Origin: Bacteroidota bacterium
GTDB lineage: Bacteria > Bacteroidota > Bacteroidia > B-17B0 > Aurantibacillaceae
DNA length: 64,000 bases
Direction: 5' to 3'
Assembly: GCA_030684395.1 (NCBI GenBank)
Contig: JAUXTT010000017.1
Coordinates: 434,001 to 498,000, forward strand
Positions 1-64,000 of the stretch are shown here, one piece after another; within the stretch, counting starts at the first letter, position 1, and the number at the start of each line of letters is the position of its first letter. The notes below the pieces were generated by a model, which saw only the letters and a program-made list of their open reading frames with translations, had not been told where the DNA came from and made no database searches. Both the position numbers and the translations under genes were made by a program.

Positions 1-575
1 GAACCGGTTACTTCAAAAAATCGTGGAGCGGAAGTGAAATTACTCCTGACATGGGTAAAGTAAAAGTTGTCAAAAAAGATGAAGGTGTAAGTTGGGGAGC
101 TGTTTACTGGCAGTACTTTGAGCAACTAGATAAAATTACTCCGCATGCAACACCATTGAAGTTGGAGAAAAAATTATTCCTGCAACAAAACACCAAGAGC
201 GGTCCGGTGATCACACCAATAACCGAACAAACAAGTTTGAAACCCGGCGACAAAGTAAAAGTACGCATTGAGTTACGTGTTGACAGAGACATGCAATACG
301 TACACATGAAAGATATGCGCGCTTCTTGTTTTGAACCTTTAAACGTATTTAGCAAATACAAATGGCAGGATGGTTTGGGATATTACGAAAGCACCAAAGA
401 TGCCTCCACCAATTTCTTCTTCAGTTATTTGGGCAAAGGAACCTATGTGTTTGAGTACCCAATTGTAGTTACCCATTACGGTAATTTCAGTAATGGTATT
501 ACAACTATACAGTGTATGTACGCTCCTGAGTTTACGAGCCATAGTGCTGGGATCAGAGTTAAGGTGCAGAAGTGA
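1..575 (+). CDS. Alpha-2-macroglobulin family protein, C-terminal end (5' truncated by the window)
   Basis: The reading frame is open from base 3, so only about the last 190 residues are present. They match the C-terminal end of the very large (about 2000 aa) bacterial alpha-2-macroglobulin-like proteins of Bacteroidota: a GAVYWQYFEQLDKI segment followed by the KPGDKVKVRIEL and VVTHYGNFSNGITTIQCMYAPEF stretch of the terminal beta-sandwich. Family members are envelope-anchored or periplasmic protease traps. The thioester region, if the protein has one, lies outside the window. The internal ATG at base 51 is not a start, because conserved sequence continues upstream of it. A hairpin follows the stop. 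The family assignment is from sequence memory and is fairly confident. Confidence 0.8.
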   Translation, partial: TGYFKKSWSGSEITPDMGKVKVVKKDEGVSWGAVYWQYFEQLDKITPHATPLKLEKKLFLQQNTKSGPVITPITEQTSLKPGDKVKVRIELRVDRDMQYVHMKDMRASCFEPLNVFSKYKWQDGLGYYESTKDASTNFFFSYLGKGTYVFEYPIVVTHYGNFSNGITTIQCMYAPEFTSHSAGIRVKVQK

Positions 576-598
576 TTTAGTTTCTTCGTAATTTGTTT

Positions 599-639
599 TA
601 TAGCGCCTATCTTGCTAAATTAGCGGGATAGGCGTTATA
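599..639 (+). terminator. Hairpin after the macroglobulin gene, possible terminator
   Basis: Arms TATAgCGCCTATC and GATAGGCGtTATA pair around a short loop 24 bases after the stop codon. No clear T-run follows, so termination is inferred from position only. A second hairpin with a related CGCCTA core lies on the other side of the next gene (2103-2148). Confidence 0.4.
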
Positions 640-678
640 ATTTGGCGTATAAACAGAAGTTAGAGCGCATTTTAATAT

Positions 679-2091
679 ATGACACTACATCGACAAACAA
701 AAGTCAGACAAAAGAATGCAAACCCTCTTGTCCCTATTGACATTGACTTATCAAAAGCAATAAAAATCAGTTTACCAAAGTTCGACTTTAGTATGGATGA
801 CTCTCCGACCCAAGACTTGGAGGAATTCTTTGAAATAAAATCAGTAGCTATTTCGCATCACAGAACAACTAGCCGACCAAAAGGATTTAAAGCATACAAA
901 ACAAATGACCTCAAAATCTTAAGATTCGTTCGATATTCAGATTTTATCTCCAAGCAACATCCATATATTAAATTTGACAACGACTCCATTGAATATTCCC
1001 AGGTTGCGAAAGAACAACCTCTCGCCGAGTACTTTTGGAGATTAAGAGAATCAAAAGATCACAATGCTTATTTAGTTAGTTTCTCTAGTCAAGACATTAC
1101 CTTGTACGACTCAGGGCTCAATGTTTTAAATCAATACAAATCCTCTGAACTTTGTGAAGATGACTATAATTTGAGAACTGTAGAATTGGCAAACGATTTG
1201 AGTTTGTTCTGTTTTACTTGTGTTAGTAAAGCATATATCTTAAACAAAGACTTTGAAATTATTGTTTCGTTTCAAGTTCCACATAAAGACGATTATGAAA
1301 AGCGCAGCAAGAATAGTGAAATCAATCCGTCAATACAAAAACACCTGACAATATTAGGATTGAAGCACCCCTCATCCCAAGAAGAAGTTAAATCAACCTT
1401 TAGAAAACTAATCAATAAATATCATCCCGACAGAAATCCAAATTCTCTAGAAGCAGAAGAAAAAGCAAAAGAACTAATTAATGCTTACGAATATTTATCA
1501 GGTCAAGAAATTAACACTGCTATGGATAGTAATAATCCAGAAGAGTTCTATTGGGTAAATAAGAAAAATTCCTTTTCAACTGAAATAAATGGTTTTACAA
1601 TTGAAATTCAAATTGGTTCTGACCGCCACGAAGATTGGATTTATGGTTCCGGTTTTTCATTCGACAATTCAATGGTTTACTTAGGCTGTTATTCTGGAAA
1701 AATATATGAAACGAACTTAGATGGCTCTGTAAATAAAATTTATATCATTCCCGAAGACGAAAAATGTGACAGTGGTGGCTCGACAAACCCAATTTCATTT
1801 GTTTACGATACAAAAAATCAGAAATACATTCTTTCACACTACTATCTTTACGTTTTAGAAAATGATATTGTAATAAATCACATTAAATGTGGTATCGGAA
1901 AGATAAGATGGTTCAATGACGGTATTATTAAACAGCTTGACAAGGAAATTATCCTTTTTGATCAAAGAGGTAATCTTGTCGGAAATATAGTGTTTAAAAC
2001 ACCTGTTAAACATTTGTGTTATAATGACGGACTTCTTCTCGTCGAATTGACCACAAAAACAATAACATTTAAAATAAAAACGACGTCTTGA
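679..2091 (+). CDS. J-domain (DnaJ-like) protein with flanking beta-rich regions
   Basis: 470 aa. A J domain sits in the middle (about residues 221-275) with the HPD tripeptide at 249-251, preceded by KLINKY and followed by helices ending in INAYEYLSG. This implies stimulation of a DnaK/Hsp70 ATPase. The regions before and after it look beta-rich, with short repeated motifs of the type ILNKDFEIIVSF and ILFDQRGNLVGNI that resemble propeller blades, but I do not recognise a named family there. There is no G/F region, no zinc finger and no DnaJ C-terminal substrate domain, so this is not the housekeeping DnaJ. It has no signal peptide and is probably cytoplasmic. It lies in a small accessory-looking segment next to a HEPN gene, and hairpins flank it on both sides. 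Confidence 0.7.
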   Translation: MTLHRQTKVRQKNANPLVPIDIDLSKAIKISLPKFDFSMDDSPTQDLEEFFEIKSVAISHHRTTSRPKGFKAYKTNDLKILRFVRYSDFISKQHPYIKFDNDSIEYSQVAKEQPLAEYFWRLRESKDHNAYLVSFSSQDITLYDSGLNVLNQYKSSELCEDDYNLRTVELANDLSLFCFTCVSKAYILNKDFEIIVSFQVPHKDDYEKRSKNSEINPSIQKHLTILGLKHPSSQEEVKSTFRKLINKYHPDRNPNSLEAEEKAKELINAYEYLSGQEINTAMDSNNPEEFYWVNKKNSFSTEINGFTIEIQIGSDRHEDWIYGSGFSFDNSMVYLGCYSGKIYETNLDGSVNKIYIIPEDEKCDSGGSTNPISFVYDTKNQKYILSHYYLYVLENDIVINHIKCGIGKIRWFNDGIIKQLDKEIILFDQRGNLVGNIVFKTPVKHLCYNDGLLLVELTTKTITFKIKTTS

Positions 2092-2102
2092 CATATAAGC
2101 AA

Positions 2103-2148
2103 GCGTAGGCACCTTTTTACTATATTTGTTTTGAGTAGGCGCCTACGC
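2103..2148. repeat. Inverted repeat between the J-domain and HEPN genes
   Basis: GCGTAGGCACCT (2103-2114) pairs with AGGCGCCTACGC (2137-2148), 11 of 12 positions matching. The loop is AT-rich and contains TATATTTG. It may terminate the upstream gene. Its CGCCTA core resembles the hairpin at 599-639. Confidence 0.6.
2121..2128 (+). promoter_or_regulatory. Possible -7 box for the HEPN gene
   Basis: TATATTTG fits the Bacteroidota -7 consensus TAnnTTTG. No convincing -33 TTTG is spaced correctly upstream. It lies in the loop of the 2103-2148 inverted repeat, 48 bases before the HEPN start codon. Confidence 0.3.
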
Positions 2149-2176
2149 CCTTTCGACAAACCGTTAAGTACAATTT

Positions 2177-2725
2177 ATGGACAATACAATCGACAGGCTG
2201 ACTTATAGTTATTCCAATGCAAGAAAGAGTTGGGAAACCTGGTGTTTTCTCGTTAATCTTGATCTGAAAACTACCAACGACAAAATTCTAAAATATGTTG
2301 AAAACAACGAACTCCTCCAACATTTTCGGTTTTTATCCTTCAAGGACTTCCATATTGAGTTATATAAAATACTTAAAGACAGTCGCAATAACCAAGATAA
2401 TATATTCAGACTTCTACGTGATATACCAAACACCGACGAAAGAAAAAACAATACAGATAAACGTCTTGCAGAGCTGACTGAACACTTGGAGTTCATTAAC
2501 AAACTACTTGATACTCGCGACAAATACTATGCTCATTTAGACAAGGATTATGAAAAACATATAAAGGAAGGCAGGACAGTTAATGACATATATTATCTTT
2601 TTCAATGTGTTGAGCAAGCAATAATTGCCTTGACCTCGCTTGAATACTTAACTTCTCATCTGGATAAAATACCATCTCGTGATGAATTTACACTTAACAC
2701 TTACGATTGCGAAAAAATTCAATGA
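2177..2725 (+). CDS. HEPN-domain protein, AbiU2-like
   Basis: 182 aa, strongly helical. The central signature is R114-D-K-Y-Y-A-H120, the Rx4-6H motif of HEPN-fold ribonucleases, followed by LDKDY and a helix rich in hydrophobic residues. The overall pattern (N-terminal long helices, RDKYYAHLDKD core, C-terminal LFQCVEQAIIAL helix) is what I associate with AbiU2-type HEPN proteins, some of which belong to abortive-infection or toxin systems. Family knowledge: HEPN toxins usually pair with a nucleotidyltransferase (MNT) antitoxin. Here the downstream gene is instead a class I methyltransferase, overlapping by 4 bases (ATGA). Catalytic activity is inferred from the motif only. Confidence 0.65.
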   Translation: MDNTIDRLTYSYSNARKSWETWCFLVNLDLKTTNDKILKYVENNELLQHFRFLSFKDFHIELYKILKDSRNNQDNIFRLLRDIPNTDERKNNTDKRLAELTEHLEFINKLLDTRDKYYAHLDKDYEKHIKEGRTVNDIYYLFQCVEQAIIALTSLEYLTSHLDKIPSRDEFTLNTYDCEKIQ

Positions 2726-3348
2726 ACATAAAACAAGCATACAATTCCTGGGCAGAGCAATACGACTCCAACGACAACAAAACAAGAGATCTGGAAGCTA
2801 TTTCTTTAAGAGAAACTTTATCAGGCATTCAGTTCGATACTTGCTTGGAAATTGGATGCGGAACCGGAAAGAACACAGAATGGTTGATCACCAAAGCAAA
2901 ACAGGTTACGGCTGTTGATCTTTCGGATGAAATGCTCGTGAAGGCAAAAGAGAAAATAAAATCGGATAAAGTTAGTTTTCATCAAGCTGATATTACTGAG
3001 GATTGGACTTTTGCAAATAAACAATTTGATCTGGTAACGTTTAGTTTGATGCTAGAACATATCGAAGACCTGGATGCGGTTTTTAAAAAAGTTTCGAAAG
3101 TAGTTTCTCCAGGTGGTTTTGTTTATGTAGGAGAACTTCATCCATTTAAACAATACTCAGGAACCAAAGCACGATTTGATACCGAAGAAGGGCAACAAAT
3201 TGTAACTTGTTTTAACCATAATATTTCTGATTTTACGCAAGCTGCAAAAACAAATGGTTTTAAGATCATAGATATTGCAGAATATTTTGATGATAATGAC
3301 AGAACTAGTATTCCAAGGATTTTGACTTTGTTGTTGAGGAAAAAGTAG
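2722..3348 (+). CDS. Class I SAM-dependent methyltransferase
   Basis: 208 aa. Motif I is LEIGCGTGKN, motif II the acidic VTAVDLSDEML, then HQADI and FDLVTFSLMLEHI, giving a standard methyltransferase-11 fold. The substrate is unknown; proteins of this type in Bacteroidota methylate small molecules. The ATG at 2722 overlaps the stop of the HEPN gene (ATGA), which suggests translational coupling; a longer reading from TTG at 2707 is possible but less likely. No DNA- or RNA-recognition domain is visible. Whether the pair is functional or an accident of packing cannot be told from sequence. Confidence 0.8.
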   Translation: MNIKQAYNSWAEQYDSNDNKTRDLEAISLRETLSGIQFDTCLEIGCGTGKNTEWLITKAKQVTAVDLSDEMLVKAKEKIKSDKVSFHQADITEDWTFANKQFDLVTFSLMLEHIEDLDAVFKKVSKVVSPGGFVYVGELHPFKQYSGTKARFDTEEGQQIVTCFNHNISDFTQAAKTNGFKIIDIAEYFDDNDRTSIPRILTLLLRKK

Positions 3349-3377
3349 GTTTTTAATGTTTAACCTAATTTGAGCGA

Positions 3378-3415
3378 TTATTTTGATGTCAAAAATCGAG
3401 TAAACATCAAAATAA
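3378..3415. repeat. Perfect 12-bp inverted repeat in the convergent intergenic region
   Basis: TTATTTTGATGT (3378-3389) and ACATCAAAATAA (3404-3415) pair perfectly around a 14-base loop, between the methyltransferase and AraC genes, which converge. It could act as a bidirectional terminator, but no T-run follows either arm. The word GATGT recurs nearby at 3424 and 3456. Confidence 0.5.
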
Positions 3416-3504
3416 CCAAAATTTGATGTTAATGTGCAAAAAAGACTTTGGCGTTGATGTCCAATTAAAAGCGCGCAAGATTTTATCGAAATAACTTCTG
3501 CCAG

Positions 3505-4320
3505 TTAAATCAAATGAATAAACTCCGTCCCCATTCTGGTTAACTGACTGAAATAAGCAGTGGGATTAGTTCCTACAATTTTTTGAAATTCTTTATTAAA
3601 ATGTGATTGATCAGTGTAGCCTAATTCGTTGAGCACATTGGTATAGCTTGATCTTATTTGTTCGTAGCGCTTGCTAAAAGATTTTACTCTAATAATTGTT
3701 GAATATAATTTAGGGCTCATTCCAACACATTCATTGAACTTTCTACGGAAAGTTCTTTCGCTCATAAAATGATCTTTATAAAGAGTCGACATTTCTATGT
3801 TTCCTGCCAGTGTATGGATCTGATTAATAACTCCTGAAATCCGGGAAGAGTAATATTCATCCTTTTTCTTTAAACAGGTAAGCAGAAATTTTTCCAGCAA
3901 AGTATGCTTTTCTTTTTCGCCAACTGTTTCTTTCAATTGTTCATATACGAGTTGAACCTCGTTACCAAACACCTGTGATGCATTTGCAGTACATCCTTTA
4001 TACTGCTCTAAAGTATCATTAACAAAAAGTTGAGCCGAACCCGGTTGAAATACTGCTCCAACCAGATTTACATCTCCTGCATATTGCAAAAAACTTCTGT
4101 CCGGGTGAAGTCCTGTTAACACTACTTCCGGCATTTCGAAAAAATTTATTCCGTTGCTCGAAAACAAAACCGGCGCACCTAAATTAAATACAACATCAAG
4201 CGTTCCATCGGGCAAACGACGATGAACCGAGTTAATGTTCTCCAAGGCAGAAGCTTGTACAGAGTAAAAGAACTTAATGTGCTTTTGTAAGTACTTAGGA
4301 TATGTTTTTATCAGCTTCAT
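3505..4320 (-). CDS. AraC family transcriptional regulator
   Basis: 271 aa from the ATG at 4320 (start of MKLIKTYPKYLQ); a further upstream ATG at 4359 would add 13 residues and run into the divergent promoter region. The N-terminal about 150 residues resemble the cupin-like sensor domain seen in many Bacteroidota AraC proteins (LPDGTLDVVFNLG). The C-terminal part has the double helix-turn-helix: FRRKFNECVGMSPKLY and LNELGYTDQSHFNKEFQ. It is divergent from the S41 protease gene, with about 107 bases between the start codons, so it may regulate that gene; this is inference from position. Confidence 0.85.
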   Translation of the reverse strand: MKLIKTYPKYLQKHIKFFYSVQASALENINSVHRRLPDGTLDVVFNLGAPVLFSSNGINFFEMPEVVLTGLHPDRSFLQYAGDVNLVGAVFQPGSAQLFVNDTLEQYKGCTANASQVFGNEVQLVYEQLKETVGEKEKHTLLEKFLLTCLKKKDEYYSSRISGVINQIHTLAGNIEMSTLYKDHFMSERTFRRKFNECVGMSPKLYSTIIRVKSFSKRYEQIRSSYTNVLNELGYTDQSHFNKEFQKIVGTNPTAYFSQLTRMGTEFIHLI

Positions 4321-4365
4321 TAAAAATTGGCCGTTTTTTACAAGAATGAAAAGAATCAATTCACG

Positions 4366-4373
4366 TACATTTG
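4366..4373 (+). promoter_or_regulatory. -7 box for the S41 protease gene
   Basis: TACATTTG matches TAnnTTTG exactly and lies 54 bases before the start codon at 4428. No good -33 element is visible at the expected spacing, which would suit a promoter that depends on an activator such as the divergent AraC protein. Confidence 0.45.
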
Positions 4374-4427
4374 TGTCGATAAGTCATTAAATTAATTCAT
4401 TCGAAATATAATCATAAGAAACAGATC

Positions 4428-5810
4428 ATGAATATCAAATCCATAGCATTCTTCACAGTCCTTTCGTTACTTTTTGTTAAACCAAATTTTGTTCAGGCAC
4501 AAGACCCGGGGTCAAAGATGAACCCGAAAGAGATCAAATTATTGGTTGACAGTTTAAGTAAAGCTCTAAACAGGTTATATGTTTTCCCCGAAAAAGCCAC
4601 ACTAATGATAAACGCGGTAAACAAACAATACAAGAGTGGTGCCTACAACAAAATCTCCAACAGGTTCGAGCTGAGTATGCAAATCCATAAAGATCTTCAG
4701 CAAGCTCACAAAGACGGGCACCTGAGTATTATGTACGAACCGGAATTCGCTAAGGACATAGAAACACCCAGAACAGATTCGATGCTAAAAGAAGGATACA
4801 ACTGGATGTTGAAACGGGCACGTGAAGATAATTTTGCGTTTAAAAAAACGGAGATACTTCAAGGAAATATTGGTTATGTAAGATGGGATGGCTTTATGGA
4901 ATTTGTGGATGAATCGAAAGCTACTTTAAATTCGGCATTTCAGTTTGTAAGTAATTGCAAAGCCGTGATCATTGATATGCGATACAACGGAGGAGGTTCT
5001 CCCGAAATGGTGTTGCAAACACAAAATTATTTTTTCAATGAAAAAGCAAGTATGAACCATATCATTGGTCGCTCGTTGGATACAGCTAAACGATATACTG
5101 ATCCTTCCAAAACAGATTTTAAACTAAACATGCCGGTATATATTTTAACCAGCCACGGAACTTTTTCGGGAGCCGAAGATTTTACCTACGGATTGAAGTA
5201 TACGAAACGTGCTATTGTTGTAGGCGACACTACAGGCGGAGGGGCTCATCCAACAGGCAGCTTTAGCATAGGACAAGGCTTTGTTGTAAATATTCCAACT
5301 CATCGCTCAAGTAACGAGGTTACTAAAACCGACTGGGAAGGCACAGGCGTGTGGCCGGATATTGCTGTACCATCTGAGCAGGCTTTAACTAAGGCGCATG
5401 TTTTGATCCTTACCCAGCTTATAGCAAAAACCAGTGATGAAAGAGAAAAATATTTGTTGCAGTGGAATATGAATACACTTGAGAACAAAATTCTTCTTTC
5501 TGAACAACTCAAAAAAGAAACGATAAAAATTGCCAAAGAAGGGTTGGCAAAATACTGCGGCGACTATATTCCTGCAAACTCCGGCGCACCATTATTACCT
5601 ATGTCAATTATTCTTAAAGGGGATTATATATGCCGTCATTTGAATAATGGTTCTGAAGATATTCGTATAGTTCCGGTTTCTGCAACCAAATTTATTTATG
5701 ATGATGAAACCGGGCGTGCCATTACTTTTACACTGGATAAGGATGGAGTTGCAACGGATCTTATTTTATCAAGACCTGATGGTGTGTACACGCTTAATAA
5801 GAAGAAGTGA
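4428..5810 (+). CDS. Secreted S41 family serine peptidase
   Basis: 460 aa with an N-terminal signal peptide (residues 1-25, ending VQAQ). An N-terminal helical domain of the retinol-binding-protein/tail-protease type (residues about 30-110) precedes the S41 catalytic domain. The likely nucleophile is Ser247 in TSHGTFSGAEDF, and the downstream GDTTGGGAHPTGS loop is typical of the family. There is no PDZ domain. It probably acts in the periplasm or outside the cell as a processing or degradative protease. The C-terminal about 90 residues form a small beta-rich tail of unknown role. It is divergent from an AraC regulator and convergent with a LytTR regulator. Confidence 0.85.
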   Translation: MNIKSIAFFTVLSLLFVKPNFVQAQDPGSKMNPKEIKLLVDSLSKALNRLYVFPEKATLMINAVNKQYKSGAYNKISNRFELSMQIHKDLQQAHKDGHLSIMYEPEFAKDIETPRTDSMLKEGYNWMLKRAREDNFAFKKTEILQGNIGYVRWDGFMEFVDESKATLNSAFQFVSNCKAVIIDMRYNGGGSPEMVLQTQNYFFNEKASMNHIIGRSLDTAKRYTDPSKTDFKLNMPVYILTSHGTFSGAEDFTYGLKYTKRAIVVGDTTGGGAHPTGSFSIGQGFVVNIPTHRSSNEVTKTDWEGTGVWPDIAVPSEQALTKAHVLILTQLIAKTSDEREKYLLQWNMNTLENKILLSEQLKKETIKIAKEGLAKYCGDYIPANSGAPLLPMSIILKGDYICRHLNNGSEDIRIVPVSATKFIYDDETGRAITFTLDKDGVATDLILSRPDGVYTLNKKK

Positions 5811-5837
5811 TGTTAGAATTAATAATTCTACTGCAAA

Positions 5838-6596
5838 CTACTTCTTAACTCTTTCCAGAATCTCTTGTTTTTTACGGCGGGCTATTTCAAAAACTTTACC
5901 GTTGATCATTTCAATAAAGCAGGGTTCGCCTTTGCTATATCCCTTTATGTGGTTCACGTTTACCATACAGCTTTTGTGAATGCGGATCAAACCGGCACGA
6001 TCTCCTAAATATTCTTCAAATTCTTTAATGGATCTGGCCGTGGTATAACGTTCGCTGTTATTAGTTGTAATATCACAATACCTGCCATCGGCCTCAATAT
6101 ATAGTATGTTGTTTTCGGGAAGCAGTTTTACATTATCCCCGGAATGTACTGCAATCTTCCTGTCTTTAATATCCGTATCAACCGTACGCAACAGATTTAT
6201 GATCTGCACGTTGTTCTTGGTTTTAACAGCAATGCTTTTTTTCGCTTTATTAATAGCATCCCTCAGGTCTTTTATTTCAACCGGCTTCAGCAAATAATCG
6301 AGCGCACTGAATTTTATGGCATTGATCGCATACTGGTCGTAACTGGTAACAAAGATCACCTCAAAGGACAGCTCTTCAAATTTCTTTAACAGGTTAAAAC
6401 CGCTTTGCCTGGGCATCTGTATATCTAAAAAAACAAGCTGCGGTTGTTTGGCCTTCACTAATTTAAAAGCATCCTCCACATTTTCAGCTTCGCCCACCAA
6501 TTCAATTTCCTGAAAGAAATTTTCCAGCAGGTTCCTCATGACTTCCCTGCCGTTTTCCTCATCATCAACTAATATGGCTGTTATTTTACTTTCCAT
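5838..6596 (-). CDS. LytTR family response regulator
   Basis: 252 aa. Receiver domain with acidic pocket D11/D12, phospho-acceptor D58 in FLDIQMP, a TSYD switch motif and LLKP with the conserved Lys. The C-terminal LytTR DNA-binding domain spans about residues 150-250 (ILYIEADGRYCDI ... LIRIHKSCMVNVNHIKGY). Its start overlaps the end of the histidine kinase gene by 11 bases, so the two are translated from one message and form a cognate pair. LytTR regulators typically bind direct repeats; no target is obvious in the window. Confidence 0.92.
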   Translation of the reverse strand: MESKITAILVDDEENGREVMRNLLENFFQEIELVGEAENVEDAFKLVKAKQPQLVFLDIQMPRQSGFNLLKKFEELSFEVIFVTSYDQYAINAIKFSALDYLLKPVEIKDLRDAINKAKKSIAVKTKNNVQIINLLRTVDTDIKDRKIAVHSGDNVKLLPENNILYIEADGRYCDITTNNSERYTTARSIKEFEEYLGDRAGLIRIHKSCMVNVNHIKGYSKGEPCFIEMINGKVFEIARRKKQEILERVKK

Positions 6597-8370
6597 GTAT
6601 GGGTAAATAAATTTCCACTTTTGTTCCGCTTACTGTTCCTTTTTCATCGCGCAGATCCGTTATCACCACTTTGGCATTTTCGTATTCCTGCATTTTATTT
6701 ATCATTAACAAGCGTTGTTCTATTATAGTCATGGCTACCGACCTGTGCGCGTCTTCTTTTCTATATTGTTTTGCCTGCTCCCGCCCAATGCCGTTATCCT
6801 TGATGCAAATTCTTAAAACTTCTTCGTTTTGTGTAATATCCACCGTTAAAACTCCTTTGCGTTCTTTATCCAAATTCATCAGGCCATGCCAAATGGCATT
6901 TTCAATATAAGGCTGTATTAACATGGCAGGAACAACTATCTCCATTTCATTTACCTGTTCATCCATATTCAGGTTAAAATCGAATTTGTTATTAAACCTT
7001 AATTGCTCCAGCTCCACATACAGCTTTATCATTTCTATCTCTTGCTGCAGCATGAGTGTTTTTTCCTGGCTGTTATTTAAAACTATCCTGATGAGCTTAG
7101 CAAACTTTGCCAGGTAGTCGTATGCTTCCTGCTGATTATTTTTAAGTATGTATTTCTGGATGCTGTTAATGGCATTAAAAATAAAATGCGGATTCATTTG
7201 CGCTCTTAATGCCTGCTGCTTAAACTCCAATATACCTTTTTCAAATTCGACCTGTTTTTGCTTTTTTCGATGCCTGCTGCGTATGATAAAAAGCAGGAAC
7301 ACCATCAACAAACAGGCACAGCCAGAAAAAGCAATGATGGCAAGCAAAGCTCTTCTTTCACTTTTAATAGTAAGCATCTCGTTCTCCTGGTCCTTTTTTC
7401 CAACCTCGTATTGGATGCTCAGCTCTTTGATTTGCTTCTGCGTATTAATACCAAATAAAGAATCCTTGATCGTATTGTACTTTTGCAAATAAAAATAGGC
7501 GCTGTCTCCATTATGGATATGTGCATATAACTCCGATTTAGCAAGAAACACCGTACTGATCTGCTCAGGGCTATGGATTCCCCGTAGAGCAAGCAGTGCC
7601 GAATCAAGCAGGGCAATACATTTTCGCATCTCCTTTTTAAAATCCGGGTGTTGAGGATCTTCGTACAGGTAATAATTTGCTGCATTTAAATTAATGTACG
7701 AGGTGGATATTCCCCTGGCATCATTCATCTCTTTAAAAAGTGCCAGCGCTTTTCGCCCGAGGATATTTACTTCCTGATATTTTCCCCGCTCAAGTTCAAG
7801 ATATGCCATATTAAGGTAAACATTACCCAACAGGTCTTTTTTATCATTCTTTTTAAAAATAGCTTCTGCTTGCTTTAAATAGTGCAGTGCATTTCTATAA
7901 TCGTTCCGGTCCTGGTAAATCCCACTCATTACATTATAACAATCACCAAGCTTAGGATCAAACTTGTTCCCGGCAAACAAAAGGTTTATCGCTCTGTTTA
8001 TATATTCAAACGCAAGGCTGTCCTGCCTCATCGTTTGGTAATTAGAACCAATATTGTAATTTATTACCGCAGCTGCTCCCTTGTCCTTTTCCAGTATGGT
8101 CAGTGCTTTGAAATAATATTCAATGGACTTTTGATACTCCCCCATATAACAATATACATTGGCTATATTATTATAATCCATTCCCTGCTCTTTTATATTC
8201 TTATCGCTTATATCAGATTCGAGCCTTTGTTTATATATATCAAGTGCCTCTTTATAATTGCCGATTTTTTTTAAGCTGTCGGCACGATCCAATTGTGACC
8301 AAAGGCTTTTATTGCCGAAGATTAAAAGGCAGCTTATCAAAAGGTATATTCTTTTATTCAAAGGAAGCAT
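6586..8370 (-). CDS. TPR-containing sensor histidine kinase (LytS/His_kinase family)
   Basis: 594 aa from the ATG at 8370, which gives a signal peptide (MLPLNKRIYLLISCLLIF). The open frame extends upstream to 8523, but that would overlap the divergent gene and lacks a signal sequence. Periplasmic TPR repeats (about 30-310) are followed by one transmembrane helix (about 341-364), a coiled linker, the His_kinase motif QMNPHFIFNAINSI with His395, and an ATPase domain with the N box ENAIWHGL and the G box DNGIGREQA. It pairs with the LytTR regulator. CAAATTTA at 8377-8384 (TAAATTTG on the coding strand) is a possible -7 box very near the start. Confidence 0.9.
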   Translation of the reverse strand: MLPLNKRIYLLISCLLIFGNKSLWSQLDRADSLKKIGNYKEALDIYKQRLESDISDKNIKEQGMDYNNIANVYCYMGEYQKSIEYYFKALTILEKDKGAAAVINYNIGSNYQTMRQDSLAFEYINRAINLLFAGNKFDPKLGDCYNVMSGIYQDRNDYRNALHYLKQAEAIFKKNDKKDLLGNVYLNMAYLELERGKYQEVNILGRKALALFKEMNDARGISTSYINLNAANYYLYEDPQHPDFKKEMRKCIALLDSALLALRGIHSPEQISTVFLAKSELYAHIHNGDSAYFYLQKYNTIKDSLFGINTQKQIKELSIQYEVGKKDQENEMLTIKSERRALLAIIAFSGCACLLMVFLLFIIRSRHRKKQKQVEFEKGILEFKQQALRAQMNPHFIFNAINSIQKYILKNNQQEAYDYLAKFAKLIRIVLNNSQEKTLMLQQEIEMIKLYVELEQLRFNNKFDFNLNMDEQVNEMEIVVPAMLIQPYIENAIWHGLMNLDKERKGVLTVDITQNEEVLRICIKDNGIGREQAKQYRKEDAHRSVAMTIIEQRLLMINKMQEYENAKVVITDLRDEKGTVSGTKVEIYLPIHGK

Positions 8371-8505
8371 TCCCGGCAAATTTAGCAATATTGTCAAAGC
8401 CCTGAGGCAGTTTGAAGCAAATGTGATAAAAACGTTATTTACGGTACGTGTCCGGCATTTCGGATACTCTACTTTTACTCTTGCAAAACATTTAATATAC
8501 AAACA

Positions 8506-9417
8506 ATGAAAACCATAAAACAATCTTATTTATTTCTGTCGGCAGCTCTGATCATTTCTGTATCCAGTTTAAACGCGCAAGGCTCTTTTGTTTCGGATTA
8601 TCATAAAAGCCATGCCGGACAAATTGCATTTAATAAGCAAGCAAGCCTTGATACAAAAACAGCTAAAGATTTTGTAACTGAGTTCGACAGTAAAGATGAT
8701 ATAACGGCTCATGTCTTTATGAAGACCACTATTCAAAGTTATGATATCTATAATCTATCGGACCCCGATAAACTTTTCAAAAACGTGGAAAGAAAATTCT
8801 TTACCAAGTATTTTATTGACGATGTAGAACAAAAAGTGAGTGGAACCGGAGATGCACTAAACGGAAAATGGGAAGGCACTACCGCCTTTGCCATCCGGGT
8901 CCTCAGTAAATCGGGTAATGTATCTCATAATGATTTCAGAAATAAAATACTAAAGCTTAAAGGCGGCAAATATAAAATTCGTTTAGAAATGTGGGGCGGT
9001 AACGGCCGGGATAATTCAACCAAAGAAGCAATTGCGAAAGGAGAGTTCACTTTAGAGAAGATTGAATATGTTGAACCTTCCATTGGTAAATACAGCTCAC
9101 TTAAAGCAGCTATGGTGAATGCAGACATCGAACAACAAGCACTCAAAATTGCAAACGACCACGCAGCAAAAGAAGGTCTTGGATCAAAATATTCAAAACC
9201 AAAAATTGCTCATGATGACTGGGAAATAATAAAAAACGAGTACACAGGAGCTATAATGTGCCGCACGATAAGTGTTGTTTTGTATGAAACCCGTCCCGAG
9301 AGCAAATGCAGAGCCACTTATTTCAGGTTTAAGCAAGATTATACCGGCGGCGGAAAATACAGTAATAAACTTTTGTTTAACGGCATAGGTGTTAGCGACC
9401 GTGTAGATTGTGATTAA
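8506..9417 (+). CDS. Secreted protein of unknown function
   Basis: 303 aa. A signal peptide (MKTIKQSYLFLSAALIISVSSLNAQ) is followed by a mature domain with alternating beta segments, KKYFIDDVEQ-like and GGKYKIRLEMWGGNG stretches, and C-terminal cysteines (TIMCRT, ESKCRA, VDCD). I do not recognise a family. No T9SS sorting domain is present, so it is probably periplasmic or surface-exposed by another route. It is divergent from the TPR histidine kinase and followed by a strong terminator, so it is transcribed alone. A weak -7-like TACTTTTA lies at 8470-8477. Confidence 0.7.
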   Translation: MKTIKQSYLFLSAALIISVSSLNAQGSFVSDYHKSHAGQIAFNKQASLDTKTAKDFVTEFDSKDDITAHVFMKTTIQSYDIYNLSDPDKLFKNVERKFFTKYFIDDVEQKVSGTGDALNGKWEGTTAFAIRVLSKSGNVSHNDFRNKILKLKGGKYKIRLEMWGGNGRDNSTKEAIAKGEFTLEKIEYVEPSIGKYSSLKAAMVNADIEQQALKIANDHAAKEGLGSKYSKPKIAHDDWEIIKNEYTGAIMCRTISVVLYETRPESKCRATYFRFKQDYTGGGKYSNKLLFNGIGVSDRVDCD

Positions 9418-9437
9418 CAGAAACACATGTATAAACG

Positions 9438-9468
9438 ACGGGGTTCTTCAAGAACTCCGTTTTTATTT
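9438..9468 (+). terminator. Rho-independent terminator after the secreted protein gene
   Basis: The stem ACGGGGTTCTT / AAGAACTCCGT (9438-9460) is followed at once by a T-rich run (TTTTTATTTT), 20 bases after the stop codon at 9417. Confidence 0.8.
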
Positions 9469-9518
9469 TGTGACATTCGGGAAATTTTAAACTGATTATT
9501 TTCCTGCTAGTAGAGATC

Positions 9519-9558
9519 TACTGCTCCACCGCAGCAAACCAACTAATTATCTTTCTTC
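9519..9558 (-). repeat. 40-bp direct repeat, copy 1: fragment of the helicase gene 3' end
   Basis: These 40 bases are identical to 11749-11788, the last codons of the helicase gene (encoding RKIISWFAAVEQ and the stop). Here they sit outside any gene, in the same orientation. Homology decays quickly beyond the identical block, and the frame upstream is broken by stops, so this is a gene-end remnant. The two copies bracket the T9SS cargo gene at 9716-11668. Confidence 0.85.
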
Positions 9559-9659
9559 CTACCAGTCAGGTGCAATTTTAAAACCGCTCCTTGATTTTCC
9601 TATCCAATAAATGGATTTCTTTAGTTTTTAATGTGGCAAAAAACACTCATTAATGAGTA

Positions 9660-9690
9660 TTGCATACTTTTTATTACTTCCCTACTTTAG
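9660..9690 (+). promoter_or_regulatory. Promoter of the T9SS cargo gene
   Basis: TTG at 9660-9662 and TACTTTAG at 9683-9690 are separated by 20 bases, a fair match to the Bacteroidota -33/-7 promoter. The predicted transcription start (about 9693) lies downstream of the ATG at 9653 and so favours the ATG at 9716 as the real start. Confidence 0.5.
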
Positions 9691-9715
9691 TCTTTCCATT
9701 TTAATTCACATCCAT

Positions 9716-11668
9716 ATGAAAAGTAAAATTATAGCCGGTTTTTTTTTGATAATCTCCTCGTATATTGTAAAGGCCCAAAATTGTGATGGATATATTAAAA
9801 CCTCCGATTCCTTGAGTATTTCAGAGTTCTTTGCAATCAACGGAAACAGCGACATTATTTGCAATGCCTCAACTGCCAATGGAAACCGCATGGTTAGAAT
9901 GAGCGCAAACGGGATCATTTTATGGGTTAAACCGCTAACCGGGTGGGGCTATTTTGGATGCGACGGAAATAATATCTTTTATCTGAGTGACTCTACTTCA
10001 AATGGCGTAACTGATTTTTATCTTAAAAAATATGATCTTAGCGGCGTAGTCGTGAATACTGTGTCCTTACCGGTAGATGCCCAATTCTGGGATATGGAAA
10101 TTGACGGAAATGGAAATGTTGTTTTGCTTGCCTTAGCAAACGATACGCTTGTGATTGGTGGAAATACTTTAATCCCAACGCCCCCATCAGGAGGAATGCA
10201 GGAAAATATGGTTTTAATAAAATACAATTCAAACTTTAGTGTAGCATGGTCAAGATTTGCTTATTCAGCAGCAAGCTATCCTGGCAGTAACTATGATGAA
10301 TTGATCACTGATGGAGCCACAGGAGACATCTATTTAACCATGAGCGGTGGTAATACGGGAACCGCTGTGGATTTCGGCAATTCAGTAACAGGAACCACAT
10401 CAGGGTATGTACTTACCAAGTATAATCCGTCGGGAGTTGCGCAATGGACAAAAACAGGTATCCCCTCTCCGCCCATCTTGGATAACTGGAAAGTAATCGG
10501 TGGAAACGTATATATATTTACATTGATCAATGGTACAGGAGTTCAGGTTGATCTGACCGTTCATTCTGTATCAACCGGCAGTGTGGTTGCTACTCATAGC
10601 ACGACTGTGAACTCCACCTTTTGGCCAAGCTCATACTTTGACAATAGCAATATATATGTTGTGGGAAATGATCCATCCGGAGCCACTTTCATAGAAAAGT
10701 ATAACCACTCTTTAATCTCTATAAATAAAAAAATTTTTGGAAACACTACAGGTGGTTTCATGTCTGCGGTTAACCTGAGGGTGTTAAATAGCCATATCTA
10801 TTTTGGCACAGGCGATTTTAAAAACCATTTCTACTATCCACCGTTCAACGATTTCCAGATCGCAGCAAACGACTCCGTAAGATTTTATGGAAAAACTGAT
10901 GTAAATGGAAACCTGTTTCCCACTAATTTTTTAGGAAACGATGATAATATCTTGTGTGGACAAAATCATACTATAGATGTCACTACCAACCCCTCGCCTT
11001 TTAATTTAAATGCAAGCGATCTGTTATATACATATGCTCCGTCTCAAGGCTTGTCTGTTATTGCTCCTGGTCACTATATAGCAAGCCCTGCCGCTACAAC
11101 CGAGTACACTTTTACGGTAACAAGTGGTGGCACATGCACTTATAAAGACACTGTAAATGTAAATGTAGGCTTACTAAGCGCTTTCACGTATACAGTAAAC
11201 AATATGGTGGTCAACTTCTCAAAACAAAATGCCGGTTGTACTTCGTTTATCTGGGATTTCGGGAATGGCAATACATCTACAATCAATCCTAACCCTGTTG
11301 TTACTTACGCAAGCCCTGGCACTTATGGAATATGTTTACAGTGCAACTCTTCTTCTAACTGTATGCAATGCATCAATCTCACGGTACCTTCCTTCGGCTC
11401 AGGAGGAGTTGGAATTAATGAATATGCAAATCATGGCGTTTACAAAGTCTATCCAAATCCAACACTTGGAAAATTGAAGATCATTGATGAGGGCTTAACA
11501 CGGGCGAAGACCACTAGAGTAAAAATCGTTGATATAGTTGGTAAAGAAGTAGCCAGTCTACCCTATAACGAGGAAATAGATATTTCTGTTCTGGAAGCCG
11601 GAATCTATTTTTTAACCTTATTTGAAGACAATAATCTCATTTTTACTGAAAAAATTATTAAAGAGTAA
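9716..11668 (+). CDS. T9SS type A cargo protein with propeller repeats and PKD domain
   Basis: 650 aa from the ATG at 9716, which begins a good signal peptide (MKSKIIAGFFLIISSYIVKAQ). The N-terminal about 400 residues carry loosely repeated blades of the type VLIKYNSNFSVAWSRF, seen in SBBP-like propellers of Bacteroidota. A PKD domain follows (about 500-570, core FIWDFGNGNTSTINPNP), then the C-terminal type A sorting domain (VYPNPTLGKLKI ... GIYFLTLFEDNNLIFTEKIIKE). The protein should be exported by Sec and then by T9SS to the surface or medium. It sits between two copies of a 40-bp repeat and has its own promoter and terminator, as if inserted as a cassette. Confidence 0.88.
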   Translation: MKSKIIAGFFLIISSYIVKAQNCDGYIKTSDSLSISEFFAINGNSDIICNASTANGNRMVRMSANGIILWVKPLTGWGYFGCDGNNIFYLSDSTSNGVTDFYLKKYDLSGVVVNTVSLPVDAQFWDMEIDGNGNVVLLALANDTLVIGGNTLIPTPPSGGMQENMVLIKYNSNFSVAWSRFAYSAASYPGSNYDELITDGATGDIYLTMSGGNTGTAVDFGNSVTGTTSGYVLTKYNPSGVAQWTKTGIPSPPILDNWKVIGGNVYIFTLINGTGVQVDLTVHSVSTGSVVATHSTTVNSTFWPSSYFDNSNIYVVGNDPSGATFIEKYNHSLISINKKIFGNTTGGFMSAVNLRVLNSHIYFGTGDFKNHFYYPPFNDFQIAANDSVRFYGKTDVNGNLFPTNFLGNDDNILCGQNHTIDVTTNPSPFNLNASDLLYTYAPSQGLSVIAPGHYIASPAATTEYTFTVTSGGTCTYKDTVNVNVGLLSAFTYTVNNMVVNFSKQNAGCTSFIWDFGNGNTSTINPNPVVTYASPGTYGICLQCNSSSNCMQCINLTVPSFGSGGVGINEYANHGVYKVYPNPTLGKLKIIDEGLTRAKTTRVKIVDIVGKEVASLPYNEEIDISVLEAGIYFLTLFEDNNLIFTEKIIKE

Positions 11669-11686
11669 ACACTAGTGAGAAGCATC

Positions 11687-11730
11687 AAAAACGAAAAAGC
11701 CCCGACTTAAGTTGGAGCTTTTCGTTTTTA
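11687..11730. terminator. Bidirectional terminator between T9SS cargo gene and helicase
   Basis: AAAAACGAAAAAGC pairs with GCTTTTCGTTTTT around a GC-rich centre, with A-runs on one side and T-runs on the other, so it can serve both converging genes. Confidence 0.8.
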
Positions 11731-11747
11731 TTGTATATATAATTGCA

Positions 11748-13280
11748 TTACTGCTCCACCGCAGCAAACCAACTAATTATCTTTCTTCTTAACTTACTTG
11801 TATAAGTTTGAAACTGCCAGTCGGCGTAGTTGTCTGTAGCATTGATGCATTTACAAAACTGACGGATACGGTATTTGCTTTCTTCCTGCAATAAATGGAA
11901 CAATTCAAATGCTTCTTCCAGGTCGGCTGAGTTATCACGAATACGAAGGAAGTGATCTTCCAATGATTCTTCCAACACCGCATGTGGTTTTAATCCTCTG
12001 CGTAAACAAGCAGCATAACGATCTTTCACAATAAAGGCTTCCATGGACGAACTTAAGAAACGCTGCTTAATTTCTTCAGGCATTTCATAATCGTGCTCCA
12101 TTTCAAAATCCCACTCATCTTTGTATCTGTTTTCCAAATACAAATGCGGCGCAATAAATACATGTTTCCAATCGATAGGTAATTGCCACAATCCAAAACG
12201 GCGCGCGTTATTTCCTAAGTCAACAATTTTAAATTTCTTTTTATGAGGCAATACACGTGAACCACGACCTATCATCTGATGATAAAGTGTCAATGATTTA
12301 GTAGCCCGATTCAACATAATGGTTTCTACACCCGGCTCATCAAAACCGGTAGTTAAAATACTTACAGAAGTTAAAATTCCGTTTGGTGTATTGCGGAACC
12401 AATCCAATACCTCAGCGCGTTCGCGGTCGGTAAAAGTACTATCCAAATGTTTACATGGATAATTCTTCTTCTTGAACATTTCGCAAACCGAACGGCTGGA
12501 AAGAATACCGCTGTTGAAAATCAGTGTTTTGGTATTAAAGCCCACTTCTTCGTAAGCGTCGATCAGCTTGCTCTGCATCATAGCAGAACTATATAACAAC
12601 TCCGAAGAACCCACAGTAAACTCACCGGTAGAGCCAATTCGAAGGCTACTCAAATTCACATCATAACTATAAGTTGTTGCATCACACAAATAACCGGCAT
12701 CTATTAATGAGCTGATGTTTTCCCCTATTATGATATCAGTGTAAGTATCACGTAAAGGGAGTTTTTTATTGCTACTTAAAGGGGTTGCCGTAACACCTAA
12801 AATATTAATGTCTTCAAAATGATGGAAGATCTTGCGAAATGAATTGTAATGTGCCTCATCCACAATTACCAAACCAATGCCTTCTAAAAATTTATCGTTT
12901 TCCTGCAAGCGGTTGTTCAGCGTTTCTACCAATGCAGTATAACAATCGTGCGGGTCTTCTTTTGGCAATTGTTTTACCGAACTATTGATAACGGTATTAC
13001 GAATTCCTTTTTCGCCCAACACATCCGAAGTTTGTTTGGAAAGCTCGATACGATGAGTAAGGATTAGTACTTTTTTATTGTACTGCGTAATATACCGGTG
13101 TGCTATCTCCGCGAAAATAATTGTTTTTCCACCGCCTGTAGGCAACTGAAAAAGTAAATTTGAATTAGGTGGTAATGCAATTAATTTCGAGAAAATGTTG
13201 TCCACTGCCGCTTGTTGGTAGGGGTACAATTTCTTAGTTTCAGCGGGCGCGGTTTGCGTAGTTATTTCTTCTTCTTGCAT
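11748..13280 (-). CDS. DEAD/DEAH box helicase (superfamily 2)
   Basis: 510 aa from the ATG at 13280 (MQEEEITTQTAP). The frame stays open to 13394, but that extension is encoded by an intergenic palindrome and is unlikely to be translated. Walker A is LPTGGGKT (46-53); motif II is VDEAH; motif III is GVTATP; the second RecA domain has ILTTGFDEPG and QMIGRGSR. This is the UvrB/Res-subunit type of SF2 ATPase used on duplex DNA. The C-terminal about 120 residues are a helical tail without a recognised domain. No methylase or nuclease gene is adjacent, so it is not an evident restriction subunit. Its 3' end is duplicated at 9519-9558. Confidence 0.85.
   Translation of the reverse strand: MQEEEITTQTAPAETKKLYPYQQAAVDNIFSKLIALPPNSNLLFQLPTGGGKTIIFAEIAHRYITQYNKKVLILTHRIELSKQTSDVLGEKGIRNTVINSSVKQLPKEDPHDCYTALVETLNNRLQENDKFLEGIGLVIVDEAHYNSFRKIFHHFEDINILGVTATPLSSNKKLPLRDTYTDIIIGENISSLIDAGYLCDATTYSYDVNLSSLRIGSTGEFTVGSSELLYSSAMMQSKLIDAYEEVGFNTKTLIFNSGILSSRSVCEMFKKKNYPCKHLDSTFTDRERAEVLDWFRNTPNGILTSVSILTTGFDEPGVETIMLNRATKSLTLYHQMIGRGSRVLPHKKKFKIVDLGNNARRFGLWQLPIDWKHVFIAPHLYLENRYKDEWDFEMEHDYEMPEEIKQRFLSSSMEAFIVKDRYAACLRRGLKPHAVLEESLEDHFLRIRDNSADLEEAFELFHLLQEESKYRIRQFCKCINATDNYADWQFQTYTSKLRRKIISWFAAVEQ
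11749..11788 (-). repeat. 40-bp direct repeat, copy 2 (within the helicase 3' end)
   Basis: Identical to 9519-9558. This copy is the functional gene end, coding for the last twelve residues and stop of the helicase. Confidence 0.85.
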
Positions 13281-13336
13281 AAAAAAAGCGACCAACAAAG
13301 ATAGGCTATTTATTTCATTCGGCAAGGATTTTGGAT

Positions 13337-13463
13337 TTTTTACCACGGAGGCACAGAGATACGGAGGTTCACGGAGGTGATTTAGTTGGTACAAGAATTA
13401 ATATTTAAAGAATTCTTTAGCTAACTCTGTGTTTCTTAGTGCTCTCCGTGTCTCCGTGGTTAA
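13337..13463. repeat. Intergenic palindrome, CACGGAG/CACAGAG type
   Basis: The left arm begins ACCACGGAGGCACAGAGATA and continues with further CGGAG words at 13361-13376; the right arm (13420-13463) ends CTCCGTGTCTCCGTGGTTAA. The outer 20 bp pair well; inner parts pair loosely. The spacer carries GTACAAGAAT, also present in the spacer of the palindrome at 15667-15807. It lies between queG and the helicase gene, which run in the same direction. Confidence 0.8.
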
Positions 13464-13466
13464 TTG

Positions 13467-14390
13467 CTATCTCAAAAATCGGAGGTTTCTCTCCAAGCCT
13501 GAGAATTTAGTGCGTTTTACAGCGCTTTTGGAGAATACTTTTTTGAAGGTTTCTTCGGTTATTTCCTGCCACTCATTTCGGGACCAATCGAGTAGGCCAG
13601 TTTTATTTTCGAAGAGCGGTTCGCTGTGCGGTTTGCTGAAACGGTTCCAGGGACACACGTCCTGGCAAATATCGCAGCCAAAAACCCAATCATCCATTTT
13701 TTCTTTGAACTCGTTTGGAATGCTGTTTTTCAATTCGATAGTGAGATACGAAATACATTTACTCCCATCAACAGTATAAGGCGCAACAATTGCTTGTGTA
13801 GGGCAGGCGTCCATACACATGGTGCAGCTACCGCAATAGTCTTTTATAGGAGAATCAAATTCAAGATCGAGGTCACAGATAATTTCTGCAATAAAAAAGA
13901 AAGAGCCGCTCTTTTTATTAATAAGGTTTGCGTTCTTACCTACCCAACCTAATCCTGATTTACTTGCCCAGGCTTTATCCATTACGGGAGCGGAATCCAC
14001 AAAACAACGCCCGTTAAAATCTCCAATCTCTGCTTTTAGTATTTCTACTAATTCTTTACACTTAGACTTTATTACATCGTGATAATCGTTTCCGTATGCG
14101 TACTTAGAGATCTGTGGCGCAGTTGGGTTTTGTGTTTGCGAAGGGAAATAATTTAAGAGTAATGAGATCACACATTTAGACCCTTCAACTAATAATCGTG
14201 GATCGAGTCGTTTATCGAAATGGTTTTCCATGTAATGCATTTCTCCCTGCATTTTTAGCTTAAGCCATTTTTCCAAACGTGGCGCTTCTTCTTCTAAAAA
14301 CTCAGCTTTAGACACACCACAATAGTCGAAACCCAGGCGGTTTGCCTGTTGTTTTACAATGGTGGTATGTTTATTCCTATTCAGCATCAT
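13467..14390 (-). CDS. queG: Epoxyqueuosine reductase QueG
   Basis: 307 aa, the usual length. QueG reduces epoxyqueuosine to queuosine in tRNA, using cobalamin and two [4Fe-4S] clusters. The N-terminal catalytic part contains RFVDSAPV-like [20 protein letters not shown] with GKNANLI. The cluster ligands are [12 protein letters not shown] and [10 protein letters not shown]. It ends in the typical [15 protein letters not shown] tail. It is cytoplasmic. The start may be either of two adjacent ATGs at 14390 and 14387. Palindromic repeats lie on both sides, so it is probably transcribed from its own promoter, or with the ligase-like gene upstream. Confidence 0.93.
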
Positions 14391-14395
14391 CTTTT

Positions 14396-14549
14396 TTTAA
14401 AACACATAGAAACATAGATTTTTTAAGGTTGCTGTTTTGTTGCAGTAGAAAAGCTTATATAGTTGTCACATAGGAAAGCAAGCTTTCTTTTCCGCGTTAC
14501 TATAAGTTTCTACACTAAAACATTTTCCTATGATCCTTTGTGGTTAAAT
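14396..14549. repeat. Intergenic palindrome, ACATAGAAACATAG type
   Basis: The left arm AAAACACATAGAAACATAG (from 14398) pairs imperfectly with the right arm ending CCTATGATCCTTTGTGGTTA. The spacer includes TTATATAGTTGTCACATAGG, which resembles the spacer of the palindrome at 15100-15254 in inverted orientation. Confidence 0.65.
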
Positions 14550-14552
14550 CTT

Positions 14553-15089
14553 TTACAACGCGAAGGTACGAAATACGTTCCATTGCTTGCCATCGTGTTT
14601 TAGTAATGAAAAATCTTTTAGTGGAAACTCTGCACTGAAAGTTCTGTTTTGAAATTCTTCCCAGGCTTTCAAAAAATACTGTTTTCTAAGATCACGAAAA
14701 GCAACTGTTATATGTGGATGAAAACCACGCATGGATTCATCCTGATTAAATAATTGAAGATTCACTTTGGCATGTCTTACCAGTTTTGTTTGCACATTAG
14801 TCAATACTTCATTTGTCAATACATTTACAAAGATCACACGTTCTCCAAAACGAGAGAAATTGTGAAGCGAAATAGTTGTAGTATCAGAAAAATTAAATTG
14901 AGAAAGAGTTTGTATCAATTGTTCTTCCTTTTCCTCTTTCCACAAAAAAGGCATATGTAATGTTATGTGAGCCGGAGAGCGCAAAGCACCTTTACTATTG
15001 TAGTTTGTGGCGAATTCCTCCTTGATCCGGAACACATCACCGCAGATAGGTTCAGGAGGTACAATGGCTATAAAATATCGTTGTTCCAT
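14553..15089 (-). CDS. 2'-5' RNA ligase (2H phosphoesterase) family protein
   Basis: 178 aa from the ATG at 15089 (MEQRYFIAIVPPEP); the longer frame to 15140 is encoded by a repeat element. Both HxT motifs of the 2H superfamily are present: HITLHMPF and HPHITVAFRDL. Members hydrolyse or form 2'-5' or cyclic phosphates in RNA; the physiological substrate in bacteria is generally not known. It is bracketed by two related intergenic palindromes, both of the ACATAGAAACATAG type. Confidence 0.85.
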   Translation of the reverse strand: MEQRYFIAIVPPEPICGDVFRIKEEFATNYNSKGALRSPAHITLHMPFLWKEEKEEQLIQTLSQFNFSDTTTISLHNFSRFGERVIFVNVLTNEVLTNVQTKLVRHAKVNLQLFNQDESMRGFHPHITVAFRDLRKQYFLKAWEEFQNRTFSAEFPLKDFSLLKHDGKQWNVFRTFAL

Positions 15090-15099
15090 AATTGCGTTA

Positions 15100-15254
15100 T
15101 TTTTTAAACACATAAAGACATAGGTTTGTTTTTGTTGCATCAGTTTGCCTTAGAGCGACGCTTGCACATAGCGATACCGACTATATATAACAACACTCAC
15201 TACTACTATTGGCTCCGCGAACAAGCATTTCTATGTTTCTATGTGGTTAATAGG
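15100..15254. repeat. Intergenic palindrome, ACATAGAAACATAG type
   Basis: The left arm TTTTTAAACACATAAAGACA (continuing TAGG) pairs with the right arm TTTCTATGTTTCTATGTGGT (15231-15250). It lies between the divergent RNA ligase-like gene and the gene at 15310, so it cannot be a simple terminator. Confidence 0.7.
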
Positions 15255-15309
15255 CTTAGGTGCTTTTAATTTCGTAATTTAGCAAGTTCAAAGATAAACC
15301 ATTATTACC

Positions 15310-15651
15310 GTGCAGGAAACAAAAGAAACCGATTGGAGCAGATTGCTAAAAAAGATGACCGAGATGTATGGTGAAGAACCACAAATTGATGGTATACTTT
15401 TTTTGATAGGCGTGCAGGAATTAGGAATGGGTTATAAAAAATTCAAGAAAGACGATAAGCTGAACGTGATGCACATTGCTATTTGCACGCTGATGGAGCC
15501 CTTTGGTTTTTATGAATTTGATGGCAGAGATCCGGATGGGTGGCCGCATTGGAAGTTAAAAGAAAACCTTCCCCCACTCGATTCCAAACAACAAAATAAA
15601 TTAATGGTTGGGGCGATAATTGATTACTTCAAAGCTCAAGGTTTGATTTAA
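15310..15651 (+). CDS. Small conserved protein of unknown function
   Basis: 113 aa starting at GTG (15310). It is acidic and soluble, with no signal peptide or membrane segment. Recognisable features are ILFLIGVQELGMG, a central IAICTLMEPFGFYEF and DPDGWPHWKLKENLPP. I believe similar proteins are widespread in Bacteroidota but know no function. TAATTTAG at 15275-15282 is a possible weak -7 box. It converges with the Fe-S gene across an intergenic palindrome. Confidence 0.7.
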   Translation: MQETKETDWSRLLKKMTEMYGEEPQIDGILFLIGVQELGMGYKKFKKDDKLNVMHIAICTLMEPFGFYEFDGRDPDGWPHWKLKENLPPLDSKQQNKLMVGAIIDYFKAQGLI

Positions 15652-15666
15652 GATTATACTCCGACC

Positions 15667-15807
15667 TTCTCAACACAGAGTCCGCAGAGTTTAGAGAGTT
15701 TCACAGAGAGAATTTTTTGATTTTGTTTACATACAGAGCGTTTCAAAATTAGTACAAGAATAAAAACTCTGTGCAACTCTGCAGCCTCAGTGCCCTCTGT
15801 GTTAAAA
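15667..15807. repeat. Intergenic palindrome, CACAGAG type
   Basis: The left arm has AACACAGAGTCCGCAGAGTT and further AGAGAG and CACAGAGAG words; the right arm (15762-15807) has AACTCTGTG, AACTCTGCAG and CCCTCTGTGTTAAAA. The spacer has AGTACAAGAAT, shared with 13337-13463. It separates two convergent genes, where it could also work as a terminator. Confidence 0.8.
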
Positions 15808-15809
15808 GG

Positions 15810-17117
15810 CTAGGATTCTTTCGCCCAGTTTAAACGATCAGCCTGAGCAAACTGCCATGGAGCACCGTTGTTCTCGATGTTGGTGAACATTCCGTTTAAT
15901 TCATTTGGAGCGGAGCTTTGTTCCATAACCAAGTACTGACGCATGTCTACGATAATTCCTAAAGGATCGATATTGATGGGGCATTCCTGCACACAGGCGT
16001 TACATGTATTACACGCCCATAATTCTTCCTGCGTAATGTAATCTCCTAATAATGATTTGCCGTCGTCTTTAAAAGTTCCTCCGTTTGCATCAATGTTCTT
16101 CCCTACTTCTTCCAAACGATCGCGTGTACTCATCATGATCTTACGCGGGGAAAGTAATTTACCTGTAATGTTTTGCGGACAAGAAGAAGTACATCTTCCA
16201 CACTCGGTGCAGCTGTATGCATCCAATAATTGTTTCCAGCTTAAGTCGAATACATCTTTAGCTCCAAAACGTTGCGGATTGTTTGGATCAGTAACCGGTT
16301 GGTAAGCAGGATCGAAGTTTGGTTTTACGACATCAATAACACTTTCTAAATTTTTGAATTTTCCTTTTGCTTCCAGATTGCTGTAATATACATTTGGAAA
16401 AGCTAAAACGATATGGAAATGTTTTGAATAAGGAAGATAATTTAAGAAGGCAAAGATTCCTGCAATGTGCAACCACCAGCATACACGTTCTATCATAATT
16501 AAAGAACCTTCGCTCATTCCGCTTAACAATGGCGCAAATAATCCACTGATGGGAAATGAACCTGCTTCTTTATAATGTGCTGATCCCATTAATTGTAAAT
16601 TCTTATCAGCAGCGTTCATCAACATCAAAGCAGTCATCATTACAATCTCTGCCATCAAAATAACATTGGCATCCAAACGGGGAAATCCATTAAGGTCTTT
16701 ACTTAAGAAACGTTTAATCTTTCCTACATTTCTTCTGAACCAGAAAACAACAACACCGACAAAAACCCCTAATGCAAGGATCTCGAAAAATGCAATTAAG
16801 AAATTATAAAAACTTCCTAAAAAAGAAAAAACCCGATGCTGTCCGGTGAAACCATCTACCAACATTTCCAGCACTTCAATATTTATAAGCACAAATCCTA
16901 CATAAACCAAAATGTGCATGGTGGCAGAGAGCGGCCGGGTAACCATTTTCGATTGCCCCAAAGCCACACGGATCATAGTGCTCAAACGTTCTGATTTTTT
17001 ATCATTGATCTGAACATCTCTTCCCAATAAAATATTCCTTCTTACTTTACGTGCATTGATCGTAAAGAAAGCGGAGGCTCCTATAAATAAAACAGAAAAT
17101 ATAATTATTGAAATCAT
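15810..17117 (-). CDS. Membrane-bound 4Fe-4S dicluster protein (HdrC/NarI-like)
   Basis: 435 aa. Helices in the N-terminal about 250 residues resemble the quinol/haem-binding membrane subunit of nitrate reductase (NarI-like). The C-terminal part has two 4Fe-4S motifs, CTECGRCTSSCPQN and CNTCNACVQECPIN. Proteins of this layout pass electrons between the quinone pool and a soluble partner. In Bacteroidota the usual partner is a short (about 260 aa) CCG-domain Fe-S protein encoded just downstream; here a palindromic repeat and a convergent gene follow instead, so the partner is missing locally. The start codon is 2 bases from the stop of the upstream MlaD gene, which suggests one operon. Confidence 0.85.
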   Translation of the reverse strand: MISIIIFSVLFIGASAFFTINARKVRRNILLGRDVQINDKKSERLSTMIRVALGQSKMVTRPLSATMHILVYVGFVLINIEVLEMLVDGFTGQHRVFSFLGSFYNFLIAFFEILALGVFVGVVVFWFRRNVGKIKRFLSKDLNGFPRLDANVILMAEIVMMTALMLMNAADKNLQLMGSAHYKEAGSFPISGLFAPLLSGMSEGSLIMIERVCWWLHIAGIFAFLNYLPYSKHFHIVLAFPNVYYSNLEAKGKFKNLESVIDVVKPNFDPAYQPVTDPNNPQRFGAKDVFDLSWKQLLDAYSCTECGRCTSSCPQNITGKLLSPRKIMMSTRDRLEEVGKNIDANGGTFKDDGKSLLGDYITQEELWACNTCNACVQECPINIDPLGIIVDMRQYLVMEQSSAPNELNGMFTNIENNGAPWQFAQADRLNWAKES

Positions 17118-17119
17118 TG

Positions 17120-18094
17120 TTAATTTTTTGGTTTATTCCGGTCTTTCCTGCCGAATACAGAAATGTGCATGTAGCGTTCCGGGTTTATACGAAGGTCTTT
17201 AAGCAATTTATCAAGGTCTTCTGATGATTTATTCAGGTTGTTATATAAAGAATCGTTTTTAATTAATTTACCCATTGTTCCCTGCCCGCTATTGATCTGC
17301 GCAAGAATAAGGTTGGCATCCGAAAGTGCCTTATTGGTCTCTTCTATTGTTTTCTTCACATTGGCTTTTGCAAGCGAGTCGCTTATGTTACTGAAGTTGT
17401 TGATCACATTACTCAGTTTTTCATTATTCTTTTCAATGTTAGTTGTGATAGAACTTACCTTCTGAATGATATCGGCAATTGCGTATTGCTCTTTGCTGAG
17501 CAAGGTATCCACTTTGTATGTTGTATGTTCCAGTGTAATGATAGTATTTTTGATACTTTCAAAACTGGTGATCAGATTCTGTCGTACATTGGCATTCATT
17601 ACCTGGGTTACTACCTGCATTACCGAATCAATGGAAGAGATAAGCTGTTCAGCCTTTTTTTGCAGGGGTGCGATTTGCTTATTAACCGATGTTTTAATAT
17701 CATCCTCCGACTCTCCTACCAAATAGTCACCATCTTTAACGTAGTCGGTTCTTTTGCTAAATACCAATTCAACAGCCTTAGAGCCCAAAAGATCGGAAGA
17801 AACTATTTTAGCGGCAGAGTTTGTTGGAATATCTACGTCTGAGGAAATGAAAAAAGTAACCAATACATCGTATTTTCCGTCCTTTTCACGTAGTTCTATC
17901 TTGTTTACCTGCCCAACTTTAAACCCATTTAATAAAAGCGGATTTGCTTCCAATAGACCGTCAATTTTGGGATAAACAGCATATAATTTCCGTTGAGGAT
18001 TAAATAGGTTGTGCCCTCTAAGGAAATTGAAGCCATAAATGAAAACACCTATGGCAAGCAACACAACTATTCCAATCTTAACTTCTTTTTTCAC
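17120..18094 (-). CDS. MlaD-family (MCE domain) lipid transport protein, copy 1
   Basis: 324 aa. One N-terminal transmembrane anchor (EVKIGIVVLLAIGVFIYGFNFL) is followed by a single MCE domain (about 40-120, with LLLNGFKVGQVNKIEL) and a long helical coiled region to about 310. MCE proteins form periplasmic rings that shuttle lipids between the membranes. It is a paralogue of the next upstream gene (about the same length and layout). No MlaE/MlaF permease-ATPase genes lie nearby. TACATTTG lies upstream in the gap after the paralogue. Confidence 0.9.
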   Translation of the reverse strand: MKKEVKIGIVVLLAIGVFIYGFNFLRGHNLFNPQRKLYAVYPKIDGLLEANPLLLNGFKVGQVNKIELREKDGKYDVLVTFFISSDVDIPTNSAAKIVSSDLLGSKAVELVFSKRTDYVKDGDYLVGESEDDIKTSVNKQIAPLQKKAEQLISSIDSVMQVVTQVMNANVRQNLITSFESIKNTIITLEHTTYKVDTLLSKEQYAIADIIQKVSSITTNIEKNNEKLSNVINNFSNISDSLAKANVKKTIEETNKALSDANLILAQINSGQGTMGKLIKNDSLYNNLNKSSEDLDKLLKDLRINPERYMHISVFGRKDRNKPKN

Positions 18095-18112
18095 GTATAG
18101 TTATTGAATTTT

Positions 18113-18120
18113 CAAATGTA
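18113..18120 (-). promoter_or_regulatory. Possible internal -7 box upstream of MlaD copy 1
   Basis: CAAATGTA on the plus strand reads TACATTTG on the coding strand, 18 bases before the start at 18094, within the 76-base gap between the two MlaD genes. No -33 element is seen, so it may be weak or accidental. Confidence 0.3.
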
Positions 18121-18170
18121 CAGTTTTTTACTTAAAAAAGGAAAGGTAAAGAAAGTATAAGAAATGTGCT

Positions 18171-19154
18171 CTATTGCAATGAATCTGCCTTTATAGGGGT
18201 TTTTTTAGGTGCAAAAATTGAAACGTGAATAAAGCGATCCGGATTAGCCAGTGCTTCCTTTAACAAAAGGTTAAGTGCTTTGTTGGCTTTGTCCAGATTA
18301 TCCTGCACTGCTTTGGTTTTAATGGCTTTACCTATTGTTCCTTTTCCGGAATTTACGTAAGCAGTTGCATTACCGGCATCAGCAATAGCTTTGTTTACTT
18401 CGTTCATTGTTTTTGAAACCATGTTTTTTGCTTCAGCATCTACGATCTTGTCATAATTTTCGGTTATCCTGAGAAGTGCATCTGCATTTTTAGTAAGGTT
18501 ACTTGAAATAGAATTAACTTTAGTCAGAATTAACTTAATTGCCGAATTATCGTACCCCACAATGGTATCAACTTTCCCCGAAGTTTGTTTTAAAACAATT
18601 ATTGATTTTTTAATACTCTCAAAACTGGCAATTACGTTTTTCTGAAGACTGGAGGCTTTGATTTCCTTAAAAATACTCATGGCCGAATCTACAGAAGCGA
18701 TTAAACTATCTGCCTTGGTCCTTATTGGTGCTATCTCTTTATTAATTTTATCTTTAAAGCTCTCTTCGGTAAAACCGATCAAAATTTCATTTTCAGCCAT
18801 TTGGTTTACCTCTTCACTCATAATGAGTTCCACGGCTTTGGTTCCTAATAGGTCAGATGAGATAATCTTTACGCCGGATTTTTCAGGAATACGAATATCT
18901 GTAGTCATTAAAAAAGTTACCATTACCTGGTAACCTGCGCTATCACCGTTCAGTTCAATTTCACTTATTTTGCCTACCGGAAAGCCTTTGAGCAAAAGTG
19001 GAGTTGATTCTATCAGTCCTTCAACATTGGTAAAATAAGCCTTGAGTTTCTTTTCTTTATTAAGAACGGTACTGCCTTTCGTGTATAAAAAAGCAAATAG
19101 CAGAATGCCAATAGTAGCAACACTTCCCAATACTATTTTAGCTGTCTTTTTCAA
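18171..19154 (-). CDS. MlaD-family (MCE domain) lipid transport protein, copy 2
   Basis: 327 aa with the same design as its neighbour: an N-terminal anchor (TAKIVLGSVATIGILLFAFLY), an MCE domain (LLLKGFPVGKISEIEL), and a helical tail containing GKGTIGKAIK where the paralogue has GQGTMGKLIK. The two differ enough to have distinct partners or to form mixed rings. It begins 3 bases after the OmpA-type gene stop, so it is the second gene of a minus-strand envelope operon. Confidence 0.9.
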   Translation of the reverse strand: MKKTAKIVLGSVATIGILLFAFLYTKGSTVLNKEKKLKAYFTNVEGLIESTPLLLKGFPVGKISEIELNGDSAGYQVMVTFLMTTDIRIPEKSGVKIISSDLLGTKAVELIMSEEVNQMAENEILIGFTEESFKDKINKEIAPIRTKADSLIASVDSAMSIFKEIKASSLQKNVIASFESIKKSIIVLKQTSGKVDTIVGYDNSAIKLILTKVNSISSNLTKNADALLRITENYDKIVDAEAKNMVSKTMNEVNKAIADAGNATAYVNSGKGTIGKAIKTKAVQDNLDKANKALNLLLKEALANPDRFIHVSIFAPKKTPIKADSLQ

Positions 19155-19157
19155 TTT

Positions 19158-21647
19158 CTATTTGGCTCCTTCGTAATTAAGCTTAAACACTGTTCTTCTG
19201 TTTTGTTTATGTTCAGCATCCGAGCACTCTACTCCATTTGCGCACTGATTGATGAGTTGAGACTCTCCCAAACCAATTGCTTTTAGCCGTTTTTTATTGA
19301 CCCCCAACTTCACCAAATAATCAATTACCGCATTTGCACGTTTTTGAGAAAGCTCCATATTAAAATCATCACCGGCCAAAGCATCGGTGTGCGCCTGAAC
19401 TTCCAAATTTAATTTAGGATTTTCGGTTAAGGCAGTAATCGCTTTTATAAGAATTGGTTCTGCATCTTTTGGAATGGCAAATGCCCCTGATGCATAATAA
19501 ATGTTTTCGATGATGGAAATTTCCTTTTTGTTTACGTTCAATTTAATAGCGCTGATCCATGGGTCTGCAATCTCTTCTGAAATTGAAGTTAACTGAATGC
19601 TTTCTGCAGGCAACATCCTAAACACAAATTTTCCGAATTGATCGCGGGAAATTTCTTTGACAACCTGGCTGTTTTCATTAGTAATGATGATCCGATTGTA
19701 GGTTATGTTTTTACTGTCCGCCTCATCTATTCCGATCATATAGCTCTGGCCTGGTAATAAATTCCTGAAAATAAATAAACCGTTTGCATCTGTTTTTTTC
19801 GTTGCAACAATCTCTCCTTTTTCATTAATCAACAAAACGGTGATGTTAGCAAGTGGCGATTTCGCCTGATCATCGCCCAATACTTTACCTTTCATATCAA
19901 TCATTAACGGTGAGTCGTCGATGGTCATCAAACTCATTGATGCCGGATCGTTCTGTAGGATCTGAAAAGAAAAAGATCCTTTTGTATCACTCTTACTTTT
20001 AATGATTGGTTGCCCTTTTTCATTTAACACAACAAAACTCTTTATTCCTGACAACTGTGTGTTATCTTCAACATCAAAGGCAAGCAAATAGTTTTTATCG
20101 TAAGGTAATTTTTCGAAAACAAACTTACCATTGTTGTCAGTGAAAGTGCTGTAGAAAATCTCTCCTTTTTCGTTGGTGAGGTTTACCTTTTTACCTGACA
20201 ATGGTTTTTTATTGTCATCATCAGACACGATTTGTCCCGCAAAACGAACCTGAACTTTGTTGTAGTCTAAGATCTTTCCGAGCTTTATTGTTTTGGTAGT
20301 TGTGTTTAAATAAACATCTTTCACAACAAGTTCAACAGCTCTTACAGTACTCACCGGAACCGAACAAATAAAATCCGGGTTTTTTTCGGTGTTTTTGTAT
20401 TGTGCCTGCACCCCGTTTAAACTGATACTTGAGATAAAACTTTTATCTTTTACTGTTCCTTCAACAACAATTGTACTTTGAGAAGTAAAAACATTCACAT
20501 AACCTGAGCCATCTACAACAGGGTATAAAATTCTCACATCCGGATTATCATTTTCTCTGTTTGCTTCGTATAGTTTTTTTGTGACTATATCTAATTGAGT
20601 TTTTGCTTCTTTATCCTCGGGGTTTAAACGAACGTATTTTGTATAATCAATAATTGCTTCAGCATTTGATGCCAATTCCGTGTAACACTCTGCTCTGCGT
20701 TTGTATGCCAATGCATATTTTTCATTCAGCAAAGTAACTTTTGTATAATCATTAATGGCACTTTGAAACTGACTTGTTTTTTTATAAACATCGGCTCTGA
20801 GAAGAAACCCATCTACAAATTCGTTATTTAAAACCAAACATTTATTCAGGTCGCCCAATGGATTCAGGTAGTCTTCTTTTCCAAGATACGATTGACTTCT
20901 TTTGAAATAAACCAGGTAATTTTTAGGTTCGTAAACATCTTTTCCATCTATATCCAAAGCTGTATTAAAGTATTTTATTGCATTTGTGTAATCTTTCAAT
21001 TGGTTTAAACAGATTGCCTGATCGTAAAAATAACTTTTAAATTGAGGCTTCACTTTTTTATTCTCGTCAAGCTCCACCGAATTCAGGTTTTTAATTGCCA
21101 TAACATAATCCATATTGGCCTCGGTATATTTTTTCATACTATCCAATGCCAGTGCTTTGTAATAATGATTGGTGTGGTAGTACTTTTCCAAATCCAAAAC
21201 CTTATTACAAATATCCAAAGCCTTATTAAATTCCTTGAGTTTAATATAACACCATGCCGTTTTACGATAAGCATCGGTATTCTTTTTATCCTTAGCAATT
21301 AATTGTTCCGAATAATTACAAGCCTTTCTGTATTCACCTAAATCAATGGCAATTTCCGCTATTCTGGTATACAGCCATTTTTCAGAGTTTTTTATCTTAA
21401 AAGCATCCTCATATACGGCAAGTGCTTTTGTTTTATCGTTTAGTATACGGTAAGAGTTTGCTTTGCCAACAGTGTACTTGTAATTGCCGGGTTTTAATTC
21501 TAAGGCTTTGGTGTAATTATCTAAGGCCGCAGTGTAATTTTGTTCCTTTTCACTTTTGCGGGCGGCTTTATAAAATGATTTGGCCGATTGCGCATGAATG
21601 CCAATACAAGAAATTAAGAAAAAGCAAATTATATGTAGAGTCTTCAT
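19158..21647 (-). CDS. TPR - carboxypeptidase-like repeat - OmpA family outer membrane protein
   Basis: 829 aa from the ATG at 21647 (signal peptide MKTLHIICFFLISCIGIHAQ). TPR repeats fill about residues 20-350. A middle region follows with repeated carboxypeptidase-regulatory-like segments (TNEKGEIFYSTFTDNNGKFVFEKLP; INEKGEIVATKKTDANGLFIFRNLLPG). The C-terminal OmpA domain has LNLEVQAHTDALAGDDFNMELSQKRA and GLGE, which bind peptidoglycan. It probably links the outer membrane or a surface complex to the wall. It is the first gene of the operon with the two MlaD proteins, and a good promoter lies just upstream; the promoter excludes the ATG at 21659 as the start only weakly. Confidence 0.88.
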   Translation of the reverse strand: MKTLHIICFFLISCIGIHAQSAKSFYKAARKSEKEQNYTAALDNYTKALELKPGNYKYTVGKANSYRILNDKTKALAVYEDAFKIKNSEKWLYTRIAEIAIDLGEYRKACNYSEQLIAKDKKNTDAYRKTAWCYIKLKEFNKALDICNKVLDLEKYYHTNHYYKALALDSMKKYTEANMDYVMAIKNLNSVELDENKKVKPQFKSYFYDQAICLNQLKDYTNAIKYFNTALDIDGKDVYEPKNYLVYFKRSQSYLGKEDYLNPLGDLNKCLVLNNEFVDGFLLRADVYKKTSQFQSAINDYTKVTLLNEKYALAYKRRAECYTELASNAEAIIDYTKYVRLNPEDKEAKTQLDIVTKKLYEANRENDNPDVRILYPVVDGSGYVNVFTSQSTIVVEGTVKDKSFISSISLNGVQAQYKNTEKNPDFICSVPVSTVRAVELVVKDVYLNTTTKTIKLGKILDYNKVQVRFAGQIVSDDDNKKPLSGKKVNLTNEKGEIFYSTFTDNNGKFVFEKLPYDKNYLLAFDVEDNTQLSGIKSFVVLNEKGQPIIKSKSDTKGSFSFQILQNDPASMSLMTIDDSPLMIDMKGKVLGDDQAKSPLANITVLLINEKGEIVATKKTDANGLFIFRNLLPGQSYMIGIDEADSKNITYNRIIITNENSQVVKEISRDQFGKFVFRMLPAESIQLTSISEEIADPWISAIKLNVNKKEISIIENIYYASGAFAIPKDAEPILIKAITALTENPKLNLEVQAHTDALAGDDFNMELSQKRANAVIDYLVKLGVNKKRLKAIGLGESQLINQCANGVECSDAEHKQNRRTVFKLNYEGAK

Positions 21648-21668
21648 AATTAAGGTCATGTGTTAAAG

Positions 21669-21701
21669 CAAAAATAAGAAAAAATGTGTCTTTAGCACAA
21701 A
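21669..21701 (-). promoter_or_regulatory. Promoter of the OmpA-MlaD operon
   Basis: On the coding strand TTTG (plus-strand CAAA at 21698-21701) and TATTTTTG (plus-strand 21669-21676) are separated by 21 bases, matching the Bacteroidota -33/-7 promoter. The predicted leader to 21647 is about 19 bases. Confidence 0.65.
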
Positions 21702-21708
21702 CTTGTGC

Positions 21709-22062
21709 CTATTGATATTGGGTTCTTAAAAAAAGAAGAAACAGTATAAACCAGAGGGTAGAAACAGAAAGTGCAAATACCAACCATTGTTTTTGTGCTT
21801 TATTCAGTGGTTCTTTGCGTTTTTCCTTAATATTTTTAATAATCGCCAACAGTTGCTTTCTGAAAATAACACCAACAATTAAATAGGGCATTGCCATCAA
21901 AAACAAAATCCCTTTGTTTAATCCGCGGGCAATGGATTTAGAGTTGTTTTCCAAATCACTTTCGGCGGCAGCCTTACACATAGCACATTGTGCCTCTCCA
22001 CTAATTGCAAACAAGAGCAACAGAACAAGGGTAAACAATATATATGCGGTTTTCTTTTGCAT
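21709..22062 (-). CDS. Small membrane protein of the cytochrome oxidase assembly operon
   Basis: 117 aa. A signal peptide or first helix is followed by AQCAMCKAAAESDLENN, which has a CxxC pair, and then two further helices. Genes of this type commonly sit beside DUF420 and SCO genes in Bacteroidota, but I know no defined function; the CxxC invites a metal- or thiol-handling role (inference). Its start overlaps the DUF420 stop by one base (TAATG), so translation is coupled. It is the last gene of the operon. Confidence 0.75.
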   Translation of the reverse strand: MQKKTAYILFTLVLLLLFAISGEAQCAMCKAAAESDLENNSKSIARGLNKGILFLMAMPYLIVGVIFRKQLLAIIKNIKEKRKEPLNKAQKQWLVFALSVSTLWFILFLLFLRTQYQ

Positions 22063-22652
22063 TAGAAATTATAATACGGGGATATTAAGAAGTATACCAC
22101 AACTCCTGTTACCGCTACATATAACCATATTGGAAAAGAATAACGAGCCAACTTCTTGTGTTTCTCAACCTGATTAGACCAACCATAATGAAAGGTCATT
22201 AACACCATTGGAAACACAACAGCAGCAAGAAAGATGTGAGAACCTAAAATAAAAAAATAAATTTTTCTCGCCATTCCCGAAGCACTTAATTCGCTATCGC
22301 TTAACACCCCATTGTGATCCAGATCTCCAAATTTTGTGTCGGGAATAAATGCATGCGCCGTGATGTAAAGCAACAAAAAGAAAGCTGACAAAGTCATTGC
22401 TGTCAGATTTAATTTTTTATGTAATTCCACCTTACCGTTCTTAATGGCAATAAATGTGGCAATCAATATTAAACTACAAAGTCCGTTAGTCGTCGCAATC
22501 AATGCCGGGAATTTATAAATGTATCCCGGAACGGTTTCCGGATAAGGAAGTATGTGCCCGTTTAATACAAACACAGCACCCATTACAACGCCTGTAAGGA
22601 TTGCTGTCCAAACAGCAGCTTTTTTATTGGTAATTAATTTTTTTTCTTTCAT
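22062..22652 (-). CDS. DUF420 family membrane protein
   Basis: 196 aa with about five transmembrane helices. DUF420 proteins are related to CtaM-type cytochrome oxidase assembly factors. Histidines in or near helices (NGHILPYPE, LHKKLN, HAFIPD, GSHIFLA, FHYGWSNQVEKHKKLARY) are typical. It lies 3 bases after the SCO1 gene, consistent with joint work in assembling a haem-copper oxidase, although no oxidase subunit is in the window. Confidence 0.87.
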   Translation of the reverse strand: MKEKKLITNKKAAVWTAILTGVVMGAVFVLNGHILPYPETVPGYIYKFPALIATTNGLCSLILIATFIAIKNGKVELHKKLNLTAMTLSAFFLLLYITAHAFIPDTKFGDLDHNGVLSDSELSASGMARKIYFFILGSHIFLAAVVFPMVLMTFHYGWSNQVEKHKKLARYSFPIWLYVAVTGVVVYFLISPYYNF

Positions 22653-22655
22653 TAT

Positions 22656-23375
22656 CTACTTTTTTAGTATGCTACTATTGTCGCCCGAATTTTTTGTTTC
22701 CTTTTCTTTAGGAGTCTGTTCCATATTAAGTCCTATATTTTCTGACCTCTCCGTTTTCAATAATTTGATATCCTCTATCAATTTGTTCACTTGTATACTA
22801 TCTGTTCCGTCGTACAAAGCCCTTATACGTTTTTGCTTATCAATTAACAACAAATATTCACTATGAATAAACCCTTCTTCCGTTCCGTCATCTTCAACGG
22901 CGTTGATTAAATAACTTTGTTTTCCCAAATCATAAATCGCTTTTTTATCGCCGGTAAGCAAATGCCATTTGTTTTTTACTGCCCCGTATTTTGAACCGTA
23001 CTGAGCCAATACCTCAACAGTATCATGCAGTGGATTTACGGTATGAGATAAAAACAAAATTTCCGGATCAGCCAGATATGCTTGTTGTACTCTTCCCATT
23101 TGAGAATTCATGCGTGGACAAATACTTTGGCAGGTGGCAAAAAAGAAATTGGCTACGTAATACTTTCCTTCGGTGTTTTTTTGTGAAATAGTATCTCCAA
23201 ACTGATTTACAAAACTAAAATCGGCAATGGTGTGATACATGGTATCTTTACCATTCAGTCTTTTTTCACCCAGTACAGGAAACAGCAGTTTAGTTGTTTC
23301 AACCTCATTGGTTTCAGTATCTCCACACGATGCAAATAAAAAAACAAGTGGAAGAATATATAATAAACCTTTCAT
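22656..23375 (-). CDS. SCO1/SenC family copper-binding lipoprotein
   Basis: 239 aa from the ATG at 23375 (MKGLLYILPLVFLFASCGD). The lipobox LFASC predicts a lipoprotein. The thioredoxin-like domain has the copper and redox ligands CQSIC and the late conserved His in GFIHSEYLLLID. SCO proteins deliver copper to the CuA site of cytochrome oxidase. It starts one base after the stop of the upstream SCO-like gene. The C-terminal about 35 residues are charged and low-complexity. Confidence 0.92.
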   Translation of the reverse strand: MKGLLYILPLVFLFASCGDTETNEVETTKLLFPVLGEKRLNGKDTMYHTIADFSFVNQFGDTISQKNTEGKYYVANFFFATCQSICPRMNSQMGRVQQAYLADPEILFLSHTVNPLHDTVEVLAQYGSKYGAVKNKWHLLTGDKKAIYDLGKQSYLINAVEDDGTEEGFIHSEYLLLIDKQKRIRALYDGTDSIQVNKLIEDIKLLKTERSENIGLNMEQTPKEKETKNSGDNSSILKK

Positions 23376-23376
23376 G

Positions 23377-24129
23377 TTATTTCTGTTCAATTTTATTTGT
23401 TTCCTGCATATTTGCATGTTCGTCTTTCAGTACCAAATGCTTGTATTCTTCTACCATACGTTTTACTTCAGAAATATAAGTTGGGTCGTAATAACCTCTA
23501 ATGTGGCGATCTTTATCAACTAACACGGCGAAGTAATCGAACACATGAATGGGTTTTTGATTGAAGTAGGAGGAATTGTATTCTTTATAATTGAATTTTG
23601 ATTCAGGTTCTCCCCAAAAATGCGTGCCTTTTAAAAATACCATGTGAAAATTATCCATTTTAATCCCTAAAGTATCTCTGAGGTATTTTTTCGAATAATT
23701 AGTTTTGTAAACAGATAAAGACGGGTCCAAATCAGGCAGATCCAGCAAATTTGTTGCAACAAGCATAATGGGTACATCCTTTATTTTTTGCGCTTTATAT
23801 TTTTGAAATTCCAGCAATCCTCCCAGTTTAGTTTTAGAATCGGATTTTAAAAGAATCGCAACAAACGCTTTGTTCTTATCCTTTGCAGATTGGTTGAAAG
23901 GTGAGGTAAAATATACATTTATCGAACCGATGGTATCTTTATGCAGAAATACCTCGTTAAACTCCAGTGCCTTTTCCGGTATCGAAAAATAAACCGTATC
24001 TCCATTTGCATCCAAAGTCTTTGGTCCATAAAAAGCCATTTTCTTAAAATTGACTTCCGACAACTCAAATAAAAAGTAAATAAGTGAGGGGATGAGAATG
24101 ATAAGTACTAAGATGATTTTTTTCTTCAC
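23377..24129 (-). CDS. Membrane-anchored SCO-like protein lacking the copper-binding cysteines
   Basis: 250 aa from GTG at 24129 (KKKIILVLIILIPSLIYFLF anchor). An ATG at 24171 would add 14 residues, but a -7 box lies within that extension. The order of elements resembles SCO/thioredoxin-like proteins, with FVAILLKSD early, DNFHMVFLKGTHFWG in the middle and a C-terminal DRHIRGYYDPTYISEVKRMV that parallels the KRIRALYDGTDSIQVNKLI end of the adjacent SCO1. There is no CxxxC. It is probably a redox-dead paralogue used in assembly. It is the first gene of this operon. Confidence 0.7.
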   Translation of the reverse strand: MKKKIILVLIILIPSLIYFLFELSEVNFKKMAFYGPKTLDANGDTVYFSIPEKALEFNEVFLHKDTIGSINVYFTSPFNQSAKDKNKAFVAILLKSDSKTKLGGLLEFQKYKAQKIKDVPIMLVATNLLDLPDLDPSLSVYKTNYSKKYLRDTLGIKMDNFHMVFLKGTHFWGEPESKFNYKEYNSSYFNQKPIHVFDYFAVLVDKDRHIRGYYDPTYISEVKRMVEEYKHLVLKDEHANMQETNKIEQK

Positions 24130-24158
24130 GGCTATGTTCTTATTGCTTTTTTGCGGCG

Positions 24159-24166
24159 CAAAGGTA
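24159..24166 (-). promoter_or_regulatory. -7 box of the oxidase assembly operon
   Basis: Plus-strand CAAAGGTA reads TACCTTTG on the coding strand, a perfect TAnnTTTG, 29 bases before the GTG at 24129. The -33 element is not clear. This decides against the upstream ATG at 24171. Confidence 0.5.
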
Positions 24167-24245
24167 AGCAATAATTGGGGAAATTGTCCTGAAAACAGAC
24201 TGGTTTAAAAGGTGAAATGCAGAATATAGCAGGTTAACAGAAAGA

Positions 24246-25652
24246 TCAATATCCTAATATCTTCAACATGCTCTTATAACTTTGCTCTTTTGCAAAAAGT
24301 TTAGTGCTGATCTCTTCAGTATCTTCATCTCTGTCAATCAAAACATGTTTAGGTGCCGGAATCAAACAATGTTGTGTTCCTCCATAACCACTAAGTGCTT
24401 CCTGATAAGCTCCTGTGTGGAAAAAACCAATATAAAGTGGTTGTTTTTCTTTTGGATCCAGTTTCGGTAAAAATACCTGGTTGGTATGCGCCTCTGCAGC
24501 ATAATAATCCATACTGTCGCACGTTAAACCTCCTAAATTTACCGGTTGATATGGTTTGTCCCAATGATTAATAGCCAGTAAAATAAACCGTTGATTTATT
24601 CCCCAGGTATCAGGTAAAGTGGTGATGAACGAACTGTCAATCATATACCAGGTTTCCCTGTCGTTTTGTTGTTTGCTATCTATTACTGAGTACAATGCAG
24701 CTCCACTTTCGCCAACAGTATAAGATCCAAACTCGGTAAAGATGTTTGGTTCGGTAATGTCGCGTTCGTCACAATAGCTTTTTATTTGCTCCACGATTTC
24801 TTCGATCATGTATTCGTAATCGTATTCGAAACCAAGGGAAGTACGTATTGGCATTCCTCCTCCAATATTTAATGCATCTAATGTTGGGCAGATCTTCTTT
24901 AATTCATAATAAATGTTCATACATTTGATCAATTCTGTCCAATAATAGATAGTATCCTTAATTCCGGTATTTATGAAGAAATGGAGTAGTTTTAACTCGA
25001 ATTTGGGGTTATTTTGGATCTTTTCTTTATAATAATCCAATATTTCGTTACTTCTGATTCCTAAACGAGAGCTGTAAAAAGCAAAACTTGGCTCTTCTTC
25101 GGTAGAGATCCGGATTCCTAATTGTGTTTTCGGAACCTTTACATTTTTTGTGTAATATTCGACCTCATCTTTATGATCAAGTACAGGAATAACATTAAAT
25201 CCATCGTTGATCATTTCTGTAATATATTGCTGATAGATCTCCTTCTTATATCCGTTACAGATGATGTAAGTGTCTTTGGTGATCTTTCCCTTCTTATACT
25301 GTTCTTTCAGGATCTGTATATCGAAGGCTGAAGAAGTCTCAATATGTACCTCATTCTTCAACACTTCATCCAACACAAAGGAGAAATGAGAGCTCTTAGT
25401 ACAGTAACAATAGAAGTACTTAGATTTGTAATCCACCTTTGCCATTGCTACATTAAATAACCTCTTTGCCTTCTGTATTTGCGAACTTATTTTAGGTAAG
25501 TAAGAGATCTTAGTGGGTGTTTGATACTGTTTTATTACATCCATTAATCGTATTCCATTGAAATACAATTCATTATCAACAACTTCAAATGGTTCCTGCG
25601 GAAAATTGAAGGTTTGTTCGATCAGGTTTTGATAGGTGTTTTCTTTAATCAT
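24246..25652 (-). CDS. speA: Arginine decarboxylase, PLP fold-III type
   Basis: 468 aa. It belongs to the alanine-racemase/group IV decarboxylase fold: the PLP lysine is in YCYCTKSSHF, followed by HIETSSAFDI, LLHFFINTGIKD, GGGMPIRTSLGF and FTEFGSYTVGESGA. The substrate-site segment LGGLTCDSMDYY is typical of biosynthetic arginine decarboxylases of Bacteroidota, which make agmatine for polyamine synthesis. A diaminopimelate decarboxylase is less likely because of length and end motifs. It is cytoplasmic and transcribed alone. Confidence 0.85.
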   Translation of the reverse strand: MIKENTYQNLIEQTFNFPQEPFEVVDNELYFNGIRLMDVIKQYQTPTKISYLPKISSQIQKAKRLFNVAMAKVDYKSKYFYCYCTKSSHFSFVLDEVLKNEVHIETSSAFDIQILKEQYKKGKITKDTYIICNGYKKEIYQQYITEMINDGFNVIPVLDHKDEVEYYTKNVKVPKTQLGIRISTEEEPSFAFYSSRLGIRSNEILDYYKEKIQNNPKFELKLLHFFINTGIKDTIYYWTELIKCMNIYYELKKICPTLDALNIGGGMPIRTSLGFEYDYEYMIEEIVEQIKSYCDERDITEPNIFTEFGSYTVGESGAALYSVIDSKQQNDRETWYMIDSSFITTLPDTWGINQRFILLAINHWDKPYQPVNLGGLTCDSMDYYAAEAHTNQVFLPKLDPKEKQPLYIGFFHTGAYQEALSGYGGTQHCLIPAPKHVLIDRDEDTEEISTKLFAKEQSYKSMLKILGY

Positions 25653-25654
25653 GG

Positions 25655-25696
25655 CAAATGTAAGTTACTTACTTAGGGTGTTCAAATGCAAAAGTA
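25655..25696 (-). promoter_or_regulatory. Two -7 boxes upstream of the arginine decarboxylase gene
   Basis: Plus-strand CAAATGTA (25655-25662) and CAAAAGTA (25689-25696) read TACATTTG and TACTTTTG on the coding strand. The first is only 2 bases from the start codon and would give a leaderless message; the second would give a leader of about 34 bases. Neither has a clear -33 element. Confidence 0.4.
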
Positions 25697-25793
25697 AGTG
25701 ATTTAGATTGATTTATTTGCCATAATTTAGGTTAAGTTATGGTTAAAAAACATGAATAATCAATGTGGCTAAGATAAATGCATCAGGTGTATA

Positions 25794-25828
25794 AACAAAA
25801 AATCGCCCTTTAGAGGCGATTTTTTGTT
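25794..25828. terminator. Bidirectional terminator
   Basis: AACAAAAAATCGCC pairs perfectly with GGCGATTTTTTGTT around CTTTAGA, with A and T runs on the two sides. It lies just after the minus-strand gene ending at 25849. Confidence 0.85.
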
Positions 25829-25848
25829 GGTCTTTTACTTTCGGATCC

Positions 25849-26181
25849 TTAAGAAAACATGTGAGTTCCGTTTATCAACCCTATCAATACCACTACTAAA
25901 GAGAGAATAACTCCTAGCCAGGCCAGTTTATTCTTAACCTTAAGCGCTGGAATAATACACAATATAAGCGGTAAAATTCCTCCCAATAACATTACAATAC
26001 CTAAGCCGCTCTTCAGCTCAAGTGCTTGCATCCACATTATCCTCGAAAGATTGCTTTCATCGTTGTAATCTATTGCGGCTTCCAATGAAGCAACACTTGG
26101 TGCAATCACAAACTGCAGATACATTGCACCTAAAAACAGTAAAGCGGCAATAATAAATCCTGTTACTGATAATCCTTTCAT
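25849..26181 (-). CDS. Small integral membrane protein of unknown function
   Basis: 110 aa with three hydrophobic segments (TGFIIAALLFLGAMYLQFVI, SGLGIVMLLGGILPLILCII, KLAWLGVILSLVVVLIGLI). I do not recognise the family. It starts 4 bases after the stop of the large T9SS gene and ends before a strong terminator, so it is probably read from the same message. Confidence 0.65.
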   Translation of the reverse strand: MKGLSVTGFIIAALLFLGAMYLQFVIAPSVASLEAAIDYNDESNLSRIMWMQALELKSGLGIVMLLGGILPLILCIIPALKVKNKLAWLGVILSLVVVLIGLINGTHMFS

Positions 26182-26185
26182 GCGT

Positions 26186-29100
26186 TTAGTTTTTAATTAG
26201 TTTTTTTGTTGAGCTTCCGTTTTCATTATATACTTTCACAAAGTAAGTGCCGGATTGTAACAGTGTAATATCAATTGTCAGTTCAGTTGCGTTGCTTGTT
26301 TTATTCAGCACCTTTTGTCCTAGTGTGTTGTAGATCTCAATAGTGGAAGAAGTAGTGTTTCTTGGAAGTCGTATTTCTACCTGATCGTTTGCAGGGTTTG
26401 GAACAAATGTAAACTCCACAGCGTTGTATATTTCATTCAATCCTATTAATGATGAAGGGGATTTTATATTTGAACGCGATGTGTTTATTGCTCCTCTTGT
26501 TGAAGTACAGGAAATCCCCCAAGCTGTTTCTACCCTGTAGCTTGCATTTGGGAAGCTTGAAAAAGTGGGAGCAACAATAGTGTTTTGTGTTCCTGCTGTA
26601 GATGCAACCTGAGTCCAGTTACCAGTGCTATTATCATCACGCATTAATAAATAATTGTTTACCGGATTTGAAGTGTTTTCTATTGTATAAACCGGATTCC
26701 ATGTGAACTGCCCGTTACCTGCATGAATAATATAGATAGTATTATGATAATTCCCTTTTACGGATTCTTGTCCGCAACTATCAATAGCGCTGATCTTATA
26801 GCGTTTAGTCGTTGTGTTTGGATCAACGCCCAGATCATGATATTCGCTTAAGCTATCGTTGTCAACCGTTCCAATATGTGTATAAACATTAGTCACATCC
26901 TCCCTGTAAATTTTCACGCTATCAACTCCTGTGAATGCTGATTTATCCCAAACAATAATGTTGTGTGTGCTGATTGAATCTACTGATACCAAACATATTT
27001 CGGGAATAGCCGGCACCGGTTTAATGGTTAAGTGAATAGTATCTGTATTTTTAAAACAGCCGTCGTTTTTGGTAATTGTTGCGAAATAATCATTGGCTGC
27101 GTTTACCGTAATTTGATCTGTTGTTTCATTTCCGGGACTCCATAAGTATGATGAACTTGCTCCGCCGTTTGCAGTAATTGTTACGTTACTTCCCGGACAT
27201 AAAGCAGTAAAATTATTGGGTGTAGAAATTGTTGGCGTTGCTATATCACAAAACTTAAGTAATGATAAATCGGAAAGTGAACCGCTTGAGTTGTTCATTT
27301 CGGCAACACAATAAATTCTGCCGTTAGCAGTAACATCCATATCTCTTCCGAAATCATTACCTACCAAACTGCCCGATTTTGTGGTGTACCAAAGTAAATT
27401 TCCGAGCGGATCAAACTTCATTAAAACCAAATCTCTTTCCGAACTACCTTGTGATACAGCTTCGCCAAAACCATAATAGTTTTCGTTTGCATCAACTTTT
27501 AAAACTGTTGCCGTGTTCGAACTTCCTGAGTTAATACTATTTTCCCAAACCAAAGAACCATCGGCCCTACTAATTCTTCTTATAAAATATGTTCCGTATC
27601 CTCCGGAAAACACTGCAAGTTCACCATTACTAACAAATTCCATCGTGCCAGTAACTTCTCTTCCAAAACCACCATAAAATAATTGTTGCCACAATTGCGT
27701 TCCATTATTATCAAATTTTGTGACAAAAGAATAAAACTCCCCAAAACCTGTTGTGTCATAACCATTTCCCATTACATAAACGTTATTTGAACCATCTACT
27801 AAAACTTTGTTTACAAATGTGTAATACTGAGAGTTTGAATCGGTTGAATCAACAAGTGTAAGTTCCTTTAACCAAAGAGAATTTCCGGCAGGAGAAAATT
27901 TTTCTACAATAACCCGGGAAATAGGATTAGCTGTTCCAAAATTAACAACCCGCAAACCTGCACTATAAATTCTATCGTTTCCATCTAAAGCCATTGCTGG
28001 TATGCCTAGTGTATAAACAGGTCCGGTTGAACCAATAGTTTCAAAAATGGTATTGCCTGATGGGTCAATTTTTTTCACTGTAAAAGATGATGATAGATTG
28101 TTATTAGTTGCCAGGTACGAATTACCTGCATTGTCGTTCATTATTTTCCGATAAGTGTACGATGAAGTGTTTGACCAAAGTGGCGATCCAATAGAATCGT
28201 ACTTAACAACTTCTCCTCCACCGGAAGTTTGCTTGGTAACATATATATTAAAAACACTATCGTGTCCCATATCATATGATTCATCGTAACCATTACTTAC
28301 ATCAATCATATTTTGCCATTGTATATTTCCTTCTGCATCATACTTGCTTAACACCGCATCTGAATTCGAATTATCATTTGTAACATAACCAAGCGAATAA
28401 ACCGAATGATTTCCATCTGTAAAAACCCGTGAAGCTTTATCATAAGTGTTTGCCTCCCCTGCGTAAACCCCTTCAAATTGAAAAACCCCCGTGTTGTTTA
28501 AACGAGCATTAAAAATTTTATAATAAGCTCCGATCATATTCATAAAACCACTCGCATCTGCTACAATAAAAGCCGGATTACTGGGCGATAAGCTCGATCC
28601 GGTTAAAAGGTTTACAAAAGATAAACTACCTGCAGAACTAATTTTAGAGCAAAAGATATTATCAAAACTAAAGCCTGAATTTCCAGTTTGCCCTGCTCCA
28701 TAAATATTATTATTTACATCCAAAAAAATGTCATTTACTTTTTCTACAGAGTTCCCTGCAACATCCAATATGTGATCATAATTTTGTGTACCGGAAGAAG
28801 AGTGTTTTATAACTCTGGAATAACATGTTGATAAGCCCATTGTGACATAAATTGCAGAATAAGAATTACCTAAATTATCTACAATTAATTCAACTGCTTC
28901 CGAATTCATCTGAGAAGTGGTGTGCAGTTTCTTTTGGTATTGTTGTGCTCCTGATGCATTATATTTTGTTAAGTAAGGAGTTAGGTTTATTGTTGAAGTA
29001 TCTGCAATATTTGAAAGGACATAAGAATTAGAACTATTATCAACTCCAATGTTTATTGAGATATCGTCTCCGCCTGCCGCACCGGTTATTTGCTTTGTCC

Positions 29101-29803
29101 ATTGCACAATACCACTTGAATTTAATTTAAAAGCAACTGCGTCATAAGTATTAGTTGCCACCTGCATTTTTCCGGCAACGTACATGTTTCCTGAAGCATC
29201 CAGTGCTATATCGTTACCCACGCCCAAGTCTGTACCGCCAATCGTAACATGTTTTACCATTTGCATAACACCGGCATTATTTATTTTACCAACTACTAAG
29301 CTATCATTAATGGCACCTGTAAAATAGATGTTGTTAGACGCATCCAGAGCAATTGCATTTGCACTAACTTCAGTTGGGTACATCCAATAATCCGGAAGGT
29401 AATTAACCTCCCATGCTAATGAACCCGCTGCATTAAACTTAACAATCGTAGCATAATACCCATATGAACCAACACTGTAAGAGTAACCTGCTATATAAAT
29501 ATTACCTGATGCATCATATGTGAAATCTTTAGGGTAGTCATTTGTGTTACTTATATTGTTGTATATGTAACTTTGCGTAACTCCGGTTGCACTATTAAAT
29601 TTAACAACAACCATATCTTCGTTTGCATATGAAAGTGTATAAACGTTACCGGACACATCGGTTAAAGTTTTTACCATATAGTGGCTTAAACTCGCACTCC
29701 CATTTTGTGAACGCTCCCACTGAGGAGAAGGTGGAGTAGATTGTGAGAAAAGTATCGTGGATACTATTGAGCATAAAACGGCGACGAATAATTGTTTTTT
29801 CAT
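26186..29803 (-). CDS. Large T9SS type A cargo protein with SBBP-like propeller repeats
   Basis: 1205 aa from the ATG at 29803 (signal peptide MKKQLFVAVLCSIVSTILFSQ). The first about 870 residues are repeated blades with the pattern DxSGNIYxAGxxxxxxxxYDxxVxKFNxxG, typical of SBBP/beta-propeller proteins. An Ig-like segment follows (TPTISTPNNFTALCPGSNVT), then a fibronectin-like region and a C-terminal sorting domain (FTFVPNPANDQVEIRLP ... GTYFVKVYNENGSSTKKLIKN). It should be secreted through T9SS; a role in adhesion or surface binding is only a guess. The start is supported by a -7 box just upstream. Confidence 0.9.
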   Translation of the reverse strand: MKKQLFVAVLCSIVSTILFSQSTPPSPQWERSQNGSASLSHYMVKTLTDVSGNVYTLSYANEDMVVVKFNSATGVTQSYIYNNISNTNDYPKDFTYDASGNIYIAGYSYSVGSYGYYATIVKFNAAGSLAWEVNYLPDYWMYPTEVSANAIALDASNNIYFTGAINDSLVVGKINNAGVMQMVKHVTIGGTDLGVGNDIALDASGNMYVAGKMQVATNTYDAVAFKLNSSGIVQWTKQITGAAGGDDISINIGVDNSSNSYVLSNIADTSTINLTPYLTKYNASGAQQYQKKLHTTSQMNSEAVELIVDNLGNSYSAIYVTMGLSTCYSRVIKHSSSGTQNYDHILDVAGNSVEKVNDIFLDVNNNIYGAGQTGNSGFSFDNIFCSKISSAGSLSFVNLLTGSSLSPSNPAFIVADASGFMNMIGAYYKIFNARLNNTGVFQFEGVYAGEANTYDKASRVFTDGNHSVYSLGYVTNDNSNSDAVLSKYDAEGNIQWQNMIDVSNGYDESYDMGHDSVFNIYVTKQTSGGGEVVKYDSIGSPLWSNTSSYTYRKIMNDNAGNSYLATNNNLSSSFTVKKIDPSGNTIFETIGSTGPVYTLGIPAMALDGNDRIYSAGLRVVNFGTANPISRVIVEKFSPAGNSLWLKELTLVDSTDSNSQYYTFVNKVLVDGSNNVYVMGNGYDTTGFGEFYSFVTKFDNNGTQLWQQLFYGGFGREVTGTMEFVSNGELAVFSGGYGTYFIRRISRADGSLVWENSINSGSSNTATVLKVDANENYYGFGEAVSQGSSERDLVLMKFDPLGNLLWYTTKSGSLVGNDFGRDMDVTANGRIYCVAEMNNSSGSLSDLSLLKFCDIATPTISTPNNFTALCPGSNVTITANGGASSSYLWSPGNETTDQITVNAANDYFATITKNDGCFKNTDTIHLTIKPVPAIPEICLVSVDSISTHNIIVWDKSAFTGVDSVKIYREDVTNVYTHIGTVDNDSLSEYHDLGVDPNTTTKRYKISAIDSCGQESVKGNYHNTIYIIHAGNGQFTWNPVYTIENTSNPVNNYLLMRDDNSTGNWTQVASTAGTQNTIVAPTFSSFPNASYRVETAWGISCTSTRGAINTSRSNIKSPSSLIGLNEIYNAVEFTFVPNPANDQVEIRLPRNTTSSTIEIYNTLGQKVLNKTSNATELTIDITLLQSGTYFVKVYNENGSSTKKLIKN

Positions 29804-29827
29804 GTTGACTGGGTTCTTTTTACTGTT

Positions 29828-29835
29828 CAAAGATA
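29828..29835 (-). promoter_or_regulatory. -7 box of the large T9SS gene
   Basis: Plus-strand CAAAGATA reads TATCTTTG on the coding strand, 24 bases before the start at 29803. It excludes the longer frame that begins at 29896. No -33 element is clear. Confidence 0.45.
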
Positions 29836-29913
29836 GTTTAAAATACCGATAGTCTTGTGTAAAAAATAATTTTGTTATATGTTTTCGAAGATACAAAATA
29901 ATAAACTAAACTA

Positions 29914-29942
29914 TTGATTTTAAATTATTTATTATATATTTG
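29914..29942 (+). promoter_or_regulatory. Promoter of the gene at 29967
   Basis: TTG at 29914-29916 and TATATTTG at 29935-29942 are 18 bases apart, a good Bacteroidota promoter. It lies within an open frame starting at TTG 29940, so the ATG at 29967 is the real start. Confidence 0.6.
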
Positions 29943-29966
29943 AGTAAGTTTTTGAAGCTCAATTTT

Positions 29967-31412
29967 ATGTCAAAAAAAGAACCATTGTTTGAACTCATTC
30001 ACTCGCTTTCGGTTCCTGAAAAAGGGTATTTCAAAAAAAATTGCGGGCCCGCAGATCAGGTTTATGTTAAGGTTTTTGATCTTATAAACAAACAAACAAG
30101 CTATAATGAGAAAGAGATTTTAAAGGCTATTAGAAACGAAAGCGTTTCAAAAAATTTTTCAGTAAGCAAAAGATACCTTTATGATTCTATTCTTTCAGTA
30201 CTTATCCGGTATCAATCGCAAAAAAACATCGAATCGCAATTAAACATTGATATTGAAAGTATAAAAATTTTGTTCAACAAAGGTTTGTATGATCAAACTG
30301 AAAAACTATTGAGCCGTGCCAAAGAGGTTGCAAGGAGTTATGAATTGTTTCATCATTTGCTACAGCTACTTGCATTTGAATACTCTTTCAACCAATTCAA
30401 AATGCGTGATTCCCAACAGCTTTTCGAAGAAGAAGAAAAAATTCTCGAACAGCTTCAACAGGTAAGCGCAGGTAACAAATGGTATTTGCAAGTGCTTGCA
30501 TGGGTTCAAAAAAACGATAGAGCAAAATCACAGCAAGAGATTACTGAAATAACCGCTTTGTTTAACAGCAACCTTTCTAAAGTCGACGACAGAACTTTTA
30601 AAGGCATTAACACTTTTCATGCTGCCAACACCATATACAATTACAGTATCGGTAACATGAACGAAGCCACAAATGCAAAAATCAGGCAATTGGAAACTTA
30701 TATTGCCAACCCAAAACTAAGAGAAGTTAATTACAAAAATTTTTTACTGGTTTATGGTAATGTGCTTTCATTAATATACAACAACGGCGATCAGGAAAAA
30801 TTTAAAGAATATTATTCTAAATTTTTTGAATTAAAATCCAACAACAACAACCAAATCATACTTGAAAAAGAAATTGAATTTGCACACGGTGTAGGTTTAT
30901 TTAAATTAAACAAAGACTACAAGGGCGGCACTGCATTTCTGAAAAAAATTGAACCTGAACTCAAAACACTGGAACACAAACTTTCACTCATACGTGTAAG
31001 CGACATTCAATTTAATGCTGCAGTAATGTTTTTTTGGACAAGAGACCTGCGATCTTCTCTAAAATGGTTAAACAAAATATTGCAGAACGAAAAAGTAGAA
31101 TCCAGGCAATATTTATACTGTTATGCAAAAATTTTTGAACTGGTCATTCATATAGAATTAGGCAATACACAATTATTATTGTCTCTTTCCAAATCTACCT
31201 TTAGGTATTTATACCAGCGAAATAAAGTTCATGATTTTGAAAACATCATATTGACCTATCTAAAGAAATTCATTAAATCCGAAACTCTTCATCAAAAGAA
31301 ATTGTTTAATGAGTTACAACAAGAGTTAAGTGAATTGGCAAAAGATCCTATACGCTCAAAGGCAATGGATCATTTTGATTATATTAATTGGTTGGAAGAA
31401 AAAACTGTTTAA
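29967..31412 (+). CDS. Cytoplasmic helical-repeat protein of unknown function
   Basis: 481 aa from the ATG at 29967 (MSKKEPLFELIHSLSVPEKGYF). It has no signal peptide or membrane segment and is almost entirely helical, with TPR-like spacing. Regions such as LYDSILSVLIRYQ, LFNKGLYDQTEKLLSRAKEVA and SLKWLNKILQNEKVE suggest a superhelical scaffold. I recall similar Bacteroidota proteins of about 500 aa with no known role. It is divergent from the large T9SS gene, with which it may share regulation. Confidence 0.65.
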   Translation: MSKKEPLFELIHSLSVPEKGYFKKNCGPADQVYVKVFDLINKQTSYNEKEILKAIRNESVSKNFSVSKRYLYDSILSVLIRYQSQKNIESQLNIDIESIKILFNKGLYDQTEKLLSRAKEVARSYELFHHLLQLLAFEYSFNQFKMRDSQQLFEEEEKILEQLQQVSAGNKWYLQVLAWVQKNDRAKSQQEITEITALFNSNLSKVDDRTFKGINTFHAANTIYNYSIGNMNEATNAKIRQLETYIANPKLREVNYKNFLLVYGNVLSLIYNNGDQEKFKEYYSKFFELKSNNNNQIILEKEIEFAHGVGLFKLNKDYKGGTAFLKKIEPELKTLEHKLSLIRVSDIQFNAAVMFFWTRDLRSSLKWLNKILQNEKVESRQYLYCYAKIFELVIHIELGNTQLLLSLSKSTFRYLYQRNKVHDFENIILTYLKKFIKSETLHQKKLFNELQQELSELAKDPIRSKAMDHFDYINWLEEKTV

Positions 31413-31494
31413 TTTCCTTTTCAAACAAAACCCTGATAAGCTGAATACTGAGAAAAGTCAAAAGAGCCGTTGAGGTAAAAAAAAACAAACCCCA

Positions 31495-31833
31495 TTACTT
31501 TTTTATTTCGTGTTCCGACACTTTATATTTATCAAAATTAGCCTTTTGTCCGTCAGCATCGTAGCCAATGTCGTTCAATTCTTTACGGATCTGCTCAATG
31601 GTGATTTTTTTTGAGTTATAAATCACGTATACCTCGTGTTTAACAAAGTCTACTTTCACCCTACGAATTCCCTTTACTTTACGCAATGATTCTTCAATAT
31701 TTTCCTTACAAAACTTACATTCTGCCGATGTTTTAATTGTTGCTTTTACCCTGCGTGGATTGTCGGCCAAAGCCGGTTTTGCTATAAAAAGTGAGAAAAC
31801 GAAGATGAGGGCAAGTAAGAATTTGTTTTTCAT
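31495..31833 (-). CDS. Exported heavy-metal-associated (HMA) domain protein
   Basis: 112 aa. Signal peptide MKNKFLLALIFVFSLFIAKPALA, then a ferredoxin-like HMA fold: TIKTSAECKFCKENIEESLRKVKGI with the CxxC metal site, a VKVDFVKHEVYVIYN strand and ITIEQIRKELNDIGYDA. It probably binds copper or a similar ion in the periplasm. It is transcribed alone, divergent from lepA. Confidence 0.82.
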   Translation of the reverse strand: MKNKFLLALIFVFSLFIAKPALADNPRRVKATIKTSAECKFCKENIEESLRKVKGIRRVKVDFVKHEVYVIYNSKKITIEQIRKELNDIGYDADGQKANFDKYKVSEHEIKK

Positions 31834-31950
31834 TGCGTCTAAAACTAAAAATCCAAGCCAAGATACTAAATTTATTCGTTCCTAAAGCGACCGGAATACC
31901 ATCAAAATTTCGTATTTTCGCAAACCCAATTTTAACGGGGCTATCACCAA

Positions 31951-33756
31951 ATGAATAACATACGTAACTTTTGTATCATCGCACATATTGATCACGGGAA
32001 AAGTACCCTGGCCGATCGTTTATTAGAATATACCAACACCATCAATAAACGTGAAATGCAGGCTCAGGTATTGGATGACATGGATCTTGAAAAAGAACGT
32101 GGAATCACCATCAAGAGTCACGCTATTAAAATGGATTACGAATACACCAGTGATCTTGCTCCAAAAGGCAAATATGTATTGAACTTAATTGACACTCCCG
32201 GTCACGTTGATTTTAGTTACGAAGTATCGCGTTCCATTGCAGCTTGTGAAGGTGCATTGTTGATCGTTGATGCTGCGCAAGGAATTCAGGCGCAAACCAT
32301 TTCGAATTTATATTTAGCCCTTGAACATGATCTTACTATTATTCCTATTCTGAATAAAATTGATCTTCCAAGTGCTGATCCTGAATTAGTGAAAGATCAG
32401 ATTGTTGATCTATTAGGTTGTGACCGTGACGAAATTATGGCGGCTTCAGGTAAAACAGGATTAGGTGTGCACGAAATGTTAGCTGCTATTGTAGAACGCA
32501 TTCCTGCTCCCAAAGGTGAAGAAAAAGCTCCACTTCAGGCTTTGATATTTGATTCGGTTTTTAATCCATTTCGTGGGATCATCGCTTATTTCAGAATCTA
32601 CAACGGAGAATTAAAAAAAGGCGAGAAAATTAAATTTGTAAATACAGGTGGTGTTTATAACGCTGATGAAATTGGAGTGCTTCGCTTAAAACCCGAACCA
32701 CGTGATGTTGTAAAAACAGGTGATGTAGGGTATATTATTTCCGGTATAAAAGAAGCGAAAGAAGTAAAAGTAGGTGATACCATTACAACTCTTGCTAATC
32801 CTTGCGAGCAAGCTATTCAGGGTTTTGAAGATGTGAAGCCAATGGTATTCGCAGGTATTTATCCGGTAGATACGGAAGATTTTGAAGAGCTGCGTTACAG
32901 TATGGAAAAACTTCAACTGAATGATGCTTCATTAACATGGGAGCCTGAATCATCTGCTGCACTAGGCTTTGGATTCCGTTGCGGATTCTTAGGAATGTTG
33001 CACATGGAAATTATTCAGGAACGCTTGGAGCGTGAGTTTAACATGACTGTTATTACAACTGTTCCTAACGTATCTTATCTCGCTTACAAAACAAACGGAG
33101 AGATTGTTACGGTAAACAACCCAAGTGATCTTCCGGATCCTGGCCGTATTGATTATATTGAAGAACCTTACATCAAAGCAAGCATCATTACCAAATCTGA
33201 ATTTATAGGGCCTGTAATGACCTTGTGTATTGAAAAACGTGGACAGATCATGAATCAGAATTACCTGACAGCAGATCGCGTTGAATTAATTTTTGAAATG
33301 CCTTTGGGTGAAATTGTATTTGATTTTTACGATCGTTTAAAATCAATATCTAAAGGTTATGCATCGTTTGATTATCACCGTACAGGGATGAGACAATCGG
33401 ACCTGGTGAAGCTGGATGTTTTATTGAACAGCGAACCGGTAGATGCTTTATCGGCCTTGATCCACAAAAGTAACGCACATGAGTTTGGTAAAAAAATGTG
33501 CGAGAAATTAAAAGAATTAATTCCGAGACAACAATTCGAGATTCCTATTCAGGCTGCAATTGGAGCAAAAATTATTGCACGTGAAACCATCCGTGCTATC
33601 CGTAAAGATGTAACTGCAAAATGTTATGGTGGTGATATTTCCCGTAAACGTAAATTATTGGAAAAGCAAAAAGAAGGTAAAAAGAAAATGAAGCAGGTAG
33701 GTAATGTGGAGATCCCGCAAAGTGCGTTTATGGCGGTGTTGAAGTTGAATGATTAG
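31951..33756 (+). CDS. lepA: Elongation factor 4 (LepA), translational GTPase
   Basis: 601 aa, full length. G1 AHIDHGKST, switch I with RGITIKS, G3 DTPGHVDF, G4 NKID, then domain II, EF-G-like domains and the LepA-specific C-terminal domain ending in the basic stretch [20 protein letters not shown]. LepA acts on ribosomes during translation and initiation under stress. TATTTTCG at 31913-31920 is a near-match -7 box and would give a leader of about 27 bases. Confidence 0.97.
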
Positions 33757-33804
33757 TTTGAAATTAATTATTTGAGGTTTCGGGTTTCTTGTTGTGATTT
33801 CTGT

Positions 33805-33812
33805 TATATTTG
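33805..33812 (+). promoter_or_regulatory. -7 box upstream of tRNA-Ala
   Basis: TATATTTG matches TAnnTTTG and lies 87 bases upstream of the tRNA. No -33 element at the right spacing is obvious. The transcript would start with two hairpins before the tRNA. Confidence 0.4.
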
Positions 33813-33822
33813 ATGATTATGC

Positions 33823-33848
33823 CTTTGTTGGTGTTATCACCAACAAAG
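33823..33848. repeat. Perfect hairpin in the tRNA-Ala leader
   Basis: CTTTGTTGGTG pairs with CACCAACAAAG across a TTAT loop (11-bp stem). It has no T-run after it. It may be a processing or attenuation structure, or a terminator remnant of lepA. Confidence 0.6.
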
Positions 33849-33860
33849 AAAAATTAGCTC

Positions 33861-33878
33861 TCCCGATAGCTATCGGGA
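33861..33878. repeat. Dispersed palindrome, intergenic copy
   Basis: TCCCGATAGCTATCGGGA is an 18-bp perfect palindrome. The same 18 bases occur inside the aminotransferase gene at 48756-48773. I recall this palindrome as abundant in Bacteroidota genomes, which was not checked here. Confidence 0.85.
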
Positions 33879-33898
33879 TGGCTTGAGATTGACAAAAA

Positions 33899-33972
33899 GG
33901 GGAATTAGCTCATTTGGCTAGAGCGCTTCGCTGGCAGTGAAGAGGCGACCGGTTCGAATCCGGTATTCTCCA
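33899..33972 (+). tRNA. tRNA-Ala (anticodon GGC)
   Basis: 74 bases folding as a complete cloverleaf: acceptor GGGGAAT/ATTCTCC, D stem GCTC/GAGC, anticodon stem CTTCG/TGAAG with loop CTGGCAG (anticodon GGC, reading GCC/GCT), T arm ACCGG-TTCGAAT-CCGGT, discriminator A. The CCA end is not encoded. Confidence 0.95.
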
Positions 33973-33981
33973 CTCAACACT

Positions 33982-34018
33982 AAAAGAGTCCTCGCTTCTG
34001 CGGGGACTTTTGCTTTTT
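33982..34018 (+). terminator. Terminator after tRNA-Ala
   Basis: AGTCCTCGC pairs with GCGGGGACT across TTCT, with A's before and T's after the stem, then GCTTTTT. Confidence 0.85.
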
Positions 34019-34025
34019 AATTCCT

Positions 34026-34033
34026 TATCTTTG
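34026..34033 (+). promoter_or_regulatory. -7 box of ispD (near-leaderless)
   Basis: TATCTTTG ends 5 bases before the ispD ATG, so the message would begin about 3 bases before, or at, the start codon. It follows the tRNA terminator directly. Confidence 0.45.
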
Positions 34034-34038
34034 TTTCA

Positions 34039-34704
34039 ATGAATGAATATGCAATCATAGTAGCAGGAGGAACCGGCTCACGCATGAAAAGTGAGGTCCC
34101 GAAACAATTTATTCCCATCAAGGGAAAAGCTATTCTGCTTCATACTATTGAAAAGTTCATCGCCTATAATTCAAACATCAAGATCATTGTTTCCTGCCAT
34201 AAAGATTATATTATGACAGCAAACCAGTTGATGGAAAAAACAGCTTTCCATTCTCAAGTAAAAATTATTGAAGGAGGAGAAACCCGTTTTCACTCTGTAA
34301 AAAACGGGTTGGATACAATTGAGGATCTGAAAGCATTTGTTGGTATACATGATGCTGCCAGACCTTTAGTAAGTAAAGAAACATTGGAACGCTGCTTTTC
34401 AATGGCAAAAGAAAAAGGAAATGCTGTGCCCGTTGTAGCACTAAGTGAATCTATCAGGCAAGTTATTGGTGACTCAAGCATCGCAGAAGACAGAAATCGT
34501 TTCAGGATCGTACAAACACCTCAGTGTTTTTCTGTTGCTTTAATAAAAAAAGCATTTGAACAAGAATACTCTAACCTGTTCACAGATGATGCAACTGTAG
34601 CAGAAAAAATGGGCTTAAAAATAAATCTTGTAGAGGGAAACCCTGAGAACATCAAGATCACACATCCAATGGATCTCATCATTGCAGAAACGCTTCTTCG
34701 GTAA
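34039..34704 (+). CDS. ispD: 2-C-methyl-D-erythritol 4-phosphate cytidylyltransferase
   Basis: 221 aa. The CTP-binding loop is AGGTGSRM followed by PKQF, and the catalytic and product-binding segments are GIHDAARPL, QTPQCF and TDDATVAEKMG. It makes CDP-ME in the MEP isoprenoid pathway; dxr of the same pathway lies at 43235, so the organism uses the MEP route. It is transcribed alone after the tRNA terminator, with a -7 box 5 bases before the ATG. Confidence 0.96.
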   Translation: MNEYAIIVAGGTGSRMKSEVPKQFIPIKGKAILLHTIEKFIAYNSNIKIIVSCHKDYIMTANQLMEKTAFHSQVKIIEGGETRFHSVKNGLDTIEDLKAFVGIHDAARPLVSKETLERCFSMAKEKGNAVPVVALSESIRQVIGDSSIAEDRNRFRIVQTPQCFSVALIKKAFEQEYSNLFTDDATVAEKMGLKINLVEGNPENIKITHPMDLIIAETLLR

Positions 34705-34711
34705 ACCCTTC

Positions 34712-34839
34712 CCAACACAGAGTACACAAAGAAAACACCTGCCCGAATGAAAATTCGTTCAGGCGGGGAGCTACACAGAGTTTTATTAAAAAGAGCTCTG
34801 TGAAACTCAAAAAACTCTGTGTTCTCTGTGTTGAAAATT
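34712..34839. repeat. Intergenic palindrome, CACAGAG type, with a second repeat nested in one arm
   Basis: The left arm starts CCCAACACAGAGTACACAAA, is interrupted by the 30-bp repeat at 34738-34767, and resumes with GCTACACAGAG. The right arm has GAGCTCTGTG, AACTCTGTGTTCTCTGTGTT. The nesting shows that the small repeat arrived later. It lies between ispD and polX, which run in the same direction. Confidence 0.8.
34738..34767. repeat. 30-bp palindromic repeat, intergenic copy
   Basis: CCTGCCCGAAT pairs with TTCGTTCAGGCGGG imperfectly around a short loop. A copy identical at 26 of 30 positions (inverted) is found in frame inside the PP2C gene at 38347-38376. Confidence 0.8.
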
Positions 34840-34841
34840 CG

Positions 34842-34849
34842 TAAATTTG
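34842..34849 (+). promoter_or_regulatory. Possible -7 box of polX (leaderless)
   Basis: TAAATTTG ends 4 bases before the ATG at 34854, predicting a leaderless or near-leaderless message. There is no clear -33 element. Confidence 0.35.
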
Positions 34850-34853
34850 AATC

Positions 34854-36458
34854 ATGTTAACAGAAGAAATAGCCGACGCAATAGAGCTTACCGCCAAATT
34901 AATGGAGCTGCATGGTGAAAACCAATTCAAAGTAAAAGCCTTGGCAGCAGCAGCATTTAGACTTTCTAAAACACACATGGATCTAAGTGGAAAAACTTTA
35001 GAAGAGTTGGAAGCCATGGAAGGTGTTGGAAAAAGCATTGCAGGAAAAATATTGGAATTACAGGAAACCGGTACCACAAAAGAACTGGAAACTATCAAAG
35101 CCAAAACTCCTGCAGGTTTAATTGATGTGATGGATGTAAAAGGTCTTGGTCCAAAAAAAGTTGCCTTGCTTTGGAAAGAATTAGGAATAGAATCGGTTGG
35201 TGAGTTATTGTACGCTTGTAATGAAAACAGATTGATTACCATTAAAGGTTTCGGAGCAAAAACACAGGAAGAAGTAAAAAAGAACATTGAATTTAAAAGT
35301 CAGAATCAAAATAAATTTCATTACGCATTTGCATCACAAATTGGAAACAATTTTATAAAAGCGATCTCTGTAAAACTTCCAGGCATTCTGATCTCCTTTA
35401 CCGGAGCCCTTCACAGAAAATGTGAAGTGGTAGATACTATTGACATATTAGTTGAAGAAGAACATTTCGAAAAGATCAACGACTTTGCAGTTAAACAACC
35501 TTATCCATTTGTAATTCACTCTTCTCCAGCAGAAAACTTCTATTACAACTTAGTAGTTGGCTCTTCTACTGATGCTCACATTCAACTTACAGGAATGCTG
35601 GATCTCCCCGAGCAGGAACAAGGTAGCGAAGAGGAAGTGTATGATGATCTGCAATTACAATATATTGAACCTGAGTTAAGAGAAGGCTTGACTGAGGTTT
35701 CTTTAGCAGAGAAAAACGAAATCCCAAAACTTATTGAATTCACTGATCTGCGGGGCAGTTTACACAATCACTCCACATATAGCGACGGTGTAAGCACCTT
35801 AAAAGAAATGGCGCTTGAATGTAAAAGTCTAGGCTACGAATATTTCGGAATTTGCGACCACTCTCAAACAGCAGTGTATGCAGGTGGTTTGAAGCCGGAA
35901 ACAATTCTTATCCAACAAAAAGAAATTGATAAACTAAATAGTGAACTCGGTCCATTCAAAATTTTAAAAGGAATTGAATCCGACATATTAGGTGATGGCA
36001 GTCTGGATTACACCGAAGACATTTTAAAAACATTTGATTTCGTTGTTGCTTCTATTCATCAGGGGTTTAAGATGGATGAAGAAAGAGCAACGAATCGTTT
36101 GATAAAAGCAATTGAAAATCCTTATACTAAAATCTTAGGCCATCCTACAGGACGTTTGTTATTAGCGCGTCCGGGCTATCCTATCGATCATAAAAAAGTA
36201 ATTGATGCCTGTGCTGCCAATGGAGTTGCAATAGAACTCAACGCGCATCCTTACCGTTTGGATGTAGACTGGAGATGGATCCCGTATTGTATAGAAAAAA
36301 ACGTAATGGTTTCCATTAACCCTGATGCCCACGCTACAGCCGGCTTCCATGATATGTATTACGGAACCTGCGCTGCACGTAAAGGAATGTTGACCAAGGA
36401 GTTTTGTTTGAACAGTTTGGGGTTGAAAGAAATTGAAGAGTGGTTCAAGAAAAAATAG
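34854..36458 (+). CDS. polX: PolX-family protein: HhH - degenerate pol beta palm - PHP phosphoesterase
   Basis: 534 aa, against about 570 for typical PolX. Two helix-hairpin-helix segments (EGVGKSIAGKI at 56-66; VKGLGPKKVALL at 95-106). The palm motif that normally reads GSxRRGxxxxGDxDxL is GALHRKCEVVDTIDIL (184-199): the first catalytic Asp is Thr195, only Asp197 remains, and the FTGS motif is replaced by VVGSSTDAHI. The PHP domain is intact (LHNHSTYSDG, GICDHSQ, GIESDI, ASIHQG, GHPTGR, ELNAHPYRLD, NPDAHA), so 3'-5' exonuclease or AP-site activity is likely while polymerase activity is doubtful. It probably acts in base excision repair. Confidence 0.9.
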   Translation: MLTEEIADAIELTAKLMELHGENQFKVKALAAAAFRLSKTHMDLSGKTLEELEAMEGVGKSIAGKILELQETGTTKELETIKAKTPAGLIDVMDVKGLGPKKVALLWKELGIESVGELLYACNENRLITIKGFGAKTQEEVKKNIEFKSQNQNKFHYAFASQIGNNFIKAISVKLPGILISFTGALHRKCEVVDTIDILVEEEHFEKINDFAVKQPYPFVIHSSPAENFYYNLVVGSSTDAHIQLTGMLDLPEQEQGSEEEVYDDLQLQYIEPELREGLTEVSLAEKNEIPKLIEFTDLRGSLHNHSTYSDGVSTLKEMALECKSLGYEYFGICDHSQTAVYAGGLKPETILIQQKEIDKLNSELGPFKILKGIESDILGDGSLDYTEDILKTFDFVVASIHQGFKMDEERATNRLIKAIENPYTKILGHPTGRLLLARPGYPIDHKKVIDACAANGVAIELNAHPYRLDVDWRWIPYCIEKNVMVSINPDAHATAGFHDMYYGTCAARKGMLTKEFCLNSLGLKEIEEWFKKK

Positions 36459-36480
36459 TCTCCCACAATAAATTAAACAG

Positions 36481-36488
36481 TATTTTTG
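36481..36488 (+). promoter_or_regulatory. -7 box of the TPR-PP2C gene
   Basis: TATTTTTG fits TAnnTTTG and lies 33 bases before the ATG at 36522. The longer open frame from 36486 begins inside this box and is therefore unlikely. Confidence 0.5.
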
Positions 36489-36521
36489 CTCACCATAATT
36501 TACATACGAGTCGCAGCAACA

Positions 36522-38534
36522 ATGAATCGCATTTCTTATCTTTTTCTGTTTATTTTCTTAGGCATGGTTTCTTCTGCGCAAAAGTCTGATTCTCTATGGA
36601 AAATATTTAATGATAAAACTCAACACGATACTGTCAGGTTAATTGCAATAGATAAGTTAGCTTTTAGTTTTCAGCGAAACGAGCCTGACTCAACTCTTAT
36701 ATACGCTCAACTGGAACTTGATTTCGCAATAAAAACAAACCATAAAAAAGAGCAGGCGAGGGCCCTTAATAATTTTGGAGTAGCGCATTTTAGTAAAGAT
36801 AATTATGCAAAAGCTCTCGATTATTATCAAAAAAGCTTGAAGATAAGAGAAGAGTTAAATGACAAATCGGGAATAGCCAATTCGCTTAATAACATTGGCC
36901 TTCTTTATAACGATTGGAAAAATCATGAATTAGCTCTCGAGTACTATTTCAAAGCGCTAAAAATAAGGCAGGAGATTGGTGAAAAAAACGGTATTGCTTC
37001 CTGCTACAAAAACATTGGAAGCTCTTATAATAGCTTAAAAGATCAAAAAAAAGCTTTAGAGCATTATCATCTCGCTGTGCAAGCTGCTGAAAACTTGGGC
37101 GATAAAAGGCTACAGTCTTCGTGCTTTAATAATATCGGTAATGTTTATCTTAATCAACACCTGCTCGATACGGCAATAATTTATTTTTTGAAAGCCTATG
37201 ACTTAAGTATGATTACGGGCGATAAAAGAACAAGAGCTACCTGCTGTATAAATTTAGGCAGTAGTTATTTGGAATTAAAAAACTACAAAAAAGCAATGTA
37301 CTATTCCGAAATGGCACTTGCATTAGGAAAAGAGCTAAACAGCAAAGATAAAATGCGCTATGCCTACAAAGATCTTTCTGATATTTATGCTAATGCTAAC
37401 GACTACAAAAAGGCTTATAACAATTACCTTTTGTATGATAAACTAACCGATAGCATTTTTAATGCAGAAAGTTCCCAACAATTCAGTGACCTGAAAACGC
37501 AATTTGAAGTGGAGAAAAAGGAGGCGGAGCTTAAAGTAAAAAGTGAAGCAGAGATCGAAAAACAAAAAGTCCTTGCGGCTGAAGAAAAAACACAGCAACG
37601 AATCATTACTTTTTCGGTAAGTGGAATTTTGATTGTAGTAATAGTCTTCTCCTTCTTTTTATACAAACGTTTCCGAATCACTGATCAACAAAGAAAGATC
37701 ATTGAGATAAAAAACACTGAAACAGAAGCTCAGAAACACTTGATAGAAGAAAAACAACGTGAAATAATTGACAGTTTAACTTACGCAAAGCGACTTCAGC
37801 AAGCCATCTTACCTCCAATAAAATCCATTGATGAAGTCCTATCCGAAAACTTTGTTCTGTATTTACCTAAGGATATTATTGCCGGAGATTTTTATTGGAT
37901 GCACGATTCTCCTGATACTATTTTTATTGCGGTCGCTGATTGCACCGGTCATGGTGTGCCCGGTGCAATGGTTTCGGTAGTTTGTAGTAATGCACTCAAC
38001 AGAGCTGTAAGCGAATTCGGAATTCTGGATACCGGAAAAATTTTGGATACCACTAAACAATTGGTTTTAGAAACCTTTGAAAAGAGCGGCGAAGAAATTA
38101 AAGACGGAATGGATATCTCTTTATTGGCTATTCATAAAAAAACCGGACAGATCGAATGGAGTGGCGCCAATAATCCACTTTGGTACATTAGCGAAAATCA
38201 ATTGCATATTATCAAGGCCGACAAACAACCCGTAGGAAAAACAGATCATTCTAAACCTTTTACAACACAACAGGTTCCGTGCATTAAAGGAAGTGTTTTC
38301 TATCTTATCACGGATGGATACGCAGATCAGTTTGGCGGACCGAAAGCCCGCCTGAACGAAGGTACATTCGGGCAGGGAAAAAAATTCAAGCACAAACAAA
38401 TGCAGGAATTATTATTATCCAATCATGCCTTGCCAATGAATGAGCAAAAAACAATTCTTAAAAAAGCTTTGAATGACTGGAAGGGAAGTTTGGAACAAGT
38501 GGATGATGTGTGTGTGATTGGTATAATGATATAA
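36522..38534 (+). CDS. TPR - transmembrane - SpoIIE/PP2C serine phosphatase
   Basis: 670 aa. A signal peptide (MNRISYLFLFIFLGMVSSAQ) and about six periplasmic TPR repeats with the pattern ALDYYQKSLKIREELNDKSG are followed by a coiled coil, one transmembrane helix (FSVSGILIVVIVFSFFLY) and a coiled linker ending DSLTYAKRLQQAILPP. The cytoplasmic SpoIIE-type PP2C domain has AGDFYW, DCTGHGVPGAMVS, GMDISLLAI, and a final QVDDVCVIGI with metal-binding aspartates. It probably dephosphorylates an anti-sigma-antagonist-like partner in response to envelope signals. Residues 609-618 (ARLNEGTFGQ) come from a repeat inserted in the FGGPK/GKKFK loop, in frame. Confidence 0.9.
   Translation: MNRISYLFLFIFLGMVSSAQKSDSLWKIFNDKTQHDTVRLIAIDKLAFSFQRNEPDSTLIYAQLELDFAIKTNHKKEQARALNNFGVAHFSKDNYAKALDYYQKSLKIREELNDKSGIANSLNNIGLLYNDWKNHELALEYYFKALKIRQEIGEKNGIASCYKNIGSSYNSLKDQKKALEHYHLAVQAAENLGDKRLQSSCFNNIGNVYLNQHLLDTAIIYFLKAYDLSMITGDKRTRATCCINLGSSYLELKNYKKAMYYSEMALALGKELNSKDKMRYAYKDLSDIYANANDYKKAYNNYLLYDKLTDSIFNAESSQQFSDLKTQFEVEKKEAELKVKSEAEIEKQKVLAAEEKTQQRIITFSVSGILIVVIVFSFFLYKRFRITDQQRKIIEIKNTETEAQKHLIEEKQREIIDSLTYAKRLQQAILPPIKSIDEVLSENFVLYLPKDIIAGDFYWMHDSPDTIFIAVADCTGHGVPGAMVSVVCSNALNRAVSEFGILDTGKILDTTKQLVLETFEKSGEEIKDGMDISLLAIHKKTGQIEWSGANNPLWYISENQLHIIKADKQPVGKTDHSKPFTTQQVPCIKGSVFYLITDGYADQFGGPKARLNEGTFGQGKKFKHKQMQELLLSNHALPMNEQKTILKKALNDWKGSLEQVDDVCVIGIMI
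38347..38376. repeat. 30-bp palindromic repeat inside the PP2C coding region
   Basis: CCCGCCTGAACGAA pairs with TTCGGGCAGG. It is the inverse of the intergenic copy at 34738-34767, with 26 of 30 positions identical. Removing 30 bases restores the GGPKGKKFK sequence usual for this phosphatase family, so it is an in-frame insertion. Confidence 0.8.
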
Positions 38535-38536
38535 AA

Positions 38537-38869
38537 TCACAACTCCTTCTTCAACTCCAGCAAAGCCTCTTTCAGCTTCTTCAACTTATCTATAGCTTCC
38601 GCGTTTTTGTTGATCTTAGTTGTAGAAACCTTTGCTCCTTTTAAATGTTCTTTAGCTCCTTGTAGTGTGAAGCCTTTGTCTTTTACCAAATGGTAGATCA
38701 CACGAAAGTTCTCAATATCCTTTTTTGTGAACAGGCGATTTCCTTTTTTGTTTTTTTGAGGTTTGATAATATCAAACTCCTTTTCCCAAAAACGAATGAG
38801 TGAGGTGTTTACATCAAACATCTCTGCCACTTCACCAATTGAGTAATATAATTTTTCTGTTTCTTCCAT
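38537..38869 (-). CDS. MerR family transcriptional regulator
   Basis: 110 aa. The N-terminal winged helix has YYSIGEVAEMFDVNTSLIRFWEKEF and NRLFTKKDIENFRVIYHLV; the C-terminus is a helix (AIDKLKKLKEALLELKKEL) for dimerisation. There is no separate effector domain, so it belongs to the short MerR type common in Bacteroidota, often next to radC. It begins 3 bases after the radC stop and is therefore cotranscribed with it. The target is unknown. Confidence 0.88.
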   Translation of the reverse strand: MEETEKLYYSIGEVAEMFDVNTSLIRFWEKEFDIIKPQKNKKGNRLFTKKDIENFRVIYHLVKDKGFTLQGAKEHLKGAKVSTTKINKNAEAIDKLKKLKEALLELKKEL

Positions 38870-38872
38870 GAA

Positions 38873-39640
38873 TTAATTCATCATGCCTTCATCTGCAAAG
38901 CTGTAATAATTATTTTCACCTACTATGATATGATCGAATACGCTAATGTCAAACAATTTTCCTGCCTCCCGCAATTTCTTAGTGAGGCGAATATCGTCCT
39001 CACTTGCTTTCAAATTTCCGGAAGGATGATTGTGAGCAAGCACTATTGATGATGCTCCATGTAACAAAGCAGGTTTAAAAACCAAACGCGCATCAACCAA
39101 TGTTGCATTGATCCCGCCTTTACTCACGCACTCTGATTTCAAAACCGCATTGGCCCTGTTCAGCATCAGGATCCAGAATTCTTCGTGCGGTAAGTCGCTT
39201 AAAAATGCTTTTATCACTTCATAAGCTGCCTGGCTCGATTTAATAACTACCCGCTCACTGTTTCCAGTTTCCTTTTTTCTTCTTCCTAATTCTAAGGCTG
39301 CGGTAATAGTAATGGCTTTTGCCTCACCAATACCTTTAAATTCACACAATTCTTTAATGCTCAATTTCGCAAGTGCGTTTAAATCATTATTGTATTTACG
39401 CAAAATCCGCTGCGCCAGATGCACCGCACTCTCATTTTTTGATCCGGAACCTATCAAAATAGCAAGCAACTCAGCATCCGAAAGTGAATGTCTTCCTTTC
39501 AGCATTAATTTTTCACGCGGGCGATCATCTTCCGCCAAATGTTTTATTGAGGTATAGCTTTCCAAATCGAAGACTAAAATAATCGTCCTTGGTTTTATTA
39601 CCAATTTTTCGGCGTACGTTTTATGATTTTCAATTAACAA
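38873..39640 (-). CDS. radC: RadC family JAB1/MPN-domain protein
   Basis: 255 aa from the ATG at 39640. Most RadC proteins are about 230 aa and begin at the equivalent of ESYTSIKHLAEDDRPREKL, so a TTG at 39565 is a plausible alternative start. An HhH region (IKELCEFKGIGEAKA) is followed by the MPN metalloprotease-like domain with the JAMM residues in LAHNHPSGNLKASEDD. The biochemical function of RadC is unsettled, and a direct role in repair is doubtful. It is divergent from the MFS transporter gene. Confidence 0.93.
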   Translation of the reverse strand: MLIENHKTYAEKLVIKPRTIILVFDLESYTSIKHLAEDDRPREKLMLKGRHSLSDAELLAILIGSGSKNESAVHLAQRILRKYNNDLNALAKLSIKELCEFKGIGEAKAITITAALELGRRKKETGNSERVVIKSSQAAYEVIKAFLSDLPHEEFWILMLNRANAVLKSECVSKGGINATLVDARLVFKPALLHGASSIVLAHNHPSGNLKASEDDIRLTKKLREAGKLFDISVFDHIIVGENNYYSFADEGMMN

Positions 39641-39648
39641 TTTAGCTA

Positions 39649-39656
39649 CTTTTGCA
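39649..39656 (+). promoter_or_regulatory. -7 box of the MFS transporter gene (leaderless)
   Basis: TACTTTTG ends 3 bases before the GTG at 39660, so transcription would begin at or within a base or two of the start codon. Confidence 0.4.
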
Positions 39657-39659
39657 ATT

Positions 39660-40919
39660 GTGTTTAAAAGCCTCTCTAAAGAATCTCTCCAGGTATTCCT
39701 GCTAAAAGACTACCGCAATTTTGTTCTTGGCAGGTTCTTGCTTACTCTTGCCATTCAGATGCAAATGACCACTATTGGTCTACAGGCATATTATGAATAC
39801 GGGAAAGATTACTTTGTTTTAGGTTTAGTAAGTTTGTTTGAGGCCATTCCTTTTATCATCTCTTGCTTTTTTGCAGGCCACGCAGCGGATGTATACAGCA
39901 GAAGAAAAATTATTCTGATCGGGACTTTTTGTTTGCTGCTTGGATCTGTTTTATTGTACGCCTTTTGTTTACCTTCCTTTCGCTTTTTGAAAGAGTATTC
40001 CTATTACCCTTTGTTGAGTGTAGTTGTGATTTTTGGAGTTACCCGTGCATTCCTTGCCTCCTCCATGGCTCCTTTTATGTCGCAGTTAACAGAACGCAGC
40101 ATGTACACACACGCTGCAACCTGGAACAGCACCTTCTGGCACATCGGCGCTATCCTCGGACCGGTAGTTGCAGCCGGAATTTATGGTTATAACAATGAAT
40201 TAAATGCTAAAGCAACTTATCTTGTAAATTGTCTTTTGTTCGTCGCCGGAGCAATAGCCTTTCTCCGCATCAGTGAAAAAGCTACTGAGAGAAGCAAAGA
40301 AGAAACAATAATGGAAAGCCTTAAAGCCGGATTGAAATTCGTTTTCAAAACAAAAATGCTCTTAAGTGCATTATCACTCGATCTGTTTGCGGTATTATTT
40401 GGCGGGGCAGTTGTGATCCTACCTGCTTTTAATGACCAGATTTTACATTGCGACCCCGAAGCTTTTGGTTTATTAAGAACTTCTCCTGCTATTGGAGCAG
40501 TAATTTCAGCATTAATCATGGCATTTTATCCGCCACGGAAAAAAGCGGGAAGAGATCTTTTATTAGGCGTTATTGGATTTGGGATATTCACCATCGCATT
40601 TGCATTTTGTACTAATTACTGGTTAGCCTTTTTTATGCTGGCAATGACAGGAGCTTTTGATAACATCAGCGTAGTTGTTCGTCACAGCATTTTACAATTA
40701 ATGACGCCCGATAATATGCGTGGAAGAGTTTCTGCCGTGAATAGTATTTTTATCGGATCATCTAATGAAATTGGCGGAGTTGAATCCAGTATTGCTGCAA
40801 AGGCTATGGGATTGGTTCCTTCTATTGTTTTTGGCGGAGGAATGACAATTATTACCGTTGCAGTTATTAATCGTTTGAACAAAAAATTGAAAAAGTTGGA
40901 TATTTCGAAATATCAATAA
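39660..40919 (+). CDS. MFS transporter (EntS/MFS_3-like)
   Basis: 419 aa from GTG. About 12 transmembrane helices, with the cytoplasmic loop 2-3 motif GHAADVYSRRKII (motif A) and a typical FGGAVVILPAF and GAFDNISVVVRHSILQLMTPDNMRGRVSA, which resembles the enterobactin-exporter branch. It is probably an efflux carrier; its substrate cannot be told. Its stop codon is immediately followed, with no gap, by the stop codon of the convergent ABC transporter gene, so the two messages must overlap at their ends. Confidence 0.88.
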   Translation: MFKSLSKESLQVFLLKDYRNFVLGRFLLTLAIQMQMTTIGLQAYYEYGKDYFVLGLVSLFEAIPFIISCFFAGHAADVYSRRKIILIGTFCLLLGSVLLYAFCLPSFRFLKEYSYYPLLSVVVIFGVTRAFLASSMAPFMSQLTERSMYTHAATWNSTFWHIGAILGPVVAAGIYGYNNELNAKATYLVNCLLFVAGAIAFLRISEKATERSKEETIMESLKAGLKFVFKTKMLLSALSLDLFAVLFGGAVVILPAFNDQILHCDPEAFGLLRTSPAIGAVISALIMAFYPPRKKAGRDLLLGVIGFGIFTIAFAFCTNYWLAFFMLAMTGAFDNISVVVRHSILQLMTPDNMRGRVSAVNSIFIGSSNEIGGVESSIAAKAMGLVPSIVFGGGMTIITVAVINRLNKKLKKLDISKYQ

Positions 40920-42665
40920 TCACAAAGTCTGCAACCTGCTCAACTCTGCATACGAACCATTCAAAGCAAGCAATTCTTCGTGAGAACCTTGTTCAGTAAT
41001 CACACCGTCCTTTAAGTAAAGAATTTTATCGGCGTGTTTAATACTGCTTACCCGATGACTGATAATAACAGAAGACCTTCCTTTCATAATACGTTTTAAA
41101 TTAGTAACTATCTTGTCTTCTGTTTCAGTATCCACAGCACTCAAACAATCATCAAATATCAAAAGTTCCGGTTCCTTAATAATCGCCCGTGCGATAGAGA
41201 TCCTTTGTTTTTGTCCGCCCGAAAGTGTTACCCCTCTCTCTCCTACAACTGTTTCATAGGTATGAGGGAAATCAATAATGTTACTGTGTACTTCTGCATC
41301 CTTTGCTGCCTGCACCACTAATTCGTCAAGTGCTTGTCCGTTGGTTTTAACACCAAAAGCAATATTGTTTTTTACCGTATCCGAAAACAAAAATACTTCC
41401 TGAGGAACATAACCTGTTTTACTTCTCAATTGGTGCAAATTCACTTTGGTAATATCTTCCGTGTTCACTAAAATGGATCCCGAATTTATATCGTACATAC
41501 GGGTGAGTAAACTTGCCACTGTAGATTTACCCGAACCTGTTGGGCCGGTAATAGCTACGGTTTCACCTTGCTTAATGGTAAAGGAAATATTTTTTAATGC
41601 CTGCACTTTTGTGTCTTCATAAGTGAATGAAACATTTTTAAACTCGATAGAGCCAACACTTGGTAAATCTTTTTCCGTAGGATTTTTAATAGCAGGCTCT
41701 GTTTGCAAAAACTCGTTGATTCGGGTTTGCGAAGCTGCTGCACGTTGTATCAGGGATGTGATCCAACCCAAGGACGCAAAGGGCCAGGTGAGTTTGTAAA
41801 CAAGAAAAATAAACTGTGTGATAATTCCGATCTCCAAAATTTCACCATTAATATATTGCTTCCCTCCAAAATAAATAACAGCCATCAAACTAAGCCCAAT
41901 CATTAATGTAATAAAGGGATGAAACGCAGCTTCCGTCCTATTAAGGCTTAAAGCTGCCAATCTGTATTTAGAAGCCTTTTCATAGAACATCGAAGTGAAG
42001 AATTTTTCTTTCCCATAAGCTTTTATCACTCGGATTCCTGAAAACGATTCCTGTGCCTGTGAAGTAAGCTGAGAAAGATCCTCCTGAACTTTGGTGCTTT
42101 TCCTACCGATCATTTCGCTTACTTTAAAGATCACAACCGACAATATTGGAAGAGGAATAAAAACAACGAGCGTAAGAAACGCATCCTGCCTCAACATAAA
42201 AAACAAGCCGGTTGCAATAGTAAAAAAAGTATCTACAATGTACATTACGGCCGGACCAATATACATGCGCACCTTTCCAACATCCTCACTAATGCGGTTC
42301 ATCAAATCACCCGTGTTATTCTGTTTGTAAAAAGCTATATCCAGTTTTTGATAATGTTCGTAAATATCATTTTTAAGATCCGCTTCAATTAATCTCGACA
42401 AAACAATAACAAACTGACGTTTCAGGAACATAAAAAAACCACCTCCAAGCGCAAGAAGTAATAAAATACTCGCCATCATTAAAATGGAACTTTCGCTTGC
42501 CGGTTTTTTTCCGCTTACAATTTTTTCGAATTCGTTGGTTGCCTCTCTGATTGCTTCCCCCTGGCTGATGAGAAGAATGTTGTTGATTGCAACAAACAAA
42601 AATCCCAAAAGCAATCTATACTTATAACGGAAAAAATATTTATTTAGGTAGCGTAATGAGCCCAT
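40920..42665 (-). CDS. ABC exporter, fused permease and ATPase (lipid/multidrug type)
   Basis: 581 aa half-transporter. Six transmembrane helices (about 1-320), then the ATPase: Walker A GPTGSGKST, Q loop YVPQEVFLF, signature LSGGQKQR, Walker B LLIFDDCLSAVD, H loop ISHRVSS. It belongs to the MsbA/LmrA group and probably works as a homodimer. The second residue after Walker B Asp is the usual acidic position, here D-C rather than D-E, which would reduce ATP hydrolysis in one model; many members have this and depend on a partner, so a heterodimer is possible. Confidence 0.9.
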   Translation of the reverse strand: MGSLRYLNKYFFRYKYRLLLGFLFVAINNILLISQGEAIREATNEFEKIVSGKKPASESSILMMASILLLLALGGGFFMFLKRQFVIVLSRLIEADLKNDIYEHYQKLDIAFYKQNNTGDLMNRISEDVGKVRMYIGPAVMYIVDTFFTIATGLFFMLRQDAFLTLVVFIPLPILSVVIFKVSEMIGRKSTKVQEDLSQLTSQAQESFSGIRVIKAYGKEKFFTSMFYEKASKYRLAALSLNRTEAAFHPFITLMIGLSLMAVIYFGGKQYINGEILEIGIITQFIFLVYKLTWPFASLGWITSLIQRAAASQTRINEFLQTEPAIKNPTEKDLPSVGSIEFKNVSFTYEDTKVQALKNISFTIKQGETVAITGPTGSGKSTVASLLTRMYDINSGSILVNTEDITKVNLHQLRSKTGYVPQEVFLFSDTVKNNIAFGVKTNGQALDELVVQAAKDAEVHSNIIDFPHTYETVVGERGVTLSGGQKQRISIARAIIKEPELLIFDDCLSAVDTETEDKIVTNLKRIMKGRSSVIISHRVSSIKHADKILYLKDGVITEQGSHEELLALNGSYAELSRLQTL

Positions 42666-42835
42666 GGAAGGTACAAAGGTAAGGTTTTATGATTGAACAC
42701 TGAAAACCGTAAATTGAACATTGAAAATGTTTATAATTTTACCTTTTCATTTATCAATTCTCAATTTTACCCCACCTAATACTTTCCTTATTTGTTATTA
42801 AACCGTACCTTTACGACATTCCAACTCGTACTAAA

Positions 42836-43228
42836 ATGACAACAAAATTAATAATTGTATTCCTCCTTGTTATAGGTTCTTTCAGTAATATGAACGCACA
42901 AAAAACAGGGTACAAAAATGTGGGCGCAGCAGAGTTTAAGTCTTTAATGGAAAAAAAGAAAGGCGTACTGATCGATCTCCGTACTCCTGACGAGATAAAA
43001 AAAGGAAAAATAAAAGGCGCAGAGGAAATTGATTTTTTTGCTGCCGATGCCGAACGTAAAATAACAAAACTGAATAAAAAGAAAACCTATTATATTTATT
43101 GTGCCGGCGGAGGAAGAAGTGGTGATTGTGCCGAGCTAATGGTAAAGAACGGATTTAAGAATATAGTGAATCTGGAAAAAGGTTTTTCAGATTGGAAAAA
43201 AGCAGGGTTTGAAATTGAGACTAAATAA
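42836..43228 (+). CDS. Exported rhodanese-like domain protein
   Basis: 130 aa. Signal peptide MTTKLIIVFLLVIGSFSNMNAQ, then a single rhodanese domain with the loop YCAGGGRSGDCAELM, in which Cys is the sulfur-carrying residue, and the start motif LIDLRTPDEIKKGKIKGA. It should act in the periplasm. It is 6 bases upstream of dxr, and may be cotranscribed with it. TACCTTTA at 42806-42813 is a near-match -7 box. Confidence 0.9.
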   Translation: MTTKLIIVFLLVIGSFSNMNAQKTGYKNVGAAEFKSLMEKKKGVLIDLRTPDEIKKGKIKGAEEIDFFAADAERKITKLNKKKTYYIYCAGGGRSGDCAELMVKNGFKNIVNLEKGFSDWKKAGFEIETK

Positions 43229-43234
43229 AAGAGG

Positions 43235-44404
43235 ATGAACAAACCCAAACGCATTGCCATTTTAGGTTGCACAGGTAGCATTGGTACACAAGCACTCGAT
43301 GTGATCAGAAAAAACCACAAACATTTTGTTGCTGAAGTGCTGGTTGGAAACTCTAACGCTGAATTGCTTATTCAGCAGGCATTGGAATTTAAACCAAACG
43401 CAGTTGTTATTGCTGATGAAAGTAAATACCAACAGGTAAAAGATGTTTTGTTTGCTGAAGATATTAAAGTATACGCAGGAGCAAAAGCCATCGAACAAAT
43501 TGTAGAGATGGAAACCATTGATATGGTACTTGCCGCCATTGTTGGTTATGCAGGTCTTGCTTCAGTTATAAATGCAATCAAACACAAAAAACCAATTGCA
43601 CTTGCCAATAAAGAAACTTTGGTTGTTGCAGGCGATATTGTTACACAACTGGCATACGAAAACGCTGTTAATCTGTATCCGGTAGATAGTGAACACTCTG
43701 CGATCTTCCAATGTTTAGCGGGTGAGCTGGACAATTCAATTGAAAAGATATACTTAACAGCAAGCGGTGGACCGTTTAGGGGAAAGGAAAAGGGGTTCTT
43801 ACAAAACGTTACTAAGGAACAAGCTCTAAAACATCCTAATTGGGTAATGGGATCAAAAATAACCATCGACTCCGCAAGTCTTATGAATAAAGGCTTAGAA
43901 GTGATCGAGGCAAAATGGTTGTTTAGTTTAAAACCGGAGCAGATCGACGTGATCGTTCATCCCCAAAGTATTGTGCACAGCATTGTACAATTCAACGATG
44001 GAAGTATGAAAGCGCAAATGGGTTTGCCCGATATGAAATTGCCTATTCAATATGCATTCACATTTCCTGAGCGTATTAAAAATGATTTTCCCCGCTTCAA
44101 TTTTTTAGACTATCCGCAATTGAGTTTTGAACAACCTGATAAAGTTAATTTCCCCAACCTTCAATTAGCATTTGATGCAATGGCAAAAGGAGGAAACATG
44201 CCGTGTGTATTAAATGCCGCAAATGAAATTGCTGTGGAGGCTTTTCTTCAGGATAAAATTGGCTTTTTAGAAATGAGTGATTTGATTGAAACATGCTTAA
44301 CAAAAATGTCATTCGTTCAAAAACCGACTTACGACGATTATATTTTGTGCGATAAAGAAACAAGGGCATTTGCAAAAAGTTTATCTTTAAAAAAAGCTTT
44401 GTAG
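43235..44404 (+). CDS. dxr: 1-deoxy-D-xylulose 5-phosphate reductoisomerase
   Basis: 389 aa, full length. The NADPH motif is GCTGSIGTQALDV; ALANKETLV, VDSEHSAIFQCL, TASGGPF, HPNWVMGSKITIDSASLMNKGLEVIEA and HPQSIVHSIVQF follow as in all DXR proteins, with the metal-binding Asp and Glu present. It makes MEP in the isoprenoid pathway together with ispD (34039). In many Bacteroidota the protease gene rseP follows dxr; here a small secreted protein gene follows, 2 bases after the stop. Confidence 0.96.
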   Translation: MNKPKRIAILGCTGSIGTQALDVIRKNHKHFVAEVLVGNSNAELLIQQALEFKPNAVVIADESKYQQVKDVLFAEDIKVYAGAKAIEQIVEMETIDMVLAAIVGYAGLASVINAIKHKKPIALANKETLVVAGDIVTQLAYENAVNLYPVDSEHSAIFQCLAGELDNSIEKIYLTASGGPFRGKEKGFLQNVTKEQALKHPNWVMGSKITIDSASLMNKGLEVIEAKWLFSLKPEQIDVIVHPQSIVHSIVQFNDGSMKAQMGLPDMKLPIQYAFTFPERIKNDFPRFNFLDYPQLSFEQPDKVNFPNLQLAFDAMAKGGNMPCVLNAANEIAVEAFLQDKIGFLEMSDLIETCLTKMSFVQKPTYDDYILCDKETRAFAKSLSLKKAL

Positions 44405-44405
44405 T

Positions 44406-44828
44406 ATGAAACGGCTATTCTTAATTTTACTTAGTGTTCTTACACTAAATTCTTTTTCACAATCTGTTCCTGCAAAAGGCGATTATATTTCATGCAAAAC
44501 CCTGGGATATGAGCCCACTAACTACATTTATAAAAACAGGATGGTTTTTTACGGCTATTCTTCTTCAACCAAAAAATCGGAAAACTCTTACAAGCAAAAT
44601 GCAAAAATGGTAAAGGAGTTGTTTAAAATGGCTGATGCGGCAGGGTTTGATAAAATAAAATCTCTCGACGAAAATAGTTTGCTTCTGGAGCAAGGTGATT
44701 ATAAATTCCAAATTATTGAATACCGAAAAGGGAATAAAACATACAGGGTCTGTTGGGACTCATATATAGAAGATACGAACTACCTAAAATTAAATCAGAT
44801 CTCAGGAAAAATGAATTCCTTCTGGTAA
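44406..44828 (+). CDS. Small secreted protein of unknown function
   Basis: 140 aa. Signal peptide MKRLFLILLSVLTLNSFSQS, then a soluble domain (YISCKTLGYEPTNYIYKNRMVF ... FQIIEYRKGNKTYRVCWDSYIE) with two cysteines. No family recognised. Its ATG is 2 bases after the dxr stop, so it is read from the dxr message. Confidence 0.65.
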   Translation: MKRLFLILLSVLTLNSFSQSVPAKGDYISCKTLGYEPTNYIYKNRMVFYGYSSSTKKSENSYKQNAKMVKELFKMADAAGFDKIKSLDENSLLLEQGDYKFQIIEYRKGNKTYRVCWDSYIEDTNYLKLNQISGKMNSFW

Positions 44829-45144
44829 AATTAATTTCATTCATAACTCCGAATAAAAAAACAATTAATGTAAAAGGTTCCAGAAGCTACCGGGAGCAGA
44901 ATCTTTTATTAAAATCCACATACCTTGTTATTAGTCTTCCGAATTAAGCACAAAAGACGACTTAAACCCAAAAATGACCTACAAAGGTCTCTCTAAAAGC
45001 ATAGTGATTTCCAGAAAATAATATTAATTTGTTGTTTTTCAGTCGATTACATTCGTTGCTTCCTTTTTTATCCCAAAATATGTAAATTCGCACCCCTATT
45101 TAAAGATTGTTTAAGTAGGCATATACTAATATAATATATATACT
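44829..45144. other. 316-base intergenic region upstream of the pyrophosphatase gene
   Basis: No gene with coding character. There is a short GACC-TACAA-AGGTC inverted repeat near 44975 and a promoter-like box at 45083. The stretch from 45010 is AT-rich and is probably an upstream activating region for a strongly expressed gene. Confidence 0.5.
45083..45090 (+). promoter_or_regulatory. Possible -7 box of the pyrophosphatase gene
   Basis: TAAATTCG is a near match to TAnnTTTG; TTG at 45056-45058 is 24 bases upstream, slightly far. The leader would be about 52 bases and AT-rich. Confidence 0.35.
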
Positions 45145-47937
45145 ATGAATGATTTGGTAATTTACGCAGTTCCCCTCTTAGGAATATTGGGACTGTTGGT
45201 GATGGCAGTAAAATCTGCCTGGGTTAGTAAACAAGATGCAGGTGATAAGAACATGCAGGAGTTGGCAGGTTATATTGCTGACGGTGCAATGGCTTTTTTA
45301 AAAGCTGAATGGAAAGTGTTAAGTATTTTTGTTGTGTTTGCAGCAGCTTTATTGGCATATTCAGGAACAATTCATGAAGTAAAAGGAGTACACATTCACT
45401 CACATTGGATCATCAGTGTTGCCTTTGTAATAGGAGCGGTATTTTCTGCAACAGCAGGATACATCGGCATGAAAGTAGCTACAAAAGCTAACGTTCGTAC
45501 TACACAGGCTGCCCGCACAAGTTTAAAACAAGCATTAAAAGTATCTTTTACAGGTGGAACTGTAATGGGCCTAGGTGTTGCTGGTTTAGCTGTTTTAGGT
45601 TTAGGTGGTTTGTTTATTGCTTTCTTAGCTTTCTTTAATGATCTGGGAGCTGAAACAGTAAAAACTGCTATCGAGGTATTAACGGGTTTCTCTTTAGGGG
45701 CTGAATCAATCGCATTATTTGCACGTGTTGGTGGTGGTATTTATACCAAAGCTGCTGACGTTGGAGCTGACTTAGTAGGTAAAGTTGAAGCAGGTATCCC
45801 TGAAGATGACGTTCGTAACCCGGCTACTATTGCTGATAACGTAGGTGATAACGTAGGTGACGTTGCCGGTATGGGTGCCGATCTTTTCGGTTCTTATGTT
45901 GCAACTATCCTTGCTACTATGGTATTAGGACAAGAGATCGTTGTTGCAAAAGTAAACGGTGTTTTTGCTGATGGTTTTAATGGTATGTCTCCTATCTTAT
46001 TACCAATGGTAATTTGTGGTTTAGGAATTGTTTTCTCTATCGTTGGTACCTGGTTCGTTCGTATTAAAGATGATAAATCAAATGTTCAGAATGCATTGAA
46101 CCTTGGTAACTGGGCTTCTATGCTTTTAACGGTTATCGCTTCTTATTTTGTTGTTAACTGGATGTTGCCTGAAACGTTGAACTTACGTGGTTACGAATTT
46201 TCGAAATTAAACGTTTTTGCTGCGATCGTTGTTGGGACTATTGTTGGTGCCATCATGAGTATCGTTACTGAATATTATACTGCAATGGGTAAAAAACCTG
46301 TTCTTTCTATCATTCAACAATCTTCTACAGGCCACGCTACTAATATCATTGGTGGTTTATCAGTAGGTATGAAATCAACAGTTATCCCGATCTTAACATT
46401 GGCTGGTGGTATCATGGGTTCTTATTATTTTGCAGGTTTATACGGTGTGGCAATTGCTGCTGCAGGTATGATGGCAACTACAGCTATGCAATTAGCAATT
46501 GATGCTTTCGGGCCAATCGCTGATAACGCAGGTGGTATTGCTGAGATGAGTCAATTACCTCCTGAAGTTCGTGAGCGTACAGATAACTTAGATGCAGTAG
46601 GTAACACTACAGCCGCTACAGGAAAAGGTTTCGCTATTGCTTCTGCTGCATTAACATCATTAGCGTTGTTTGCTGCCTTCGTAGGTATTGCAATGCCAAA
46701 CTATCAGCACATTGATATTTATAAAGCGAATGTATTAGCCGGTTTATTTGTGGGTGGTATGATCCCATTCATTTTCTCTGCATTATGTATCCAGGCAGTA
46801 GGTAAAGCTGCAATGGACATGGTACAAGAAGTTCGTCGTCAATTCAGAGAGATCCCGGGTATCATGGAATACAAAGCAAAACCGGAATATGAAAAATGTG
46901 TTGCAATCTCTACTAAAGCTTCTATTCGTGAGATGATGTTGCCGGGTGCAATTGCTTTAATTACTCCTGTTATTGTTGGTTTCGTTTTCGGACCGGAAGT
47001 ATTAGGTGGTTTATTAGCAGGTGTTACTGTATCAGGTGTATTAATGGGTATCTTCCAGTCTAACGCAGGTGGCGCTTGGGATAATGCTAAAAAATCATTT
47101 GAAAAAGGTGTGCTTATCAACGGAGAGATGTTCTACAAAAAATCTGAACCGCACAAAGCTTCAGTTACAGGTGATACAGTAGGTGATCCTTTCAAAGATA
47201 CTTCAGGACCTTCAATGAATATCTTGATCAAATTAATGTCTATCGTTTCATTGGTTATTGCTCCTTATATCGCGATAAAAATGACTGACGACAAAATGAC
47301 AAAAGTAGAAGTGAAAAAATGCGTTGTTGATGGTAGAGATGTAAACTGCGATAGTTTAGAAAAATCTAAATTAAAAGACATCGCTGAATTAGAAGGTGTT
47401 TACGAAGTAGATGGCTCTCACAGTTCCGTTGGCTTCGCTATCCGTCACATCGTTACAACAACAAACGGTTCTATCTTAATCGATAGCGGTATTGTTAGTT
47501 TGAAAAACGGAAATGTTGATCAGATGTACTTCCAGATTGACACTAAAACAATCAATACTCAAAGTGCAAAGCGTGATGAACATTTGGCATCGGAAGATTT
47601 CTTTGATGTAGCTAAATTCCCTAAAATTACTTTCCAGGTATTTAACGTAATTAAATTATCTGCTGACAGTATGCCGGGCGAATACCGTTACAATGGTGTA
47701 GGTAAATTAACGGTCAAAGGTGTTACTAAAGACATCACTGTTCCTTTCAACTATATTGGTAAAGAACAAAAAGACTGGAAAGAGCGTGGTAAATATAACA
47801 TCGCAGGATTTGAAGGAAGTGTGAAAATCAGTCGTAAAGATTTCGGTATCGGAGAAGAAGGTGGAAGCCTTGGAGATCAGGTAACCATTAACTTCACTAT
47901 TGAAGCTATGCAAGAAGTTAAAGAAGAAGTTAAATAA
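45145..47937 (+). CDS. hppA: Membrane pyrophosphatase (K+-dependent type) fused to a C-terminal YceI domain
   Basis: 930 aa. Residues 1 to about 720 form a complete ion-pumping pyrophosphatase with about 16 helices and the catalytic loop [18 protein letters not shown] followed by [29 protein letters not shown] has Ala where K+-independent enzymes have Lys, so it should need K+; whether it pumps Na+, H+ or both cannot be settled by eye. After the last helix ([11 protein letters not shown]) a linker with two Cys leads to a full YceI domain (about 752-925: [17 protein letters not shown] ... [18 protein letters not shown]). YceI proteins are periplasmic lipocalin-like isoprenoid binders, and the C-terminus of these pumps faces the periplasm, so the topology fits. 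A strong terminator follows. Confidence 0.93.
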
Positions 47938-47957
47938 TATTTTCTATTCTTATTAGG

Positions 47958-47991
47958 AAGGCCTCCTCGATCACTCGGGGAGGCCTTTTTG
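47958..47991 (+). terminator. Terminator of the pyrophosphatase gene
   Basis: AAGGCCTCCTCGA pairs with TCGGGGAGGCCTT across TCAC (13 pairs, one G-T) and is followed by T's. Confidence 0.92.
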
Positions 47992-48018
47992 TTTTCTACA
48001 ATTTCTTACATTTATCCC

Positions 48019-49200
48019 ATGCAAAATCCATTCAAACAACATTTTTTACTGAACCCTGAAATAACGTATTTAGGATTTGGTTCTTTTGGTTCATGTGCTA
48101 AACCCGTTTTTGAAAATTACCAGAAATGGCAAAGAGAACTGGAGTTTGAGCCCGTTCAGTTTATTACAGTTAATGGTTATGAATATTTAAAACGTTCACG
48201 TGAAGCATTGGGTAAATACATTCATTGCAGCCCTGATGATGTTGTTTACACCATGAATCCTTCTTATGCAATCAACACCATTGCAAAAAGTATGAAACTG
48301 CAAGCAGGCGATGAGATCCTGGCTACCAACCTGGAATACGGCGCACTGGATAAAACCTGGAATTACTATTGTAAAAAAGCAGGAGCTATCTATAAACGAC
48401 AAGTGATAACTCTTCCGCTTATTTCTAAAGAAAAATTTATTGAAGAATTCTTCTCAGGATTAACTCCTAAAACAAAAGCGATATTTATAAGTGAGATCAC
48501 AAGCACAACCGCATTAAAGTTTCCGGTAAAAGAAATTTGTGAGATCGCGAAAGAAAAGGGGCTGCTCACTATAGTAGATGGCGCACATTCTCCGGGACAT
48601 ATTCCAATTGATCTTTCTACATTAAAAGCAGATGTTTATACAGGCGCTTGCCATAAATGGATGCTTACACCAAAGGGCTGCTCCTTTCTGTATGTAAAAA
48701 GAGAATTACAACATTTATTCGATCCTTTAATTATCAGCTGGGGATATGATTCAGCTCCCGATAGCTATCGGGAGCCCTCCCACTCTCAATTCCTCGACTG
48801 GCATCAGTTACAAGGCACACGTGATTTCTCAGCGTTCCTCACCGTTCCAAAAGCAATTGAGTTTTTGAATGAACATAACTGGGAAAAAGTAGCCGCCGAT
48901 TGCAGAGCGCTAGTACAAAAAAACGCACAACGCTTTTGTGACTTGCTGGATACAAAACCTTTGAGTCCGATCAACGATGAATTCCTCGGACAAATGCTTA
49001 GCGTGCAAATAAACACAACAGAGCCTGAGAAATTACAACGTCATCTTTTTGAGAAATACAAAATAGAAGTCCCTGTAATGCGTCACGAACACTATATGTT
49101 CATTCGTTTTTCAATTCAGGCATATAATTCTCAGGAAGATCTGGATATTTTATACAATGCGCTAAAAGAAATAAAAGCTGAAGGAATATTAATTAAGTAA
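48019..49200 (+). CDS. Class V aminotransferase, isopenicillin-N-epimerase-like
   Basis: 393 aa from the ATG at 48019 (MQNPFKQHFLLNPEITYL); the frame opens earlier, inside the terminator. PLP fold type I: the lysine is in TGACHKWMLTPKG, preceded by VDGAHSPGHIPIDL. The dimer-side motif LQGTRDFSAFL is typical of the isopenicillin-N-epimerase/cysteine-desulfurase-like branch. The true substrate is unknown. The segment at residues 246-252 (APDSYRE), just before PSHSQFLDWH, is encoded by a dispersed palindrome and looks inserted in frame. It is followed after 4 bases by a small gene. Confidence 0.88.
   Translation: MQNPFKQHFLLNPEITYLGFGSFGSCAKPVFENYQKWQRELEFEPVQFITVNGYEYLKRSREALGKYIHCSPDDVVYTMNPSYAINTIAKSMKLQAGDEILATNLEYGALDKTWNYYCKKAGAIYKRQVITLPLISKEKFIEEFFSGLTPKTKAIFISEITSTTALKFPVKEICEIAKEKGLLTIVDGAHSPGHIPIDLSTLKADVYTGACHKWMLTPKGCSFLYVKRELQHLFDPLIISWGYDSAPDSYREPSHSQFLDWHQLQGTRDFSAFLTVPKAIEFLNEHNWEKVAADCRALVQKNAQRFCDLLDTKPLSPINDEFLGQMLSVQINTTEPEKLQRHLFEKYKIEVPVMRHEHYMFIRFSIQAYNSQEDLDILYNALKEIKAEGILIK
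48755..48774. repeat. Dispersed palindrome inside the aminotransferase coding region
   Basis: CTCCCGATAGCTATCGGGAG is a perfect 20-bp palindrome whose central 18 bases are identical to the intergenic copy at 33861-33878. It codes for PDSYRE in a surface loop and keeps the reading frame. Confidence 0.85.
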
Positions 49201-49204
49201 AAGA

Positions 49205-49609
49205 ATGCCCCTCATAGAAATTCCTGAACCAAAAATAAAATCTCCCAAAACAGAGATCTCGACCGAACTGAAAACCCTTCCCTCCGAAGAGTCACAGGTT
49301 ATTGTACATGGGCACTTTCAATCATCTCATGAGTCACATGAGTTAATACGTATTTGGAGAACTACTTATTTAATTCCTCACGACCAATATCACAAAAGTC
49401 GTTTATTGCATTTTGAGAATATTACTTTATATCCTGAATGGACCATTATTCCATTAGGCAGCACGTATCGTTTTACGCTGATCTTTTCGGGTCTGCCGAA
49501 AGGCTGTAAAGTATTTGATTTGATAGAAGAAATTCCACAAAGCGGTGGATTTGAAATTCGGGATATAGCAAGAACCAAATCAGATGTTTATCATTTTAAA
49601 TTCGGGTAA
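49205..49609 (+). CDS. Small protein of unknown function, cotranscribed with the aminotransferase
   Basis: 134 aa, no signal peptide. The N-terminus is proline- and charge-rich (LIEIPEPKIKSPKTEIS); the rest is beta-rich, with VIVHGHFQSS, LIRIWRTTYLIPHD, WTIIPLGSTYRFTLIFSGLPKGCKVFDLIEEI and GGFEIRDIARTKSDVYHFKF. I think it is a conserved Bacteroidota protein but cannot name it. It starts 4 bases after the aminotransferase stop. Confidence 0.65.
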   Translation: MPLIEIPEPKIKSPKTEISTELKTLPSEESQVIVHGHFQSSHESHELIRIWRTTYLIPHDQYHKSRLLHFENITLYPEWTIIPLGSTYRFTLIFSGLPKGCKVFDLIEEIPQSGGFEIRDIARTKSDVYHFKFG

Positions 49610-49610
49610 T

Positions 49611-49726
49611 GTGTCCCGCAGATTTCGCAGAGACACGTAGATTCATTACTTGTAGTGTTACAAACCAAATCAACTACCATCTGTTCATCAAAAAAATCTG
49701 CGTTAATCTGCGGGATCTGCGGGCAA
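49611..49726. repeat. Intergenic palindrome, CGCAGAT type
   Basis: The left arm starts TGTCCCGCAGATTTCGCAGA and continues GACACGTAGATT; the right arm (49695-49726) reads AATCTGCGTTAATCTGCGGG then ATCTGCGGGCA. They pair along about 31 positions with a few mismatches. The genes on both sides converge. Confidence 0.8.
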
Positions 49727-49729
49727 TAT

Positions 49730-50440
49730 TTATTTCAATTGCGAGAACAACTCCATCAATTCATCTTCCGTAAGATCACGCCACTCGCCCGGTTTCAATT
49801 TACCGAGTTTAATGTTCAGTACACGTACACGTTGAAGTTTGATAACCTGGTAATCGTATTTATTACAAACTCTTCTGATCTGGCGATTTAATCCCTGTTT
49901 CAAAATAATTCTGAATACACGTTTAGTGCCCGGTTCTGCTTTAATAATACAAGGTTTGGTCACAATGCCCGCTCCGATATCAACGCCCGCAGCAACTTCA
50001 TCCAAAAATTGTTTACGTACCGGGTGATTTAATGTAACCAGATATTCTTTTTCATGAGCATATTTCGGGTTCACGATCTTATCCATGATCTCACCAACAT
50101 TTGTAAGTAAAATCAATCCTTCCGAATCTTTATCTAATCTTCCAACCGGATGAATTTTTTCGTGATGCCCGATCGCTTCAATAATATTATCCGCAATTTT
50201 TTCTGATGTACTGATAATTCCTTTAGGCTTATTGTAAACTATGTAGGTAGGCTCGCCCGTTTTTACTTTGAGTGGTTTACCGTCAACTAAAACAACATCT
50301 CCATCCTGAACCTTGGTGCTGTGTGTAGCTGTTTTACCATTAACTGTTACTCTTTTTTCTTCAATCAAGTCGAATGCTTTCTGGCGGGATGTGAAGCCTG
50401 AGTGGCCTATGAATTTATCTACTTTCATTTGTTCTTTCAT
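49730..50440 (-). CDS. rluF: rRNA pseudouridine synthase, RluF/RsuA type
   Basis: 236 aa. An N-terminal S4 RNA-binding domain (KVDKFIGHSGFTSRQKAFDLIEEKRVTVNG) precedes the catalytic domain, with the active Asp in HPVGRLDKDSEGLILLTN and a GLNRQIRRVCNKYDYQVIKLQRVRV end. Length and layout match RluF (U2604 of 23S rRNA) better than the RluB/RluE types, but RsuA relatives cannot be excluded. A second possible start (Met5) is at 50428. Confidence 0.85.
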   Translation of the reverse strand: MKEQMKVDKFIGHSGFTSRQKAFDLIEEKRVTVNGKTATHSTKVQDGDVVLVDGKPLKVKTGEPTYIVYNKPKGIISTSEKIADNIIEAIGHHEKIHPVGRLDKDSEGLILLTNVGEIMDKIVNPKYAHEKEYLVTLNHPVRKQFLDEVAAGVDIGAGIVTKPCIIKAEPGTKRVFRIILKQGLNRQIRRVCNKYDYQVIKLQRVRVLNIKLGKLKPGEWRDLTEDELMELFSQLK

Positions 50441-50546
50441 GGTAGTTGCAGCCGACGGTTATTTTCGGGATAACAAAGGTACTCAATAAGTTTGTGTTAA
50501 TTTTTTAAATCTTTCTTGCTTATTATCAGCACATTTACTACCATTA

Positions 50547-50561
50547 GTGTATTTTTTACAC
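50547..50561. promoter_or_regulatory. Putative NrtR operator 1
   Basis: GTGTATTTTTTACAC, a perfect GTGTA-N5-TACAC palindrome, 8 bases upstream of the -33 element of the nrtR promoter. A second copy of the same palindrome overlaps the transcription start. Confidence 0.7.
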
Positions 50562-50569
50562 TTTTTGTG

Positions 50570-50600
50570 TTTGTGCGATTCAATTCTTCTTCTATCTTTG
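50570..50600 (+). promoter_or_regulatory. Promoter of the NAD salvage operon
   Basis: TTTG at 50570-50573 and TATCTTTG at 50593-50600 are 19 bases apart, an exact Bacteroidota -33/-7 promoter. The predicted start (about 50603) falls inside operator 2. Confidence 0.8.
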
Positions 50601-50614
50601 TGTAATAAATACAC
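50600..50614. promoter_or_regulatory. Putative NrtR operator 2
   Basis: GTGTAATAAATACAC, a second perfect GTGTA-N5-TACAC palindrome, placed from the end of the -7 box to 2 bases before the nrtR start codon. Binding here would block initiation directly. Confidence 0.7.
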
Positions 50615-50615
50615 T

Positions 50616-51317
50616 ATGAAAGATAAAAAGAAATACACTTACGAATACCCAAGGCCTGCTTTAGCAACCGACTGTGTGATCTTTGGTTTTGATGGTGGAA
50701 GCCTGAAACTGCTTCTTACAGAAAGAGAAAAGGAACCATTCAAAAACAAATGGGCATTGCCCGGAGGTTTTGTTCACATGGACGAAACAACGGATGAATG
50801 TGCAGAACGAATTTTGAAAGAAAAAGTCGGAGTTAAAAATGTATTTGTAGAACAACTTTACACCTTCAGCGAAACGGATCGTGATCCGCGTGAAAGAGTG
50901 GTTTCGGTTTCTTATTTTGCTCTGGTAAATAAACATCAATACGAACTGGTTGCAGGACGAGATACATTAAAAGCAGAATGGTTCGAATTAGCTGATCTTC
51001 CTAAACTTGCTTTCGATCATAGTAAAATAGTGAAGATGGCTATCCTGAGATTAAAAGGTAAAGTGTCGTACCAACCAATAGGTTTTGAATTGCTGAATGA
51101 AAAATTTACTCTTTCTCAATTACAATCCTTGTATGAAGCAATATTAGAAACAAGTATTGACAAGAGAAACTTTAGAAAAAAGATATTGTCACTCGGAATA
51201 TTAAAAGTATTGGAAGAAAAGGAAAAGAACGTTGCCCGGAAAGCAGCATGGTATTACAGCTTCGACAAAAAAGCATATAAAGAATTAACACAAAAAGGAA
51301 TTTACTTCGAAATATAA
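50616..51317 (+). CDS. nrtR: NrtR-type Nudix transcriptional regulator of NAD metabolism
   Basis: 233 aa from the ATG at 50616; the longer frame from 50547 runs through the promoter and operators and is excluded. The N-terminal Nudix domain (about 15-150) keeps the fold (WALPGGFVHMDETTDECAERIL), but the Nudix box that should read REUxEE is RILKEK, so hydrolysis is probably lost, as in NrtR proteins that bind ADP-ribose. The C-terminal winged helix (LSQLQSLYEAILETSIDKRNFRKKIL) binds DNA. NrtR represses NAD salvage genes; the next genes encode PRPP synthetase and NAMPT, and twin palindromes flank the promoter, so autoregulation is expected. Confidence 0.9.
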   Translation: MKDKKKYTYEYPRPALATDCVIFGFDGGSLKLLLTEREKEPFKNKWALPGGFVHMDETTDECAERILKEKVGVKNVFVEQLYTFSETDRDPRERVVSVSYFALVNKHQYELVAGRDTLKAEWFELADLPKLAFDHSKIVKMAILRLKGKVSYQPIGFELLNEKFTLSQLQSLYEAILETSIDKRNFRKKILSLGILKVLEEKEKNVARKAAWYYSFDKKAYKELTQKGIYFEI

Positions 51318-51327
51318 AAACTGTATT

Positions 51328-52149
51328 ATGACAACAATTAATTTATTTGAATCAAACGAACGTGTTGAACTGAAGAAATTCGCAGGCGGAGAAAACCACG
51401 TTCGTTTTCTGAAAACCTTCTCTTCAGAAGACAAAGTAAGATTGAATACCCGCCTGAATTCAGCTGACGATATTATGACGCTTAGTTTAGCTGTTGATGC
51501 ATTAAGACAGATGAATGTTCAATACATAGAAGTGTTTATTCCTTACATTCCATACGCAAGACAAGACAGGGTGATGGTTCCGGGCGAGCCTTTGTCGATC
51601 AAAATATTCACAACGCTGATCAATAACCTCGAGCTGAATAAAGTAATTGTGTTTGACGCCCACAGTGATGTATCGGTTGCTCTATTAAACAAGTGTCAAA
51701 ATATTCCGAACCACGAAATGGTAAAACATCTCCTAAAAGAATTTGGATTGACAGATTTCACTTTAGTTTCTCCTGACTTAGGTGCTTATAAAAAAGTAGA
51801 TAAACTAGCGCAGAAGTTAGAATACAAAAAAGAGATCGCAACCGGCTTAAAGATCCGTGATCTTGCTACCGGGCAAATAATAAAAAGTGATGTGAATACA
51901 GAAGACCTTCAGGGAAAATCTTGTGTGATAGTAGATGACATCTGTGATGGCGGAAGAACATTTACAGAATTGGCAAAAGCATTAAAACTAAAAAACGCAG
52001 GAGATCTTTACTTAATAGTATCACACGGGATCTTTGTTCATGATGCAATAAACAACCTGAAGGCTGCAGGATTCAAAGGCGTGGCTAGCTCGGATTCGAT
52101 AATGAAAAGAGAAACGAATGAGTTTTTCAAACAATATAATTTGTTTTAG
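51328..52149 (+). CDS. prs: Ribose-phosphate pyrophosphokinase (PRPP synthetase), short form
   Basis: 273 aa, shorter than the housekeeping form (about 310). The PRPP-binding loop is VIVDDICDGGRTF, and the PYIPYARQDR, FDAHSD and VSPDLGAYKK motifs are present. It is the second gene of the NAD operon, 10 bases after nrtR, and supplies PRPP for the NAMPT reaction, so it is probably a dedicated paralogue for NAD salvage rather than the general enzyme. Confidence 0.9.
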   Translation: MTTINLFESNERVELKKFAGGENHVRFLKTFSSEDKVRLNTRLNSADDIMTLSLAVDALRQMNVQYIEVFIPYIPYARQDRVMVPGEPLSIKIFTTLINNLELNKVIVFDAHSDVSVALLNKCQNIPNHEMVKHLLKEFGLTDFTLVSPDLGAYKKVDKLAQKLEYKKEIATGLKIRDLATGQIIKSDVNTEDLQGKSCVIVDDICDGGRTFTELAKALKLKNAGDLYLIVSHGIFVHDAINNLKAAGFKGVASSDSIMKRETNEFFKQYNLF

Positions 52150-52151
52150 TA

Positions 52152-52185
52152 AACCATATAAGGCATAGAGGTTCATATAAGAAAG
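52152..52185. repeat. CATATAAG-type arm upstream of the GxxExxY gene
   Basis: AACCATATAAGGCATAGAGG followed by TTCATATAAGAAAG. It is a direct repeat of the left arm of 52617-52732 and the inverted mate of that element's right arm. It starts 2 bases after the prs stop codon and ends 4 bases before the GxxExxY start. Confidence 0.8.
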
Positions 52186-52189
52186 TGTA

Positions 52190-52606
52190 ATGAAAACAAC
52201 CAAAGAATATTTAAAAGATCTGGTTTATAAAGTGAATGGAGCAGCAATTGAAGTTCACAAGTCTCTGGGGCCTGGGTTACTGGAAAGTGTTTACCACAAA
52301 TGCTTAAATTATGAACTGTCTCAAAATGGAATTTATTTTCAATCTGAGTTAAAGATATGTGTTAACTATAAAGAAGTTGATTTAGATACGAACTTACGGT
52401 GTGACTTCTTAATAGACGATTGTTTGGTTGTAGAATTAAAAGCCATCGAAACAATATTGCCGGTTCATGAAGCACAAATTCTAACTTATATGAAACTGCT
52501 AAAAGCTCCAATGGGATTAATGATAAACTTTAACTGCACCCATATTTATAAAGAAGGTCAAAAAACGTATGTCAATGAAATGTATAGAAACCTAAGTGAA
52601 ACGTAA
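52190..52606 (+). CDS. GxxExxY protein (PD-(D/E)XK-like)
   Basis: 138 aa. The name motif is G29-L-L-E32-S-V-Y35. Strands and helices with D72 (CDFLIDD), E82-L-K84 (VVELKA) and Q96 in EAQILTYM match the PD-(D/E)XK nuclease superfamily arrangement D...ExK...QxxxY. The family is known for many copies per genome in some lineages and has no established function. It is flanked on both sides by CATATAAG-type repeats and interrupts an NAD salvage operon between prs and nadV, although it keeps the direction of transcription, so it looks like an inserted cassette. Confidence 0.9.
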   Translation: MKTTKEYLKDLVYKVNGAAIEVHKSLGPGLLESVYHKCLNYELSQNGIYFQSELKICVNYKEVDLDTNLRCDFLIDDCLVVELKAIETILPVHEAQILTYMKLLKAPMGLMINFNCTHIYKEGQKTYVNEMYRNLSET

Positions 52607-52616
52607 ACCTCCAATT

Positions 52617-52732
52617 CAAAAACCATATAAGGCATGTAAGAGCATATAAGAATAACCAAAATCAAAAAGTAACTAATTAATATATACAAACAATACCTTA
52701 TATGGCCTTAAATGCCTTATATGGTTCAAAAA
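52617..52732. repeat. Intergenic palindrome, CATATAAG type
   Basis: The left arm has AACCATATAAGGCATGTAAG then AGCATATAAGAAT; the right arm (52694-52732) has CCTTATATGGCCTTAAATGC then CTTATATGGTT. The spacer is AT-rich. With the arm at 52152 it gives the GxxExxY unit terminal inverted repeats. Confidence 0.85.
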
Positions 52733-52742
52733 TCACCAAATT

Positions 52743-54251
52743 ATGAAAATTAACCCCTTAATGTTGATCGACTTTTATAAAGCAGATCACCGCAGACAGT
52801 ATCCAGAAGGAACTGAAATGGTTTACTCCAACTTCACTCCTCGTAAATTCCGCCAGGAAGGACAGGCAGAGCTTGTATTCTTTGGCTTGCAATATCTAGT
52901 AAAAGAATATTTGATCAAACAATGGAACGAAGGCTTTTTTAATGTTCCTAAAGAAAAAGTAATTGCCGATTACAAACGCAGAATGGATAATGCCTTGGGT
53001 AAAGACAGTATTCCTGTTGAGCATATTGCAGAACTACATGATCTTGGATATTTACCATTGATCGTAAAAGGTTTACCTGAAGGAAGCATCGTAACGCCAA
53101 GAGTTCCGGTAGTAACTGTTTATAATACACAGCCTAAGTTTTTCTGGTTAACGAATTACTTAGAATCTTTGATGTCAGCTATTTTGTGGAAGCCAAGTAC
53201 CAGCGCAACTACTGCCTACTTGTACAGGAAAACATTTGATGAATACGCAAGAACTACTGTAAGCGATAATAATATTGATTTTGTTTACTGGCAGGGACAT
53301 GATTTCAGTTTCCGTGGTATGAGCGGAATTGAAGATGCATGTATGAGCGCAGCCGGACATTTATTATCTTTTCATGGAACAGATACCGTTCCGGCTCTTG
53401 ACTTCCACGAACTATACTACAATGCAAATTCAGATAAAGAAATGATCGGTGGAAGTGTTCCGGCAACTGAGCACTCGGTAATGTGTATGGGAACAAAAGA
53501 TAATGAGATCGCAACTTTTGAAAGACTGATCGAAGAATTATATCCGAATGGAATTGTATCTATTGTTTCTGATACCTGGGATTTCTGGAAAGTGATCACT
53601 GAATTTTTACCACAACTAAAAACAAAGATCTTAGCCCGTAATGGTAAAGTAGTGATTCGTCCTGACAGCGGAGATCCCGTAAAAATAATTATTGGTGATA
53701 AAGACGCTGCACCCGGAAGCCCTGAATTTAAAGGTGCAATTGAGTGTATGTGGGAAACCTTTGGCGGAACAATAACCGATAAAGGATATAAATTACTGGA
53801 TTCGCACATTGGTTTGATCTACGGAGACAGCATCACATTGGTTCGTCAAAAAGCAATCTTAGAAGGATTAAAAGAAAAGGGTTTTGCTTCGTTCAATGTA
53901 GTATTGGGAATTGGTTCTTACACTTATGAATACGTAACACGTGATACTTATGGTTTCGCAATGAAAGCAACTTATGGTGAAGTGAACGGAGAAGCAAGAA
54001 ACATTTTCAAAGATCCTAAAACAGATGACGGGACAAAACGTTCTGCCAAAGGTTTGATGCAGGTTACGGAGAAAGACGGAGTATTAGTTATGAAAGACCA
54101 ATGTACCTGGGAAGAAGAAAAAATCGGATTGCTACAAACTGTTTTTGAGAACGGAAAAATTGTGAAAGAGCAATCGTTGAGTGAGATCCGTGCGCAAATA
54201 AACAAACATCTGATGAAACATGTGGAGAGTGTTTTAGCTGCTGTGAAATAG
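52743..54251 (+). CDS. nadV: Nicotinamide phosphoribosyltransferase
   Basis: 502 aa, typical of NAMPT/NadV. It converts nicotinamide and PRPP to NMN. Recognised segments are IDFYKADHRRQYPEGTEMVYSNFTPR, HDFSFRGMSGIEDACMSAAGHL, GGSVPATEHSVMC, SIVSDTWDFWKVI, IRPDSGDP and GIGSYTYEYVTRDTYGFAMKAT. The active-site His sits in the GSVPATEHSV region. It is the downstream gene of the NrtR operon, separated from prs by the GxxExxY unit. Confidence 0.95.
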   Translation: MKINPLMLIDFYKADHRRQYPEGTEMVYSNFTPRKFRQEGQAELVFFGLQYLVKEYLIKQWNEGFFNVPKEKVIADYKRRMDNALGKDSIPVEHIAELHDLGYLPLIVKGLPEGSIVTPRVPVVTVYNTQPKFFWLTNYLESLMSAILWKPSTSATTAYLYRKTFDEYARTTVSDNNIDFVYWQGHDFSFRGMSGIEDACMSAAGHLLSFHGTDTVPALDFHELYYNANSDKEMIGGSVPATEHSVMCMGTKDNEIATFERLIEELYPNGIVSIVSDTWDFWKVITEFLPQLKTKILARNGKVVIRPDSGDPVKIIIGDKDAAPGSPEFKGAIECMWETFGGTITDKGYKLLDSHIGLIYGDSITLVRQKAILEGLKEKGFASFNVVLGIGSYTYEYVTRDTYGFAMKATYGEVNGEARNIFKDPKTDDGTKRSAKGLMQVTEKDGVLVMKDQCTWEEEKIGLLQTVFENGKIVKEQSLSEIRAQINKHLMKHVESVLAAVK

Positions 54252-54338
54252 AACACGGATGACGCGGATTGTTATGATTTCAACTGATGCAAAATAAAAA
54301 TCATAATTAATCTGCTCAATCCGCGTCATCAGCGTGCC
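54250..54338. repeat. Intergenic palindrome, CACGGATGACGCGGAT type
   Basis: GAACACGGATGACGCGGATT (left, 54251) pairs with CAATCCGCGTCATCAGCGTG (right, 54317-54336), and inner TTATGATTT pairs with AATCATAA. It lies inside the NAD operon, between nadV and the SPFH gene, starting at the nadV stop codon. Confidence 0.75.
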
Positions 54339-54371
54339 ATTATCGGAATTAACAATTAAAAACTAAAAGCC

Positions 54372-55376
54372 ATGTTCGGAATAAGCTATATCAAATTCGA
54401 TTCGATGACTTATGTCATCCACTTTAAAAACGGCGCTATTAATAAAGAAGGAAGAGGGCTCTCTTTCTTTTACTTCGCCCCTAGTAGCTCTATTGCTGCC
54501 ATTCCAATGGGAAGTAATGACTTGCCTTTCATTTTTAATGAAACTACCAACGACTATCAGAGCATCACCATCCAGGGACAGATCGCTTACAAAGTGGCTA
54601 ACCCTAAACAGCTGGCAGAATCATTGGATTTTACCATCAACGAAAAAGGTGCTTATAAAAAGAATGACATCGAAAAGTTGAATCAGCGGATCATAAACGA
54701 AACACAAACTTCTACTTCATCTTTCATTCACAAATTAAACCTAAAAGAATCCATTCGTTCTGCAAAGACAATTGAAGAAAAAATTACCGAAGGATTAAAA
54801 GCGTCTGCTGCTATTTCAATTTTAGGAATTGAGATCGTGAGCATTAGTGTCTTGGCAATAAAAGCAACTCCGGAAATGGCTCGCGCACTGGAAACAGAAA
54901 CACGTGAGAAACTACAACAGGAAGCGGATCATGCTATTTACGAACGTAGGAACTTTGCAGTAGAGCAGGAACGTATTATTAAAGAAACCGAATTAAACAC
55001 AGAGATCGCTGTTGAGGAAAAAAGAAAACAAATAGATGAGAAAAAAATGCAAACCGATATTCAGAAATCGGATAACGAAAGAAAATTACGCGAAATGAAA
55101 ATTGCTGCTGATATTTCTGTAGAAACACAACGTAAATCGTTGATAGAACAGAAAACAAATAACGACAGAAAAGAAGCTGAAACAAAAGGTTTCATTTTAG
55201 AAACAACTTTAAAACCATACAAAGACATGGATTGGAAAACACTTTCTGCTCTTAGTGGTTCTGGAGATGCCAAAACAAACATTGCACTTGCTTTCCGTGA
55301 ACTAGCGGAGAATGCAGGTAAGATCAATACTTTAAATATCAGCCCTGATCTGCTGGAAAACCTCCTTTCAAAATAA
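54372..55376 (+). CDS. SPFH/band 7 domain protein without a membrane anchor
   Basis: 334 aa. A band 7 fold (about 30-180: QSITIQGQIAYKVANPKQLAES, LGIEIVSISVLAIKATPEMARAL) is followed by a long charged coiled coil (190-285) and a short C-terminal domain. The hydrophobic N-terminal segment typical of flotillin or prohibitin relatives is missing, so it is probably soluble or peripheral. SPFH proteins scaffold oligomers. The gene lies between nadV and a NAD-kinase-like gene, 5 bases from the latter; the pairing suggests a complex, but that is inference. Confidence 0.85.
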   Translation: MFGISYIKFDSMTYVIHFKNGAINKEGRGLSFFYFAPSSSIAAIPMGSNDLPFIFNETTNDYQSITIQGQIAYKVANPKQLAESLDFTINEKGAYKKNDIEKLNQRIINETQTSTSSFIHKLNLKESIRSAKTIEEKITEGLKASAAISILGIEIVSISVLAIKATPEMARALETETREKLQQEADHAIYERRNFAVEQERIIKETELNTEIAVEEKRKQIDEKKMQTDIQKSDNERKLREMKIAADISVETQRKSLIEQKTNNDRKEAETKGFILETTLKPYKDMDWKTLSALSGSGDAKTNIALAFRELAENAGKINTLNISPDLLENLLSK

Positions 55377-55381
55377 GAACA

Positions 55382-56305
55382 ATGAATTTTGAATATGCCA
55401 TAATTGTAAAAGGCAAAACCCGCCTCGAGACTTTGATCGAAAGATTCAACACAAAGTCACAGGCGCAGTTTTATATTGAGCGTTCCGGAGGCAACTGGAC
55501 CGAATACGAAAAAGAACACGATACTTTTCATGCTTCTTTGTATTCGGTACAACAGCAACTATCTCCGATCATCAAAAACAAAATTGTAGAAAGAAGTTTT
55601 TTACCTTCCTTTATTTTCAGTGAAAAGAATATGATTGTTGTTGTTGGGCAAGATGGTTTGGTTGCCAACACAGCTAAGTATGTGAATGGCTTGCCAATCA
55701 TTGCAGTAAATTCTGACGTACATAGATACGATGGTGTTTTACTTCCGTTCAACACAGATAATTTTGCTCCTGTTGTTTCTCATGTAATGAAGAATGATTT
55801 TTCTTTTAAAGACACAACGCTTGCTGAAGCAAAATTAAATGATGGACAAAGGCTCTTAGCATTCAACGATCTGTTTATCGGAGCAGCATCTCACGTTTCT
55901 GCGCGTTATAAAATTTCGCATGCTTCCTTAACAGAAGAGCATTCTTCTTCCGGAATACTTGTTTCTACAAAATCAGGGTCCTCAGGCTGGATGAGTTCAG
56001 TATTTAACATGACCAACGGAATAATGCGCGCAAGTGGAACTTTAGGTAGCTCCGATTGCTTCTGCCAATTGAGCGATCACGACCTGATGTTTGCCGTAAG
56101 AGAACCTTTTAAAAGTAAACGCACACAAATCGAAATTGTGAATGGATATGTAAATGCAAGTTCACCACTCGTAATTGAATCATTCATGCCATCAAACGGA
56201 ATTATTTTTTCAGACGGAGTAGAAAGTGATTTTATGCAATTTAATTCGGGGGCAATTGCGACTATTGGAATAGCGAAAGAAAAGGCGAGATTGGTTGCAA
56301 ATTAG
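55382..56305 (+). CDS. NAD-kinase-like protein
   Basis: 307 aa. The order of elements follows the NAD/diacylglycerol kinase fold: VVVGQDGLVANTAKYV in place of the GGDGTxL motif, FNDLFIGAASHVSARYKI in place of NE, and GILVSTKSGSSGWMSSVF in place of the substrate-binding GSTAY loop. The catalytic Asp of GxDG is kept. The altered loops could mean a different substrate or a regulatory nucleotide-binding role. It is the last gene of the NAD cluster. Confidence 0.8.
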   Translation: MNFEYAIIVKGKTRLETLIERFNTKSQAQFYIERSGGNWTEYEKEHDTFHASLYSVQQQLSPIIKNKIVERSFLPSFIFSEKNMIVVVGQDGLVANTAKYVNGLPIIAVNSDVHRYDGVLLPFNTDNFAPVVSHVMKNDFSFKDTTLAEAKLNDGQRLLAFNDLFIGAASHVSARYKISHASLTEEHSSSGILVSTKSGSSGWMSSVFNMTNGIMRASGTLGSSDCFCQLSDHDLMFAVREPFKSKRTQIEIVNGYVNASSPLVIESFMPSNGIIFSDGVESDFMQFNSGAIATIGIAKEKARLVAN

Positions 56306-56312
56306 TTCCCTT

Positions 56313-56403
56313 TTCAACACAGAGAACACTAAGCTAACAGAGTTCCACAAAGAAAGATTAAAACTCTGTGTAACTCTTAAAACTCTGCGCCCTCTGTGTT
56401 TAA
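56313..56403. repeat. Intergenic palindrome, CACAGAG type
   Basis: The left arm has CAACACAGAGAACACTAAGC then AACAGAGTTCCACAAAG; the right arm (56358-56403) has AACTCTGTGTAACTCTTAAA then ACTCTGCGCCCTCTGTGTTT. There is almost no spacer. It separates converging genes. Confidence 0.8.
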
Positions 56404-56404
56404 A

Positions 56405-58687
56405 TTAATTGTACTCTTCCACAAACTTCTCCTGAGCATCCGACTCAACAGCTCTCGAGGAACGCACTTCTCTGATCTTATTAATTGCTTCCTTTGAACT
56501 CAAGTGTAAGTATTCTTTTAAGTAACAAGCAGCAACTGTTCCCGTTCTTCCCAACCCACCAACACAATGAATCAACACTTTTTCTTTCTCCTTTTGGTGG
56601 ATCCAGGCTGTAACGGTTTTCATTTCTTCTTTGGTAGGAATTCCCTGATCAACAATGTTTAGATGTTTGGCTTCGATTCCATTTGCTTTGTAGGAAGCAA
56701 GCAGATCACCTACTCCGTATTTTTCAAACTCTTCGGTAGCGATCAAACAAACCACGTTATTAATTCCTTCTTCCTTTATTTTATCTATATCCACTTGCAG
56801 GTTTCTTCCTCTGTCTTTACGCCCGGGCAGAATAGTCATTCCGATAGATGCCTCAATTCCTTTTATAAAATCTATTCTTAGTGAATTGGAAGAATCAATG
56901 TAATTTTTGATCTTCTCTGCCAGCACTCCTGAGGCATACAAGGCAAGTTTTTTCTGCCAGTCATTACACTCGTCAAATGAAAGTGTGTGAACGGAATATC
57001 TCAACAGACCAACAAACAATTGTTGTGGTGAGCGATCTGTATGAATTAGATCTGGATAATAAGAGCGGAGTTGCTTTACAAAAGCATATGCCTTATTAAA
57101 TTGTTGATGTTTGAATTTCTTTGGAGGCAACACTTCCCACAAATCATCTACATTTAAAACGGCATCAATAAATTCGCAGGCTTCGTTAAACTCTTCTTTA
57201 TTATTGATCTTCGTAAAGATATACGTAAGATCGTTTTCGAATTTGATCAGATCTTTTATTACATGTCCACGATGTGTGTGGAAAAAATCTATCAACCAAA
57301 CATTATCCTGCGCATCAATAATTACGTTAGCACCATTCAGATCACCATGCAAATACGCCATGTAATGAGAATGGGTGTTTCTGTTTGAAAAACGTTTTAA
57401 GTCTTCAGCATAAAACTTAGTCAGATTATAACAAGTCTTTCCTTCTACTTCCATTGTATTGGAAGCAGCATCAATATTACCGATCAGAGCCGCAGTTCTT
57501 TTTTGTACTGAACCTAAGTACTTATCTGAAAAATCATAATACTTTATCAGATCAAGCTTTTCGAGTGTTGCTGCTTTGTAAAATCTTCCCAATTGTTTTT
57601 TGAATACTACATCTAAAAACGAAAACAGTTTTTGTTCATTCTCTTCCTTTGCATAATAGTTCTGAAACGTAGTAACCTTTTCATCAAACATGGAAGCATA
57701 ACGATACTTGATCCCTGCCCTGTTCTCACTTTCTGCATAATCAACAACACTTGGCGCATTATTACCTAAAATATCACGGATCTTTTCGAACGATTCTCTT
57801 TCTTTTGCAATTGGATTCCTGGCCCCTATCTTCACAACTGTTGCTACTTCCTCGTGTCCGTGAATATCTGTTGATTTCGCCTTCATCACCACATTTCCGG
57901 AAAAACCTCCATCCAATACTTTAAAGTCTCCGGTTTTAGAATTACGGAATAAATAGTTCAACAAGTCCTTATCTTCCTCGATCATATTATAAGCAGTATC
58001 GAAAGTGTATTGCAAACCATAATCATTCTTTGATTTAGCAACACTCAATTCATTCTTCTCTTCCGTGAGGTAATTTGCAAACTCGGTTGCTGATGAAAAC
58101 AGTTGCACTCCTAATACCTTCTTTAATTGTTCCAAAGAAACATAATGCATGTGCGTAGAAGAGCTTGCTGTTAAAGCACTACAGATGGCTAATTCAAAAT
58201 TTGGATAACGTGTCGCTAATTCGTACGCAAGAAAAGAGATCTTTGCTTCTGTCCAAACACCAATTAAACCCACTTTAATTTTTTCTCCTTTAAAAGCATT
58301 AAGTGTTTTCTCTAATTCCGTATCCACAAAATCATTGAGACCTGATGCGTTTATCACAACATCCTTGTTTTGTTTTCTTACTGACTCAAAAACAAAAGCA
58401 GCGCCTTCCGTATCCTGAATACAATGCAAACCGAATTGTTCTAAATGCGCTTTTTGAGTTGGATCACTTGCATCGTGCCAATCGCGGATATTTATCAAAG
58501 TTACAACTTCACTTTCAAAAGCCCAGTTCATTAATTGCATCAATATTCCTTCCTGTGGATGTTCTCCCATCAAACGTCTGGATTCCGCGTGTCCAATATG
58601 CAATGCATTGGGAAGTTTATCATGCATCCCGATAGGTTGAACAAAATCATTTTGCAAACACTGTGTGATGAGAATAGCTTTTGACAT
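56405..58687 (-). CDS. Three-domain fusion: isochorismatase-like - phosphotransferase/kinase - dual-specificity phosphatase
   Basis: 760 aa. Residues 1-205: cysteine-hydrolase (isochorismatase/nicotinamidase) fold with LQNDF, but the first catalytic Asp is Cys10 and the nucleophile Cys position in GVWTEAKI is Lys149, so it should not hydrolyse. Residues about 245-560: a protein-kinase/APH-like domain with Lys286 (VVKIG), catalytic HGDLNGAN (447-454) and IDF (Asp467), apparently competent. Residues about 610-760: a CDKN3-like dual-specificity phosphatase with Cys708 in HCVGGLGRTGT, apparently competent. No signal peptide. It faces the NAD salvage operon. I know no characterised protein with this architecture. 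Confidence 0.85.
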   Translation of the reverse strand: MSKAILITQCLQNDFVQPIGMHDKLPNALHIGHAESRRLMGEHPQEGILMQLMNWAFESEVVTLINIRDWHDASDPTQKAHLEQFGLHCIQDTEGAAFVFESVRKQNKDVVINASGLNDFVDTELEKTLNAFKGEKIKVGLIGVWTEAKISFLAYELATRYPNFELAICSALTASSSTHMHYVSLEQLKKVLGVQLFSSATEFANYLTEEKNELSVAKSKNDYGLQYTFDTAYNMIEEDKDLLNYLFRNSKTGDFKVLDGGFSGNVVMKAKSTDIHGHEEVATVVKIGARNPIAKERESFEKIRDILGNNAPSVVDYAESENRAGIKYRYASMFDEKVTTFQNYYAKEENEQKLFSFLDVVFKKQLGRFYKAATLEKLDLIKYYDFSDKYLGSVQKRTAALIGNIDAASNTMEVEGKTCYNLTKFYAEDLKRFSNRNTHSHYMAYLHGDLNGANVIIDAQDNVWLIDFFHTHRGHVIKDLIKFENDLTYIFTKINNKEEFNEACEFIDAVLNVDDLWEVLPPKKFKHQQFNKAYAFVKQLRSYYPDLIHTDRSPQQLFVGLLRYSVHTLSFDECNDWQKKLALYASGVLAEKIKNYIDSSNSLRIDFIKGIEASIGMTILPGRKDRGRNLQVDIDKIKEEGINNVVCLIATEEFEKYGVGDLLASYKANGIEAKHLNIVDQGIPTKEEMKTVTAWIHQKEKEKVLIHCVGGLGRTGTVAACYLKEYLHLSSKEAINKIREVRSSRAVESDAQEKFVEEYN

Positions 58688-58715
58688 AGAGAGTATTTTG
58701 TGACTAATTTAAGAA

Positions 58716-58806
58716 TTAACCACAAAGGGCGCAAAGGTTTTTCACAAAGAGCGCAAAGTTTAATTTTAATGACCTTTGTGGCTTCTTTGTGCCCTTTGTG
58801 GTTAAA
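58716..58806. repeat. Intergenic palindrome, CACAAAG type
   Basis: The left arm has TTAACCACAAAGGGCGCAAA then TTTTTCACAAAGAGCGCAAAG; the right arm (58767-58806) has CCTTTGTGGCTTCTTTGTGC then CCTTTGTGGTTAA. The spacer is 4-5 bases. It lies between pbpC and the fusion gene. Confidence 0.85.
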
Positions 58807-58810
58807 ATAT

Positions 58811-61207
58811 TTAGTTTACTTTCCCGATCGCTTCAAACTTAAGCGACATACTGATCCCGTTCTCATCGATCAACAACAACTTGTGTTTTCCTATCGAAGG
58901 ATTTAGCGCTAGTTGATGGATCTCTTTTGTTTCACCAATGAACTGATCATCTAAATGCCAGTAAATTTTTGTGTTGATGTTACGGTGTGTTGCTTCAAAA
59001 ATTGTTTTCCCAACGTTTCCATCTATTTCAATAGGAACATAAATTTTACTATTGGGCTTTGGATACATTACTACCATTGGTCTGTCTGATACTTTTGCCA
59101 AACATTCCGGTTTAAAATCAGGCAACTCTTTGTAATTGGGATGATTGAACTTATAATACTTCTCTACCAAAGGTGGCAGAACAAACCAGGTTACGTGCTT
59201 CATGTTATTTACACTTTCACATTCACTATCTACTCTGTGTTTTTTGTCTTTTGACAGATGAATGGTTTGATGATAAGGACAAGCAGTAGTATTTAAACAC
59301 GTAGAAGGCATCCAAACATTTTCTGTCTTTTCACATAATAAGGAAGCGCGATGTCCGCTCTCCGCACAAATGGTTACTTTACTCATTTCCTTTCCCGGTT
59401 TCTGAAACCATGAACTTGATTTCGGCAATTGCGCAAACACATCAAACAATAAAGGTGCTGCCGCTTTAATGCCTGTTAATCCCGGACGACCTTCCCCATC
59501 TGCATTTCCAACCCATACAGAAACAACATAATCCGGCGTAATTCCAATTGCCCAGGCATCTCTGAAACCAAAACTGGTTCCTGTTTTCCATGCAATTTTT
59601 TGTGCCGATGCAAATGCGCGCCAGTTTCCATCTTCATCCGGACGGTTTACTTCCACCATTGCTTCAAAGGTACTGTAAATACATGCCCGATTAGTTAATG
59701 CGTGTTGTGATTCCGGACACTGAGCCCGTCGAAATGTTGCTTTTTCCTTTGCCCTCTTTCTCCCTTCAAAGAAAACAACTGGTTTTGTTTTTTCATACTT
59801 AAGCTCTTGCGCCATGTGTGTGTACATGTTATTCAGATCCCACAGTTTTGCTTCTGCCCCGCCCAGGATCAAAGAAAGCCCATAATGTTTTGCAGGTTTG
59901 TTGAGTGTAGTAATACCAAGTTTTTTAAGGTCTCCGTGAAATTTTTCTAAACCATACTCATTCAGCATCCTTACCATCGGTATGTTTAAACTTCTTGCTA
60001 GGGCTTTACTTGCAGGAACAGTGCCGTCATATTGCATGGTAAAGTTCTTTGGAGAAAAACTTCCGAATTGAGTTGGGACATCAGGGATCAACATGTTGGG
60101 TGTAATCAATCCGTCTTCCATACACTTGGCATAAAGAACAGGTTTCAAAATACTTCCTGTGCTTCTTGGAGCGTTAATACAATCAACAGCGCAACCATGA
60201 TCTTCATCAATTGCTTTTGTATTCCCTACATAAGCCAAAACCTTTCCCGATTTTACAGATGTAATTACAATTGCTCCATTATATACTTTATTCTCTTTCA
60301 AAAAATCATTGTGAGCTTGCAATAATTGATTTGCTTTTTCCTGTAAATTATAATCAATCGTGCTTTTTATGGTTTTGCCTTTTTGTCCTTCTTTAATCAA
60401 ACGGGCTAATAGATGCGGCGCTAGTTGAGGCAGTGGCAAAGGTTTAGCAGGTAAAGGTTCGGTAATTGCCAATTGATAAGTAGTTTCATCAATCGTTTTT
60501 ATATCATATAATCTTTTGAGCAATCGGTTTCTTTTATCCAAAAGGCGTTGATGATTTTTTCCCGGGTAGATCAATCCGGGTGCGTTAGGCAATACAGCAA
60601 GAGTCGCGCTTTCCGCCCAACTCAGTTTATCTGAACTTCTTCCAAAGTATCTCCAGGAAGCAGCTTCCAGTCCAACCACATTGTTTCCGAAAGGAGCGTG
60701 TGCGGCATAGTAACTCAGGATCTCTTTTTTGTCGTAACGGATCTCTGCTCTTGTCGCAAGGATCATTTCCAAAATCTTTTCAGATAAAGTGCGTGGAGGG
60801 TTCTTACGCATGATTCGTGTTAACTGCATGGTCAACGTGCTTCCACCACTAACTACTTTTTTATTCTTCACATTCTGAACCAAAGCTCTTCCAATTCCTT
60901 TAGGACTTACACCGAAATGCGAATAATAGTCGCGGTCTTCAAACTGGATCAAACACTTCTCGAATTTTTCAGGAACCTGATCTCCGGCGCTAAACCTCCA
61001 TTGCCCGTCATCTGCAATTTTTGCTCCTAAGAGTTTCCCGTCTTTATCCAATAATACGGTAGAGGTGCTATCGTTAAAAAGCTGATCGGGCAGACAGTTG
61101 ACGTACCAAATGGAAAAACAAACCAAAGCAACGAGGCTGAGCCTTTTCGACCATTTTTTAATAGTCAGTTTGTGTTTTTTATAGTATTGTAAAGCTTTTC
61201 TGAACAT
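58811..61207 (-). CDS. pbpC: Penicillin-binding protein 1C
   Basis: 798 aa. N-terminal membrane anchor (LSLVALVCFSIWYVNCL), glycosyltransferase domain (EDRDYYSHFGVSPKGIGRA, GGSTLTMQLTR), transpeptidase domain (STGSILKP with the nucleophile Ser, KTGTSFGFRDAW), and the C-terminal BiPBP_C domain (VVMYPKPNSKIYVPIEI). It polymerises and cross-links peptidoglycan. Proteins of this type often pair with a YfhM-like alpha-2-macroglobulin; the gene at the window start is such a protein but lies 58 kb away. TFRRAQCPES in the linker at about residue 490-500 is encoded by a repeat-like sequence (59711-59736). Confidence 0.93.
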   Translation of the reverse strand: MFRKALQYYKKHKLTIKKWSKRLSLVALVCFSIWYVNCLPDQLFNDSTSTVLLDKDGKLLGAKIADDGQWRFSAGDQVPEKFEKCLIQFEDRDYYSHFGVSPKGIGRALVQNVKNKKVVSGGSTLTMQLTRIMRKNPPRTLSEKILEMILATRAEIRYDKKEILSYYAAHAPFGNNVVGLEAASWRYFGRSSDKLSWAESATLAVLPNAPGLIYPGKNHQRLLDKRNRLLKRLYDIKTIDETTYQLAITEPLPAKPLPLPQLAPHLLARLIKEGQKGKTIKSTIDYNLQEKANQLLQAHNDFLKENKVYNGAIVITSVKSGKVLAYVGNTKAIDEDHGCAVDCINAPRSTGSILKPVLYAKCMEDGLITPNMLIPDVPTQFGSFSPKNFTMQYDGTVPASKALARSLNIPMVRMLNEYGLEKFHGDLKKLGITTLNKPAKHYGLSLILGGAEAKLWDLNNMYTHMAQELKYEKTKPVVFFEGRKRAKEKATFRRAQCPESQHALTNRACIYSTFEAMVEVNRPDEDGNWRAFASAQKIAWKTGTSFGFRDAWAIGITPDYVVSVWVGNADGEGRPGLTGIKAAAPLLFDVFAQLPKSSSWFQKPGKEMSKVTICAESGHRASLLCEKTENVWMPSTCLNTTACPYHQTIHLSKDKKHRVDSECESVNNMKHVTWFVLPPLVEKYYKFNHPNYKELPDFKPECLAKVSDRPMVVMYPKPNSKIYVPIEIDGNVGKTIFEATHRNINTKIYWHLDDQFIGETKEIHQLALNPSIGKHKLLLIDENGISMSLKFEAIGKVN
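59711..59736. repeat. Possible dispersed repeat inside pbpC
   Basis: On the coding strand the segment reads CATTTCGACGGGCTCAGTGT then CCGGAA. The TTCGACnnGCTCAG core is one I recall as a frequent dispersed repeat in environmental bacteria. Only one copy is in this window, so repeat status rests on memory. It is in frame, in a poorly conserved linker. Confidence 0.4.
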
Positions 61208-61287
61208 CCTGAAACAAATGTCCGGGTATTTCCCAAGGTATTTTGGCTCTTTTATTATTTGCGGGTAAATACATGGAAAGTGTTTTT

Positions 61288-61295
61288 TATCTTTG
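61288..61295 (+). promoter_or_regulatory. -7 box of the propeller histidine kinase gene
   Basis: TATCTTTG, perfect match, ends 10 bases before the ATG at 61306. TTTG at 61258-61261 is 26 bases upstream, a little too far. Confidence 0.45.
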
Positions 61296-61305
61296 ATTAT
61301 ACGAT

Positions 61306-64000
61306 ATGGGAAGATTTCTCCAAATAAGCCTTTACTTTTTTCTCCTGCACTTTTCCCATATTAATGGATTTGCCCAACAATTTAATTTCCGTAACTATTC
61401 GGTAAAAGAAGGAGTTGCTCAATCACAAGTATATAGTTTGCTGCAAGACAGCCGCGGTTATTTATGGATGGGAACCCGTGGTGGTGGAATAACTCGTTTT
61501 GATGGTATAAATTTTAAAACCTATACTATTAAAGATGGCCTCGTCAACAACTATGTTTTTTGCATCAAAGAAGACAAAGAAAAAAACCTGTGGATCGGAA
61601 CCAACAACGGGTTATCCCAATACAACGGAATAAAATTCACAAACATTCAACCTTCCGGAGATTCTTCTCAGGTGTGGGTTCAGGATATTGACTTCGATAG
61701 CAAAAATAGAAAATGGCTGGCTACTAATGTTGGTGTGTTGATGTTAGACGATAAAGGCATTACCAACATCAGCGAATTAGTGAAAGAGAAAAAATCCGTG
61801 ATCAATGCTTTACTCGTCGATAAGAACGAAAACGTATGGTATGGAAATGCGGAAGGTCTTTTCAAAATTTCTCCAAACAACAATTCATTCAACGTTGTGA
61901 AATATGGGAAACAGATGGGCTTCATGAATAACTCCATCACTTCTATTAAACAAGATGCTAAAGGGAATATCTGGATTGGAACATACGGAGATGGCGCTTA
62001 CGTATACGATGGTTCAACGTTCTCAAGGGTTGATCTGAAACTAGAACTCTACAAACAAACTGTGCTCGATATTTATTTCGACAACAGGGATAATGTTTGG
62101 TTAGCAACACTAACAAGCGGTGTTATTCAATACAATACGATCGCAAAAACATTTACCCGATTGGGTGAGAATGAAGGACTAAGCAACAACCACGTAAGAA
62201 GCATCATACAGGATAAAAACGGAAACTACTGGTTCGGAACTTCAGGCGGTGGTGTGTGCAATTACTTTGGAAAACAATTCACTAATTACGATAAGTCTTC
62301 AGGACTTGGTGGGAATTTTATTTACAGCATTTTTCGTGATAGCAAAGAACGTCTTTGGATTGGCACGTCTGATAAGGGATTGAGTGTTTTTGATAGTGCG
62401 CGATTTAGCAACTACAATTCATTAAACGGTTTTGCAGATGTAAAAGTAAAAGCCATTTGTGAAGACAACAATGGGATTGTTTATTTAGGAACCGACGGCC
62501 AAGGTGTTTATACTTATGACGGCACTGAATTCAAATTGTATGAAGGCCTCGCTAAAAAACATGTTCGAGCCATTGTGAAAGACAAACATGGAAATATGTG
62601 GATAGCAACAGCCGGAACAGGTTTGTATAAGTTGGATCCAAAAGAAAATAAACTCAAGAACATTACAACTAAAGATGGATTGCTTCACGATCGTTTGACT
62701 TGTTTGTGGTATGATAAACAAGGCAGGCTGTGGTATGGAACTGAAAATAATGGAATTGGCTATTTGATCAATGAAGTCGTTCAGAAAAAAAACATAACGA
62801 CTAAAGATGGATTAAAATCAAACACCATTCGCTCACTCACCGAAGATCAACATGGTTATTTGTGGCTTGGCAGTGCAGGAAATGGAGTTGCTTGTTTCCC
62901 ATTGTATCAGGGAGATACACGTGTTACTTGTTTCGATCACACAAACGGATTGACCTCATCAAACATCTATTTATTAGTCGCAGATAATAATTCTAATATT
63001 TTTATCGGCTCAGAAACCGGATTAGATTATTTACAGTTTGATAAGGATAGAAAACTAAAAGAGATCAAACATTTTTCGAGAGGCGAAGGTTTTACAGGAA
63101 TTGAAACTTGTCAGAATTCGGTATTCAAAGACAAAGACGGAACGATTTGGTTTGGTACTATCAATGGCCTTTCCAAATATAATCCGGCAAACCTGGTTAA
63201 GAATGAGAGTGAGCCGATTACTTCCATCAGCGATGTGAAATTGTTTTACAATAGTATTTCTACAACAGCATTTAAAAACGCAGCAGGCGAATGGAATAGT
63301 ATCAAAGAGCTTGATCTTCCTTACGATCAAAACCATTTGACCTTTAATTTTTTAGGCATTAACTTCAGTAATCCCGAAGCGGTGAAGTACCAATGGAAAC
63401 TCGAAGGCTTCGATCCGAGGTGGTCGCCGGTGAGTAAAGAGAATAGCATTTTGTATTCCAATCTTAGTGCGGGCTCATATACCTTTATGGTAAAGGCCTG
63501 CAACGAAGATGGTGTTTGGAACAAAGAACCTGTGATTTTAAAAATTCGTGTTGGCGCTCCCTTCTGGAAAAGGTGGTGGTTCATTGTTTTCTCTTCTTTG
63601 CTTATCATTAGTGTTATCTTATTAGTATTTAAACGAAGAGTGAAAAGAATTACTGCCGTGGCTGCAGAACAGCAACAAAAACTTCAATTAGAAAAAGAAG
63701 TAATTGAGTTGGAGCAGAAAGCGCTTCGTTTACAAATGAATCCTCATTTTATTTTTAATGCTTTAAATTCTATCCAATCACAAATAGGAACAGACAACGA
63801 GCAGGCGGCACGGTATTATCTTGCAAAGTTCTCCAGACTGATGAGGCAGATCCTCGACAACTCAAGAAATACAGTTATTACACTGGAAGAAGAAGTGAAT
63901 ACATTAGAAAATTATTTACTGATAGAGAAATTCTGTAACGGTGATCGTTTTGATTACACAATCTCTGTTGATCCGAACATAGAAAAAGATTTTGTAAAAA
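61306..64000 (+). CDS. Two-component-regulator-propeller sensor histidine kinase (3' truncated by the window)
   Basis: About 898 codons are visible with no stop. A signal peptide (MGRFLQISLYFFLLHFSHINGFAQ) is followed by repeated blades of the Reg_prop type (DSRGYLWMGTRGGGITRFDG, KNLWIGTNNGLSQYNG and about ten more), a Y_Y_Y domain (YQWKLEGFDPRWSPVSKENS ... GSYTFMVKACNEDG), one transmembrane helix (WWFIVFSSLLIISVILLVF), a coiled coil and the His_kinase motif QMNPHFIFNALNSI. The ATPase domain is cut off. The partner is normally a LytTR regulator, which would be outside the window. Transcribed divergently from pbpC. Confidence 0.92.
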   Translation, partial: MGRFLQISLYFFLLHFSHINGFAQQFNFRNYSVKEGVAQSQVYSLLQDSRGYLWMGTRGGGITRFDGINFKTYTIKDGLVNNYVFCIKEDKEKNLWIGTNNGLSQYNGIKFTNIQPSGDSSQVWVQDIDFDSKNRKWLATNVGVLMLDDKGITNISELVKEKKSVINALLVDKNENVWYGNAEGLFKISPNNNSFNVVKYGKQMGFMNNSITSIKQDAKGNIWIGTYGDGAYVYDGSTFSRVDLKLELYKQTVLDIYFDNRDNVWLATLTSGVIQYNTIAKTFTRLGENEGLSNNHVRSIIQDKNGNYWFGTSGGGVCNYFGKQFTNYDKSSGLGGNFIYSIFRDSKERLWIGTSDKGLSVFDSARFSNYNSLNGFADVKVKAICEDNNGIVYLGTDGQGVYTYDGTEFKLYEGLAKKHVRAIVKDKHGNMWIATAGTGLYKLDPKENKLKNITTKDGLLHDRLTCLWYDKQGRLWYGTENNGIGYLINEVVQKKNITTKDGLKSNTIRSLTEDQHGYLWLGSAGNGVACFPLYQGDTRVTCFDHTNGLTSSNIYLLVADNNSNIFIGSETGLDYLQFDKDRKLKEIKHFSRGEGFTGIETCQNSVFKDKDGTIWFGTINGLSKYNPANLVKNESEPITSISDVKLFYNSISTTAFKNAAGEWNSIKELDLPYDQNHLTFNFLGINFSNPEAVKYQWKLEGFDPRWSPVSKENSILYSNLSAGSYTFMVKACNEDGVWNKEPVILKIRVGAPFWKRWWFIVFSSLLIISVILLVFKRRVKRITAVAAEQQQKLQLEKEVIELEQKALRLQMNPHFIFNALNSIQSQIGTDNEQAARYYLAKFSRLMRQILDNSRNTVITLEEEVNTLENYLLIEKFCNGDRFDYTISVDPNIEKDFVK

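Follow-up and report, generated by a model that had tools for sequence, protein, structure and literature searches.

The window, a stretch of 64,000 nucleotides from a Bacteroidota bacterium, carries a small gene of the GxxExxY family that is closely bracketed by short repeats and lies between a prs-like and a nadV-like gene. This locus raises the question of whether the gene and its repeats form a mobile unit, and how such a unit would relate to the palindromes elsewhere in the same genome. The preliminary description of the locus had placed the gene between inverted arms, with a complete palindrome downstream, and this layout was confirmed in the sequence, with arms of the CATATAAG type (Table 1). 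The right arm pairs both with the left arm and with the second forward arm (the latter over 30 nt, 90% complementary), and the layout therefore reads F - gene - F' - R. A longer outer pair, 52152-52188 with 52690-52726, is 78% complementary. All four occurrences of the word CCATATAAG in the window are at the element, and none of 100 shuffles reached this number. The arrangement would be the canonical F - gene - R form plus one forward arm, which was probably added by fusion of a palindrome on the 3' side. A search of positions 50500-54500 against Rfam gave no known RNA family, with no match up to an E-value of 1.

Table 1 Features of the window discussed in the text.
Feature	Position	Strand	Description
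NrtR-like Nudix regulator	50616..51317	+	NF050029, below its cut-off
prs-like gene, ribose-phosphate diphosphokinase family, upstream	51328..52149	+	TIGR01251
Left (outer) arm	52152..52181	+	AACCATATAAGGCATAGAGGTTCATATAAG; three units, 9-10 nt spacing
GxxExxY / PDDEXK_3 gene	52190..52606	+	138 aa; TIGR04256, PF13366
Second forward arm	52621..52650	+	AACCATATAAGGCATGTAAGAGCATATAAG; the simpler element of genome G003 is without such an arm
Right (outer) arm	52697..52726	-	reverse complement AACCATATAAGGCATTTAAGGCCATATAAG
Complete gene-less palindrome, same family as element	52621..52726	.	two arms, 46-nt loop
nadV-like gene, downstream	52743..54251	+	NF006629, above its cut-off
Gene-less hairpin	54247..54341	.	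ACGCGGAT-type arms
Gene-less hairpin	58716..58805	.	CACAAAG-type arms, as at GxxExxY locus L002
Iterated arms, inverted order	49617..49721	.	CGCAGAT-type
Iterated arms	13425-13458		not CATATAAG-type

To score arms, the upstream flank of a gene was locally aligned with the reverse complement of its downstream flank, and scores of at least 30 were called strong. Of 318 ORFs with a length of 100 aa or more in 464 kb of the source genome, the GxxExxY gene of the window had the best flank-to-flank inverted repeat (score 35), and six ORFs, this gene among them, reached 30. The second best of the 318 (score 33) is also located in the window: a minus-strand ORF at 14400-15248 that is 2H phosphoesterase-like by eye and has CACATAG-type arms.

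All six GxxExxY genes of the source genome are bracketed by arms, which belong to five types (CACAGAG at two genes; CACAAAG, CACGGAG/CACAAAG, CATATAAG and TACGAATA/ACTAATT at one gene each). Their scores range from 28 to 39, with at least 30 in four of the six, and two of the six genes are broken by a stop codon or frameshift. A reading in which only the gene of the window has palindromic flanks proved wrong; it had arisen because a search restricted to CATATAAG found nothing at the other five genes, which carry other arm types. For a broader view, 173 GxxExxY loci were picked by the protein alone, 93 from the source and related genomes and 80, the best of 581, from named genomes of many phyla. 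PF13366 matched 134 times in 43 of the 60 genomes, and the 93 loci come from 38 genomes; of the 41 matches that have no separate locus, 35 are in genomes outside the family, and some are second pieces of a gene that had been included. Inverted repeats scoring at least 30 connect the flanks of 110 of the 173 loci, and 54 loci reach 40. Shifted control intervals reached 30 in 3 of 553 cases (1/408 and 2/145) and never 40. Thus, most of the GxxExxY genes examined have the flanking arms that the preliminary description had expected of them, both in the source and related genomes (63/93) and among the best 80 of 581 named loci (47/80). The 63 loci that score below 30 comprise some that are visibly degenerate and others that are not. 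When flanks of different loci were paired, 15 of 278 pairings reached 30; this exceeds the background because the arm types have one general form in common.

The genome with the most PF13366 matches among the 60 (G043, 19 matches) scored at least 30 at 16 of the 17 loci fetched. One of its loci, L215, scored 35 in this count and 20 in the set of 173, since its two matched pieces, the result of a frameshift, ended differently; it was kept at 20. By record label, the armed named loci are distributed over at least 11 phyla, namely Bacteroidota, Acidobacteriota, Cyanobacteriota, Planctomycetota, Verrucomicrobiota, Electryoneota, Thermodesulfobacteriota, Pseudomonadota, Chloroflexota, Bacillota and Ignavibacteriota, many of the records being metagenome bins.

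Each arm repeats a motif of 7-8 bases roughly three times, at a spacing of about 8-10 bases. The autocorrelation computed from 214 arms has elevated values at lags 8-10 and 19, as well as at lag 2. A spacing of this size roughly equals one helical turn. The motif frequently takes the form C-A/G-C/T-N-N-A-G/T, the top motifs of this form being CACAGAG, CGCAAAG, CGCAGAT, CACATAG, CGCAGAG and CACGGAG. The median length from arm to arm is 522 bases, mostly occupied by the gene. Moreover, arm and protein covary, as had been predicted for a nuclease that acts on these repeats. Protein identity correlated with the 6-mer similarity of the arms in a Mantel test over 109 elements (r = 0.367), over pairs from different genomes (r = 0.362) and over different-genome pairs with proteins below 60% identity (r = 0.257), each with 0/2000 permutations as high; no permutation among 2000 rose above 0.1. 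The test and the tree include 109 of the 110 elements scoring at least 30, the one omitted having a protein of less than 100 aa. On the maximum-likelihood tree, the arm labels required 35 changes, compared with a mean of 63.9 for shuffled labels (0/200 shuffles as low); these labels were made by script, the label 'TACGAA' including CACGAAG-type arms and 11 elements being labelled 'other'. Arms differ among the source genome's own GxxExxY genes, and those of a locus in a Bacteroidales bin (L098), at 61% protein identity, are very like the arms of the window element.

We compared 114 locus pairs that had strong arms in both loci and a blastn match across the gene. In 107 of these, no match extended further than 60 bases outside the arms, and the other seven have common neighbours farther out. 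In ten of the 107 pairs, the match comes to within 25 bases of both arm ends in each of the two loci. Among these ten are copies within G043, which are 90% (L204/L208), 85% (L202/L205) and 70% (L211/L213) identical over 483-513 bases, the L202/L205 match continuing for about 45 bases outside the called left arm. The cross-genome pairs among the ten include L067/L167, L121/L147, L147/L157 and L119/L273.

Orthologous sites could be read in the genus g8, which is represented by eight genomes. At one site, that of an M16 peptidase gene, two genomes are filled (G009, G015) and one is empty (G026), with a stop codon directly abutting the next ATG; G021 and G060 have one arm, as does G030, in degenerate form and with a further insert (G061, whose contig ends, and G034, with no junction, are missing here). 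At a second site, G009 is filled, and G015, G030 and G034 are empty, the flanks in G015 being 95 and 93% identical. G026 has only forward-type arm units at this site (G060 and G061 are missing). The gene-less palindrome of G021 at the second site is of an arm type other than that of the G009 element and may therefore be an independent insertion. A third site carries the element in G026, a lone arm of another type in G021 and neither of the two in G030. Empty sites that keep the repeats in all relatives, which the preliminary description had named as counter-evidence, were thus not observed, since one genome is empty at the first site and three are at the second. The sites read are intergenic and vary. 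A target-site duplication was not found in 76 well-bounded elements (mean longest shared direct word 4.18 versus 4.06 in shuffled flanks; 28/200 shuffles as high), and the exact ends of the element rest on the homology limits for this reason. Taken together, the units show two hallmarks of mobile elements: orthologous sites may hold or lack them, and their copies are scattered and sharply bounded. The comparison shows that the arm-gene-arm unit, which is found several times per genome and the homology of which ends at its arms or within them, has been mobile on an evolutionary time scale and that its ends have diversified together with the protein. The unit at 52152-52726 is therefore likely to represent a single copy of a widespread mobile element with one gene between inverted arms.

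The gene holds a fixed position in Chryseobacterium, in Pedobacter and in Flavobacterium/Gelidibacter, and is under purifying selection where this can be measured, with silent sites near saturation. At three Pedobacter loci (L107, L109, L113), an upstream arm was not seen in 260 bases, an absence that a simple transposon would not be expected to tolerate. Downstream of these three genes, inspection by eye showed at least one arm or a complete palindrome. In two other loci (L152, 2781-3433; L163, 2760-3409), the GxxExxY gene with CACAGAG-type units lies inside a more extended region of 87% identity that has GCTACTCTTT-like ends, which gives the impression of one small element nested within another.

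The preliminary description had also viewed the element as splitting prs from nadV. Genes resembling both do flank it, but the insertion beside the NAD genes is not peculiar to the source genome. In genome G003, a simple F - gene - R element of CATATAAG type stands immediately before nadV, and in G001 a CATATAAG element lies one gene farther upstream of nadV than in G003. The GxxExxY proteins of these two genomes and of the source genome form one clade (tree support 98/79). Thus, the insertion is common to the nadV neighbourhood and is not fresh in the source genome. The association of element and nadV would accordingly be shared in some way, either through descent or through joint transfer. 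In G008, a CATATAAG-type element and nadV are on separate contigs. Gene orders differ among the three elements that lie within one gene upstream of nadV (L218 in G001, L219 in G003 and 52152-52726 in the window).

Because it recurs beside nadV in G001 and G003, GxxExxY was also considered as a conserved member of the NAD operon. This reading was retained as no more than a minor remark, since all three nadV-adjacent genes carry CATATAAG arms and belong to one clade, and full-length nadV is found with no GxxExxY gene nearby in G006, G008 and G020. The nadV neighbours in relatives (L056-L060) include ORFs that, named by eye, are macro-domain-, NADAR-, deoxyribosyltransferase- and metallophosphatase-like. 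Phages carry NAD reconstitution genes, and the nadV neighbourhood of the relatives may be an ADP-ribose/NAD operon resembling these.

The protein has the motif G29xxE32xxY35 and matches TIGR04256 (E 4.7e-40; 136.6 bits, cut-off 35) and PF13366 (E 1.5e-38; 132.2 bits, cut-off 22). The arrangement of PD-(D/E)XK nucleases that had been read from its sequence is borne out by D72, E82, K84, Q96 and Y100; in an alignment of 28 sequences, E82 is nearly invariant and the other four are invariant. In a Foldseek search with the predicted structure (pLDDT 96.8), the nearest solved fold was SSO0001, a Cas4 protein (4ic1; probability 1.00, TM 0.55, E 5e-3). A Holliday junction resolvase came next, and an alkaline exonuclease ranked lower. 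No Foldseek match to the model had an E-value of 0.001 or better, and 3r3p, I-Bth0305I, was a weak match at rank 24. Cas4 profiles matched weakly (PF01930 at 4.6e-4, below its cut-off; PADLOC Cas4 at 3.5e-5), and the single hit of a PDB sequence search was weak (E 0.045), to a protein that looks unrelated. Judging from the conserved residues and the predicted fold, the gene in all likelihood encodes a small PD-(D/E)XK nuclease of the Cas4/RecB type.

Among 21 gene pairs compared for dN/dS, silent sites were saturated in 12. Seven of the nine unsaturated pairs, i.e., orthologues of Chryseobacterium, Pedobacter and Flavobacterium and two G043 copy pairs, gave values of 0.03-0.11. The remaining two were L071/L215 at 0.36, a value that means little as the L215 partner is frameshifted, and L080/L081 at 0.54, a very close pair with few changes. 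Two GxxExxY loci were found in viral contigs by a scan restricted to one peptide pattern, phage records gave no match, and 8 of 72,556 plasmid records contain the family; on the viral-contig and phage-record counts, a phage origin of GxxExxY was rejected.

The preliminary description had further pointed to nine other palindromes in the window. At the thresholds used, which retain strong ones only, two other strong hairpins and two sites with iterated arms were found, none of them of the CATATAAG type (Table 1); most of these look like the arm types of other GxxExxY genes. In the source genome, CCATATAAGG occurs 52 times, compared to 14 times for the reversed control pattern, and forms 14 forward-then-reverse pairs less than 100 bp apart. 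By eye, its places are mostly hairpins of the same two arms, with a minority of lone words that look like chance. Copy numbers are higher in the five genomes with CATATAAG on both GxxExxY flanks than in the remaining 55 (p 0.001, 60 genomes), the 55 including genomes whose GxxExxY flanks were only partly fetched. Enrichment of CCATATAAGG is uneven, being not significant in G001 (30 versus 22), 6 versus 4 in G028, which has the arms, and 33 versus 19 in G037, where the exact motif is on one GxxExxY flank only. Eight of the 16 strong hairpins in 464 kb of the source genome were assigned by script to GxxExxY arm types, and two more were matched by eye (CACTAAG, CACATAG). The repeat patterns tried were not found at the four Y1_Tnp loci of this genome. 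Three loci (L027, L044, L046) have hybrid palindromes, in which by eye a CATATAAG-type arm is combined with a CACAGAG or CACAAAG arm.

Our data suggest that GxxExxY genes and the scattered short palindromes of the same genomes belong to one unrecognised family of mobile DNA. We assign a probability of roughly 0.7 to the reading that this is a mobile element with the nuclease as its sole gene and the palindromes as its gene-less derivatives. In such an element, the GxxExxY protein would recognise the iterated motif of its own arms and cut the DNA there, perhaps in the form of an extruded hairpin. Repair of the break would then copy the unit, or a gene-less version of it, into new intergenic sites, and scattered palindromes of the same arm type would represent non-autonomous derivatives. 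For the more far-reaching proposal we consider the odds to be even: GxxExxY elements would constitute a class whose sole protein, a Cas4/RecB-like nuclease, reads a motif spaced by about a helical turn in its own inverted ends; ends and enzyme would have diversified together into many specificities, and most iterated palindromes of these genomes would be gene-less offspring of the class.

The large excess of gene-less CATATAAG palindromes over the one filled CATATAAG element in the source genome could also be explained if the palindromes were older and had moved by other means, with GxxExxY as a homing passenger that cuts palindromes of its own type and is copied by repair into their loop. That arm type tracks the protein agrees with this, and the F - gene - F' - R form of the window could have arisen when a gene was copied next to a palindrome. 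Furthermore, freestanding PD-(D/E)XK homing enzymes exist, I-Bth0305I being the weak match mentioned above. However, a matching palindrome in the relatives is not what the two best orthologous sites show; these are empty, have a single arm or hold a palindrome of another type. Moreover, no other mover was found when Y1 transposases were searched, the four Y1 loci being without the repeat patterns tried. We thus regard homing into older palindromes as unlikely. Ordinary REP or MITE palindromes, spread by a Y1 or DDE transposase with GxxExxY as cargo or chance neighbour, are a far less probable source. REP/RAYT systems are alike in outline and also have abundant intergenic palindromes, but strong arms at 110 of 173 loci against 3 of 553 shifted intervals, the covariation of arm and protein, and again the Y1 genes of the source genome speak against such an origin.

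A different possibility is that the nuclease has been domesticated for a host role, such as repair, cruciform or hairpin processing, or regulation, with the arms as its binding sites and the palindromes as a side effect. Within each of three groups, the gene keeps its position across several species, dN/dS is 0.03-0.09 in the five orthologue pairs that are neither saturated nor near-identical, and the family is rare in viral contigs, phage records and plasmid records, by the counts given above. The three Pedobacter orthologues, moreover, persist with no upstream arm in view; these loci and the fixed places in three groups are the reason why this explanation stays alive. Against it stand the presence and absence of the unit at orthologous sites, within-genome copies with homology confined to the element, genes broken by stop codons or frameshifts, and as many as 19 matches in one genome. 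Overall, we judge domestication to be slightly less probable than homing, and a mobile element with its own nuclease remains our preferred reading.

This reading provides a testable function for a protein family that is named solely after a motif, and a likely origin for intergenic palindromic repeats in many phyla. If movement of the unit needs no protein other than the nuclease, this would represent a kind of transposition that does without DDE, Y1, serine or tyrosine enzymes. The enzymes and arm motifs, which covary, form a natural data set on how a small nuclease fold comes to recognise new DNA sequences, and, should the class of co-diversified ends and enzymes be real, the residues that set the motif could be read from natural pairs of enzyme and arm.

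GxxExxY proteins are mentioned in passing in passages of PMC8934634 and PMC12085832. A search of the open-licence literature found no link between the family and inverted arms, palindromes or mobility. The protein of the window is a member of TIGR04256 and PF13366, the names of which cite only the motif and the nuclease superfamily. The recombination-promoting nucleases (Rpn) are a family separate from GxxExxY, and we know of no arms around their genes.

Among known systems, REP/RAYT comprises many-copy intergenic palindromes and a partner gene flanked by the same repeats, with no target duplication. The GxxExxY elements are like this system (TnpA-REP, Y1) in their many intergenic palindromes, in the gene flanked by repeats and in that no target duplication was found. 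Unlike in REP/RAYT, the enzyme is a PD-(D/E)XK protein instead of a Y1 (HUH) transposase, the arms are made of iterated 7-8-mers, a long hairpin arises only from two arms together, and several arm types occur per genome; on the enzyme and on the four Y1_Tnp loci, REP/RAYT itself was rejected as an identity for the element. With MITEs and their autonomous DDE transposons, the elements have in common terminal inverted repeats (at least 30 at 110/173 loci) and gene-less copies with the same ends, whereas the ORF between the arms is PDDEXK_3 and not a DDE transposase, a target-site duplication was not found (76 elements), the ends are iterated and some sites have single arms. Homing endonuclease genes of the PD-(D/E)XK fold are small and freestanding. 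GxxExxY genes resemble them as small freestanding nuclease genes with a presumed spread by cutting and repair, but carry their own inverted arms and are intergenic at the sites read, not within a conserved gene. Cas4 is the nearest predicted fold and matches weakly by profile, and differs in that GxxExxY is flanked by inverted arms. Thus, with the defining features of REP/RAYT and of DDE transposons both lacking, the GxxExxY element appears to be of its own kind in enzyme and ends, while working like a mobile system of palindrome plus nuclease.
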